Shown piece after piece: positions 1 through 64,000 of a stretch of DNA of 64,000 nucleotides; within the stretch, counting starts at the first letter, position 1, and every line of letters begins with the position of its first letter. Location of the stretch: positions 1 to 64,000 of the forward strand of contig JAQGBZ010000055.1 in assembly GCA_034687125.1 (NCBI GenBank), read 5' to 3'. The notes beneath the pieces are model-generated. The model ran no database searches. It saw only the letters and a program-made list of their open reading frames with translations, and was not told where the DNA came from. Made by a program: the position numbers and the translations under genes. The stretch comes from Neelides folsomi (lineage: Eukaryota > Arthropoda > Collembola > Neelipleona > Neelidae).

Positions 1-1693
1 CCTCCTCCATCACCACCTCCTCTGTGGGCGCCTCTTCTGCCACCGCCTCCTCCTCCTCCAGAATAGCCACCTCCACCACCACTTCCTTGGCCACGGTCTC
101 CACCTCCTCTTCCTATAAATTATTAAAGCAGAAAATAAATGAAAAGTGGTCAATTATTGAACTACTTATTAAAATCATAATTCTAAGATAATCATCATCC
201 AAGTGATATGAATTCGATAAATTAGGCTGGGCTTAAGCAGACGTTCCCCTAAAATCTAACACAGGTTATCAGGTTACAGTCTTCGACGATTCTAGTTTAT
301 ATTTAACTTCGTTTGAATTTCAACAATTCTTTTCAACAACTCTTTGTTCATTTTTTCATTTAACATTTTACTTAATGAATTAACCTATTATACAGAATAT
401 TTTAATACAGTTATTTAAGTTTCAATATAGTGCATACAGATACAGATATAGTTTAATTATAGAAGTTTAGAAATGAATAATTTAAATAAGAGAAAAGTTC
501 ATTTGACACATCAAGAAGATCGCATGATCGATAATGTTTACAAAATGCTTGAGTCTTTGAAAATTGGCAATAATAATGAATTCATAACATTCAAGCAAAC
601 AACACAAAAAACAAAGGTATTTCATTATTAAAGATAAAATTAAAATATTTGTTATATTTATGAATTGTTATTTTACAAAAATTTTAATTAATTTGAAATT
701 AGTTTGTCAAGCTGAGAGCGTTACTTACAGGATATCATAAGAACACTGTTATCCAAGCCAGAAAAAGGGTCATTGAGAACAATGATAATAAAGAAAACTC
801 GACAAATGAAAAAGAAAGGAGAAAAAGAGTAACAGAAATTGAGAATTTCACTTCTGATGTCATTAGACGAATTGCTTATAAGTTCAGTCACAGTAATTAG
901 ATTTAAATTCAATTATTCATTCAATTAAAGAATTAATTAAAATAATGGAATTAATACATTTGATTCAGAAATATTCCCAACATTTTATAATCTGTTATGC
1001 TATGTTACTAAACGGAATTTCAACCAAACCATTATCGAAATAATCAAAATGTTTGAACAAGGGTGTAATCTTGTTACTGCACAACACTGGAAAAATGCAA
1101 TTGAACACAGCCGAAAAGAAGTCAAATATTGGGAACTTAATAATTTACTTGATCAAATTGAACCTGTAATTATTAATTTCTCAGCGGATTCATCCAGCAG
1201 CGAAGATTCTGACTCAGATTGAACATCTACTACTTAAGTTTGAGTTTTGATGCTTAATTTCGTTTTAAATTTTTAAAGAAAATAGTCATATAATATTAGT
1301 ATTTTTTAATTAGCTTTAATAAATTATTGATTTATGAAACTATAATGAAATGTAACATCATCATCTTTTGGTAACGGTGGAAATTTTTCCGCGAATTTTA
1401 AAACTCAGATAGTTTGCTTATTGGAATGGGCTATAATTAAAATAAATTGAAAGTATAACAAAGCCTTTTATAATTAATTAAAACATATTAATATTCCATG
1501 TTAAAAATTTATAAAACAGGTAGGGGACCTGTCTTAGATTTTGGGGGGACGTCTGCTTAAGCCTAGCCGATAAATTACAATACATTTTTACGTAAAATAT
1601 TATTTATTTAATATAATACTCTTTTAAAAGATTCGACAATAAATAACAGCCTGAATATTAGTATATTATACCTCTCCAGCCTCTATCTGCCAT
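1..1693 (-). CDS. RGG/glycine-rich protein, N-terminal two exons (partial, runs off left edge)
   Basis: Exon 1 is 1672-1693: ATG at 1693, then donor GTATAA from 1671. Exon 2 runs from an AG acceptor to 112 and off the window at base 1. The exons join in phase 1 to give MADRGWRGRGGGDRG followed by Gly-rich RGG/GYSGG sequence through about residue 45. RGG-rich N-termini occur on RNA-binding proteins, including Argonaute-2, fibrillarin-like and hnRNP proteins. The visible part has no folded domain, so the family cannot be named; Argonaute is one candidate. The intron between the exons is about 1.56 kb and holds a complete DNA transposon. RFC1 lies upstream on the same strand. The start is supported by the phase-consistent join; function is not known. 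Confidence 0.6.
225..1568 (+). mobile_element. TIR DNA transposon with 9-bp target duplication, in intron 1 of the RGG gene
   Basis: The element has about 42-bp terminal inverted repeats at 225-266 and 1527-1568. Both ends read GGCT(G/A)GGCTTAAGCAGACG inward and match over nearly the whole 42 bp. It is flanked by identical 9-bp copies of GATAAATTA at 216-224 and 1569-1577, so both ends are intact. Total length is 1344 bp. It lies in antisense orientation to its host gene if the plus-strand ORF marks its coding strand. The TSD length resembles Merlin or MULE elements rather than TA-targeting Tc1/IS630 elements. The encoded protein (separate entry) is what makes classification awkward. Confidence 0.88.
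473..1222 (+). CDS. Transposon-encoded 195-aa protein, transposase-like ends without the catalytic core
   Basis: Three exons join in frame: 473-616, 703-892 and 969-1222, with GT-AG borders and phases 0 and 1. The N-terminal about 110 residues resemble the helix-turn-helix part of invertebrate DDE-superfamily proteins, with HQEDRMIDNVY, LLTGYHKNTV and a basic stretch leading to VIRRIAYKF. The C-terminus (HWKNAIEHSRKEVKYWE, IEPVIINF, then an acidic Ser/Asp tail SSSSEDSDSD) resembles the C-terminus of the same proteins. The roughly 200-residue DDE core expected between them is absent; after IFPTFYNLLCYV the sequence goes straight to the C-terminal part. The ORF is otherwise open. The family match is from memory and unchecked. 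It could be a non-autonomous relic, a repressor-type derivative, or simply not yet decayed. Confidence 0.55.
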
Positions 1694-2432
1694 TCTATAT
1701 CAGTAATTGATAAATCTGGCTCAACAGGTCGAGCGATCTAAAAAACACAATTTTGAGAAAATTGTTTAAATGAAACTTTGAAATAAATATATATCGAATT
1801 AATTAATGTAATATTACAAAAAATTAGAGAAAAACAAATGGGTGCAAAAATGATGATGCAAAAATGCAAAATTGCTTATTTTCTTTTTCTTTTTCTTTAT
1901 CAAAGGAGATCAGAGCTCGCGCAATACAACCTGCTCTCATTTAGACTCATATCATGCTCGTATCCAATTCTTCACAAGCAATCAACAAAAAACGTAATAA
2001 TACATTTTTAATAAAGATACACATACCCATTGATTGTCTATTGATATATTTACATTAAAACAAAATTTATTATCTTATTATTATTATTTATGCAGCATAT
2101 ATCCAGCCTATAAGTTATCTGTACATTTAAAATTCAATTATGAACATACAATTAATATTGATGCAGATGGATTTTCAATATGACATTTAACAGACAAAAT
2201 ATTTCATTTAAGTGAAAAAGATAGAAAATAGAAAAAAACGAAAAAGGGCAATAAAATAAGGCTGAAATTTGGTCATTCATAAGAAAATTTCAATGGTTAA
2301 TTTTAATTGTCAAAATTAATTTTATTAAAATCGTAATTGAATAAAAATTAATACACTTGAATAAGATCAAAAATAATTAAAACACTTAAAATTACAAAAA
2401 AATCATTATTATTTCAATATTTAGGACACAAT
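1694..2432. other. Intergenic region between RFC1 3' end and RGG gene 5' end
   Basis: AT-rich stretch downstream of the RFC1 stop and upstream of the RGG-gene start, both genes on the minus strand. It should contain the RFC1 3' UTR and the RGG-gene promoter. I see no ORF, repeat pair or RNA gene in it, apart from a short CTTTTT-rich tract near 1880-1900. Confidence 0.5.
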
Positions 2433-5400
2433 TCATTTCTTCCGGCTTCCTCTTCCTCCTTTGGATGAAGACGCTTTGGCCTTCTTTTCTTTCGGCTCAT
2501 CATCATCATCGTCGGCCTTTCTGCTTTTCCCCTTTGAAGCCGTTTTCTTCTTCATCTTCACCATCGCATCATTCTCAACTTTCTCATCTTCCTCTGGATT
2601 TTCTTCCTCCTGGTCGTCTTCATTCTCAAAGTCTTCAACTCCTCCACCGCCTCTTCCCCTTCCTTTTGTAATTTTAACGACCGAATAAGGAAGGACCTCT
2701 TTGTTTACAAGACGAGTAAATGCGGATTTTGTCTTCGTTTCAACTTTTTCCATTGGATCTCTCATTCCTGGCCATCCGCTCAATTCAAAGATTGAATCCA
2801 AGTCTTCACGTTGCAAGAAATATTCCTATTGCAAAAACAATAATTTATAATCAATATCGAAAATCTAATGTTCTTTTACAGAGATTTAGAATTCATGTTT
2901 TAATTTTCCAAATATCTAACCTGCATGGTTTGAGCCGCTTCATTAATTTCCCCTTTAGCCAATGGATTCGCAATTGCCCTTCTTAGATAAGGAACATAGT
3001 CAAGATTCAAAGCCTCGACACTTCCACTTGTAACAAGATGAGTGTGCCCATGAATCGTGTGAATAAGTCTTGATCGTTTGTTCGTATTGGAATTCTTTCC
3101 TAACCAAAGAGGGAACTGAATTCCAGACATGTAATTTCCAACCATGGCTTCCCCAGGAAGATATGAAGAGAAAACTGCTTGTGTGGGAAGAAGCCCCCAA
3201 TTGTTACTCGAACGAATTTTTCTTTCAACCAAATCCCCTGTGGCTAATGCTTCAGCCGCTTTTGACAAAGCCATTAAAGTTTTCAACGGGTCACATCTGG
3301 AAAAAAGTTTGGTTTTTTTATTCAATTGAGTTTAATTAATACATTGGAAAATGTATGTTTAATATAATGTTTTGTTTACTGAGCTGCAGCTGGAGTTGAT
3401 CGCAAATAATTCTCTTGCACGAAAAGAGGACCAAATGAATAATCGTAAAAGAAAAGATCCATTTTATCCTTAATGGACATTTTAGCATGATCCGCCGCAT
3501 TGAAAACTTTCTTACAGACGTCCCAAAATCCAAGTCTCGTATCTTTATCAGCAGATGCAATTCCAGGAGTGTTTACAATGTCTTTGTACATTTGAAGTTG
3601 GTGAAGAATCTGACGAATGTCTTGGTCAGTTGAAATGACCAGTTTTTGGATTGCTTCGGGGCTCAGCTTAACTTTCTCTCTATAGCAAACCGTCGTAATG
3701 AAGCCTTTGAGCTGTTCGAATCTCGGCTTAGAAAATCTGCAAATTGATAAAATTCCAATTATAATTTTACTTCATTATTTGTATAATAAAAATCATAATA
3801 ATAATAAAAGATATAATATCAGGAAAAATTTTTAGTCGTATTTCTAATTTAATTCACCTAAGATCAAAGCAGTAATTTGAGAGAGTTCGAATCTTTTGAT
3901 GATTTCGATCATTGCAAATGCAAATGAGTGGAATTCGTGAAGTTTTTATTAAATCGATCAACTCTTGAATTCCTCCTCGATCTTCATTCCCACTCATTCC
4001 GTCAACTTCGTCCATAATCAAAACGTGTTTTCCTGTAAAATAGATAAAATGAAGTACAAATAACTACATATTTTAAGAGGTCGATTGTAATTTGATGAAA
4101 TTATGGTATTTTTGGTCTTACGAAAATTTCCATCCTTTGAATTCACAGATTTCCCATTGATTGTTTTATTCTTGAGGGAATCCGCCACCATTTCATGGAG
4201 CCCTTTCTTATTCCTCGTGTCGCTAGCGTTGAGTTCATAATAATCATAGCCGAGTTCTTTGCAAACGAGATGAGCCGTCGTGGTTTTTCCAACTCCAGGA
4301 GGACCGGACAACAACGCGCATTTAAAAGTTCTTCCTTCTGGATCTCTCTGACCAGGCCAAGAAGCTTTCGCAATATCCGATGCGGATTTGTGAATGGAAA
4401 ACCAATTTCGAAGCCATTTGTGAAGTTTCCCCGCATTTGAACTTTCACCTGCTTGCCCTACAATTTTATTCATTGCTGTTGGTTTGTATTTGTCAACCCA
4501 TAATTGTTGAGGCTCGAGGTTCATTTCAACTGCTGAAGCAACTGCTGGTTTTGTTTCTTCCCGAGTCAATTTTTTAATCCTTTCTTCTTTTATGTTCTCT
4601 TTTAATTTACGAACTTTCTCTGGGACTTCAGTTTTTACTTTTACTGGTGAAGGCTCTGTAGGTTTGACCTTTGCTTTTCTTGGTGACCTGACACTGTCGA
4701 GCTGAATATTGGCTTTGGCCGGCGAAGATTTGGGGCTTTCAACCTTCCCTTTGGCAGGCGAAGATTTGGGATTTTCAACCTTCCCTTTTACAGGGGAAGA
4801 TTTCACTCTTTCAGCCTTCGTTTTTCTTGGTGAGGATTTGGGTGTAACTGTTGGCTTGACATTGGCTTCTTCCTCTTCATCGTCAAAGAGCATCATTGTC
4901 TGTTCCGTGATATTTCCATCTGGATTCGATTTCCTGATAATCTCGAAGAACTCGTCTTCGTTTATTTGAGGAATTCCGAGGTCCCTAGCCTAATAATATA
5001 TGATCAAAATAAATTAATATTCCTTTATTAAAAAGGTGTAATTATAGTTTTTAATGATAATTATTATAGCTTACCTTTTTTAACTTGGATTCCCCTGCTT
5101 CTTCTCCAATGAGTAAATAAGAACTTTTCTTACTAATTGACCCTGTCACTCTTCCACCGTATTTCTTTACGATGTCTGCGGCTTCATCCCTTTCGATTGA
5201 ATCCAAAACTCCGGAAATGACAAAGGTGAGATTTGCGAGACAATCAGGAGCTCCGACGGGAATTTCCTTTGAACCCAAATTCCTCGGTTTTCCACGAGCC
5301 ATGAACTTGAAATAATTGGCTCGTTGAGCGAGTTTTTTATCATCAGGTGTTTTATCGCTCTTATTTGAGTCATTAAAGGAATTGTCGGGTGTTTGTACAA

Positions 5401-6412
5401 TTTTCTTTTTCTTCTTTTGACTCTCATTTAATGGTTCGATCTCAATTTTCCTCTTCACAGATTTTGATTTAGCCTTTGCTTTTGGATTAAATTCTTCTTC
5501 ATCGCTCTCTTCCTTCTTTTTTTCCTTTACATTCTTTTTCTCTGGGGTTGATTTTGTCTTCGAGTTAGAATTTCCATTTAATTTCTTCTCTTCTTTTTTA
5601 TTTTCTCGATCAGTGATTGGTTTTGCTTCCTTTTCTTTTATTGGAGTTTTGTTTTTTTCTTTAGTTGGAGTTTTAGTCTTTTCTTGTATAGGAGTTTTCT
5701 CTCGCTTTTTCACGGATTTTTTCGTAACAATTTCCTCTTCGGAATCGGAATCGATAATGACAGCTTTTCTGGATTTTGAACTCTTAGGTTTCACAAACTT
5801 TACTTCATCCTCATCACTTTCGAGCAAGTCAATTTGCTCAGGTACTTTTTTAGAATCACGTTTCTTAACAGGGGATTCGGATTTCTTTTTCGAATCTTTC
5901 TTTTCTTCTTTAGTTAGACTATCCTTTGATTTGGACTTCTTTAATTTTTCTCCTTTGCCTTTTATTTTTTCCTCTTTATCTGGAACTGGAGGATCTTTTT
6001 CTTTATTCTTACGTCTGGATTTTTCCCCGGAACTTTTATCGCTTTTGGAAGGCGAATCTGAAGAATCTTTCTCCTTCCCATTTTTCTTCTTAGAGCCTTC
6101 ATTCTTTTGACTGACTTTCGAAGGAACGAAATCGTCTTCAGAATCGGCTTCTTTTTCTCTCTTGGATTTCCTTCCTCTCTGTGTGGATTTTGGACTGATT
6201 TCAACTACATTAAGTTGGGTCGATGTTCCAGGACTTCCGCCAGACTTAATGACGCTCGGTGCAAAAAACTTTCGAATATCATTTACCTTAAATCAAAAAT
6301 CATTTACTTCTACTGATTACATATTATTTATGAATTCGTAAATAAGTTGATGAAATACTTCATTTATCTAAAAGTATAGTTTATCACAAAGTGTGCAAAT
6401 ACTTACTTTCAT
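2433..6412 (-). CDS. RFC1: Replication factor C subunit 1 (clamp loader large subunit)
   Basis: Seven coding exons: 6407-6412, 5075-6286, 4122-4989, 3858-4032, 3380-3736, 2921-3296 and 2433-2825. They join in frame to 1128 aa (human RFC1 is about 1148). The protein loads PCNA onto primer-template junctions in the nucleus. Visible features in order: an N-terminal VNDIRKFFAP motif like the PCNA-interacting DIRKFF of human RFC1; a long Lys/Ser/Glu-rich disordered region to about residue 340; a BRCT domain (about 345-420, SGVLDSIERDEA, KYGGRVTG); SPxK-type repeats (about 460-500); LWVDKYKPT; Walker A GPPGVGKT near residue 635; Walker B LIMDEVDG near 705; and the RFC1-specific C-terminal domain (LFVQENYL, RSNNWGLLP). 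The start is a two-codon exon (MK) spliced to VNDIRKFF. The tail is basic and nuclear-like. Confidence 0.96.
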
Positions 6413-6899
6413 GACTAAAGCTCGAATTATTTCAGTCGACAACAATAACAATTATTAAAGGTATTTCTTAATTATCTCACATTCTCATTGTCGGTCTCTC
6501 TCTCTTCTTTCTGCGCTTCTTTCTTTTCTCTTTTCTGAGTTTTCTGCCCTCGCTATTTTGGCCATGTAAAAACTCCCCGGTTGAGAAGCCATGATTTAGT
6601 TTGCGTTTGCCTATAAAGTTTTAGGAAAAACGAACCCAATGGAGAATGATCGTGTGCAAAATTTTAAATCATTAAAACTTTTTTATTCTTCAGAATCCAA
6701 CATTAATAAACTTAATGAACTTTAAACAAATAAAGCTACTTAAAAAGTTGAAAACTGTCGTTCTTAATTGATTGCAAAATAAGTATCGGTAGTAGTTGGG
6801 AGTATATAGAAATGAAATGTGCTAGATGGATAAAGTATTTCATATAATAAGGCGAAAAACATAATTTTTAACAAAATTGAATCTACATTTTTGTACATA
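6413..6899. promoter_or_regulatory. RFC1 upstream region and UGGT 3' flank
   Basis: This 487-bp gap lies between the RFC1 ATG and the UGGT stop, both on the minus strand. It contains a pyrimidine-rich plus-strand tract at about 6490-6545 (TCTC/TTCT runs) and a locally GC-richer block at 6540-6620, a reasonable place for the RFC1 promoter and 5' UTR. No defined promoter element is recognisable. Confidence 0.4.
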
Positions 6900-9800
6900 T
6901 CACAATTCTTCATGCTTTAATTTTTCATTTTTCTTTAACCTGAGCTTCCTCTGAAACTCTCTGATTTCTTGATCGTATCCGGTCCATTCTGGAACAATTC
7001 GTTGAGCGGCTTCAAGTTTAGGTTCTTTTGTTTGAGGATTATTACACTATAAAAAATTAAACATTAATTAAAATCATTATTAAAATTATTAATAGCTAGT
7101 GAGTATAAAAGTGATGATCAAATTAAGATTATTCATTTTTGTACCAAGTCAATAGTCTTTGCTGTTTTCTTTCCTTCTTCGTGGCACCATGTTTCGCACC
7201 AGAGCCACTCTTGGGGTAAACTTTTGATTCCAACTTGGTGAATCATGTTATTAGGCAAATCCTAAATTTACATTCATTCATGATTAATTTATAATTTCAT
7301 TGTAATTATATTATAATAATTAAAACAATAAATTACTTGGTCCAAATTAGAGAGCGAGTTTGGATCCTGACTTAATGCTTGATATTGACCTCTGAGACGA
7401 TCTCCAGCGGCAATTTTTCTAAATCGAACTAAATCCACGACATATCTATATTTTGAAAAAAAAGTTGATATTAAAAAAGAGGGATTTGATGTATACCTAA
7501 TATCAAAAATGATCATATTTTGATAACATCAATAGCAGTTTAAACTTTTTAAAATTATAACTTACAGAGCTGAAATATGGTATTTCCTTTTTCCCAAATG
7601 CGATCTCCAATAACCAGTTTTCCAAAATCTAAATCCCTCCATTTCCGTCCTTGAATCACAAAAAGGTGTGTAGCCGTATGGGTTTCCTAATTAAAATACC
7701 CAGATATTAAGTAAAAATTCCCAATTTTTAAAAATTGGGAATTTTTACATCATAATTCATGGAAAAAGTTGTCATTTTTATAACATATGTTTTGCTAGTA
7801 AGATAATTATTATATGAATAGGAATTTGTCAAACCTTCTAAATCAAGTTCAAAAAGCTCTTTCATGTCAGTCCTAACAACTTGATCCGCATCAACGAAAA
7901 CAAACTTTTTGAGTGAGAGGGGGAAAAGAACATCCAAAAAGAGGATTTTATATCCCCAAATAATTCTTTGTTTTTCTCTTTGAGGATTGAGCCACCGTGG
8001 CCAGTGATATTGGACAAGTTCGTATTCAAATCCATATTCTTCGGCCAAATGAGGTAAAACATCCTTTAACGGAGGACTCAAATAGTTCTTCAGAAACCAA
8101 AATTTAACTTTCGATCTAGAATCAGAAAAAATGTTAAAACCTTAAAGCCAATATAAAAATATACTTAAAATTTAAAATAAAATACTTGAAATACAATACT
8201 ATGTATTAAAAAGTATATTAAATATACAATTATAGGTAAAAACTCACTTTGTATTCTTAAGAACACTCAACATCATAATTTTAATCAATCTTTCATATAA
8301 ATGACCAGAAGCAAGAGAAAAGATATTGAGTGTGTCGTCATCCGAGTCTTTCTTTCCTCCTCCAAAATTGAACCACCCTAAAATAAATTTAAATTATTAA
8401 TCTTCCTTTAAATACAAGAAATCAATTTAAGTCTTACCAGCTGCATCTTCTTCGGTCTCAAGTAAAGAAACGAGTTCTTTGCCCGGATTCCTCTTCACCT
8501 TCACCTTCACAACCACAGACTGAAATGAGTGAACGACCACTGGTTTGAAATTCTCATTATCCAGACTGAAAATCTCTTTCGAAGGCCCATCTCTCAAATT
8601 AAGTTTCCAAACACCGGGTTCGGCTTTGAGTTGAAAATATCCAAGATTGGCCATCACAATCGTTTCAGCGTGTTTTGAACCTACTTATGAATTTACACCA
8701 TTTAATTCTATTCCATAATAAGAAATATTTATTATTAATTAATTATTATTTACCTTTAGATTGAGGAATGAGATTAAATTGCAAGCCCCTTGGAGGAGAT
8801 CCTGTTTTGAGTTCAAGACAATGTCCCTCTACTAATAAATGCTCAAGTTCATATTCACTTTCAATAACATCGCTCTTCAAGTCTCTTAATCTGATATTGT
8901 CCAAATCACTTTCCCCTTTTACGACCTGAAAAATATAATTTTTATATTTTCTTATTGTACAAAAATATCAATTAGGTAAGCAAATTAAATTATATTAATA
9001 ACATATTATGTAAATGAATTAATTATGACTTTTTATGGTTTTTAGTAAAAAATTAATTATTCACCTCAACCATCCAATTATCAGGTGCGATTAAATTTTG
9101 TGTAAACAACGGATCAAGTGGAATGTTTTCAAAAACGACTGTTTTAGATAGGGATTCTCCCGCAATGTATCGATAATAGGATTTGAGCGGAAGCTCGGAA
9201 TGTTTTGGCGGCGGGTTGAAAACCACACTGATTTTGACCCATTGGCCAACAATATCATGAACGGCTGACAAAATGGTTGCCATTTTATTAGCAGTTCTCG
9301 ATGCAGGATCCACTACAGCTATGAGATCAATATAAAAAGGATTGCTCCCCAAATTCTTCATCCCTTCCACATTCACAGCCCCGTCAAATTCAGGCAAAGC
9401 AAATCTCTTGGCATTTCGGTTCTTAATAGTTGGATTCCCAAGAGCTCCACAAATCCTCATGATCGTGTCCGGTTGAGAATCATCTTTGTCCAAATGTTTC
9501 GCACAACTATCATAGCTGAATTTCTCCACCAAAGTCCAATCTCCTAATGAGAATTCTTCTTCAGGTTTCAATGGGCCGATGAGTCGTCCATTGACAACTA
9601 GTCCCTTTCCTCCGAGAGGGAAGGAAATAGTTTTGAGGAACTTTGCAGTTTTCTTATCAATTTCCAAATTGTGTTCCTCCACCTTTCCGTCATATTCCTT
9701 CAAAAGTTTAATGGCACTTTTTAAGTCATTGTCTGTGAAGGCGTTGAGGACCTTCGAGGCAAAAGGGCTTGAAGGACCCGTAGGAACAAAAGAAATCCGA

Positions 9801-12800
9801 GAATGAGTTGAGGACTCTTCAAGAAAATCTAAAGCATTTTGAAGGAAAAGACGACCGTCGTTGGTGCTGAGATCCGACATAACCCAAATTGACACGGAGA
9901 TTTGCGGCTTCCTTTTGCTTGAAGGAATCATGTAATTCATTATTGTGGCAAATCCACCAACGGCATTCTTTGGTTCTTTCTCGGGTTCCCAAACTTCCGT
10001 TCCAAATGACAAGTATTTTGCATTGCTTGTGTCGAGAATTTTATCATTAAGTCTGTAAAATAAAACAATATTATTTTCACAGATCTATCTTTGGATCGTT
10101 CAATCGGGTAAAGTAATATTAAATTAAAGTATAATAAAATAAAATAATACCGAGTTTGAACATGGGGTCTGTTCATGAGGTATTCAAATACATCTGTATC
10201 ATCTCGAACTTTCCCATTGTAAGCATCAATTTGAACACTCTGAGCTTCTCTTAATAATTGGCTCAAAACGGTTTCCTCAAAATCGTCGATTGAATCCCAT
10301 TTGAGAGGAACTCCATTAAGGAAAGCTCCAATGGCGGGTCGTCCGCTTTTCCTTATAAACTCACAGGAGAGCTCAGCTCCGTAGTTGAACTCTTCATCGG
10401 GATTATTGAACATTTTGCTCAATTTAGAAAAATCTCCACCAGAATAAGCCTATTAAGATTATTATTATTATTTTCACTCTAATTAATATTTACAAGTAAA
10501 TAGATCATTTTATTATGAAAATCACAAATAATATAAAAAAAGAAATTACATCAACGATTGCATTAAATGCTTTTTTAATCTTGTCATTCTGTGAAGCATA
10601 ATTTAAAACTTTTCTAATGAGCTCGCTCTTTGTTTCCTCTTCATCTATCGCATTTGACATTTCAGGGGTGGAAGCTGGGCAAAAAACAACTCCGATTCGA
10701 ACTGGAGCTTTGTGAGCCATAAAAGATTGTGCCAATTTCATCATCACTGTAAAAAAATTAATGTATTAACAAAACGATAATATTAGTGCTTTTAATATCG
10801 TAATATCTTGTGAAAATTTGATATTAAAAACTTTATTAAATCAGATATTAAAAATCCATTCAACCTCCAGTATTAGTCGTATCTTCGGGATCAAGTGTTA
10901 GGAGAAGATTAAAAACATTCCTTCTAATCGGTCGAAGCATTACACCTCCCATTCGGAAAAACAATTGCGTAAGGTCATCGGGCCAATCTTCGTACTCTTC
11001 GTCTTTCTCGAGATCATTGATCCAAAATATCGAGGAGTCTCTCAAATCTAAAGCTAAATCCGGCTCAGAATTCGATTTAGATCCGAGAGATAAAATTGAA
11101 TCGATTTCCGTCCTCGTCACTGGTCGCTCGTTATGTGTGCTTTTGAGAAGTTCCATCAAATCCAATTCAGATTTCAGAGTGTCCATAAATGAGAAAAGGT
11201 CAGTAGAATCTGGATCGATGTAATTGCCTTGTAGGAAAAATGCTCCCTCCCCTTCGTCAATATTGTAATTGGATGTGAGGATCCGTTGGTTGTATGCAAT
11301 TGATCGCTTGAATTCGGCTGGTACGCGAATTGAACTGAGAGAAGCGGCCTTTGATGGAAAATTCCCTGAAACGTCCATGAGTGATTCGAGAAAATTTTCT
11401 TGAAGAGTTGTGAAATGTGAGGCTTGTAATCCGAGTTCTTGAATTTGCCATGCTTTCAATGCTTCAAATTCCGCTTTTTGACCACGAGCTGATGCAATGT
11501 GATTTTGAAACTTATCGAGTTTTTCTGTCAAATCTGGATGAAGCTCGTGGAGTTTGTCGAAATTGAATCCTCCTATTTCTTTTGAATGATCTGTAAAAAG
11601 TTTCAAACAAAAATATTAATTACATCCTTATAATACCTAACTTTAACTATTTTTATTAAAAAAGTATGTATGTAGCTATTTAATTCCCAAATTCACTTTA
11701 AAATTACCTTCATCATGCTTATTCGAATCATCTTGAGCTACGTATTCGGTCGACTTAAATTGAAGTTCAATTCCATATCCTGCCAGAATTAAGTTTTCCT
11801 TTGATTCTTTTCGATAAGGTCGATAAATGTAACCGATTTCGTTGGATTTGATTCTAAAGGAAAAATTATATTTTACTATTAGATGTTTATCAATGTAATT
11901 TTTAATTCATGAATGGTTGGTCATTAGTAGTCACATCACAATTGATTAGAGTGTCTAAAATATAATTAAGCAAACAATATATTTTTGTATTTTGAATTAC
12001 TTGAGATATTCATGCAATTGCTTCGAAAGAGACGAAAACGGATGTCCATAAAGAATAGCAAAATGAAAACCATCAATGTTCTCGTCTGACCAATGAAATG
12101 AAGGAAATTTATGATCAGTGTCAGTAATGACAATTGAAGAATCTCTTGTTGACCACCCCGATTCTGTCATTTTCATAATCTCATCCATGTCACATGATAC
12201 TCTTCCATCAGAGAATTGAACAAAAGAGTCGCAGTTCCCAATTGCATCTTGGTCAGGAGCCAACTTTAGGATAAAATTAATTTTAGTAATTTAACATTGT
12301 ATAATACAACATAAATCATGCACCATTGGTATACAGATATTTCATGATTTAATGAAAAATGCTGGTATAATTAATGTCTTTATGAACCTTCATCAACATG
12401 AGGACTTTGGGCGAAAATGCTCTGCTTGTTAAAGCCCATTCCATCATCCTTAACTTGGCCGAAGAAACAATGTTAAAGGCGGAGATCGACGCCAAATCCG
12501 TTTCAGCTTCATCTGATAAAAAACCGACATTGTTAAAATACCTTATAAAAACAATATATAATAGTATATTAGATGGCTCTTTTAATAAACATAAATACGA
12601 TGATTAATCGTTAATTACAGGTATATTACCATCAGTCGGATTAAAAGTTCCTTGCTTATCAAACACGTTTTCCAAGAAGTTCCAAAAAAGCGAAATGTCC
12701 CCTTCTTCGGCGAAGAATTCGGCGGCTTCGGAAATTAAAGACGTCGCTGCCCATCGCGTCTTCACCACCGTCTCAATACGTTTTTCATTCGTTAACGAGG

Positions 12801-12843
12801 CCGACGTCAAGATCGAGAGGAATAAAAGTGTCGGCAGCCACAT
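6900..12843 (-). CDS. UGGT1: UDP-glucose:glycoprotein glucosyltransferase
   Basis: Sixteen exons: 12630-12843, 12388-12512, 12001-12263, 11708-11853, 10865-11590, 10550-10746, 10151-10449, 9065-10052, 8754-8925, 8438-8680, 8248-8377, 7835-8115, 7566-7686, 7337-7445, 7145-7261 and 6900-7046. They give an uninterrupted 1425-aa protein (human UGGT1 is 1555). The enzyme is the ER folding sensor: it re-glucosylates misfolded N-glycoproteins so that calnexin and calreticulin rebind them. The start [16 protein letters not shown] is a clear signal peptide. The N-terminal two thirds hold the thioredoxin-like sensor domains. The catalytic GT24 domain begins near residue 1130 ([13 protein letters not shown]). 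Its DxD metal site is in [13 protein letters not shown], near residue 1243. The protein ends CNNP...EWTGYD and finishes in HEEL, a variant of the HDEL/KDEL retrieval signal. It is divergent with NDUFS3. Confidence 0.97.
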
Positions 12844-13137
12844 AATTATAAGGATTTTGAAGTTAGACCGATTGAATTATTTCATTTCCCACTTCAGCCA
12901 ATCCTATCCTTACACACAACTTTCTCCTGCAGAATCAAACCAATTGCAAATTCGAGACTAAGGATTAGGCCGTTATGAAACATTCAACACAAATCGGAAG
13001 ATAAAAAATGCCAAGTTATTCCCGCTATTCTTTGAAACAAAATTTTGGAAAAAGATATTTTCCAAAAATGTGTTAATTTAATTTAAATTAATTTGGAAAA
13101 ATTCTAATCAATTAGAGCGAATATAATATTCTTTGAG
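12844..13137. promoter_or_regulatory. Shared divergent promoter region, UGGT (-) / NDUFS3 (+)
   Basis: Only 294 bp separate the two start codons, so both promoters must overlap or sit back to back here (or extend into first exons). The region is AT-rich in its NDUFS3-proximal half. I see no TATA box in a consistent position for either gene. Confidence 0.5.
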
Positions 13138-14912
13138 ATGGCTTCTTCACTCTGCCGTTTAGGATTGCGACTTACATCTTATACTAAAGGTATTTTCTAC
13201 AATCCAATGTATAACAAAATAACAATCCCTATTCTATTTATCCTTAAAGTTTTATCTAAAAGTTAATTTAAATTAAATGAAGAATTAATTCCTTTACTTT
13301 GTAATTAAGGTTATCGAACTTCTCAATTAGCAAGATTTTTATCAACGCCTCCTCCTACGGCTGGAACTCAACCTCCACCACCTCCACCAAATACAGCAGA
13401 AACACGGCGTAAGAATAATATAAAACAATTTACAATACATAGGTAATCTTAATGGCCTTCTTGTTTAATCTCAAATATCATTAATTGTAGCTGCTGTTCG
13501 CAAAACGGATGCAGTTGAGAGATCCAATTTAACAAAATTCGGAGTCTACGTCGCTGAGTGCATGCCTAAATTTGTTCAAAAGGTTCAACTCACAGCTGGG
13601 AACGAACTTGAAGTTCTCATTCATCCTGATGGAGTCATCCCCATACTCACGTTTTTAAAAGATCATCACGCTTGTCAATTTTCAAGTTTGATTGATATTG
13701 CTGGAGTCGATATTCCAACTAGAGAAAATCGTTTTGAAGTAAATTATCAAAAATTAATTATAATTAACAATTATAAAACATTTTATAAAGACTTTAAAAA
13801 TTTGGGAAAAAGTTACGAATACGGGCGCAGCCAATATTGGTTACTTTAAATGTGTTTTCTTACTAAATCGATGATGTAGTTCACGAATATGATACTTATT
13901 AGAGGTGCAAAATTATATTTAAAAATATAAATTTTCAATTACCAATACTTCACTTGGAGCATTTTGAAGTCAGGATTCTCGAGGATTGGGTTGTAGGCCT
14001 TCCAACAGTCCGAGTAGATTGTCGTTCCAGGTGAGATCCACTTTTTGATTAGTGGAACGAGAGTTTGGGCGTCCCAAACCTAACCTAACCTAACGAAAGT
14101 GATAAAGAATAGAACGAATCAATTTGAAGCGCGCGAAAATTCTGTAAAACAACCTAATATACTTAAACTTTCCATTTAAAATTAAAATTCCATAATTAAC
14201 TTTATTCTGTAATTATAATTTTGCACCTCTAATAACCATCAGATTTGTGATCTACATCATCGATTTAGTAAGAAAACACATTTAAAGTAACCAATATTGG
14301 CTGCGCCCGTATTCGTAACTTTTACCAAAATTTGTATAGATAATAAACATTTAGATTATATTTATTTCGAGATTATATTTATTAAAATTAAAATGTTTAT
14401 ATTTTAGATCGTTTATAATCTTCTTTCGCTCCGTTATAATTCTCGAATTCGAGTGAAGACTTATGCTAATGAACTATTACCAATTGATTCATGCAATGAA
14501 GTTTTCAAAGCGGCAAACTGGTACGAACGAGAAATCTGGGACATGTATGGAGTTTTCTTTGCGAATCATCCGGACTTGAGAAGAATTCTTACTGACTACG
14601 GATTCGAAGGACATCCACAGAGAAAGGATTTCCCACTTAGTGGATATGTTGAGGTTCGAAATCTCATTTTAGAAAATGAATTACCTTTATATAGAATTTC
14701 GCATTGATAAAATTGAATTTCATTCCAAGGTGAGGTATGACGATGAAGTGAAGAGGGTTGTTGTCGAGCCACTGGAGTTAACTCAGGAGTTTCGAAAATT
14801 TGATTTATCGAGCCCTTGGGAGCAATTTCCAAATTACAGAGAAGCACTGCCTTCATCCGAAGAAGTTCCCACAGCCGAACCGCCGAAGCCCGAACCCCCT
14901 AAGAAAACTTAA
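13138..14912 (+). CDS. NDUFS3: NADH dehydrogenase [ubiquinone] iron-sulfur protein 3 (complex I 30-kDa subunit)
   Basis: Five exons: 13138-13189, 13310-13408, 13491-13738, 14408-14653 and 14730-14912. They join in frame to 275 aa (human 264). The protein is a core subunit of the peripheral arm of respiratory complex I in the mitochondrial matrix. The N-terminus [20 protein letters not shown] is rich in Arg/Ser/Leu, as expected of a mitochondrial presequence, and is followed by a Pro-rich linker. The family signature is present: [19 protein letters not shown] and [17 protein letters not shown]. The C-terminus is a Pro/Lys/Glu tail. Intron 3 (13739-14407) is enlarged by a 522-bp Merlin-type element. 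The exon 4/5 junction splits [13 protein letters not shown], so an apparent stop in the unspliced frame after 14653 is intronic. Confidence 0.97.
13805..14326. mobile_element. Non-autonomous Merlin-type DNA transposon in NDUFS3 intron 3
   Basis: The element is 522 bp, begins GGAAAAAGTTACGAATACGG and ends in the reverse complement of GGTAAAAGTTACGAATACGG. The inverted repeats continue for about 110 bp, with a few differences. It is flanked by 8-bp duplications AAAATTTG at 13797-13804 and 14327-14334. An 8-9 bp TSD with GG-starting termini fits Merlin (IS1016/IS1595-like). The minus strand at 13939-14079 encodes a 46-aa remnant with [10 protein letters not shown] and [13 protein letters not shown], which resembles the metal-binding Asp region of ISXO2/Merlin transposases and is followed by a stop. 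Three CCTAA units lie at 14079-14094. It is too short to encode an active transposase. Confidence 0.85.
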
Positions 14913-15017
14913 TCATCGTACTATGCTTGTTTAAAATTGTTAAAACCTCCATTAAATCATGTAGATTCTGTGAAAAATATTAAAATTCGATTCGTTTTTA
15001 ACGTCATATATTGATTA

Positions 15018-15466
15018 CCATTATTGTTCGATTTTAAGCCCGGGCTTAAATTAAAAATTCAGGCTTCAAGGGTTGATTTCGAGCAGGGCTTAATTTCAAG
15101 CATGGGCTTAAATTAAATTATTCAATATTAAACTAAAATTATTATTTTTATTAAATTTTTGCATACTTATGAGTACTTTTTTCCATTATTTCATCAATTA
15201 TATAAATGGGTTTGGTATAGTACATCAAGTTTAAAAGAAATTATTTATCACTTTCTGGATTTTTATGATAATTGAGAAAAAGAGAACAAATGCACTATTG
15301 ATTACCTAAATCTGCATTAAAATGTACATGTTATATTGAAAGGGGGTTCTTTTGAACTCCATATGTGAAGTGGGGGGGCTTAATTTCAGGCATGGGCTTA
15401 TTTTAAAAAAATCAAGTTTATCCCTGGGCTTAATTTCGAGCAGGGCTTAAAATCGAACAAAAACGG
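15018..15466. mobile_element. TA-flanked inverted-repeat MITE (Tc1/mariner-like)
   Basis: The termini CC(A/G)TT(A/T)TTGTTCGATTTTAAGCCC at 15018 onward and the inverted copy ending at 15466 are flanked by TA at 15016-15017 and 15467-15468. That is the arrangement of a TA-targeting Tc1/mariner-type element. Length is 449 bp. The arms carry repeated short units of GGGCTTAAWTT, at least seven copies in both orientations. There is no coding capacity. It lies just downstream of NDUFS3. Confidence 0.75.
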
Positions 15467-15623
15467 TATTCATATAAACTTTCAAAAATTGATATTAACA
15501 TGATATATATTAAATACCATACTATTGAGTTTATTTCTATTAAAAGTAATTTATAGGTTATTTAAAATTATAAATGAGCATACTGCTTAATGACATGATA
15601 AAGAAGGTCGAAAATTAAAGTTA

Positions 15624-15779
15624 CATTCTATTGAATGGCTGGTGGTAATCTATTGATTGCTTGGTAGTATTCTATTGAATGCCTAGATGTATTCTCTCAT
15701 ATCTCTTTAGTGGTAATAAACGAATGCCTGGCGGTAAACAATATAATGTCTCTTACATAGTAATCTATTGAATGCATTG
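15624..15779. repeat. Degenerate minisatellite, about 22-bp unit
   Basis: Successive diverged copies of a unit close to ATTCTATTGAATGCCTGGTGGT follow each other for about 155 bp (for example at 15625, 15648, 15669, 15713 and 15761). Internal copies are degraded. It is non-coding and lies between the MITE and the SMG1 3' end. Confidence 0.6.
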
Positions 15780-16074
15780 GAATTGTGGCAATTTGTAAAT
15801 CTTTAATGCAATGCTTTTAGTAATAAAATAATTTCCAAATGCTTAACTATTTATTATTTCTTTCTGAACAATTTAGATTATTAGTAATAAATAAAATCTT
15901 GATTTTGACTATATTATACTTTGATTTAGCATTCGGTATTAGGTTTAAACATTTTTGCTAATAAAAACGTTATAATGGCGAAAATAAATTAAAGAAAGAT
16001 AAAAGAAATTTAAAAAAATGTTGATTAAATTACTTATATTTATAAAAAATCGACTTAGGGTAAGAATATTGTCA

Positions 16075-19000
16075 TTAAACCCATGCGGTCCATCCTTCAA
16101 ACATTTGAGCAAGACATTCAGGTTTGGTCGATTCCGCAATCAATTTCTCGGCCTTTAAATAAAATTTGTATAGGTAAATAAATTACTTGAGCTTTAATTT
16201 AAAAATAAGAATGTCATTTAAATCAACTCACTGAAGTGTTAATATTAAAACCGACAATCCTATCTCGCAGGCTCTTTATCACAATATCCAATTTGAGTTG
16301 GTCAAATTGTTCTCCAGATCGCTGTTTCTCTAAGACACTCAGATCCACTTCAAAACAGAGTTGCATATGGGGAATGAGAGCAAAGATTTCATTGAAAAGG
16401 AATTCAGCTTGATCTGAAAACAATTAAAATATATTAATAATTAAAATACAAATACCTAAGATTTAATATAAATTAACTCTAATAGGATATCAAATTAAAA
16501 GTTTATCATTTAATACTACCCAGGTGTCACTTACAATAAGTATTTAAATTATTTTTAATTTACCGAATTTTTGAGAATACAAATCTCGTAGTGAAATCAA
16601 CTGCTCCAACTTCATATGCGACCAGAAATGAATCATATTCGGAGTCCAGAGATTGGTCACAATCTCTTCAAACGGCTCTATGTTTTTGGCATACAAACAA
16701 ATGAATTGGACCAATGGATCCATATTGGCCAAAACGCGTCTCCATCGGTAAATCTTTTTGGTCAATTTCCCCAAAGCTTCATTTTCCTTCTTCGTCTTGG
16801 TCACTTCATTTTCAGCCAAAGACATTTTCTGTTGAACTTCAGTTTGAATGGAAGCTATGAGGGTTTTCTCCAAACATCGAACCCATCCCATGTCATCATC
16901 GTTTTTATTTGCCCTCCTTCCCTTCCAATCAAACTCCAATTGTTCCAATGTAGATTCAACTTCCTCAGCAAAGAACTTCTCTCTGGTATTTGAATCCTTT
17001 GTGGAATATTTCTTTAAACACTATGAGCACAATATTTTAATAAGATTTATTTCAGATTGTTACATCTTTTAATAAAATAAATTCAAAATAGGTATTGTAA
17101 AAGTTATAATGTTATTTCATTTTGTTATAAATCATTGGTTAAATAGTACTTAAAAATACCTCATTGTGTTCATTAATTAACGATTGTGAAAACCTCAAAG
17201 ATTCAAATCCGTAAAATCCTTGTGCAACAATTTTAACCGCTTTAGTGAAATTAATAAACATTTCGATGGATTCTTTTGGAACGAATTCATTTCCTAAAAC
17301 TCCAGTGTCTTCCACTTGAATTAAAAGTTCTTGAAGGATTTTCATCTCTGCCTTTAACTGCTTAATTGTTGATCCTCGATCTAACAAACGTAGAATACAT
17401 TATTTAATATTGTAAATTAAATAATAGTAATAAATAAATAAAACTTATTGATAACTTAAACGATTGCTTACCTTGAAGATTTTTTGCAGATTGAGCATCA
17501 TCAACTTCCACGAGCTGCTGAGCAAATGACCATTTAATTTGTTCTAACTCACTTCGAATCCAATTGAAAACAAGTTCAGAGCCTTCAATTCCAACTTGTG
17601 TATCTTTGATGATTCGAGCCCTCATCTGGGAATTCTCGAGGACGGCGATGAGTTTAATGAGCGGATCTTCTTTGTGATAAGAACGCTTAGCATATGTTGA
17701 ATGTGCAGAAATGAATAATTGACAAGCACCAATAATTGTAGATTTCAATGATGATGTTAATGGAACAGTAAATTCACTTATTGGTTTTAGCAAATAACCA
17801 ACTAAATGTTCTGACGTTTCCGGAAGAGCCCAATCTTTATTTGCACCTGTATTATATATGAGGATTAACATACCTGTTTTGATGTTTGATATTCAATTAA
17901 TGTATTATCCCAATTATGATCCATTAAAATTATATTATTTAGATAACTAACCAGAAAGAAATAGCTGAAATTGAGAAATGTTTTCCATTTGATTCTTCAC
18001 GACAGTTTCCCATTCCTCAAGTAATGAACTCAAAGGACGCATTTTAACAGTTGGTAAAAGGCCAACTAAAACTTCATAAACACGTCTTAATATCTGTAAT
18101 TTAAACACATTTAAAAAATATCCAAAATATAAGAAAAATTTTGGTTAAAACGTTAAGATTTCGATAAATATTTTATTTAATATTTTTACAGCTTCTCCTT
18201 CTTTGTGAAAAGATTCATAATCTTCTTGACGAAATTGAGCCACAATTTGTCTTGCCTTCAAATGCAAACTAATGATGTCATCCAGAATAGTTGAAATATA
18301 TGGAGACACAGTGAAATTTGTATGTTTTGAACACAGTATTAAAATAGAAATGAGGAAGTCAAAGTTCACATTCGCTTCGGTTCCTTTCAGGGCTGACTTT
18401 AAAGATGGAATGGCAAATTGAAGGAAAATGTCAATATCCTCATCATCAGTGTATCTACTCAAAGTGTCAGCAGTGTCAGAAATGATTTTTTCCCATCTCT
18501 CAATTTCTCCCTTGATGTTCTCGATCCTATGATGAAGAAAACTATATAATTTATAATATTATTAAAACAAGCCAAGCAATAAAGCAATTAATTCAACATG
18601 ATAATTCATATATACATTATTTATATAGCATAGCAATTGATTTCTAAATTTAATAAGTACTTTAATCCTTTGTAGAGATTATGAAGGAATCCCATTTGAT
18701 TCCGTATTTTCGCATCTTCCTCAAGAAAGATTTTATAAATTTTATGAATGTGAGATGTTTCGAAAGTCTCAACAACTGGCGCTACTTTGTTCAGCCCACA
18801 AAAAACTTCGTCGATTGTTCCACGATTCAAATTATGAAGGATTTGGGACATATGATGACTTTGCATGTTGTATCTCCGCGTTAACTTCCCAATTGTATTC
18901 GCGGCTTTGAATAACATGTACGCTTTTTCAATTGTTGCAATCAATTGTGATAATTTCTCTTTCTTCAGTTGGTCATCCACACGTGAGAGAATTTCGTCCT

Positions 19001-22000
19001 TGTCTTTAAAATGACGCTTGAGCATTCTCAAATTGTCAAAATCGGTGGAAGTCAGTTCTTTCATTTTCACAATTGCTTCCTAAAAATATTACAATTATAT
19101 TAGACAATATATAAAAAACCAACACCAAATTTTAATTAACTGGAATAAATTAATACATGAAAATATATTCATAACTGCCAATTCATTAAAATGTTAATAT
19201 AATTTGAAAATGTTACATTGTATTCATCAGCAATTTTATTGAGCTTTTCTTTCGTTTTAATGAAAATTCTTTTGCATTCAAATTGCTCTTTGATTCCGTC
19301 ACAGTAAAAATGAAATTTTTTAAGTTCAACTGGGATTAATTCCTTCTCTTTCAATGTGCTCAGAAGTAATGAAAGATTCCCGATGTTTCTCTCCACAACT
19401 TTAAGTTTATCTCGTATCGTTGAATAAGAATGGCACGATTCTTCATATTCAATCGCCGCTCCAAGAATGTCACTCCTATAATAATATTATTATTCAGATT
19501 TGTGATTAAAAATATTATAAAATAGTAAATGAAATACTATACCCCAAATATTGTTACTAACTGAACTGAGAATTTTAATAATGCACTTGATAGGACCTCT
19601 AAATCTCAAGCGCAAGTTAGCCGTGAATGAATTATAATAACAATGATATATGAAACATGAAACTGAGAGAATGAACTTACTTGAGAATATTTAAAAACCG
19701 AAAAGTGTTGGTGAATCGATAACGAAGAATAAGAAAAGCCGATGAAATTTCAGCTTTAAGAACTTTGGCAAAATCAATCGAAGAGTCGTCTTCTTGTTGG
19801 TTTGCAATTGCAATGTTCTTCAAACACAATAATGCAATATCCATATTCTCTTGTATTTGAATCAAGAAATTATCGAGATATACCCGGAATGGCCCCTGTA
19901 ATTAGTTTAAAATAAGTTAAATGAGATTTAGAACAAGTAAAAATTGAACCATATAAAGCATATTAAATTATCTTACACTCGGTCCCGGATATTGAAGGGC
20001 AGTTGCGAAGTTGTGTGTCAATCTAAATGGAACTTTTTCTGGAATTCTCAACGTTGTTCCTCTTCCAAAAATGAGACTGAAATCCACATGAACGAGTTGT
20101 CCACATATGGGATTGACTAAAATATTATCTAAATGTCGATCACCAAGACCAAGGACATATCCAACTGCGGCCCCAACGGCTGAATCCATAGTGAAAGTTT
20201 TTACAGATTTGTACCAACTTTCAGTATCTTCTGAACAAACTAGGATTTCTCTGCAAATAAATAAGATTAAATAAAGTAAATTACAGCCTAACTTTCTACT
20301 TTACATGTCATTGTCACTAAATCATGAGTAATGATTATTTGAATCAATTTGAGTTTGATAAAAGTACCTAGAAATGAGGTCTGAGGGAGTTTCTTCTTTT
20401 AGTTCTTCAAAAACTTTTTGAATAACTTGTAAATTGGATCTATCCATTTCACCACCGCCAATTGTGTTCATCCGGTTCCAAAACATCTCTGAAGTTTTCT
20501 CTGCAGCGTTGATCCTCTGCAGATACTTTTTGTAAATTTGAAAAATAGGGATGGCGTTTTTAACAATTTGAATAAGCCCTCCACGATTTCCTGAAAAATA
20601 AACATTTTGCATTAAGTTTGTTTTTAAAATTTTAATTTCTCAAATATTAAACAACAATTAAATTAAATTAGTACCAAGCGGCGTGACAGAATAAGTTCTC
20701 GTATCAGCTTCAATCACATCCCGAATCACATTAAAAAACTGCATAACGCCAGAGTCAATTCGCAAATTCTCATTTCCTTTAATGAGATAATCAATGATTT
20801 TCCCTTGTGAAGTTTGGAATCTCAACTTCTTGGGCTTTGTCTTGGTCGGTAAGCAAATGACGACAGGGTCGATGGACACAATTCGAACATCTGGCGGACA
20901 TCCAGGCAATACAATGTCGTTTGCCTCAAAATCAAATTGGGCCAAACGGGGTGAAACCGATGCCAAACTGTATTTGGAATAACTTTCAAACGATTCTGTA
21001 TAACTCAATAGTTTTTCAAATGCTTTGCTTAGCCCTTCGATCGATTCGCTTTCTGTAAGTTCATGAAGAATCTCTTGCAAAGAACGACCTAAATTGGACA
21101 ACGAAAAAATAATAAATATTTTAATAAAAAAATATTTTAACATTATCGTTTTCACATAAAAAGTAAAACAATTGTAAAATTCAATAAAAACTTACCGTGT
21201 TTAGCAAAGAAAATTGACTCGGCTTGTGTTTCAATTTTACCGGATTCGATCATAATGTCATCAAGGTACGAAAATATCTAGAATTGTTGAATACATAAAA
21301 ATTAATTAAAAATAGTTTACTAAATTCAAAGCCACATAATACAAATGATGGTTAAAATCTTTCAAAATAATTCATTTATATGATTAATTTGTAATAAATA
21401 ATTAAAATTCTCACAGGTTGCATAAAGTGGACAATTTTAATTGCATTTTGATCTCTGGCTAAATCCTTCTTCAAAGCCACAATCCTTTTATTCCAATCAT
21501 AAACGATTTTCTGGATGGACCAATACCAATATTCTTCCCTCGTCGTTCCAATCCTCTCAAGCTCTCTCGCCACCATACGAATGTCATTTAAGAACTTTGT
21601 TTCCCTCACTTCTTCCTCCCCAATGTCAACCTCTGTCCAATTCCCCTTCAGTTGAATCCTCTCACTCAGAATGTCACAAGTTCCATTAATCGAAGTGCAA
21701 ATGGGATTAAAAGCTTCTTCGTTCACTTCCGTAATGGAAAAGGCCGCGGAGTCAAAGAGTCCTTTCCTCTTCCCCAATTTTCCCCTCCGCTTTTCGAAAG
21801 AGACCAAGTGGAATGAGGATTCTTTTGGAAATTTCTCTGCTAAAAATGAACGCAATTTCCCCGTTCTGGCAATTTCAGGCAAAAAGTGAAGCCAATCCCG
21901 AGTTTTCATCACTTCCTTTGGATCGAAGTCAAATCCTTGTTGGAACAATTTGATTAACCCGACTTGTGCTTTACGTCTCATCAAATTAAAATTCTTTTTA

Positions 22001-25000
22001 AACACGATTCCATCCATCATTGATTCCATCAAATCTCCTCCTTCGTCCAAATTCATAAATTGGCTATACGCATTAACTGCCTGTACTTTCAAATCTTGCT
22101 TATCATTCTCGTCGAGCTCAAGTGAAGCAAAGGAGGACGCGTAGCAAAATTTCCCATAATTGTACCAACCTTCTTTATACTCCCTGTCCAACATGGTCGC
22201 GTCTTCGTAATAATTTCCAATTAATGTGACTTTATCAGACGGCTCTTCCTTCCTAAAACCCTCCTTGATAAATTCATCATAAAACGACTCATTCCCATCC
22301 AACCTTTGAGCGAGATCCAAAAACAACGGCGCCCGGGTCGGTTCAAGATCAACTTTAAATTTATCAAGACATTTTGATAATTTGAGATAACACCTGGCAG
22401 CTTCTTCACCCTTTTCATAATGAAGTCGAAGGAGGATTAAAAGAGCATTGGTGGGATAATTCAAAATGTCCTTCACTTTGGGAAATTTCTTTCCATTTCC
22501 GGATTCCAGTGAGAAATTGTACAAAGATTTGAGCCATTTTTGAACAAATGAGTAGTTTTTCCCTTCAATCATTCTCAGTCCTTTAAGCAATTCCACTTTT
22601 TCCTTTTCTTTTTCATTCACTTCTTTGTTGGTCAAAATGAGATCTTTGAGTTTGATCAAAGTGAGCATTTTGAGTGAAGTTGGAGGTTCGTAATAAATCA
22701 AATCGGTCTTGTCTTTGGATTCTGATTGTAAGTCGAGGATCCGTTTGGTTTCAAGCTCAGTGAAGGAGGATAATAAAAGTTTGGGAAACAGTGGATCCAT
22801 TTTACCACTTTCGAGCATGTTGGACCATTCCCCAAGCCCACCTTTGAGGATCATTTGACTTCTTTTGAAAACATCATTTGCTAAATGGTTTTCCTCATCT
22901 TGACCTTTAACAGATTTCTCATATAGTCGGACAGCTTCTTCATAATTTTCATTAAGGTAAAGGAAAGCAATTGTCTCGTTCATTCCTTTTATTCCGATTT
23001 TATCTAAATCGATAAAAAAAATTTATTTTAATTATCATTTCAATTCATCACTAACTTTTCAGTATTCATAAATTAAAATATACCAGAATACCATTCGCTT
23101 TAAGATAATTATAAATTCCTCAAGAGTCCTAACTCCTTACCATCTAATTGTAAAAGAGCCTTGCTCGCCCCTTTGGAATCTCCAAGTAAAGAAGCGTAAA
23201 AGTAAGCAGTAGAAGGAAATTGTAACATTAGGGAAAGTTCCAACAAATCGGGCCGCATTCTTTTCATCCATTCATTACAAGGAACTTTATTGGTAATGAA
23301 AAACGTCTTGACTTGCTAAAGGTAAACGATAATCAACAATTAGAAATTAGCCAATTTGCAATAATTTGCATATCTTATAAATAAAAAAATAGCTAAACTG
23401 ACCTCTGGTAATTGACAATTCACAAACGAACTTCCATTTATACAATTAAAAATGGCTTTCTCCAATTCAAAAATAAAAGTTAATTTCCATTTGGGAAAAT
23501 TCTGCTGCCCTTTCCCCATCCGATATTTTTTAAAGAGATGTTGCAAATGTGCGAAGAAATCTTGTGGTTTTCCGATCGGGCTTCGAAGTTTGGACCGAAG
23601 GAGGAAATCCACAGATGCAATGATTTCGTTCTTGGTGAAAGTTTTAGACTTTTGAGATGGGGCCGAATTCTTCTTTTCGAACTTAAAACCTGGGACATCC
23701 ACCAAAAAGAAATTGTAAAGGAAAGAGTTAAACTCTTCATAAGTCATTGAATTGGTCCCATTCTCCACTCGGGGTTCATCTACCACTTTTTTCCCATTCT
23801 TTGTCACTTCCTCTTTTCGCTTTAGAACCTCGAGAGGAGTTTCAAAAACGAGGATTGAATTTTGATTGTTCAAAACATTCAAAAGCGCTTCGGTCATTTT
23901 CCCATCTCCTTCATTCGTGAGCAGAAATTCCAAACATGTGGTCCTGGTCGCATCTCTGATCACGCTCTATAATGAATTTTAACATTTCATTATGAATACA
24001 AATTCTATTTTTCATACAATCCCAAATTCCAATTCTATTTGCAAGTTTATATTTATGTAGAATAATCAAAAATCCAATAATCACTTAATTTAATACATTT
24101 AATAGATACAATTAAATGTTCTTTGAAAATCATCACATTATACAGGTAAATGTTATAATGCTAATGTTATATAACGAAGTGCATGATTATAACGTTGTTC
24201 ATTTCTTGGACAATTATGCGGAAATAGCGATCAGAAGTCATCGCCTCGAGGTGTAAATACTAAATGTATTTTGTATACGCAATAAACAAGTTTGAAGGGT
24301 AAGGACACCTGAATAGCCACAAATTTATTCAACCCCAGTGGATTGATCATCCAAAGAGTTCTCTGCCTTTTCGCATCTCTCCTCAGTACCCAAGGTCACT
24401 TTCAAGAGATCACACACGCATCCACACACCTCAACGCAAAAAGTAAGTAGATAAACAATACATAGCCCGTGGACTATGTATATCTATAATTAACCAATTA
24501 CATACATATAGTATCTGTACAGAGTGAGTCTAAAGTCGCCTCAGATTTTTTAATCCTTGGTTTCTGAATGTCTGAAGCGACTTTAGACCCACCCTGTATA
24601 TGTGCCCTATACCTGTGATTTTCATAAGTTAATTATAAACCAAAAAAACTACATTAGTTGCTGTAAATGTAAAATTAAGATTTAACAATAAAATTAAATT
24701 TTAATCAATAGGAAACTCAATGCAGTGAATTTTAACTCTGAATCATGGGCTCAAGCGAAAGTAAACTCGAACACCAAGGGGGATTGAAAGTGAACCAAAT
24801 TAATTTCCTGGTCAATGGAAAAGAATTCTCCGTCTCTCCGGGGAAATCTCCTCTTCTCCCTTCTACAACCCTCCTCGACTTCATCCGTGACAATGCCGGG
24901 CTAAAAGGAGTCAAATGGATGTGTCGCGAGGGTGGCTGTGGAGCTTGTCTCGTCTCCGTTAAAACAAAAGACCCCACTACAGGAGCCGACAGAATCCGAT

Positions 25001-28000
25001 CCATCAACTCCTGCTTAACTCCTTTGCTCTCCTGTGATGGTTGGGCCATCACAACTTCAGAAGGAACCGGAAATTCCTTCAAAGGTCACTCTGACATACA
25101 AAAACGAATAGTTTCCTTCGGCGGTTCCCAATGCGGATTCTGCACTCCCGGAATGGTCATGAATATGCACAGTCTTCTTAATTCAAAATCTCCCTTGTTG
25201 CAACAAGACGTCGAGGACAATTTCGACGGAAATATTTGTCGGTGCACAGGATACAGACCAATCATGGACGCTTTTAAAACTTTCGCCGCAGATGCACCGC
25301 CGCATTTACTTGCACAATGCAAAGCAATTGATATTGAAGAATGTGACAAAATCATATGTTCAAAAAATGCGAATAATCTTGATCACCACGAAGATTATGA
25401 AATAACTTTTTTGACTTCTCCATTGCACTTAACCCTGGAGAATGATGAAGAATGGGTTAAACCAACAAGTCTCAATTTATTCTTCGAAATAATTGAGAAA
25501 TTGAAAGAGTCCGGTAAAATGTACAGGCTCATTGGGGGAAATACTGCCAATGGGGTTTACCGTGATAAGCGGAATTATACCCATTATATTGATATTAATG
25601 CAATTCCCGAATTGACAACGGTCAAATTTCCCGGAGAATTGTTGTCCATCGGAGCCGGGACGACAATAACAGACGTTATTGAATTCCTCCTCAAAGCATC
25701 TAAAATCTCTGGGTTTAAATACACTCTTCAGATGGCCAATCATTGGAAACGTGTGGCCAACCGCCCTGTCAGAAATGCAGCAACAATTGGTGGGAATTTG
25801 ATGATCAAACATGTCCACAACAAATTCCCTTCTGACATTTTCACCGTTTTGGAAGGAATCGGAGCAAGTTTAAACGTCGCTCTGGCTCCTTCCATTCGAA
25901 CTACAATTTCCTTAACTGAATTCCTCACCACTCCAATGACCTACAAAATCATTCTTTCCATCAATTTACCACCCCGAGATGACAAGACCTTCGTTTTTCA
26001 ATCTTACAAAATTTCCAAAAGATTCCAAAATGCTCATGCTGCAGTCAATGCCGCCTTTTTATTCAACATTGACAAAACCAACGATAAGTTTAAAATCCTG
26101 GAAACTCCTCGGATTATCTATGGCGGGATAAACCCCGCATTTGTTCATGCGATCCAAACTGAGGAATTCCTTATAGGGAAAAACATCGCTGATTCCACAA
26201 CGCTCAAAGGAGCTATTGACAATCTGACCCAAGAAATGTCCCCAGACTCAGAATTGCCATCCCCACCTCCCGAATATCGGTCACTAGTTGCAAAATCCCT
26301 CCTATACAAAACATTCCTCTCTGTTTTGGGGCCAAAGGCCACTGAGAAGGTTCAATCCGGAGGAAAGGGAATTGAACGGAAATTGACTTCCGGCAAACAG
26401 ATTTTTGATTCAGATGAAAAACAATGGCCCCTTTACCAACCCGTGAACAAATTAGAAGGTCTTTTACAAGCCTCAGGAGAAGCCGAATACATCAATGACA
26501 TTCATCCCTTACCTAACGAACTTTTCGGCCACTTTGTCTTAAGCTCAATTGGGAAAGGAACACTACAGAATATGGACGCTTCAGCCGCCTTAGAATCTCC
26601 CAATGTAATTGCCTTCATCACTGCAAAAGATATCCCTGGAGAAAACGACTGCATGAACGATGCTACAATTGAGGAATTATTCGCAAGCAAAGACATCCTC
26701 TACAATGGTCAACCATTGGGACTCATCGTGGCATCAAATCGAGATGATGCCATCAAAGCAGCCAAATTAATCAAAGTCTCTTATGCCAATATTCAAAAGC
26801 CTGTTCTCACAATTCCATCAACAAAAAATGGCCAGCTTTCGCAAGAACACAAAAATCGATTTACCATCAAAGGCAAATTACAATCATTGTCATTAAATGG
26901 TAATGAAAAGTTAAATGACAATATAAGAGGAATTAAAAGTGCAAAAGGAGAATTCCGAATCGGGAGCCAATACCATCACCATATGGAAAACCAAACTTGT
27001 CTTGTGGTTCCCAAAGAAGGGGGAGAAATTGACGTTTTTGCCTCAACTCAAGCTATGAGCCTTCTCGAAGGACTCCTCACCAAAGTGCTTAAAATGCCAA
27101 ATCACAAGATCAATGTCAACGTGCGACGTTTAGGTGGAGGATTTGGTGCAAAAATTACTCGTTGTGGACAAACAGCTGCAGCTGCCGCTGTGGCCGCAGT
27201 CGTAACCGGTCGCCCTGTCCGAGTCGTTCTCGACCAACAAACCAATATGCGAATGGTCGGGAAAAGACTCCCATATTACGCCAAATATTCTGCGGATTTT
27301 GATGAGAATGGGAAGATTGTGAAATTGGAAGCAGATGTAACATGTGATCCCGGATTTACTTCCAATGAGACAACATCATTTTTTTCAACGATTCTCATGA
27401 GGAGTTGTTACAATACAGATGGATGGGATTTAAACGGCCTTAGTTTCAACACCAACACTCCGGGCAACACATGGACCAGGTCGCCTGGGAGCACCCAAGG
27501 AATTGCTATTATTGAAACCATCATGGAGCACATTGCTGCTGTTCTGAACAAAGATCCACTCCAAGTCAGGTTGGCCAATTTAGCCACAAAGGATAACGAC
27601 AATGTTTTGGAAATCAAAGAAAAAAATACAACCGAAGATCGGCGATTAGCATATGGCAATGCCCATTTCCAGCAAAATGGTGAAAATCCAATTCCTAAGA
27701 TGATCGAAGATGTTAAAAAATCCTCAGATTATTCAACAAGGAAAGCTTTCATTGAAACGTTCAATGCAACCAATCGATGGAAAAAGAGAGGAATTTCAAT
27801 CATTCCAATGAGATATCCAATTTCATATGGCTCCCACGGATTCTCCACATTTGTATCAATTTACACGTCCGATGGGTCAGTTGCCATTTCCCATACTGGG
27901 ATTGAAATGGGCCAAGGGATCAATACAAAAGTGGCCCAAGTGGCAGCTCATGAGCTTGGAATTCCACTGGCCAAAATCAAGGTGAAGCCAGCGAATAATT

Positions 28001-31000
28001 TAACCGGAGCGAATTCCTCAGTGACTGGTGGAGCAACTTCGAGTGAACTTGTGGCCTACAGCACGACCCAAACATGCCAAATTCTTTTAAATAGATTAGA
28101 AGGAATTAAAAAGAAACTCGGCCCTACTGCTGGATGGGAGAAGATTATCCAAGAAGCGGGTCAGGAAGGTATTGACCTCACGGCAACTTATAGGGAAACG
28201 AACCGAGACGGATTGAAGGGATATGCAGTTTGGGGAGTGAATGTCACAGAAGTAGAAATTGACATTTTGACCGGAGAACATAAAATTGTCCGAGTTGACC
28301 TTTTGGAGGATGCAGGGCAAAGTTTAAGCCCACAAGTGGACATTGGACAAATTGAAGGAGCTCTTGTGATGGGACTCGGCCTCTGGACCACGGAAAATAT
28401 TATTCATGACCCAGAAACCGGGAGAATATTAACTGACCGAACTTGGGAATATAAACCACCACTTTTGAGAGATATTCCGGAAGATATGAGGATTACAATG
28501 TTGCAGAATACGGAGAACCCTTTTGGAGTTTTACGTTCAAAGGCGACAGGTGAGCCGCCGCTTTGCATTGCAGTGGGGATAGTTTTTGCCATGAGGGATG
28601 CTATCAATTCGGCAAGGAAAGATGCCGGAAATTCTGAGTATTATGAACTCAATGGACCTGTCACTCCACAAGATATACTCAACCTTTCTTTGACGACCCC
28701 TTCACAATATGGATTTTAACTATTTTGAATTTAACTAATTCTTCAAATGCAATTAAATGTAAAAATAATTTATAATAGAGTATTCTAAAGTTAGAATGTA
28801 TGGTAGTATGGATAAAAATTGTTGTTATACGCCTTATACGCGCGCGCGCGTACGCGCATTGTTTTGTAAAATTACCTATATAATTTTTTATGAGACTATT
28901 TGATAAAATAACTAAAACTGTAAGGAAATGGGAATAAAATTAATTAATAATTACAATAATAATATATTTAGAGGCCAAACACCGAACAAGTAAAAATTAT
29001 GATAAATAGTGATGACTTGATAACTCACAATGTTCTGATAATTCGGATCCGTCGTAAAGAACTCAAGAAGTGCGGGAAGGTTATTGGTTAAACTTGGTTT
29101 AGATGCTGAAGTCAAGATGAAACGCTCATAAAATTCAGGATCAAGCTTGGTCAGAATTGAGGCATATGAAGATGAAGATTTGAGAAAGTCAAAAATCCAA
29201 TAAAAAATCCAAACATCCCAACTTAAAGATGTCCTTCCGATTTGATTCCCTCCTCCCAAAAGTTCGAGCCACAGCTTCATTAATTTAGGGAGAAACCTAA
29301 AATAAAATTTTAACATTTAATTTAAAAAAATCAAACTATCAAGGATGGTCCTCTATGATAGGCCCACCATTCAAATATTTTTAATTCAGGATTGGATGAT
29401 GTTAGCAGTTAATTTAATTTTGAATAAGGGATATATTGTCTATATCCCTTCCAAATTTCACATGATTTCCTTTAAAAATGAAAAAGTTATTGAACTGTAA
29501 ACTTTGAATAAGGGATATATAGACAATATATCCCTTATTCAAAATTAAATTAACTTAATTGCTAACATCATCCAATCCCGAATTAAAAATATTTGAAAGG
29601 CGGGCCTATCATAGAAGCCCATCCTTGGTATTTGTGTAACACAAAATATAAATTAAGGTAATTGAGAAATAAATAAAATAAATATTATATAACTACATAC
29701 AATAAAATAATTTACTTACTGGGAAGAATGGGAATCAGTTGAAAAGGTGTGTTTCTGAGAGGCAATGCTCGACACAAAATGGGAATGGGTAATGCAATGA
29801 ATTTTGAGCAAATGTAGTATGCTGGTCCAAGCCTTTGAATTATGCACAAGTTGAATGAGATCAGCAAGGATGTCAAAAATTGGCGGGTTGAGGGCCCAAA
29901 GAGATAAAATTGAATTTGATCTATTGGACGCTGGAAATTCAAAAAAATCATTTAAAAAATCGAAGACGATATAAACTATTTAGATAATAAATAAAAAATC
30001 AGCTTTATTACCAATATCACAAATGCAAGCGAGGACAAAAAGAATCGTCTCTTGATTCTGAGTGCACCGTCCTTCCTCATCCTTCAACTTTCCAACCAGC
30101 CATCCATACACTTCTTGAATGAGGGGTGCATTCCGCGTACGAAGCAACGTATGAACAATTTCCACCAAGTAATTGACATCGTTCACATGGACTTCATCAG
30201 AAATGGTTTTAAGGAATTTCATGACTAAGGTGATAATCGGACGACTTTCTTCACACATCACAGATTGACTTGAAACGGTTTCAATCCAAGAGATGAGACT
30301 TCCGTAAAAGCTCAAAAGACTCAATCTTGGCCACTTTTTCCAACCAGAGTTAGTGGAGTATTCTACGAGTTGGAACTGAAATGATAAAAAACAGATTAAA
30401 TAAATAATTTAATAAACCTAATTTACTATTTAATTTAGATTAAAGTAAATAAATAAAGTAAATACTTTTAAAAATTCTCGAATGGAAGGTCCATCTACGC
30501 CCGTGTTGATTAAACTAAAACAGTCATTGAGAATGTCAATCAAGGCAATTTTACATCCATTACATTCCTTTCTGTTCAGTTTCCAATCTTGAAGAATTGT
30601 GAGAATATTTCTTGTAAGTTTCTCAGCCGAATCGAGGAGATATTCCTTATCATTCACAGATTGGGTGGAGAGAAGGGTCTTTAAAGTGCTAAAATGTAAA
30701 TTATTTAAATAAATGCATATGATTTAATTTTTAACATTTTAAAATAATGCTAGATAATGAAAATTACTTGGCGAGTAAAACGATTCTTTTGAGCTTCGGT
30801 ACGTCTTCAGACTGTGAGCCACGGTTTATTGCAAACCCTGGAATTTCCATTTCTTCAATAAGTTGGGACACGAGGGTCGTGACAAACGAGGGATCTCGAA
30901 TGAAATATTTAGAGAGTTTTTCTAACGACTCGGAACAAAGAATGAAAACGTCCTCAGGTTGATCAATATCAATCATCCATCCAATTATCACATCAACAAA

Positions 31001-32782
31001 ATCCTAAACATTTAATTCCATTTATAAACATTTTTAATCATTATTCAAAAAAATATGTTATTAATCAATTTTAGGTTCTGATTTGCAGTGCCGACAAAAT
31101 TTTTATTGGTTAATAATTCGGAATTTAAAGTTAAATACCTGAAAAACTTCAATCTCGAGTTCGGAATTAGAAAGAGTGAAAGAGAAAATGGACGTTAAGG
31201 TTAAAAAGACTTGGGTTTCAAAAGCATGTCCAAGAACGGGCTGAATTGATTTGCTCAGAAAGTTTTTTTGCTCGTTGGTCATTTGTGGAATCATCTATTT
31301 ATAATTTACCATTTAAAAATGTATTACCTAAATATAAATGTAACAAAATAAATTAAAAATCATTAAATGGAACTAACTGAAAACAAGACATTTTGGATGA
31401 CATAAGCGAGTTCGTGGGAACGTCCGCTTTGATTCCTCTTTAGAACATCGCAGAGCCACTCGAACAGTTTGTCACTTTGCGTATTCAAATTTAGGCTCGA
31501 AGTGTCCAAAATTTCACAGATTTTGATCAGAAACGTTGCAAATCGCTTTGCTCCTGCTTTCATCCAACTCAGACCTTGTTAATAAGATTATACATAAATG
31601 TTAATTTTGATCGAATTCTTAAATCGATAATCTTAATGTTAAATGACACTTACCAACCATTCCTTTAAGAGTATCGGTGAAGGAATTCAAAAGATGAGGA
31701 AAAGATCTGACCAGATATTTCCTATTTTCTTTTAATTTGAGCAAATCTTCGATTTTCGCACAAGATTGGGAAAAGGAATCCTCAGTGTCCATGCGTGACA
31801 TGTAACGAACCAGTTTGGATATCTTTTGATTAGGATCAGCAGCCCCATATTCAACTTTAGTCTTTGAGGTCGAAGGTTCCACCCCATCACCTTCCTTATT
31901 GTAGTGTTCGAAATCATCTCGCCTAGGATTTTTAGATTTCCACGAAGGAACGGATTTTTTGTGGTCTTTCTGGTATTCCCGCTCCCGTCCACGCTCTTCT
32001 TTCTTTGCTGACTGTTTGGCGTAAGCGGTGGTCGGGAAAGGGTCCATTTTCCTTGGATCTTTTTTCACTTCACTTCTTCCCTTGCTAATCATTTCATTGT
32101 CATTTCCCTCTCGTTGAGAAGATGATGGAAAAGGATCAGGTTGAAGTTCTCGTCGTCGAAGAGGAACTGGAAAATCGCTTGCAATTGACTCTTCTGATAA
32201 AACATTTGACTTTTCTTTCTTCTCCTTTTCTTTATCAAAAGCTTCTTTTTTCTCCTTTGCTGAGTCTCTTATCTCTCGGATTGACTTTGTTTTTTCATCG
32301 CCTTTTTGGTTGACAGAACTTTTAGTATCTTCAGCTTCTTTTGAGTTTTTATCTTTGCTTAATTTTTTAGCTGGATTTTCAGTGCCCAACTTTTCCCCGT
32401 TTCCTCCGTCAAGATTTTCGTTTTGGATTTTTTGGTCAAAGTCGAGAGAATGGAGAGAGATGGATGTGGGGAAGGAAGTGGAAGTGGGAGATGTTGGGGA
32501 AGGTGTTGGGTCGGTGGAACATCCGCCTTCCACTTTGACCTTCAACTTCTTCATCTTCTTCTTCGTAGCTCTTTTCATTTTCTTTTGCTCTTCGTCGCTC
32601 ATCGCTGCATCAGCTTCTTTGGTCACCTTATGACTTTTCTCTCGGTTATCCTTTGATTGATTCCCTGTGGCGGAGTTCTTTTTGAACAAGGAGTCGAAAT
32701 GATGGCACATATCACGGAGTCCATATTTAGCAAATAGTTCATTCTCAATGTCTTGTGAGTCCGTTGTGTCCACGTATTGCAT
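16075..32782 (-). CDS. SMG1: SMG1 PI3K-like kinase of nonsense-mediated mRNA decay
   Basis: Twenty-five coding exons: 31654-32782, 31378-31574, 31139-31294, 30768-31003, 30466-30688, 30012-30375, 29720-29930, 29029-29296, 23403-23966, 23141-23315, 21415-23003, 21196-21277, 20675-21088, 20368-20590, 19977-20250, 19681-19895, 19217-19475, 18661-19079, 18190-18526, 17952-18093, 17472-17846, 17160-17380, 16564-17020, 16232-16413, 16075-16152. All phases agree, giving 2929 aa. SMG1 phosphorylates UPF1 in NMD. N-terminal HEAT-type repeats include DFVDVIIGWMIDIDQP. The kinase region has LPTKTKPKKL, YSVTPLG, GLGDRHLDNILVN and HVDFSLIFGRG (about residues 1735-2035). An about 900-residue insertion specific to SMG1 precedes the FATC end LAQMFEGWTAWV. 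Intron 8 (23967-29028) houses an opposite-strand aldehyde oxidase. The ATG at 32782 is preferred; an upstream exon at 32994-33054 could extend the N-terminus. Confidence 0.94.
24443..24711 (+). other. 5' UTR intron of the aldehyde oxidase gene
   Basis: A strong donor (GTAAGTAG at 24443) and an acceptor (CAATAG ending 24711) bracket the sequence just before the aldehyde oxidase ATG at 24745. The presumed non-coding first exon is about 24280-24442. The intron contains the 77-bp micro-MITE at 24520-24596. This is inferred from splice consensus only; no transcript evidence is available. Confidence 0.5.
24520..24596. mobile_element. 77-bp foldback micro-MITE (mariner-like ends)
   Basis: The two arms CAGAGTGAGTCTAAAGTCGC and the inverted CAGGGTGGGTCTAAAGTCGC face each other and are bounded by TA at 24518-24519 and 24597-24598. 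Almost the whole element is terminal inverted repeat, with a spacer of about 20 bp. A CAGGGTG-type terminus after TA is typical of Tc1/mariner-derived MITEs. Confidence 0.72.
24745..28719 (+). CDS. Aldehyde oxidase (xanthine dehydrogenase family molybdo-flavoenzyme), nested in SMG1 intron
   Basis: A single uninterrupted 1324-aa ORF, close to the usual 1270-1340 aa. It oxidises aldehydes or N-heterocycles using a molybdopterin cofactor, two 2Fe-2S clusters and FAD, in the cytosol. Domains in order: plant-type 2Fe-2S (Cys60, 65, 68, 90); second 2Fe-2S (Cys130, 133, 165, 167; QCGFC, ICRCTG); FAD domain (IGGNTANGVYRDKRNY); Mo-binding domains (RRLGGGFGAK; TRSPGSTQG with Arg912; catalytic Glu near 1270 in ATGEPPLC). 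The TRSPGSTQG motif in place of the XDH FRGFGGPQ motif, and absence of a clear NAD-site FFTGYR motif, favour aldehyde oxidase over xanthine dehydrogenase. The coding region has no intron, unlike most neighbours; NSE4 is the other single-exon CDS. It lies antisense inside SMG1 intron 8. Confidence 0.93.
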   Translation: MGSSESKLEHQGGLKVNQINFLVNGKEFSVSPGKSPLLPSTTLLDFIRDNAGLKGVKWMCREGGCGACLVSVKTKDPTTGADRIRSINSCLTPLLSCDGWAITTSEGTGNSFKGHSDIQKRIVSFGGSQCGFCTPGMVMNMHSLLNSKSPLLQQDVEDNFDGNICRCTGYRPIMDAFKTFAADAPPHLLAQCKAIDIEECDKIICSKNANNLDHHEDYEITFLTSPLHLTLENDEEWVKPTSLNLFFEIIEKLKESGKMYRLIGGNTANGVYRDKRNYTHYIDINAIPELTTVKFPGELLSIGAGTTITDVIEFLLKASKISGFKYTLQMANHWKRVANRPVRNAATIGGNLMIKHVHNKFPSDIFTVLEGIGASLNVALAPSIRTTISLTEFLTTPMTYKIILSINLPPRDDKTFVFQSYKISKRFQNAHAAVNAAFLFNIDKTNDKFKILETPRIIYGGINPAFVHAIQTEEFLIGKNIADSTTLKGAIDNLTQEMSPDSELPSPPPEYRSLVAKSLLYKTFLSVLGPKATEKVQSGGKGIERKLTSGKQIFDSDEKQWPLYQPVNKLEGLLQASGEAEYINDIHPLPNELFGHFVLSSIGKGTLQNMDASAALESPNVIAFITAKDIPGENDCMNDATIEELFASKDILYNGQPLGLIVASNRDDAIKAAKLIKVSYANIQKPVLTIPSTKNGQLSQEHKNRFTIKGKLQSLSLNGNEKLNDNIRGIKSAKGEFRIGSQYHHHMENQTCLVVPKEGGEIDVFASTQAMSLLEGLLTKVLKMPNHKINVNVRRLGGGFGAKITRCGQTAAAAAVAAVVTGRPVRVVLDQQTNMRMVGKRLPYYAKYSADFDENGKIVKLEADVTCDPGFTSNETTSFFSTILMRSCYNTDGWDLNGLSFNTNTPGNTWTRSPGSTQGIAIIETIMEHIAAVLNKDPLQVRLANLATKDNDNVLEIKEKNTTEDRRLAYGNAHFQQNGENPIPKMIEDVKKSSDYSTRKAFIETFNATNRWKKRGISIIPMRYPISYGSHGFSTFVSIYTSDGSVAISHTGIEMGQGINTKVAQVAAHELGIPLAKIKVKPANNLTGANSSVTGGATSSELVAYSTTQTCQILLNRLEGIKKKLGPTAGWEKIIQEAGQEGIDLTATYRETNRDGLKGYAVWGVNVTEVEIDILTGEHKIVRVDLLEDAGQSLSPQVDIGQIEGALVMGLGLWTTENIIHDPETGRILTDRTWEYKPPLLRDIPEDMRITMLQNTENPFGVLRSKATGEPPLCIAVGIVFAMRDAINSARKDAGNSEYYELNGPVTPQDILNLSLTTPSQYGF
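28835..28859. other. 25-bp alternating pyrimidine-purine (CG)n tract, Z-DNA-prone
   Basis: A perfectly alternating pyrimidine/purine run of mainly CG steps (TATACGCGCG...GTACGCGCAT) sits 116 bp after the aldehyde oxidase stop in otherwise AT-rich DNA. Alternating CG is the classical Z-DNA-forming sequence. Any function, such as transcription end or insulation from SMG1 transcription, is speculation. Confidence 0.7.
29339..29628. mobile_element. 290-bp long-TIR MITE in SMG1 intron 7
   Basis: The arms run inward from (T/C)CAAGGATGG, continue through CTATGATAGGCCC, AAATATTTTTAATTC and GATGATGTTAGCA, and pair over about 110 bp. The element is flanked by TA at 29337-29338 and 29629-29630. The short centre also contains GGGATATATTG palindromic sequence. 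It is non-coding and lies between the SMG1 exons 29720-29930 and 29029-29296. The pre-mRNA would form a strong hairpin here. Confidence 0.82.
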
Positions 32783-33655
32783 ACTCTGAATCGAGGACAA
32801 TGATGAATTGATCGCTCTTCAATTCCACAAGTCACATCTTTTATGAAAAAAATTGGTGAATTATAATAATACGAGTGCACACGTTCCGGTATAACTTGTA
32901 ACCATTGAGATTAATAATTCGACATTTAAAATCTTAAAAATTCATAATAGGAGATTGATTCTTATAACATAAGAATTTTGATAATTAACTTACAGCATTG
33001 AAGGATGTTGAAAATGTTGAAGTCTTGCTTATGGAAAACGAAAATTGGTTCATGTACACCGGAATTAAATAAAAAGGAATTTCAAGAATAAAAACTCATT
33101 TAACATCATGAGTTAGTGTGATGATTATTGCATTGAAGATAATTGTAATCCGTCAGATAATTTTTTCCATAATTAACAAATAAGTAAAGTTAAATTACGG
33201 GAAAAAACCTTGCAGAATCTTCATCTTCATTTTAATTCATTCAATAATATGAAGTGAACAGATTTTGAAGTGAAAATGAAATCATATCAGCTTATAGCAG
33301 AGGCTCTTTAATTAACTCTAATAATGCCCCTGCCCCGTTATTAAAAGTTTGATATAAACTTTGCTAACTTATACACCACCTATTCTACGTGCGGTTATAC
33401 CCAACTGGATAGGGTTTTAATTTATATTAAGGTAAAGTAATTATTTTATGCACAATTAAAGTACTTTATGTAACTATTCCAGTTATCCAATTAATAGTTT
33501 TATTTAAATCCTTGTAATAAATATTATAGTACATCATTAAGGATGAAGTTACAAACACGCTCAACTCAACAACACTTTCATTTATCAACTAATAAATGAC
33601 TTTCTATGAGAAATGTTTAATTTGACTTTAAGTTAGAAAAAATTAGATATAATGA
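32783..33655. promoter_or_regulatory. SMG1 5' region and MRPL3 3' flank
   Basis: This region lies between the SMG1 start and the MRPL3 stop, both on the minus strand. A donor (GTAAGT from 32993 on the minus strand) follows an ATG-containing stretch at 32994-33054. Joined to an acceptor just before GCGATC (about 32809), it would extend SMG1 in frame. Joined to the better acceptor at 32786, it would instead leave a short uORF. Either way a spliced SMG1 leader is likely. The remainder is AT-rich with no recognised feature. Confidence 0.4.
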
Positions 33656-35321
33656 CTATGGCTTCTGATCGGTGAATAGAATTGAAGGATCAGCAAAGTT
33701 GTGATATTTCTCGTGACAGATCTCTTCAGGCAATGATTCTGGAGCTTCATCGGGATAATAAGTTGGAAACGGGGGATTTTTGATCCATCTAAAAGGTCAA
33801 GTAATTTTGTTCTATTAGATTTTAACCTTACTTTTATTGTTCCTGTTAAAATCGTCATCTTTAAGTTTTAAATATAGCAAATGAAGCTTCACCTTGTTGG
33901 AATGAACGTGTCTCTGATTGTTACATAAGCCCCAGTGTCGCCAGGAATGCTCGGTCCACGTACGTAGATGACATTGTATTTCGTATTAATTCGCACAATT
34001 TGCTGAGCAAACATAATTCTAAAGGCTCCACCCATGTTACCAGGCATTTTAGTTCCGGGCCAACAACGACCTTTTTCACCTCCGCCGCCTGTGTTTCCTC
34101 CTCTGCGGTGAGATTTGGTCACTCCATGAGTTGCTGGCATTCCCTTAAATCCCCATCGGACCATAACTCCTTGAAATCCTCGTTCAATCCTTCATAAATC
34201 AATCAATTTATACATTTAGAAAATATTTTATTATGGAAATTAGAGAATAGTTTCAAATGTATATTTCTAAAAGTCTCTTACGTCCTTCCTCTCACATCGA
34301 CATATTGACCAACTTGAAAATGTGAAGCATAGAGTGGAGTACCGGGTGGCAAATAACCATCAGCAGTGACAGTGAAACGATTAATTTTCAATTTTGGATG
34401 GAGACCAGAATCGTGAAATAAACCCAGATATTCTTTTGTAAAATTTTGCGGGTCCGCGCTTTCTGCCCCAACGATCAAAAATCCAAGATCTCTCATTTTT
34501 CTGGTTCGAAATTCATCATATTCTTGCTTGATTGTGTCAGGGCCTACGTACTTTATGACATGGTTGTCCACGACCTAAAAATTATAGATTAAAAAATATT
34601 TCAATAAATTATAAATGATTTACGTATATCTTTTAATATATCATCATCATTACTTTTGTATTGGATGTCCAAAAAAGTATTTTAATTGTAAGTTTAAATT
34701 ACTTGAAGCATAGTCGTCAGATATCGTTTTCCAAACTTGTCCCAAATAGGAACGACTCCTAACTTTTTAGCTATTAATCCTGTTCTAATAGACTTTGGAG
34801 TCCATTCAGTTCTCGGTCGAATTATTTCTTTGAGAGGGCTGATATAAGGCATGCCAGTTTCTGGAGTTGTAATAGGCCCTTTGGTGTCTAGAATAAATTG
34901 GTTGATGAACTCCTTATTGTCTTTGGTGAGCTCCTGATCATTTCTCTACAATATGAATAATATTATCAACACATTATATAACTTATTTTAACATGAAAAA
35001 TTAACAGTGATCATTTCATACCTCTCTTCTTTTTCTGGTCCAAGTCAAATAAGGATGGCGATGTCGTCTCTTCACATGTACATTTCTTTTTTGAATGGTA
35101 AAAGGGCTAAAAGAATAACAATGAACACCATCTCAAGTTAATTACAATTACCAATTGTTTTATATAAACCATTACAAAATAAACTCATACCTTGGGATTG
35201 AAGACAAATCAAAGGTTTGATGAGCTGCTAAGACTTGTTGTCTGAGAAGAGTCGTTAAAGTAAAATCAGATTTTAATATCATTCTTGTGCTATCGCAAAT
35301 GAATCTTGAAATGGAAGCCAT
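33656..35321 (-). CDS. MRPL3: Mitochondrial large ribosomal subunit protein uL3m
   Basis: Six exons: 35191-35321, 35022-35106, 34703-34945, 34282-34574, 33893-34189 and 33656-33788. They join in frame to 393 aa (human MRPL3 is 348). It is a component of the mitochondrial 39S subunit near the peptidyl-transferase centre. The N-terminus MASISRFICDSTRM is compatible with a presequence. The L3 core is unmistakable: VGQYVDV, ERGFQGVMVRWGFKG, ATHGVTKSHRR, GRCWPGTKMPG, VRINTKYNVIYV. The C-terminus (PPFPTYYPDE, LPEEICHEKY) matches animal MRPL3 rather than cytosolic RPL3. The gene is divergent from NSE4. Confidence 0.95.
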
Positions 35322-36242
35322 ACTTTAACTTTTCAATTACAACTCTAATTAACTATTTAATTATAAATGTAATTATTTCTCGCAAATCAGGCCTCAAACT
35401 CTCAAAGCCGCAGCCGCAAGTAAGTAAAAGTGAAATTTTCAATTTTCGACTCGTTGTGATTCAAATAATGCGGGACGTGGGAGGAAAATTCCGCAAAAAA
35501 TATAACAGTGAGAGTTTAGTGTAAAATCAATTTTATTTCTGGTGCCTGAATTTTCGACAATTAACCGACTCACCCAATTGACCTATTCCAGTAAAAGGTA
35601 AGGTTCATTTGACATTAATTAATCGATGTTTATTGCACTTAAGAGAACTTGAGGGAATATTTGGCCAAAGAAGCATGGGAAGACTAAAAGAGGTTCAGCA
35701 TAGAAAATTATACGCAAAAGCATCCGTGCTTGTGAAGGCATGAAGGTCTCATTTTACAAAAATGGATTAAAAGGATGCTTAAATTAATTACAACAATTGT
35801 TAAGACTCTCCTCTTAAACAGCTAAAACTTAATCATATTTAAAGGAACGTTTCCTCTCAATACAACACACAAGTGGATTAATCTCACTTTAGAATTATAT
35901 TTACTTTTTATTTAAGATAAATCCAAATGAAAGCTTCAACGCCATAAAGGTAAGTAAAATTCTTTATATTTCTTTATATTAATTCTTTAATCGGCCATAT
36001 AATACAATTTCATTATTCAAGAATCGGGTAATATTCGCTAATGATGAGAATAACATATTATATTTTTATGAAAATTTTTGATACTTCATATATTTATATG
36101 ATTGAATATGCCATCTTCTTTAATAATGAAATTATTTATTAAAAATGGATTATTGCAACTTTAATAATTCATATTAATTATATACACTTGACTCAACAAA
36201 TAATTAAGAAATTATTTATTTTTATAGATTGAAAATATTCAA
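35322..36242. promoter_or_regulatory. Divergent promoter region MRPL3 (-) / NSE4 (+), with NSE4 5' UTR intron
   Basis: This is 921 bp between start codons. On the plus strand a donor GTAAGTAAA at 35950 and an acceptor TTTATAG ending 36227 suggest a leader intron for NSE4, with the ATG 16 bp after the acceptor. A locally GC-richer patch at about 35400-35500 may contain transcription starts. No other feature is seen. Confidence 0.5.
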
Positions 36243-38357
36243 ATGGCAAACAAACGAAAACAATCGGAGCCTGAGCCTCCGAAGGATCCCAAGGCTGTTC
36301 CAGAAAAGCCTGCAAGAGTTAAATCTCCTCCTCCTAAACAGAAATTAACTTTGCACAAACGTCCAGTAATTGACAAATCTTCGTCAGATGACGAACTCGA
36401 ACCAGCACTACGACATCAGCGAAGAAGAGTCACATTTTCGGCCACAACCACCGTGCACGATCACCCGACTCGTCAGTCGCTTCCAAATTCACCTCGCGTT
36501 CGAGGCCAACAACTTAAACGATCTATCAAAGGGGGAATCCCACTTCAAGAAAAACAACAAAATCCAAAAATAAAAGGGAAAATTCCTATTCCATCACCCC
36601 AACTCTCCAAAAGCCTTCATGACCTATCAAATTCAAGGGTCATTCGTGGCGGGTACAGCGAACTTATGCAAGAATGCCAATCTTTCGAAAAAGAACCCCA
36701 AAATGACGAGACGGATAATAAAATCAAAGATAACATTATCAAAGGGAAGAAATTGTTTGAACGAATTGGCGATGGGCCTGCCGATATGCACATGGCCTTC
36801 CTCCATACTCGAAATGTCACATCGGTCATTCGAAGTCGAGCTGAGAATATTGGAAATGAGAATTCGGGGTTTAAAATTGAACATTATCTGAATTGCATCC
36901 AACAGAATATTTCATCACCAGTTAATCTCATTGACCCACAGAAGTATCGTTATTTGGCTGGGGAGGCGAATCTTGCATTTCGGACCACTCCTTCTTTCAC
37001 GGCCCTTGTTGGCGCCTTCGACCGGGATAAGATTTTCGTCCCTAAGGAAAAGAAGCAGAGAGTTTCCATCAGAAGGAAAAGGTTCGAGGATGAAAAGGGA
37101 AATGGAAATGAGGAAGTTACAAATGCTAATAATCAAGTACAAGGTGACAAGGCTCCTGCTGACGTCGTGTCCAAAGCCATCAATCGAGTCGTTGTGAAAA
37201 AATACGAAAAAACACATAGGTCTTTGAATCTTGTTCAATTGTCCCTTGACCGAAGATCTTTCCCAAGGACCATTGACAATTTATTCAACACGAGCTTTTT
37301 GATCAAGGAAGGGAAATTGGTTTTAGACAAGGACGATTCGGAAGATGAGGAGTCGAAACGTCAACGGCGGACCAGCGGAGTTCCTAAAAGCAATTTCAGA
37401 GAAGGGACACTTGTGGTTTATCCCCAACAGATTGAGGAGCCAAAATCGAGCAGCCAAGCTCCGAAGCACCAAGTCCTGAACCGGAACCAACATATTGTCT
37501 CTTTCAATTCTGCTATGTGGAAACACATTTGTGAAAAGACCCAAGGAGAATGTTTCATTAATGTGAGCATCAACAAGTATAGGAATAAAATGAGGCTGAA
37601 GGATCATCACATGAGATTGAGTCGTCTTGGGGCGAACATCGATCCCAACAAACCGCCGCCTTCTGATGAACAAATGAGGATTGAAGCTAAACGATCTTCA
37701 CGTGCCTATCGAATGGCATCATTGCCACTTTTGCCTACTGGATTCATTCGACGCCAAGGTGTCTTCGACCCACGTAGACCTCAAGCCAAACCCCAACACG
37801 CAAATCCTGCCAAACAACCTTCAAAGACCCAGGCTCCAAATCCAAGCAAAGAAAATCCACAACGAAAAGAAGTTGTGCGGATTCCTGAAAAAAGGGTGAA
37901 TATTCAAGCACCACATTCAAAAGAGCAAGTTAAAGGTTACGTTAAGGGTCAAAGTCAAGCAAAAGGTCAAGAGAGATCAGAAACTAAGAGACATACTGTT
38001 GTTGTTCCGAAGAAAACTCCCGTTCCGGTTAAAATGGGCTTAAAATCCTGGGGTGTTGGGAAAAGGCCAATTGAAATTAAAGTTCCGGTGGTTGAGAAAA
38101 AAAGATCTGAAAGCCCAGCTTCAAAAGGTGTAGGGAAAAGGAGGCAGAGTCCTCAGGAGCCACAAATTGTCAATCCGGTTGTTCCGAAACCCAAACCATC
38201 AACGAAACGAGGTGAAAAGAGCAAAGAGATTGAAGTTCAGACAGAGAAAGGAGGAAGAACTTCACCACGGAAGGGAAATGTGCAAAAAGAAGTCCCAATG
38301 GACATTTCTGACAATGAAAGACCAACTCGACAGACTCGGGGGAGAGTTTCTAAATGA
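36243..38357 (+). CDS. NSMCE4A: SMC5/6 complex kleisin subunit NSE4
   Basis: One 704-aa coding exon, about twice the usual 300-400 aa. NSE4 bridges the SMC5 and SMC6 heads in the nuclear SMC5/6 genome-stability complex. The N-terminal kleisin helix region is visible at about 139-180 (YSELMQECQSF, IKGKKLFERIGDG). The middle has RYLAGEANLAFRTTPSF (about 237-253). The C-terminal winged-helix (about 330-435) is diagnostic: SLDRRSFPRTIDNLFNTSFL, IKEGKLVLD, and HIVSFNSAMWKHICEKT. The extra length comes from a basic Pro/Ser/Lys-rich N-terminal extension (about 130 residues) and a similar C-terminal tail (about 510-704, many SPxK/PKP motifs). Both are presumably disordered. I recognised the family from the kleisin and winged-helix motifs, not from a search. 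Confidence 0.82.
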   Translation: MANKRKQSEPEPPKDPKAVPEKPARVKSPPPKQKLTLHKRPVIDKSSSDDELEPALRHQRRRVTFSATTTVHDHPTRQSLPNSPRVRGQQLKRSIKGGIPLQEKQQNPKIKGKIPIPSPQLSKSLHDLSNSRVIRGGYSELMQECQSFEKEPQNDETDNKIKDNIIKGKKLFERIGDGPADMHMAFLHTRNVTSVIRSRAENIGNENSGFKIEHYLNCIQQNISSPVNLIDPQKYRYLAGEANLAFRTTPSFTALVGAFDRDKIFVPKEKKQRVSIRRKRFEDEKGNGNEEVTNANNQVQGDKAPADVVSKAINRVVVKKYEKTHRSLNLVQLSLDRRSFPRTIDNLFNTSFLIKEGKLVLDKDDSEDEESKRQRRTSGVPKSNFREGTLVVYPQQIEEPKSSSQAPKHQVLNRNQHIVSFNSAMWKHICEKTQGECFINVSINKYRNKMRLKDHHMRLSRLGANIDPNKPPPSDEQMRIEAKRSSRAYRMASLPLLPTGFIRRQGVFDPRRPQAKPQHANPAKQPSKTQAPNPSKENPQRKEVVRIPEKRVNIQAPHSKEQVKGYVKGQSQAKGQERSETKRHTVVVPKKTPVPVKMGLKSWGVGKRPIEIKVPVVEKKRSESPASKGVGKRRQSPQEPQIVNPVVPKPKPSTKRGEKSKEIEVQTEKGGRTSPRKGNVQKEVPMDISDNERPTRQTRGRVSK

Positions 38358-39297
38358 ATCTTTATCTGTAAATTAAAGATTTCAATTATTTATTAAATTA
38401 TACAATTATAGATTTGCAGATTTTAATCATTTATCTCTTTAGACTATTATTATATATTTTATATACAGATTTTTCACATATTTTATATTACAAATCTTTG
38501 TAATCGGTATTTTTTAATTTTTTTAAATTTTTTTTAAAAAAAAATAATCACTATTATTTGGCAATGTATTGTTTTTAATTAAAGTCTCACATTCAGATAC
38601 CTTTTGTATTTTATACAATGTTGTTTATATAATATTTTTTTTATCTATTTATATTAGTCAATATAAGTATCAATAAATATATGGTTTTTTTTATTTTAAC
38701 TTCAAAAACTTGCCTTCAAGATCTTTGAATATTTGACGTTAGGGCTTAGGACTATAATAAATACATAGAGTTGAATGTAGACAAAAGTCTAAATATTTAA
38801 AAATTATTACTATCTGTGTATACCTACACATAACATGATTTCTACATGTTCAAAATATGTAATAAATAATTTATTCCATGTGGGTGATTGTAATTATAAT
38901 GAAAATTGTTTATGCGATGTTACCTATAATTATAACTCCTAATGAGTATAAATACCTGTTGTAAATTTTTATCTTTCATATTCATATGAATAAAAATATA
39001 AAAAAAGAATACTGCATTTTTCAATACTATACTACCATGATATGGTATTATAGATTATAGTCTAAAACATAAAAATAATAGGCAATAGCAATTTTCATAT
39101 TTATATTATAAACATTTGTAGCCAATTTTCAAATTACTCTGTAAAGAGACAACACATTATAAGACATGTATAGTTTCTTAATTTCTATTTATTTAATTGT
39201 TAGGATTAATCATGTTGTTGAGAAATTAATGAGGTTTTAGATGTTCGTCGGGTTTCTTATGCTGATTATCATGATTAAGTTCTACGATGGCTCCCCT
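38358..39297. other. Convergent 3' flanks, AT-rich
   Basis: This is 940 bp between the stops of NSE4 (+) and the Ser/His-rich gene (-). It is very AT-rich, with poly(A/T) tracts around 38510-38560 and 38690-38700 and several AATAAA-like signals. No gene or structured repeat is seen. Confidence 0.5.
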
Positions 39298-40518
39298 TCA
39301 TTGTCCTGAACCTCTTGTGATATTTTTTTTGGGCTTTCCTTCTTCCTCTGGGATGAGTCTTTGTGATTCCTCGCTGTCTTGAACTTTTAAATACGAATGT
39401 CCATGATGATGAGATTTCGAAGCATGGTCATTGTGTAGATTATGCTCAACATGGGTCTGGTGGTATTCATGTGGTTGATTTTGTTTTGAAGAGCCTGCCG
39501 AAATATCCGTATGGGAGATTTTAGTTGGGGAATGATGTTGTTTAACGATCAAGTGATTTTCCTGGTGAGATTTCTCTTCGTGTGGAATTGAGTTTTTAGA
39601 CGATTGATTTTTGGAACGTCCCTGATTAGATTTTTCTTCATGAGGGATTGAATTTTTAGGTGATTGATTTTTAGGCGATTGATTTTTATGACGTTCCTGA
39701 TGAGATTTTTCTTCGTGAGGGATTGAATTTTTGGGCGATTGGTTTTTGGGAGAATAAATTTTCAATGGGGAACGAGATCTCGGAGGCGAGGGTGATCTAT
39801 TAGGTGAATGAGTTGAAAATTCTTGTTTCTCCAATTTTCTATTTGCCTCGTCTTCGGCAACTCCAGGTACGGATAGATTGGCTGGATGGTGTGGATGATG
39901 GGGATGGTGATGATGAGGGCGAGGTGGTTGAGGATTTTGTTGGTTATGTTGAGCTAATTTTTCAATCAACTCCAACTCCAATTTTTCTTCTGGTGTTAAT
40001 CGATCATTATCCTGTGAATATTTGTGATGGTAAATCAATTTTTGAGATTCTTCCACAGTGATGTTTTTGTAATGTTCTTCAGCTTGATGTTCATTTAAGG
40101 GTGAACGAGGCTCTTTGGGGCTTTCTTCTGGAGGGGGGCTGACTATATTAGGAAATAATTTTATTAATAATCCAAAATAATATTAGTTGATTAACCTCAA
40201 CAATTAAATCTACTTTATTTTATACATTCTTTTACACAGTGTAAAGTTTTAGGATTTACTCAATTTTATAAACCCTAACATAAACACAAAAAGCTTACAA
40301 TTGAGATCTCACGACACGTGAGTTAGGATAATTGTATTTAAATTGCATTTAATTAATTATAATTGCCTTTTTTCTTGTATTGTTCATCCTCATTGACGGC
40401 GCGCGGGACACAACAGTCAAATATTCCTCCTTTGCCTGTAATTTAAAGTTTGATTAGTTTTACCACTTTAAGCTTTAAAAAATGTAAAGCAAAAGCACTA
40501 ATAATCGTTACCGTCCAT
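39298..40518 (-). CDS. Unrecognised Ser/His/Pro-rich protein with internal 20-residue repeats
   Basis: Three exons: 40512-40518 (ATG GAC G), 40367-40435 and 39298-40142. They join in frame to 306 aa if the second intron is GC-AG (donor AAAAAAG|GCAATT at 40366). Without that splice the frame stops after 29 residues. The N-terminus MDGKGGIFDCCVPR has a vicinal Cys pair that could be lipidated. Then come an acidic region, LTPEEKLELELIEKLAQ (predicted helix), a Pro/His run (PRPHHHHPHHPHHP), SPxxSRSP sequence and three tandem copies of a KNQSPKNSIPHEEKSHQ unit. The C-terminus ends KNITRGSGQ. It has no domain I recognise and no membrane segment. Exon 3 is strongly supported as coding by its 843-bp open frame; exons 1-2 are inferred. 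Confidence 0.6.
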
Positions 40519-40731
40519 TTGAACTTTTGATTTGCTTTCTTACTATATTAGTTATCCATAAAAGGAATCATAATCAATTATATTTTATAGGCATTTCATA
40601 AAATATTCGCTAAATGTGATTTAGATTGATAAAAATACATGATGATTCACTGCTAAATTTTTAAATATGTAGTAAAAATTCTAATTTTTAATAAAAAAAT
40701 GAAATTATTCAAATAACCTTATTTGGAATAA

Positions 40732-41389
40732 TCCAAGAATGTGGGGATATTCGATTTTAAATATGCTATATTTTAATAATTGTAAGATGAGTGATTTTAT
40801 ACTAATTCGAATATGCTAATTACTAATCTGAAGTTAGTTTGCGTCGATCGCGTAAAATAACAATGTTGTGAATATTTAAAGTTTTTACATTTGTATTAGA
40901 ATACATACAAAAGGATAGGAAATATAAAGCAAAAACGTTTTAAAGAAAAGGGTAAAAACGATGTAACAAAACAATGTTACCTTTTAAATATATGAGCAAA
41001 TTTAACTAATAATAATTGCCTATAAGAAAAGCCTTCTTTAAACCTAATCTAACCTAACCTAATATAAATATATACTAGAATGCAAAAATAACATAAATAA
41101 ATAAAATCCTAACCTAAAATAGATATCACTCTCTTTAAAACCACAAACAAAACACATTTAAAATTATAATGGAAAATGGAAAAACGAATTATCAATGAAA
41201 TAAATCATAAATGAATGCAAGAAAATGAGAAAAGGAAGGATAAACGAAGGATTAACGAAAAGTATTTAAACTTTGTCATTTTACTCGAGCGACGCAAACT
41301 AACTTCAGATTCCTAATTAGCATAGTCGAATTAGTATAAAAACACTCAGTCAGCTTATATTTAATATCGAATATCCCCACATTCTTGGA
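40732..41389. mobile_element. 658-bp foldback element with about 160-bp inverted arms
   Basis: The arms TCCAAGAATGTGGGGATATT (40732) and its inverted copy ending at 41389 pair for about 160 bp, through TATACTAATTCG and ATCTGAAGTTAGTTTGCGTC. The centre is AT-rich, without an ORF, and includes CCTAA pentamers at 41043-41063 and 41108-41117. The target-site duplication is not clear. It lies in the intergenic region upstream of the zinc-finger gene, within its probable promoter. Confidence 0.75.
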
Positions 41390-41498
41390 TTTTTATTTAT
41401 ATTAATACCCCTTATTTTTATAGTAATAGTGTAATATTAATATTAATACACAATTTAAATCATTGAAAATGTGATTTCTCCTTTAGCAGAATTTGGTC

Positions 41499-43772
41499 AT
41501 GGCGGAGGACGATGAGTCGAATTCGTTATTCATTGAAATCGACCATGAAGGGAGCGACGAAGGAGAATTCGTCATCGGGGGCGATGTTTACACGTCAGGG
41601 ATCATGGGGAGTAAAGGGTCAAAGGAGTCTTACATCATCCGCGACGAAGACATCTATTCTGTTGAAGAAGTGGAGGCTGTCGAAGTTCCTGAGTCTAACC
41701 AACACAGCGTTATCATTTCAAGAAAGAATATTCCCCAAGGTTCGTTTTACAAATTGCTTAAAACCAATTGACCAAACAATCAATCTCTTTATGTATTAAT
41801 CTCTTAATACTTTTACATTTATCTAGAACATTTTTCATGAATCTTAATCTTATTTATTATTTAGCTAAAAAGAAAGAAGATGGATCGGGAAATCCAAAAG
41901 GAGCTAAAAAGTTGAATTGCACGGTCCAGGGATGCAATTATTCCACCGTTTATTCAAAGGATATGGCTAGACATATGAGGAAACACGTAAAATCTTAATA
42001 TAATTCGCAAAATTCGATATAAAGTTTAAGATTATTTATAAAGCATGCTTAAATTTTCATGTTCGAATTGTAAATCTCTGTAATCCTCTATTTTTTATAT
42101 TTATAATTCAGACCGGAGAAAAACCCTTTGTGTGCAATATCTGTAGCAAGTCGTTCAGCCGTTACGACAAGCTCTTCTCTCATACCAAAATCCATGAAGG
42201 GGTCATGTCCTTTAAGTGCGATGAATGTGATTACGCTGCAGTTGAAGCAAATGCTTTAAAAAGACATATGAGAAAACATTCCGACAATCGACCTTACAGG
42301 TTACACTTTCCCCAGTTTATTTTATCTTTATTCAATTTTAATCTATTCAATATTTTTTGTGAATAATTATCTGAAATTTTTAATTAATAAAATTATTATT
42401 CCTTTTAGATGTCAACTTTGCCCTTATCGCTCAAAAGATGCTTGTCAACTCACGATCCATATTCGGAGTCACACTGGTATTTTATTAATAAAATAATTAT
42501 AAAATCTTTAAAATGGACAATCTTCTTGACAAAAAACTTTAAATATAATTAAATCTTTAAAATGAGTTATCTGATTTTAAAATTTAATAGGTGATACGCC
42601 ATACTTGTGTGAGTTTGAAGATTGTTCCGCCTCTTTCAAAACCTCGTCAGATCTCAAGCGCCATCAAAGAGTTCATAGTAACGATCGTCCTTTAAAATGC
42701 CCCGAGTGCCCTTACTCCTGCAGGTTCAATTCGAACCTCTCGACCCATATCAAGAAGCACCATATGAAATTTCATAATCAAAGTCAATCCACAGTCCATG
42801 ATGAAATAATTCGCAAATCTGAATTTCATGTTGAAGGAAGGAAAACTCATCACTTGACAAATCCCTCGCCTCATGCTGTTTTAAGCGATCCATTGACCGA
42901 GACTGATATTATCATGATGGAGCCATTATTAGAAAATGTCCCTGAACAAACAAAATATGCCAACTTGGAAAAAGACCCATTATCTTTGACCTCGACCAAA
43001 ACGACGACTTTCATGCACCCAAAAAAGAAATTCAAAAGTCTGGCAATTGCAGAACAAGAACGAATGAACATGAAAAAAGTTGAACCTGAACTACCTTTTC
43101 AATTTTCTTGCAAACAATGTACATTTCAAGGAAATTCAATTGGTAAATAATTAAACTTTGATAAGTATCTGTATTTTACTTAATAACATCAGTGTAAGCA
43201 AAGACATTAATAAATATTATTAGGCTAATAATAATCAAATTCGTAATTTCTTAAAATAATTTTAAATAAATGATTAATTGAATAATTAATTTCATTGATC
43301 ATTTTTAGCAATTTTTGAACAACATATGATTGAAGATCACGATGAAAGAATCCAGCTTAAGAAAACCCTCATGGCTTTATGCAGAGCGAGTAATAAGAGG
43401 AAGAGTCGGAAAGATGTAAAGGCTGAAGAAAGAAAAGTATTTCCAAGATATTACATTTGTGACTTTTGTCCAGCGTCGTTCGTCCGCGAAGACTCGCTCA
43501 GATGCCACTTACGACAACATGGAAGTCACGAAACGACGAGCATTGGACCAAATCCCTCAGTCGTGACTCCTCATCACAATCGGAGCATTCCAATGTTCGC
43601 CATCCGGACCAATCCTCAGTTCAATCCCCATTCCCAGACAGATTCTTTAGAATATGATAAACCGAGTGAACCTAATGTCCCGACCAGCAATGGTGTTTTT
43701 GTCATTGTTGAAAATAATTTACAAAGTCATGGGAGAAATGATCCATCAACTTCACAACTCCTTTCCCTCTGA
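41499..43772 (+). CDS. C2H2 zinc-finger protein, eight fingers
   Basis: Six exons: 41499-41739, 41865-41986, 42112-42299, 42409-42476, 42591-43142 and 43309-43772, joined in frame to 544 aa. It is a probable DNA-binding transcription regulator in the nucleus. The N-terminus is acidic (MAEDDESNSLFIEIDHEGSD). Fingers in order start at LNCTVQGC, FVCNIC, FKCDEC, YRCQLC, YLCEFEDC, LKCPEC, FSCKQC and YICDFC. Canonical TGEKPF and related linkers join the first six. Several introns split fingers: finger 4 begins at the exon 3/4 junction, and finger 7 (FSCKQCTFQGNSIAIFEQHMIEDH) spans exons 5 and 6. An AG acceptor 12 bp before the ATG suggests a spliced leader exon. The organisation resembles ZFP64-type proteins, but orthology is not established. 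Confidence 0.88.
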
Positions 43773-43859
43773 TTTCTTGTAAAATCATTTATATTTTTAT
43801 ACTAAACAATTTCTTGTGCTTTATTTTAAAGAAAATGTAAATAGACATGAATTATGTAC

Positions 43860-44025
43860 AATAATAGTTTAGATATTTAGTTAGTTAAATGAATAAACGA
43901 CATTTTATACCATGAAGGATAGTTATATGTTTAAAAATTTCAATTGAAATTCAGTATGGAATTGAAATTCAAATTGTACCAATACGGTACGGAGAGGTTC
44001 TCGTCTAAATGTTTGATGATCAAAC
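43860..44025. repeat. Duplicated 3'-flank segment, copy 1
   Basis: It begins AATAATAGTTTAG, contains GAATAAACGACATTTTATAC and runs to TCTCGTCTAAATGTTTGATG. The same order of blocks recurs about 490 bp downstream. Copy 1 lies about 90 bp past the zinc-finger stop and contains an AATAAA-type signal, so it is probably at the transcript end. Confidence 0.7.
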
Positions 44026-44350
44026 TTTGATCTATAAGTGGGTATAATATATTAGTTCTAATTGTTCAACGCATGATGCCTTTTTTCCACTCGTTGATTC
44101 CAAAAGGGGATCTTACAATTTCAAGACTTTCAGTTTCATTTTGAATCTGCCAAAAAATCATTTTATGGATAGTTAATCTCAGATTCATTCTTACTTTATT
44201 GAATTAGCATTATAGTTTAATGGAATAGTAATTATACATAAGTTTAAATCGATTTAATTAACGTTATTTGCTCATACTCATGACAATCTCGTCATGAGTG
44301 AAAGTCAAGTCATAAAAGAATATTAAAAAATTAAAGATTTGAAGATGTTC

Positions 44351-44520
44351 AATAATAGTTTAGTTAGTTAGTTAGTTAAGGAATAAACGACATTTTATAC
44401 CATGATCGTATTTATTCAAAAAAAATTCATTGAAATTCGGTATACGGCATTAATTAAAAGTAACAAATTGTACCAACTGTTGGTACCAATAGGCTCTCGT
44501 CTAATTATTTGATAGGTCAC
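44351..44520. repeat. Duplicated 3'-flank segment, copy 2
   Basis: Direct repeat of 43860-44025, starting AATAATAGTTTAGTTAG, sharing GAATAAACGACATTTTATAC and ending TCTCGTCTAATTATTTGATA. Identity is roughly three quarters by eye, with small indels. The spacer contains no gene. Confidence 0.7.
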
Positions 44521-45172
44521 CATTTGGTCAAATAGATTACATACAAATAATTCACTTCTCTTGCAATATTTAATTCATAAAGGGTATTTTTGCTAGGTAA
44601 ATAAAAATTGAGCACAAGATAAGATGACATGATATGAATGGTCCAATTTAAATAAGAAATAGAATCTAAATTAACTACTATACAACTACACTCAAAGAAA
44701 AACTTTCTCTGGTATAATAATATCAATAAAGATGTAAAATTAATCAACGTAATTAAAGACAAAATTCGATTAATAATAGTTACGATAGTTCAATGTTTCA
44801 TTTCCCAACAGCTTGCACAGAAACAACTCATTCAACTAATGGTATTTCTAGTTATTTTAGTAATTTGTGTAAACTAGTATACAAGTATAATGGTTGTGTT
44901 TAAATAAGTAAATATTATCTTTATGTGAGAGTGGAATTGATTTAGTAAGCCAGATATTAATTATTTAACTAATTGCTAGATAAATTATCATAGAATTGTT
45001 TAATTTATTTGATAAAAAATGTATTCACAACTTGTATACGAAGCATTAAGAATTATGTACATACAAGTATTTACGTACAACGCGTAAGAATCAAATATAG
45101 ATTACACACTGAGTTAATTCTAATTAAAAATCAATTATCTTCAGGTCAGTCCAGATGATCAAAAGGGTCTCT
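44521..45172. other. Convergent intergenic region, nothing recognised
   Basis: AT-rich sequence between the duplicated segment and the EDC4 stop. It presumably holds the EDC4 3' UTR. I see no ORF, inverted repeat or RNA gene that I can support. Confidence 0.5.
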
Positions 45173-48100
45173 TTACTTCTCTTGTTTAATTGCCCCATAA
45201 GCCCCAAGTGCATGATAGGGATTATTTGAATTCTGGTTCGTCGATTGGACAAATTGACCTCCGATGCCGAGTAAAGCCATTTCAAGAAGCTTGATGCTTC
45301 CAATCAATTTGCTCTCGGGATTCGCTGCGAGGAACTTTTGAACACTCTTTTGGAAAACTGGGATGATCTTCGCAATCGACTGAACCACTTTTTGATTACC
45401 AAGATCAATCGCCCCGATTCCACATTGAATATACCTGGATGATTTAAATTAATATAATTACAGGGCAAGTTTCATATGTAATATTGTATAATAATTAATA
45501 ATAATGATACATAATTGTTGGATACCTAATATCAATTTGAAAATGTTAAAAATATAAATACTTACGAAATTTTGAGCTCAGTGCTTCCTTGAATATCTGA
45601 AGCTAATTGTTGAATAAGAGAAACATGAGTTTGGAGCGGAAGATGAGCTGTGTAAACTTTTTGGGGGGTCGTCGCTTTGCAGAGTTTCATAGTTATAGCC
45701 AGATCGTTGATCGTAGTGGCCTACAATTAAATAAATTCGTTTATTTTAAAAAGGTCATTAACAATTTTAAAAAGCTTCCTCAACAAGAATAGGACCATTA
45801 AATAAATTGTACAAACCTGATTGAACGCGTCAGGAATATCCCCTTTAGCAACCATTGCTTCCAGCTGCTTCACCACTGCTGCTTGATCAACAAACCCTCG
45901 GCCCAAATGGTCCGAAACTGAAACAGCTGGAGTCATGCATCTTGGAACGGTTACTTCAATAAATTGCTGTTGAAGTGTGAAGGCTTTATGAAGCTGATGT
46001 GCCAAGGTCTCTTCAATTTGCTTTAAAAGTCCTCCTTGTAAACTAGTATGTCAATTCAAAATAAATTCAAAATCAAGTTCATATTCAAATTTTTTTATTA
46101 CTAAATCAGAAAATCAAAAACAATAAATTTACCTCGAAATAACTCGAAGCATCTGACTCTCCAATTCAACTTGTAAAACACTGCTCATATGATCTTGTAA
46201 GACATTAAACTGGTCTTTGAGATTCACCTCAGTGTGATCTTCCTTCTTTTCCCGATCCAAAACATTCTCAAGTGCATTAATATCTAAATTCAAAACGTCA
46301 ACATTTAATTAAAGATAATTTATAAAATTATAACTAATGATCTATAAATGTCCAAACTTACATTCTTTTGTCCCAGTAAGAAAAACTGAGTTGACCTGGG
46401 AAAACACATTCTGGAGAGCTTTCTCAAATTGAGGTATAATTGAACGCAAGAAGTGTTCGTTTACAAGAGTCTCGCAAACGGATTTAACAGCAGTAGAAAC
46501 TTCTGGAACAAGCGTTTCTCTAAAAGACTATAAACAAATATTTATTAATGATAGCGTTCAGATTAATAAATATAAAACAAGTAGTTTTTATTTATTAATC
46601 TGAAATTACTTCGCTTTGAAGAAGTGTCCGTAAATCTTGTTTAATTCTTGCTTCAGTCACATGGATCAACCCTTCGACTTCCACTTGAATGTGATTCTTC
46701 GTTGGCTCAAAGAGGTTCAGAATATCTATAATATATTTATTTTTTATTAATATAATATAATATAAATACAAACTTATAACGAGTTTATTAATTGATTAAA
46801 TCAATATCAGTATTAAACACTCTCATTGTAATAAATAATCAGTGAATTCTTACGAGGAACAACCGTCGATTCCATTTCGGTTTTCATAAATCTTGAAACG
46901 ATGAGTGCGACGTTTTCTGCCAAGTTTGATGGAATTTGTGGTGGAGGAACTGAGGCCTTTTGTCTTTCCTATTTTAATTTCATACTTTAATTAACAAATA
47001 AAATTAAATAACGAATGAAAAATTAGTCATTAAACATTGTATTGATCAATATCAATAAAAGTAAATTATAATTAAAAAATAAATGCTAACCATGCTCTCA
47101 ACTTTCTTCACAGTTTCTTCAATTCTATGAAGTTGGTTGAAATGTTGTGAAAAATATTTATCCAATGTCTTTGTAATTGGGGGTTCATCGGCATGTCGTG
47201 AGGCGGAAACGACAGCTGTGTTATTCAATCGACTCACTTCCCTTTTCAATTCTTTAATTTCTGAATTTTGGATTTTCATCATTTCCATGAGACTATTGAC
47301 CTGTTCAAGAACTTCTGGCAAATGCAACGGCATCAAATCACTTGTCAACTTCTTCCCAAGGAACTTCTCAACTTTGTGCAAGTCAGGGAGATCAGGTTGA
47401 ACCATCGAAAGCTGAACGTCCAAAATATTGTTGTCGAGATCCAACTGCTTCAAATGTTCTTCTAATGTCGGAGAAGTTTCGCTTACACGATTTGCTAAAT
47501 AAATAAACATAAATTCACCCTTTATTTTATATTTAAAACTTTTTAAAATAAACGCATTTTAAAATAAAGATTAATTTAGAACAAATAATGTGCTATTTTT
47601 TTTAGAACTAACCGATTTCTTTGTTATTTTTTGGACTAAGAATTTCTTCAACTTCTCGACTGGGGCTTGAAGAAGACGATGTTTTGTTCATGTCTCCATT
47701 TCGACTTGCAACTCTCACAGTTGGTTTCTTTTAAAATTAAAGTTTATTAATTAAAATTAAATTATCTACATATAGATATTAATTATAATTATTATTGTAA
47801 ATGCTTGTAAAACATAATTTATTCTTACAGAGTTACTCGAATTTGCGACGGTTTTTGGTGATCGAGGTGAATGAGATCTCGAACGCGACTGATTTTGAAT
47901 GGGACTGAGACCAATAATTTGACTCAATTCTTCTGTCATTTGAGTAACGCTAGACGGGAACTTCATGTTCCTACTAGTGGAGTTCATATCGGACCCCAAG
48001 GATTTTTTCTTCGTGGCATCCAAATTATTTCGAAGGGGTGATGGAGACCTCGATTTCGAAGAGGATCTGCCTCTAGCTGGTGAAATTGGCCTTGGGAGTT

Positions 48101-50509
48101 TGGATGGGCTTGGAGGAATTGGGTTTCTCTTCAACCCATCCTCTTCAAAATCATCTTTCGCAATCTCGTGAACTTTCGAAGTAGGACCTTTTAAATTCAA
48201 AACATTAATTATTTAATAATATAAACTTAAATCTCCATTTGAATTTTATTTGTCTAATATCACTTACTGAATGAAATTCGATTCGATCCATTCGATTTTC
48301 CGAAGTGAATTGGACATGGAAATGCTACCGTTCCCTGCTGAAGCGACTTCATTTGGACAAAGTAAATATCAAGGAAACAAAGGTCGACCTGATCCCTAGT
48401 GTTGCTCACAACTAAAATTAAAAAGTAATCATATAATGAAGATTTGATACGTAAAATAAGAAGATTCTAACCAAATGTAACTAGTTCTAGTAAAAAAAAT
48501 GCTTACTATAGTCATCATATCCTTTAGCAGAAATCTCCCTTGTCGGCATAACGTTTGCTTCAATTACATTGAGACTCAAGATATTACAAGGGAGGGAAAA
48601 TTCAGCGACCCAAGAAACTCTCGCGTAATCGTCGGTGTGTTCCAAATTCAACGTGTATAAAAGCTATAAAAAAATTTACCAATTAATAATAAGTTAGTTA
48701 TCTAAAGCATTCAATTAAAAAACTATTATGTAGTTTATTTTTTACTTTTCTGTGGGTGTCTGCAATGACCAAGTAGGTTGATCGAATGTCCATGCTCATT
48801 CTCATCATTGAAGGATTTGCATGGATGAACTTCACCGTTTGAATACAGGTCCAAGTTTTACAAGTCCAAAGTTTAATCTCTGTAAGATTTTCAGCAGCAG
48901 TCACCATAAACTTCCAGTATTGAGACCTTCACAATTTGTATAAAACCAATTTAATTTCCAAGAATAAGTAATTTCTTAAAGCCAATTACTTTTCAAATTC
49001 AATTTAACATTGAATAAAAAAATACTATTAATGTTTAATAATTACTCGGAAGATGGATTGAAGCTGTGATCATCTAAAAAGAATAGTTTATTGACAGGAA
49101 TTCCATCATGAGGAGCCCAGGAGTAAAGGCACCGAGGAGTTTCGTTTCTCATGAGATAAACCTAGAAATTATCAAATCATTACTCACTTGAAATCGAAAA
49201 ATCTTTACTTACATTCAAGATTAATTGAATTTATATCAAATAACATTAAAAGTTTTGTATTAATACTTGGAAAAATTTCACGGTTCCGTCTTTACTACAA
49301 GTAGCTAAAGCTGTTCCATCAGGTGCAAAAGATGCGTCCATGACACTTCCAGAATGAGCATCGACGATCATAAACATTCCATCTACGTCTGATATTTCGT
49401 GCATTCCTTCACCGAATCTTCCTACAATCGAACCGACGTTTGATACATAGACCTATTTAAATTATAAGACATTAATTTGATAAAATAAATATTTACAATT
49501 TACAACAATGGTGCATTTACCAATATATTTTTAAATTTTTTTAATGTTAAATTGTTTACTTTATCATCAAGAAGGACAGCAAAATGATATGAAGCGTCGT
49601 CGCTTGAGCCTGGAATTACAGATTCGTCTGCTACATATTTACACCAAATAAATCTTCTCATATCAGAAGAAATTCCATTGAAATCACAAGAAACTTGTGC
49701 AATTAAATGACTCCTATAAAATAAATATTATACAGAAATTACAAATAATTCTCTTTAAAACAAATAATCCATTATTAATAAATGAAAATAATTCCATGAA
49801 TTAATTAATTTTTTCCTCACTCCATTTTGTTCGATTTCAAGTCCTTCATAATTTTGTGAATGTAAAAAGTTCCGTATTGATCGATGAATCCAACGACAAG
49901 ATCATCCATTTTATGAATAAATTCAACGTCTTTGATCAAACCCTTCGTTCCTTTCATTAAAACTCGTTCATTGGTGGCCAAATCCACGACCCTGACCGCT
50001 CCTACGTTACTTACTGTAATTAATTATCAAATTAATATTATTTATCCTTCAAAATTACAAAATTGCACAATTAACAATACCAATTAAATGGGTAGTTGAA
50101 AATGGTTTACAAAGTGTGACATGCCTTTAACAATGTAAGCAATAAATTTTCCACTCATGTGGGTGGCAATAAGCTGCCCATTTCCATGCTCAAGGTCCCA
50201 GACGTAATCCACGAGATTTCTAAACTTCAATTTAGAATTGTCCAATCTGTGCGAAGTTCGACTTGAATAGATATTTATAACTCTCGCACTGTCTTTGATG
50301 AGAAATCCATCTTCTTCGTCATTTTCCTTGAAATGGCTATTAAATCAAAGCCGATTAAATAACTTTATACAAACAATTCATCCAAAATACTCAGCAATTA
50401 AAATAGGCTTCAAACTACAAAAATTATTATCTTACAGATCCATTCGCGCATCCCGATCCCGAGGGGAACTTCTCCCTTTAGCAGAACTTCCCGAGTCCGA
50501 ATCAGCCAT
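45173..50509 (-). CDS. EDC4: Enhancer of mRNA-decapping protein 4 (Ge-1/Hedls)
   Basis: Nineteen exons: 50436-50509, 50125-50336, 49821-50013, 49560-49713, 49267-49452, 49046-49161, 48746-48926, 48507-48663, 48268-48411, 47829-48187, 47613-47727, 47091-47494, 46854-46968, 46610-46725, 46362-46527, 46133-46283, 45817-46042, 45566-45720, 45173-45434. They join in frame to 1161 aa (animal EDC4 is about 1350-1400). It is a P-body scaffold that links DCP1/DCP2. Visible are an N-terminal WD40-type propeller (to about residue 430; VMDASFAPDGTALATCSKDGTVKFF), a Ser/Pro/Arg linker (SPARGRSSSKSRSPSPL), a coiled-coil region (EVLEQVNSLMEMMKIQ) and the C-terminal alpha-helical repeat domain. Intron 2 needs a GC donor (AAAG|GCATGT, 50124) to keep frame. 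It is divergent from PSMD7. Confidence 0.93.
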
Positions 50510-51234
50510 GATAGGAATTGATCTGAATTTTCAATTTATTTTTTACGTCAAATTCCTTTTAAACGCCTTTAACGTCCGATCTAGAAGGAAACAAAAGAAT
50601 CTTCATGGTCAAAATGAAGAACAAAGGAAAGGCTCATAATATTTAAACAAGATTTCTAATTTAAATATTGGAACACTGGACGGCGGACGTATGAATAACG
50701 CCGATTAATAATTATCTGATTTATTGAAAGAATTGACTTACAATGTGATCACTTGCTAATTGAAACAACAGGTAAACTAATGAAATAATTTTGTTGAAGG
50801 TTTTTAACTCAAATCCTAATTATTTTTATAACTCCAAATGGGAAGTCAAACCTCGTCAATTCCACTAAAATTATAAAATAAGAATGATGAATTTGGGAAT
50901 GCCGAGTTGCGAGGGAAGCTGAGGATGATTCGAAGCAACGCCTGCGCATCTTTTATTTTTCCAATAGCGGAGAAGTTCAAACACCCCCTTTCGCTGACAT
51001 CATCCGGCGAGTCAAATCACCAAAAGTCTCCATAAATTCCAATTAAACTTTAAGGTCAATTAAGATCCGGTTTAGTTATTGTCAACTTTGTAAGCTCAAT
51101 TTATCATTCTTAAAGCATTAAATGTTAGATTATTTTATTGGCCGATATACAAGTAGTTAAAATATTATAAGATAGCTTTCAAGTCGTGTTATTTGAGAAT
51201 TTTATTAAATTAACTTTAAATTAATTTCAGGAGG
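50510..51234. promoter_or_regulatory. Divergent promoter region EDC4 (-) / PSMD7 (+)
   Basis: This is 725 bp between the two ATGs, with a GC-richer block at about 50900-51030 (AACGCCTGCGC and nearby) that is a plausible shared promoter. The PSMD7 ATG follows an acceptor (TTTCAG|GAGG) by 4 bp, indicating a spliced 5' leader. No named element is recognised. Confidence 0.5.
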
Positions 51235-52610
51235 ATGACGGGGGAAACAATTGTTGAAAAGGTCGTGGTCCATCCACTCGTTTTGCTCAGTGTGGTCGAC
51301 CATTTCAATAGGATGGGGAAAATTGGGAGTCACAAGAGGGTTGTCGGGGTTCTTCTTGGTTCTTGGAGCAGCAAAGGAGTTTTGGATGTTTCAAATAGCT
51401 TTGCAGGTTTAATTTAATATTTAATTTTAATTAAAAATATTTATATACACCTCATAGTAAACTGTGTTAAAATAGTTTGTATAAGTGAATAGTCAATATT
51501 AAGCTTTAATTTTCTAGTATACTTTTATTTTAGTTCCATTTGATGAAGATGAAAAAGATAAAGATGTTTGGTTCCTCGACCACGATTATCTTGAAAACAT
51601 GGCTGGGATGTTCAAGAAAGTGAATGGTAAACAAATTAAATAACATAATTAAATTTTTAGAATACTCGATCTTGGATTATTTGTAATTTTGTGTTTTAAT
51701 TTTGTACTTTGTGATTAGCCCGTGAAAAGGTTGTGGGTTGGTATCACACTGGGCCTAAACTCCACCAGAATGACACCAAGATTAACGAACTCATCAGGCG
51801 TTATTGCCCCTCAAGCGTCTTGGTCATCATTGGAGCCAAGCCTCGTGAACTTGGACTTCCCACTGAAGCTTATAGGGCTGTAGAAGAAGTTCATGAGGTA
51901 TTTAAGAATTATATTTTAATTTTTGATGCGATGATTAAAAAACAGTGATCAAATTCTTCATTATGGTTCAATTTAAATTCAAGGATGGAACTCCAACCAC
52001 CAAGTCATTCGAGCATGTCATGAGTGAGATTGGGGCTGAAGAAGCTGAGGAAGTCGGGGTGGAACATTTGCTCCGTGACATTAAAGACACAACGATTGGA
52101 ACTTTGTCTCAAAGGGTGACAAATCAACTTCAGGGTCTTCGTGGTCTCTCGTCCCAACTCCGAGACATTGGAAGCTATTTGGAACAGGTAAAATTAATCC
52201 ATCTTGATAAAATTGTATTTATATATATAAAATTTGGGTTTGTAAAATGACTATTTTTAATTTGACGAATTTAATGGCTTTATTTTAAACGAGTTATAAC
52301 TGAATTTAATGATTTTTAAAAGGTGGCCAGTGGATCTTTGCCTGTTAACCACCAGATAATTTACCAGCTTCAAGACATCTTTAACCTTCTCCCTGATGTC
52401 ACTCACCCCGATTTTGTCAAAGCTTTGTATGTGAAAACAAATGATCAAATGCTCGTTGTGTATGCCACAGCACTCAGCCGATCCATCATTGCTTTGCATA
52501 ATCTCATCAACAATAAATTGGCCAATCGAGATGCGGAAAAGAAAGAACTGGCGAAGAAAGAAAGTCCGAAAGAAGAAAAGGTCGAAGAGAAGGTTGAAAA
52601 GGCAAAGTAA
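51235..52610 (+). CDS. PSMD7: 26S proteasome regulatory subunit Rpn8 (PSMD7)
   Basis: Five exons: 51235-51406, 51534-51626, 51719-51897, 51984-52187 and 52323-52610. They join in frame to 311 aa (human 324). It is the MPN-domain partner of the deubiquitinase Rpn11 in the proteasome lid. The MPN domain is clear ([38 protein letters not shown]). The expected JAMM zinc ligands are incomplete: the sequence has [12 protein letters not shown], without the second catalytic His/Asp arrangement, as is normal for catalytically dead Rpn8. The C-terminal helices match the family ([33 protein letters not shown]). The tail is Lys/Glu-rich. Confidence 0.97.
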
Positions 52611-52883
52611 ACAACAAACTTCTAATGTATCAATAATTGAATTGTAATATTAAAAACGTTTGGTAAATAACAAATTGAATAAAAATTATAATATTTATAA
52701 AATTAGTTTTTTTGATTTTTTGAAATAAATAACGATTTTTAAATAATTGTTTATGTTATTTAAATAATGTTTATATTTTCATACGTTAATTTGAAATCAT
52801 TACAATAACCTTTATAACAACAAAAATATTCAAAATTCAAACCACATGATCATTATTTATAATTTTTAATTAAAATGGTTTTG
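52611..52883. other. Short convergent 3' flank
   Basis: AT-rich 273 bp between the PSMD7 stop and the stop of the first DHHC gene. It holds both 3' UTRs and nothing else that I can see. Confidence 0.5.
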
Positions 52884-54477
52884 TTAGAGGTTGTTATTAA
52901 TCTCGCGGCTCTCAATTTTCACTCCAATGAAGTCATCATCAGAACTAAAAAGTTTAATTATTATAAAGATTGATAAAATAACATTAGTAATTTAACTTTG
53001 CTTTAATCATAATGGTCAAATGAGTGGCCTTTTGATTGTTAGTTATTGTTATTATACCTTGAAGCTGGAGAGGATTCGTTTAATTCCAGAGAGTTGAGTG
53101 AATAACCTGAGTCAGTACAAGTCTTATTGGTCCTATAAGTTATTCCATCTACCATTGTTGTAAACAATGGCAAAAACCAATACAATTTCCGGTCACCAAA
53201 AACCTCAATGAAATTGTTGTATAATCCCCTATTAAAGTAACTGCTGTCTTTCCCATGACGGAAATGAGGAGTTCGGAAATTTTCCAATGTCGTAAAGTTT
53301 TTGCAAACCAAAACCAAAAGAAATCCGAAATGTGCACTATTTAAAAGTAATATTAATCGTTAATTTAATAATTCAGATAAATGGTAACATATAATTTTTA
53401 GATACTTATATTTACCATAATACAATTGAGAATACTGGACTCAAAACAGACATATAAATGACATGAGTTCTTCCAATTTCTACACCGGTCCAGACTTCCT
53501 TCCAGAAGAACTCGATAAAGTAGCGAACGGTCATTAGGAAAATGAAGCCACAATATAAGCCAGCATAGCCCACGAATTGAACAAAGAACTTTTGGTTGCG
53601 GAAGCTCACGCAGTTATTGATCCATGGGCAGTGCTTGGGTTTGTAAATGTGGAATTAAAAATTTTAATTCCCATCAATTTCATGTTTAACATTTTATAAT
53701 GTAGTTAATACTAAAATATTTATATGATTTTTATTTATTTTTATTAAAATATTTAGATTTATTATTTGTTAAATACATGATCCATCTTCAAAATGCAAGC
53801 TCTGCAAACACTGCAATGATGAGCTCGATCCGGTTTAATAATTTGACATTTCGGACAAAATCGAAATTCCCCGTTTAGAGTCCGCATATGAACGAAAAGC
53901 CGAGAAGATTTGACAAAATCTCTAACGGCTTGTTTAGCCAATGTTTCATTTTCTGCTTCTTTTAAGATATCTGATTTTAAGAAATTTTAACAAGTTTAAA
54001 TAAACACTCATTTACTTTAAATATATCAATTGGATTTGATTAAATTTAACCTTTGGGAATTGAAAATTTGCTTGGGATTGGTCCACTCTTTGTAAAAATG
54101 GCTTGGGCATAAGCCCACAAGAACAATGTTAAGAAGAAGTGATAGAAAACGAGTCCAAACACCTGGAGCCAATATTCCTTTATTGTGTATAGACAGAGTT
54201 GGACAACAAAGGCATAGTAAGACCATGAGACGAGCATTAGAACGAAGAGCTAAAATATTAATTAATAAAACTAATTTATTAAGATTGTTTAGATTATGAA
54301 ATTATGATTGTTAAATGTGATAGAGGATAACTTATTTAATTAAAAAATTTAACTAACAACAGGTGCCCATGTCAGTATTCTAAAAAGGCAATGATATTTT
54401 CCTTCGAGTACATCTGACAAATCTGTCAATCCCTTCATGTCGTCCTTTGTTGATGAATCGTTCGACGAGTTGTCCAT
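52884..54477 (-). CDS. DHHC palmitoyltransferase A (ZDHHC2/15/20 type)
   Basis: Six exons: 54358-54477, 54051-54249, 53777-53970, 53416-53633, 53058-53336 and 52884-52944. They join in frame to 356 aa. The enzyme transfers palmitate to protein cysteines at endomembranes or the plasma membrane. Four hydrophobic segments surround the Cys-rich domain ([21 protein letters not shown]...[11 protein letters not shown]) with intact DHHC. The downstream [14 protein letters not shown] contains the TTxE motif, followed by an NFIEVFGD segment. The acidic, Ser-rich N-terminus is MDNSSNDSS. The exon 1 donor is ambiguous by 3 nt (54361 or 54358); both keep frame. Intron phases match the neighbouring paralogue exactly. 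Confidence 0.93.
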
Positions 54478-56109
54478 TTAATTAATTCAATAACTATCTT
54501 GGATGAAATGAAAAAAAGTAAAAAATAACTTCTGGAATGGAAAAAATCTTTAAGAATTTCTTTCGAATGAGATTAATATGAGATAATAATTAATGAGCTT
54601 TAATTTTCTAAATACTTTTATTTGTCTTTGAAACCCGCCGATGAAAAGATAAAAAAACAAACTTCTTCAAAGCATTGAAAATTATTTTTATTAATTTTAC
54701 TGATAGATTTCGTATTTCCTAGGACAAAGTCTCACTTGTTAAATTTTAAGTTCATAACCTCTTTCACTAATACCAATTGGTATTATTATTAATTGGGTAA
54801 ATTACTTTAATCGAATTTAATTTTAATGTATATTTAATTAATATTAAAATGGTCTTTGAATCGATTGACATTGAAAGCCTCTCCCTACTGATTGAATTTG
54901 CAAAATTTGAAATCTCTGAATCTTAAATTGAAGACAAAATGACCAATTGAAAAGAAAAATTTCTCCTCCACACGTGCGGTTAATTAAAATGTAATTATAC
55001 CAGCTTTATGCAAAAGTTTAATGTTAATGGGGAACTGATTGACACAGTGCAAGTTGATTCTTAATGGATTTCCTGTTAAATTGGCTAACTAAACTATAAT
55101 CGCAATTATCATACCATAGACTAAACGCCAAGGCGCTGTTGCACATTGGAATTAGTCCATCGAAAGTATTTTAAAAGGCATAAATTTCTGTTAATGTGAA
55201 AGCACTTTGAATCTAAAAAAATAATCTCACAATTTCCAACTTCAAGGATTATTAATTTTAAATGAATTATTTTATAAAATAAGTACTAAAAGTTTAAAAT
55301 TCTATCACAAAGAAAGTTTAGCTAATTGTTGGATTTATCTAAAAAGCCGGTCAACCAGGTCAATCCGGACAATTTCTCTAAGAATCTTAATTTTATACAT
55401 TATTTCACGTAAGTAGAAAATACATTAGTATGGGCCTCTTTGTTCTTTAAAACACTAAAAATTACATTTACATTCCCAATTCTAGCAAAATTGGGAACGT
55501 TGATAATAAAATTATCTCCCTTCTTATCAATTCCTAATTCTTTGTTATTTGCAGTAATATTAAAAAAGATATTTTACATAAATTAACCATCTAACTAATT
55601 GGTTAATTTCTAGAATCAAAAAATAATGACAACCATGAAATTACAGTTAAGTCAGTATATGTTATTGGGTCATAGTTAGATATTTACACTTCACAAGATA
55701 ACGGAAAAGTTCAAATAAGCCAAAGAGTAAATAAATCCACTTACTAAACTAACTAATAAAGGAGTTAAATTACTTGAATTAAACTTAAAGATTACCTAAA
55801 TTAACTTTCATACTAATTGAATTAATTGAGTTGAACAGCACTTTAAGAAAAGGAGATTTAATAAAGTGTAATAAATATTAAGATTAAACTCACAATAGAA
55901 AAAAAGAAAAATTTGAAAAACACTTTTCAGACTCATCCAATGGAACTCTTTCATTTGCCCGACTTTTTAAATATCACTTTCACTTCCTAAAATATTTATT
56001 TCATGATTTCCCTTCTTTCATGGTACGGGAGATTTCAATAAGTTAGAAAACTTGTTTTAGGTATTAAATGCCTACTTATTACAATGTAAAGTTTATGGAA
56101 ATTTGTCGA
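54478..56109. other. 1.6-kb non-coding region between the two DHHC genes
   Basis: AT-rich, with no ORF of convincing composition on either strand. It should contain the promoter of DHHC gene A and the 3' UTR of DHHC gene B. I saw no inverted-repeat element here, unlike other gaps in the window. Confidence 0.5.
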
Positions 56110-57855
56110 TTAAAAGTAAACTAGCGGTACATCTTTTTGCGGTGAGGTTGGAATTGCTTCGTTTGCATTCCCATTGCATATTTCTTTGTTCTCTGGCATG
56201 GTTTCCGTTCGAGCTTCCACTTTCACTTCAATGCATTGATCCGAATTTGATCTAATCAAAAGCAATCAAAATGAATGTTAAATTTTTGACTATTTAATCT
56301 CAAATTCTCAACTTTGAAAATCAAAATTAATTAATTTATTTTAATTATTGAATATTTCAAGTTAATTGAGATTTACCCAGAAGCTGGTGAGGAATCTGTC
56401 ATATCAATAGAATTGTAATTTCCATTGAGTCCATTCCACGAATGTCTCGTTGGGTAAGAAATTCCATCTCCTAAACTCGTAAAGACTGGGATGAACCAGC
56501 GTTTTTTCTCGTCGCCAAAGACTTCAATAAAGTTATTGTAAGTCCCTAAGTTGAAGCCTTTCTTATCGGGCCCATGGCGGAAAATTGGAGTTCGGAAGGA
56601 TTCCAATGTCGAGCGGTTCTTTGTAACCAAATACAAATGGTAGCCAAGAAGAGAGCTACAAAGAAAAAATTTAAAGAATTAAAATGCCTCGACTGGAAAT
56701 ATAAATTCTGATAAGTTTTTATTTAATTTATCTTCACTATCATTAAATTTTCAATTGATTAAAATTTGATTAAAAATTTTTTGAAAATGATCATTACCAC
56801 AAACTAACAGCAAACATGGCCGCGACGAAGAAAACGAAAAGTACATGGAATTTCCCACCAAGCGGCCCAGTCCATTCTCCCTTCCAAAAATCAATGAAGT
56901 AGCGGAAGGTGAAGGCAAAAATGATGAGACAGTAAAGAAAGGCGTAGGCGAGGAAGAGGATGAAAAACTTGTAATTGTCGAAGCATACACAGTTGTTAAC
57001 CCAAGGGCAGTGCTAGGAAAAACAAGAAAATATATATAACAAAACCTTTTATTTTAATTTCAATGGTCTTTAAAATTGAGTAACAGGCAATTCTTGTTTT
57101 TGATTATTTAATTATTAATTTATTACGTGGTCCATTTTTAAGATGCAGTGACCACAGACACTGCAATGATGAGCCCGATCAGGTTTGACTATCTGACATT
57201 TTTCGCAATAACGAATCTGGCTGATGTTCGTCCTCGTTTGCACGGGAAGCTGACAAGTTCGCACGACATTTTCAAGTATTTGAGAAACTTCTTGTTCTGT
57301 TGTTGCAGATTCAATTCGTTCCATGTCGCCTAATTGGAAATTAATAAAATTATATAATCTAATATTATATCTTGTTATTTTTATATCAATTAATAAAATT
57401 AATTTACTTTATAGATCAAGCTAGTATATTGCTAATAATAATTTATTAAATGTGACAAGCTCACCTGACGGAATTTTGAATCTTTTTGAAACTCTCGAGC
57501 TATTCGTGAAAATCGTTTGCCAATATGACCACATAAAAAGGACGAGGATTATATGGTAAACGATGAGTGAGACCACTTTGAGCCAAACCTCCTCCATCGT
57601 AATAAGACAGAGTTGGATGACAAAGGCGTAGTAGGACCAAGAAATCACAGTCACAATGAAAATCTATAAATTAAGTAAAACAATTGACTGACTAATAGTG
57701 TTTAAATATTAAATTGTTAAATAATTTATGTTAAAGTGTAATTTTAAAATTTCAATTAAACTAACCACTGGCATCCATTTGGTAATGTTGATGCAAGTGC
57801 GACAGCTCCCTTCAGAAATCCCTCCCCTGTTCTGCCTCGTAGATGAAGGGCCCAT
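56110..57855 (-). CDS. DHHC palmitoyltransferase B (ZDHHC2/15/20 type)
   Basis: Six exons counted from the ATG at 57855: 57766-57855, 57465-57663, 57127-57329, 56798-57012, 56377-56655 and 56110-56251. They give 375 aa, very close to ZDHHC2 (367). Key motifs are [45 protein letters not shown] and [10 protein letters not shown]. The start [13 protein letters not shown] aligns with the CRRVLYWIPV start of vertebrate ZDHHC2. The reading frame is open a further 64 codons upstream to an acceptor near 58050, so an N-terminal extension is possible. The C-terminal exon is longer than in gene A (142 versus 61 nt). Same protein-acylating role as gene A. Confidence 0.92.
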
Positions 57856-58931
57856 TCTTCTTACTGACCGATGTGGAGTGTCTTCAAGATTTAACAAAGC
57901 GTCCGAAGCGCAAGAAGGAATAAATCCCAAAAGGCAACACTCGGCCTCAGTCCTCTCAAAAATGGATTCAGTCACAGGGATCTTGCTTTGGTGGATGTCA
58001 AAGTTGAATTCTTTAAAGATGGGTCCGTAACTTGGTACAGCTATATCGGTGATCTATTCAGTTAAATAAATAAATTATTAATTATAATGTTAATGCAAAA
58101 TAGGTTTTGTTCATATCTATTGATTAGTAGTGTGGTCATTGTAATTATAATTAACCTGGTCCAGTCTACTTTTTACAGTTCATTAAATCCACACCCTAAA
58201 ATGACTATGCCCAAGCTGAATAATTTAAAGGGGAACTTTACCAATTTTGAGCTAACGAGGCAGGAGGAATTCTAAAGAGAACCACTTCCCACTTGATAAG
58301 GACTTCCGCCCAAGTTGATCAAATCAAATTGGCTACAAGTTAATGAACAGGACGAGACAAATATTGTGTAAACTTTCAATTGGAGCTGCCATTTCCCCAC
58401 CGCGACTGTCGGGGGGTTGCAAATGTGCAAAAGAGCGGAACTGAGCCCTGACCAACTCACGAATGAGCAACTCTGATGAGCCCCAAAGGACAATCGTCGT
58501 AATTAGTAAATATTTGAGCTGGAGATGTATAAAGTTGTTGGGGCTAATAATATTTTTGCCAATTGGTTCAATCTCCTTTTTTATTACCCGTTCAAGTTTC
58601 CTTCTCAGGGTGATTTTGAGGTTTCGCCAAGTGCCAAATGTCATGCGTCTGCCGAACCTCAGGAGATTCCAAAGGAGGGAACGAAGACCGGGAAAAAAAC
58701 TTCTCTGTATAAATCCCATATCATATCTCATTTATTTTTCTTGCACAAAGGAAACTCTGTTCATTTTGATAATTTAAATTAAAGTTTTATGTTTAGATCG
58801 AAATTCATATTTTTAATCCACATTTAATTGATTTTATTAAACGGCTATTAAACATTGGAGTGTTGCCTTCGTTGAGATTTTTGAGATAGCATAATTTAAA
58901 GTTAGAGTTAGAGGTTTAAAGAAAGAAAGAG
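57856..58931. promoter_or_regulatory. Upstream region of DHHC gene B (-) and PRIM2 (+), with a GC-elevated block of unclear coding status
   Basis: From 57856 to about 58050 the minus strand stays open in the frame of DHHC gene B. From about 58270 to 58720 base composition is less AT-rich and overlapping ORFs exist on both strands (minus 58333-58731; plus 58463-58777 and 58525-58782). One minus-frame segment (58298 upward, ending SPYQ) could splice in phase to the acceptor at about 58050. None resembles a family I know. It may be leader exons, an N-terminal extension of gene B, or a small unannotated gene. Confidence 0.3.
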
Positions 58932-61577
58932 ATGGATTTAACGAATACGTTTACTGCTGATATTAATGCTGCGATTCAAAGAAAACTTAAAATTTATCCG
59001 AATAATAATACATTTTATGAGACTCCACCAAAGGAAACGATTCCCCTTGATGAATTTGAAAGTCTTGCTGAAAAAAGGCTCAAATGTATGTTGATAACAT
59101 TTAATTAAACAATAAAGTTTCGTAAACAATTATTTCATTATTAATATATTTTTAATAGTTTTGCGAGTCATCGAAAAAATCAATTCTTTGTCAGTTGAAC
59201 GTTACTCGAATGTATGGGTAGACAATATAGAAAAGGAATTTAAAAACGACGAAAGCTTGAAATTCTTATATAATTTGGTAATTTTTATCGATAATTTGTT
59301 TAAATATTTTTTTATATTAATAATGGTCAATAAATTTTATATAACATATTGATTTTTTTAATTTTAGCGAGACGGAACGAACATGGAAAAGCCTGATGAT
59401 ATTGAAAATCTTTTAAAGTGGAGACGGGACGATTATCTTTCTCATTACATTCTCCGACTTGCATATTCGAGGTAACATAAACATGTCCTTTCTTCTCTTC
59501 AAATATTTTAACGGCATGCATATAATCTTTAATCAATATTTATCAAATATTACTTATCAGAATTATTTGTCACTTACTTTAAAAATTTTATTTTTAATCA
59601 TCTAGAACCGAGGATTTAAGACGATGGTTCATTTCAATGGAGATCGATTTTTTCATTTACAAATCATTGGATGCGAAACATTTCAAAAAATTTATCAAGA
59701 TGAAAAAAGGAAAGAACAGTTTTGAAATGGTAATTGTCTATTGATTATTATAGAATGTTAGTTATTAATATAATTAATCAAATACAGATACTTATAATAT
59801 ATTACTATGTATATGCTATAGAATATAACCTATTATTTTATGTATATTATACAAAATACGATGAGCTTGAATTTTACATTTTTGCTAAGTATTCAATTTA
59901 AAATGTAAATTAATAAAGCTATTATTTGAAATATTCAGGCAAGTAAAGATGAAATAGAAGAACATAAAGAAAACATCATCAACTCGTCATATAGATTGGG
60001 AGATAATCGAACTAGCGATTCGGACATTTATAAAGTTCCTTTCACCAAAGTTTTAGATTTGGTCAAGGGGCGTAAAGTATTTTTGTATAAAGGTGATGCT
60101 TTTGTTCCACATGGAGACCTCATTTCCATCATCACTGCTGACTTCAGAGCGAATTTATCAAAAGCAATGGCTGTAAGCATGAAATTTTATAAAACAAATT
60201 TAGGTAGTTAGGTAACCAACCTTTAGCTAAACAATATCCAATTCAGTTACAATTATCTTTTAATCGCATTTTAGAGGATGAGCAAATCATTGAGTGAGCT
60301 TGCTGAAGAAGACGAAAGGTTCGCCGATATTATTCTCTGCTTACATCAAAAAGATATTGGAACTTCGGATGTCGTTACAAAAGAAGGGGGAGTGTCTCTT
60401 AAAGATTTACCGGGGGTATTAATATAATAATTAGCTAATTTTATATTTTTACATAATGTAAATAAAATCTATAGTATTATTTAACTTGATTTTGGTTAAT
60501 TTATGGTACTGTTTAATTAGTTGGCGAAGAAATCGTTTCCTCTCTGCATGAGATCTCTTTACACTTCTCTCACGACTGATTTCCATCTTAAGCATTGGGC
60601 TCGAATTCAACTTGGATTATTCATTAAAGGGATTGGTTTGACATTAAACGACTCTATTCAATTGTGGAGATCCAATTTTACAAAGAAAGGCGGAATGGAT
60701 GATATGAAGGTAAACGTTTTCATTTAGAGTAAAGGAACATTAATATCCCATTTATTTAATACTCAATTGTTGAATTTGGGTAATAATTCTAATGATTGCT
60801 TTGATATTTTAGTTTGATAAAGCCTATCTTTACAACATTCGGCATTCGTATGGTAAAGAAGGAAAACGAGCCGATTACACTCCTCACAGCTGTATGAAAA
60901 TTATCATGTCAAATGTTGGTCCTGGAGAAAATCACGGATGTCCATTTAGGCATTCAGATGAAAATTCACTTAGGGCGAAACTGGTTGAAGCGGGAATTCC
61001 ACATTTTGGTAATTTACTCTAAAAACATATTGTCATTTGAAATTGTTATTGTTTGTCATTTCGAATTTTGGAACATATTTATTTGAATTAATTATAATCA
61101 AAATAAATATAATCGTTTGCAGGGATCAATGAAGTAATTAAAGAAGTCGCAGCTCAACATTACCAAATTGCTTGCCAAAAGGTCTTTGAATTCACGCATA
61201 ATAAAATGACCATTGGTATGGGTGTGAACCATCCTAATCAATATTTCATTGAGAGCCAAAATGTTTTGACTGGAAAAGCTACAACTGTCGCTGGTAATTG
61301 GAAAAGAATATATTACATTAAATCAATTATCCATAAAATACTAATTTAAGCATATTAACAATACGTAAAACTATGATTGCAAAATATGATAAATATTTTT
61401 TATTTTAAAGCTCCAAAAATACAGACGAATAAAGTTAATGTGATGAAAGAATACAAGACACAACCTCCAACACCTCCATCTCAAGAGGCCTTGTCTGATT
61501 TTGGTGATGCCGAAATGGACGAAGAAACTCTTGAATTGGAGAATCTCTATTTGTTGGCTAACGCTAACACCAAATAA
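58932..61577 (+). CDS. PRIM2: DNA primase large subunit
   Basis: Ten exons: 58932-59085, 59159-59277, 59368-59471, 59606-59729, 59939-60172, 60275-60415, 60521-60709, 60813-61008, 61123-61293 and 61411-61577. They join in frame to 532 aa (human 509). It is part of the Pol alpha-primase complex and needed for RNA primer initiation. The four 4Fe-4S cysteines are at about 301 ([10 protein letters not shown]), 382 (TPHSCMKII), 398 (ENHGCPFRH) and 438 (QIACQKVFE). Their spacing of 81/16/40 is near the human 80/17/40. The motif [16 protein letters not shown] and the N-terminal helical domain ([20 protein letters not shown]) also fit. The C-terminus is acidic. Confidence 0.96.
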
Positions 61578-62933
61578 TTAATGATTTAAATGAATAAAAT
61601 GGTTAAATCCATTAATATTAATGCGCCCTATTTTCCCAATGTCACTATGCATGTGAAAATGGGGACAATTGCATTCGGTGCCTTAACAGATTTTTCAATA
61701 AATTAATCATCGAATCTTCTTCCCATTCCTATATGACATAACACCAGACACGAATATTGAGATTTCCTATTGTATTATAATTGTAAAAAAGGCAATTGGG
61801 TCGAGTTGGTCTAAATATGCACTTTTTATCTAAATACCTAATTTTAACTCTGTCAAACTCGTCGTAATCTCATAATTATGTATTATTTTCTTTATGAAAT
61901 TGTGTGTAAAAATAAAAATTACGTTGTACAAATAGGAACTAATTACGCATATCCACACTAATGCCATATTACGATTATTAATAACTAACATATTTAAGTA
62001 AAATTTATTTATCTGTACGCGTTGTTCGACTTAAATAAGATAATTTATATATTTTTAGTACACACCAAGAGTCTGACTGATATGCCCAACTAATAAGTTT
62101 TTTTCCTTCGTCGTATTTTTGCCCTTGTAGAATGAGAACTTTTATTGACTTCTCCAGTTGAAGAAATCAACATTAGTGAAGTATACTTAAAGTTACGAAT
62201 ACAGTATTTAAATATTTCATTACATAAATCGTTATTACTCTTATTACTTTCACATTATTTCATATACTCTACTTACGGTATATTACTACTAGCATTCATA
62301 ACTTCAATTCCTGTAAATTTCCGTCCATTGATTTATCATTAAAGGATTAACATGCAAGTAATAAGCTAGTTATATACCGTAGTTATTCTACATGAACGTT
62401 AACTATACTGAGAGTTTGTGTTCCCCCCGTTTTGTATCTCAATGTGGTGAAGAGATTGATTGATATGAATATCGATTGATTCAATTTTCCTCTTTATTGG
62501 TCTGACATGTAAATGAGGCCTTTGCCGTGTATAAAAGCAGTTTTTGGCGTGGAAATTGAAGGAATTCGCAAGTGAATCTCCGTTTTGTTCAATTACTTCA
62601 CTTGTTTTCTCTTCTAACAGTACTTGGGAGTATCCTTGCTTCACTCCACAATTTATTGTTTATTTGGTCTGTACATGTGGAGAGGAAAGGTATGGTGAGA
62701 TTAGCACAAGTGGATTCATTACACACATCCAACTCATGATCCTCTCGTCTCATTCTTAATCTCATATTGCGAAAGTAAAAGTGGTCCCGTGGTCGCTCCT
62801 TATTATCATAATACAAAAGTGTATTTACCTCAATTCTAAACCCATTTATACAACCTTTAATTATTCTCAATTGATTCACAATTCCAAGACTGTTTGAGGA
62901 TTTAACTTGAAGTTGTTTTTTACTTCTTTAAAT
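61578..62933. other. PRIM2 3' flank and SOUL-gene upstream region
   Basis: Mostly AT-rich and non-coding. The block at 62400-62880 is less AT-rich and has overlapping minus-strand ORFs without recognisable features; I treat it as promoter and leader of the downstream gene. A TATA box is annotated separately. Confidence 0.4.
62530..62537 (+). promoter_or_regulatory. Candidate TATA box for the SOUL gene
   Basis: TATAAAAG in GTGTATAAAAGCAG, about 400 bp upstream of the SOUL start codon and on the same strand. Transcription would begin near 62560, giving a leader of about 370 nt (or a shorter one if spliced). Match to consensus only. Confidence 0.45.
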
Positions 62934-63825
62934 ATGAGGACCATTTTATTTTTTCCGATTGTTTTGCTAATTGGGCTCAATTTCCTGAGCGGGGTGGATG
63001 GGCAATTTGTTCCTATTTTGGAATGGGTCCGATCCTTCTTCGGAGCTTATGAAGAACCTCCCTACACATCGATACTCAATATCACAGAGGTGAGTCTATA
63101 ATATATTTAAGTTTAAAAAGTTTAGTTATGTAAAAGTTCCAAGTAGGTGCTTTTCTAATAATTTAATAATGAACATAATTTTTAATTAATATTTAAATGT
63201 TAAAAATGAAGGGAATTGAAGTGCGGGATTATCCAGCTCAAAATTGGTCCTGTGTGGAGGAATTCTTGCCATATTACCAAAAAGAGAGCAAAGACTCGGA
63301 AATGTTCATGTCGCTTTATAGTTACATTCAAGGAAAGAATGATAACAGTGAGTTCATTTAAGTGCACAAGCACTTCTTATAAATATTCTATTTTTCACTA
63401 ACTAAATATCATTACTATCTACACTGTATATTACAAATCAATTAATAATATGTATACAAATATTTAATTTTGATTTTATACATCCTTACGCGTATGAATG
63501 TTATATACAGAATACAATTATTATGCCTATAGTTGACTAAAAATAACGTGTTATCAATGCATACCCTATTGGTATGTGTTTGGATTTGTATGGACAAGTT
63601 TTTATAATATCGTACGATGTTTTCTCATTAATATGTATTACTTTTCTCAGAATTGAAGATCCCAATGACGATTCCAATAAGTACTAAAGTTGATCACCGG
63701 AATGGAGATTTGTATTCTTATGAAATGTGTTTTTACCTCCCACAAATTCATCAATCGGATCCTCCGAAGCCAACAAGCTCAAATGTAAAAATAGTCGAAA
63801 GACCAAGAATGAAAATTTATTCAAA
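62934..63825 (+). CDS. Secreted SOUL/heme-binding (HEBP2-like) protein, 5' part; continues past the window
   Basis: Three exons are visible: 62934-63089, 63212-63347 and 63651-63825 (phase 2 at the last donor). Further exons lie beyond 64000. The ATG at 62934 opens a signal peptide (MRTILFFPIVLLIGLNFLSG, cleavage probably near VDG|Q). SOUL-domain features follow: the GIEVRDYPAQNW start strand, LYSYIQGKND, KIPMTIPIST, FYLPQIHQSDPPKP and VKIVERPRMKIYS. Family members bind heme or porphyrin loosely; an exported form suggests an extracellular or luminal role, as seen in several arthropod and plant homologues. An in-frame TTG start at 62907 exists but gives a worse signal peptide. Confidence 0.9.
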
Positions 63826-64000
63826 GTAAGTCCAATATTTTAATTTCAATTCTTTATCCATGCTTCATGTAATGAGATTAACAATGCTAGATTTATGTAA
63901 ATAGGGTATACAAGAATAGTAATTAAGAATTTAGAAAAACAATAATGAACAATCTAATTAAGAAAATTACATTTAGTTTCATTATAACAGTCTAGAGAAT

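Follow-up and report, generated by a model that had tools for sequence, protein, structure and literature searches.

A core-less IS630/Tc1-like transposase remnant nested in a putative non-autonomous Merlin-type element of Neelides folsomi

The locus and its surroundings

The window analysed here is a stretch of 64,000 nucleotides from the collembolan Neelides folsomi (contig JAQGBZ010000055.1, positions 1 to 64,000). Near its left end lies a composite transposable element, situated beyond the 3' end of a gene for the large subunit of replication factor C (2433-4989, minus strand), which has an RFC1 C-terminal domain and an AAA domain and carries a 36-bp tandem repeat in open frame at 4713-4819. 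Further along, at 24742-28719 on the plus strand, one open frame of 1325 codons matches seven Pfam domains of a molybdopterin-dependent enzyme of the xanthine dehydrogenase/aldehyde oxidase type.

The composite is bounded by terminal inverted repeats (TIRs) and a target-site duplication (TSD), as follows:

216..224, no strand: left TSD copy of the outer element, GATAAATTA, 9 bp
225..266, plus strand: left TIR of the putative outer Merlin-type element; likeness to other termini extends to about 293
1527..1568, minus strand: right TIR of the putative outer Merlin-type element; similarity to the C285 element begins at about 1493
1569..1577, no strand: right TSD copy of the outer element, GATAAATTA, 9 bp

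The outer TIR is 42 bp long (GGCTGGGC) and starts with 5'-GG. Its two copies are complementary at 38 of 42 positions (90%), whereas the best 42-nt inverted repeat across 100 Markov-resampled versions of the same 2500 bases reaches 32 of 42; the 9-mers on the two flanks are identical, with a chance of about 2e-5 at the local composition. The outer TIRs and TSD are far beyond chance—on this point the first-pass annotation, which had described 42-bp TIRs and a perfect 9-bp TSD, was right.

Relatives of the outer element

Relatives were sought in the window's own assembly (75.1 Mb in 840 contigs; C numbers denote these contigs). The search of the genome for further copies of the TIRs, which the first-pass annotation had suggested, yielded an element with the same termini on C285 as well as single ends on C210 and C295. 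The C285 element (C285:46541-47066) is 526 bp long, matches the window's outer element in the first bases of both ends, and is flanked by its own, different, perfect 9-bp TSD, GAACTATTA; a 9-bp TSD is thus present in both of the outer-type copies found with two ends. The copies on C210 and C295 have one outer-type end each and share only termini with the window, and in its 6-kb stretch C210 shows no second copy of the TSD. A scan of the genome with the TIR pattern gave seven places at three or fewer mismatches; this count alone proves nothing, because the reversed control pattern gave six. We set aside as chance a further candidate on C328, three mismatches from the pattern, in view of the same control.

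The superfamily of the outer element is suggested by what lies beside related ends. With the C285 element as query, a match was obtained at C45:200290-200392, 237 bp downstream of a match to PF12762 (DDE_Tnp_IS1595) at C45:199793-200053. Two frames of the gene remains on C45 were scanned against Pfam: the second scores 30.8 bits with DDE_Tnp_IS1595, where the cut-off is 27, and nothing matches the first piece. The C45 copy stops inside the terminal repeat. Relatives of the first piece are present on C582 (75%) and C440 (67% and 77%, in two pieces), both with PF12762 matches, and the inspected 3' sides of these two copies terminate in GGCTGAAGTAAAGCAGCGG. Close homology between C582 and C440 ceases at the end of this sequence, beyond which 14 of 30 bases agree, and GGCTGAAGTAAAGCAGCGG therefore marks the edge of the element. 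Compared ungapped with the outer TIR, the C582/C440 end shows 6 mismatches in 19 positions, a level that shuffled versions of those stretches also reach in 7 and 9 of 200 cases; what gives this end weight is its position at the element's edge. When small gaps are allowed, this end and its subterminal sequence align with C285, C295, and both ends of the window element; pairwise blastn between the window element and the C582/C440 ends gave no match.

The surroundings of four of the 18 Merlin matches in the assembly were viewed (C45 and C406, and the 3' sides of C582 and C440), and among these no Merlin gene with the exact TIR of the window was seen; the more distant Merlin gene on C406 has no termini of the outer type. 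The window element itself has no DDE_Tnp_IS1595 transposase. MULE elements, which have TSDs of 9-11 bp, were considered as the outer superfamily as well; the site of one of the 18 MULE matches in the genome (C579:2500-9000) contains no match to the outer TIR, and Merlin is preferred because of the ends on C45, C582, and C440.

Merlin elements are described as having 5'-GG termini, TIRs of 24-462 bp, TSDs of 8 or 9 bp, and a DDE_Tnp_IS1595 transposase (PMC8101967). The TSD and the 5'-GG TIR of the outer element fit the ranges given there. The window element thus resembles the Merlin superfamily (IS1016/IS1595-like) in its 5'-GG terminus, long TIRs, and 9-bp TSD, and in having termini related to ends that lie beside the remains of DDE_Tnp_IS1595 genes in the same genome; it differs in having no Merlin gene and in containing foreign transposon sequence. 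We conclude that the outer element is, by these sequence comparisons, a putative non-autonomous element of the Merlin type.

The nested transposon

The interior of the composite belongs to a different set of relatives. Its main features are as follows:

303..1431, plus strand: nested fragment of a TA-flanked, IS630/Tc1-like family, left TIR lost; homology to C65 and C29 begins at about 303
1332..1431, plus strand: right TIR of the nested element, with TA next to it at 1432-1433; matches the ends of the family
997..1003, plus strand: approximate site of the internal deletion that took out the catalytic core, with 12 bp left opposite about 565 bp of C138

At least 45 matches to the window interior are found in the genome, the window copy included, and many of these loci lack the outer TIRs. 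Five copies (C65, C29, C5, C75, and C138) carry the sequence of window 1332-1437, whole or in part, at each end as an inverted pair. Nine copies of the nested family, picked from 22 loci for their common DNA and similar TIR start, were read by eye: TA adjoins both ends in seven (C138, C63, C5, C29, C75, C325, and C30), and the other two (C65 and C147) have one imperfect end each. In C65 and C29 the family TIR shortly precedes the sequence that matches the window from about 303 onward, and the left TIR is therefore missing from the nested copy in the window; the left end of the outer element meets this shortened fragment at about 294-303, and the nested copy retains only its right TIR, ending at about 1431 and followed by TA.

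The family as a whole is rich in MITEs and apparently decayed, with several short copies, long TIRs, and varied internal deletions (C63, C5, C65, and C29). Five places carry hairpin-like mini-elements of about 120-135 bp, each built from a pair of short, directly adjoining copies of the family's TIR that are inverted relative to each other (C280:46728-46862, C3:364216-364345, C19:435992-436112, C49:143227-143345, and C30:69849-69983). The assembly also contains 74 DDE_3 matches alongside the MULE and Merlin matches counted above; some of the DDE_3 and MULE matches lie in frames longer than 300 codons, and certain families of DNA transposons may accordingly be younger than the nested one.

The predicted transposase frame and its missing core

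The nested fragment contains a predicted three-exon frame:

473..616, plus strand: first exon of the predicted core-less frame; C138 and C579 carry homologous DNA
617..702, plus strand: predicted intron 1, GT..AG, 86 nt; from sequence only
703..892, plus strand: exon 2, N-terminal part of the predicted transposase (...FTSDVIRRIAYKFSH)
893..968, plus strand: predicted intron 2, GT..AG, 76 nt; splice signals retained in C138
969..1222, plus strand: exon 3, start of the core region (IFPTFYNLL) joined to the C-terminal tail (TKRNFNQT...SDSD)

With the predicted splicing, the exons join openly over 588 nt to give 195 aa plus a stop, with GT..AG at both introns, in agreement with the three-exon reading of the first-pass annotation. 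The GT and AG of intron 2 occupy the same places in the diverged C138 copy; intron 1 has no counterpart there, most of the stretch being missing from C138.

The catalytic core that this frame lacks can be followed in its relatives. C138 aligns with window 440-997, intron 2 included, and then has the additional stretch of about 565 bp opposite 12 bp in the window, with decayed core pieces that include ...FNSIELIWAQVKGYVAKRDFKQT. A DDE core is partly present in C138, C215, C63, C325, and C320 and absent from the window copy, which retains the N-terminal region and tail on either side of an in-frame deletion junction. In a count of eight plus-strand rows of 28 (seven relatives and the window), the motif PIELIW stands directly upstream of the tail in four of the seven relatives (C63, C325, C215, and C320) and is absent in three. 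The core piece on C215 matches positions 96-145 of DDE_3 at E 4.5e-5, a weak partial match under the curated cut-off, and two of 47 matches to the C215 query (C743 and C1) overlap listed DDE_3 matches; the 195-aa product itself has no Pfam family match even at E 10.

These comparisons support the interpretation of the 195-aa frame as an in-frame, core-less remnant of a probable IS630/Tc1-like (DDE_3-like) DDE transposase, and the earlier description of a core-deleted DDE-type transposase is borne out by the core in the relatives. The nested family resembles IS630-Tc1-mariner elements of the DDE_3 type in its long TIRs, the TA at its ends, the LPPYH..NPIELIW motif of its members, and the acidic C-terminal tail; unlike such elements, the window copy has neither a left TIR nor a catalytic core.

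Possible functions of the 195-aa product

A product without a catalytic core should not transpose anything. The first-pass annotation had pointed out that core-less transposase derivatives can act as repressors of the P-element KP type or become host DNA-binding proteins; on this reading the 195-aa product would be a KP-like repressor of its IS630-like family or serve the host as a DNA-binding protein. In KP-type P elements the middle of the transposase is lost in frame and the N-terminal end is kept, and the window frame shares both properties. In its favour, too, the frame is open for 195 codons with the N-terminal part retained, the splice signals of intron 2 are conserved in C138, and differences from C63 and C5 fall mainly at third codon positions: at positions 1, 2, and 3 they number 13, 7, and 22 against C63 and 13, 4, and 27 against C5, of 68 each (9, 3, and 13 of about 47 against C147). 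However, such a bias is expected of an ancestral transposase lineage in any case, and the comparison with the nearest copy, C65, gives no excess constraint on its few sites, with differences of 3, 1, and 2 at the three positions, or 6 of 118 coding sites (5.1%), against 8 of 199 noncoding sites (4.0%).

Searches of the genome with protein and DNA gave no intact close relative or source gene among the matches listed: after the window copy, the highest protein score goes to C63, at 62% identity and with two stops, and the C65 match is 88% identical over 40 residues only. No second copy with the same core deletion occurs among the matches listed for the assembly, and it is in this respect, in the lack of one of the family TIRs, and in the lack of support for repression that the window copy departs from the KP type. 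Given a single copy, matches that include no intact close source, and a comparison with C65 that shows no excess constraint, the idea of a repressor or host gene gains no positive support, and we regard it as very improbable; most likely the product does nothing.

Origin of the composite

The first-pass annotation had treated the locus as one complete transposon. The termini and the gene have separate sets of relatives; because of this, we reject the view that the locus derives from one transposon by internal deletion, and it is better read as two unrelated elements, one nested in the other. We consider it highly probable (about 0.87), from the sequence comparisons above, that a non-autonomous Merlin element (TIR start GGCTGGGCTTAAGCAGACG, 9-bp TSD) holds a decayed, unrelated transposon of the TA-targeting IS630/Tc1-like kind. 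A Merlin transposase acting in trans would have inserted the outer element at GATAAATTA, and a member of the second family would then have entered it at a TA, either as a deletion derivative on arrival or to be deleted afterwards. Deletions would have cost the nested copy its left TIR and the central part of its transposase gene, and the core deletion would happen to preserve the frame, leaving an HTH-plus-tail protein of 195 aa that is readable on paper.

The perfect TSD and 90% TIRs that enclose the whole unit would also be expected if a Merlin-type element had captured a transposase fragment as cargo, forming a Pack-type composite of 1344 bp that inserted at GATAAATTA at once. Two observations make this unlikely: no other copy of the composite is present among the matches listed for the assembly, and the right end of the nested fragment is the family's own TIR end followed by TA, the outcome expected if the family's transposase had inserted it. 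That TIRs, TSD, and gene occur together in the window might instead point to one element of an unrecognised superfamily, with an IS630-like transposase and a 9-bp target duplication; this is hardly credible, as the copies on C285, C210, and C295 have only termini in common with the window, and relatives of the gene have different termini and TA. We give equally little credence to a Merlin-type element that took up and mobilised a spliced, expressed, core-less IS630-like gene, whose product would be a DNA-binding protein acting on another superfamily.

Implications

Under the nested reading, the composite looks like ordinary genomic debris, made of two known kinds of DNA transposon. If it were shown to move or to be expressed—and nothing here shows either—it would be an example of capture across superfamilies. 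The remark in the first-pass annotation that a 9-bp TSD is odd for an IS630/Tc1-like protein, which normally duplicates TA, proved well placed, as the TSD belongs to the putative Merlin-type outer element; the pairing appears odd because one element is nested in another. The apparent anomaly of a Tc1/IS630-type gene with a 9-bp duplication is thereby removed, leaving two superimposed elements.
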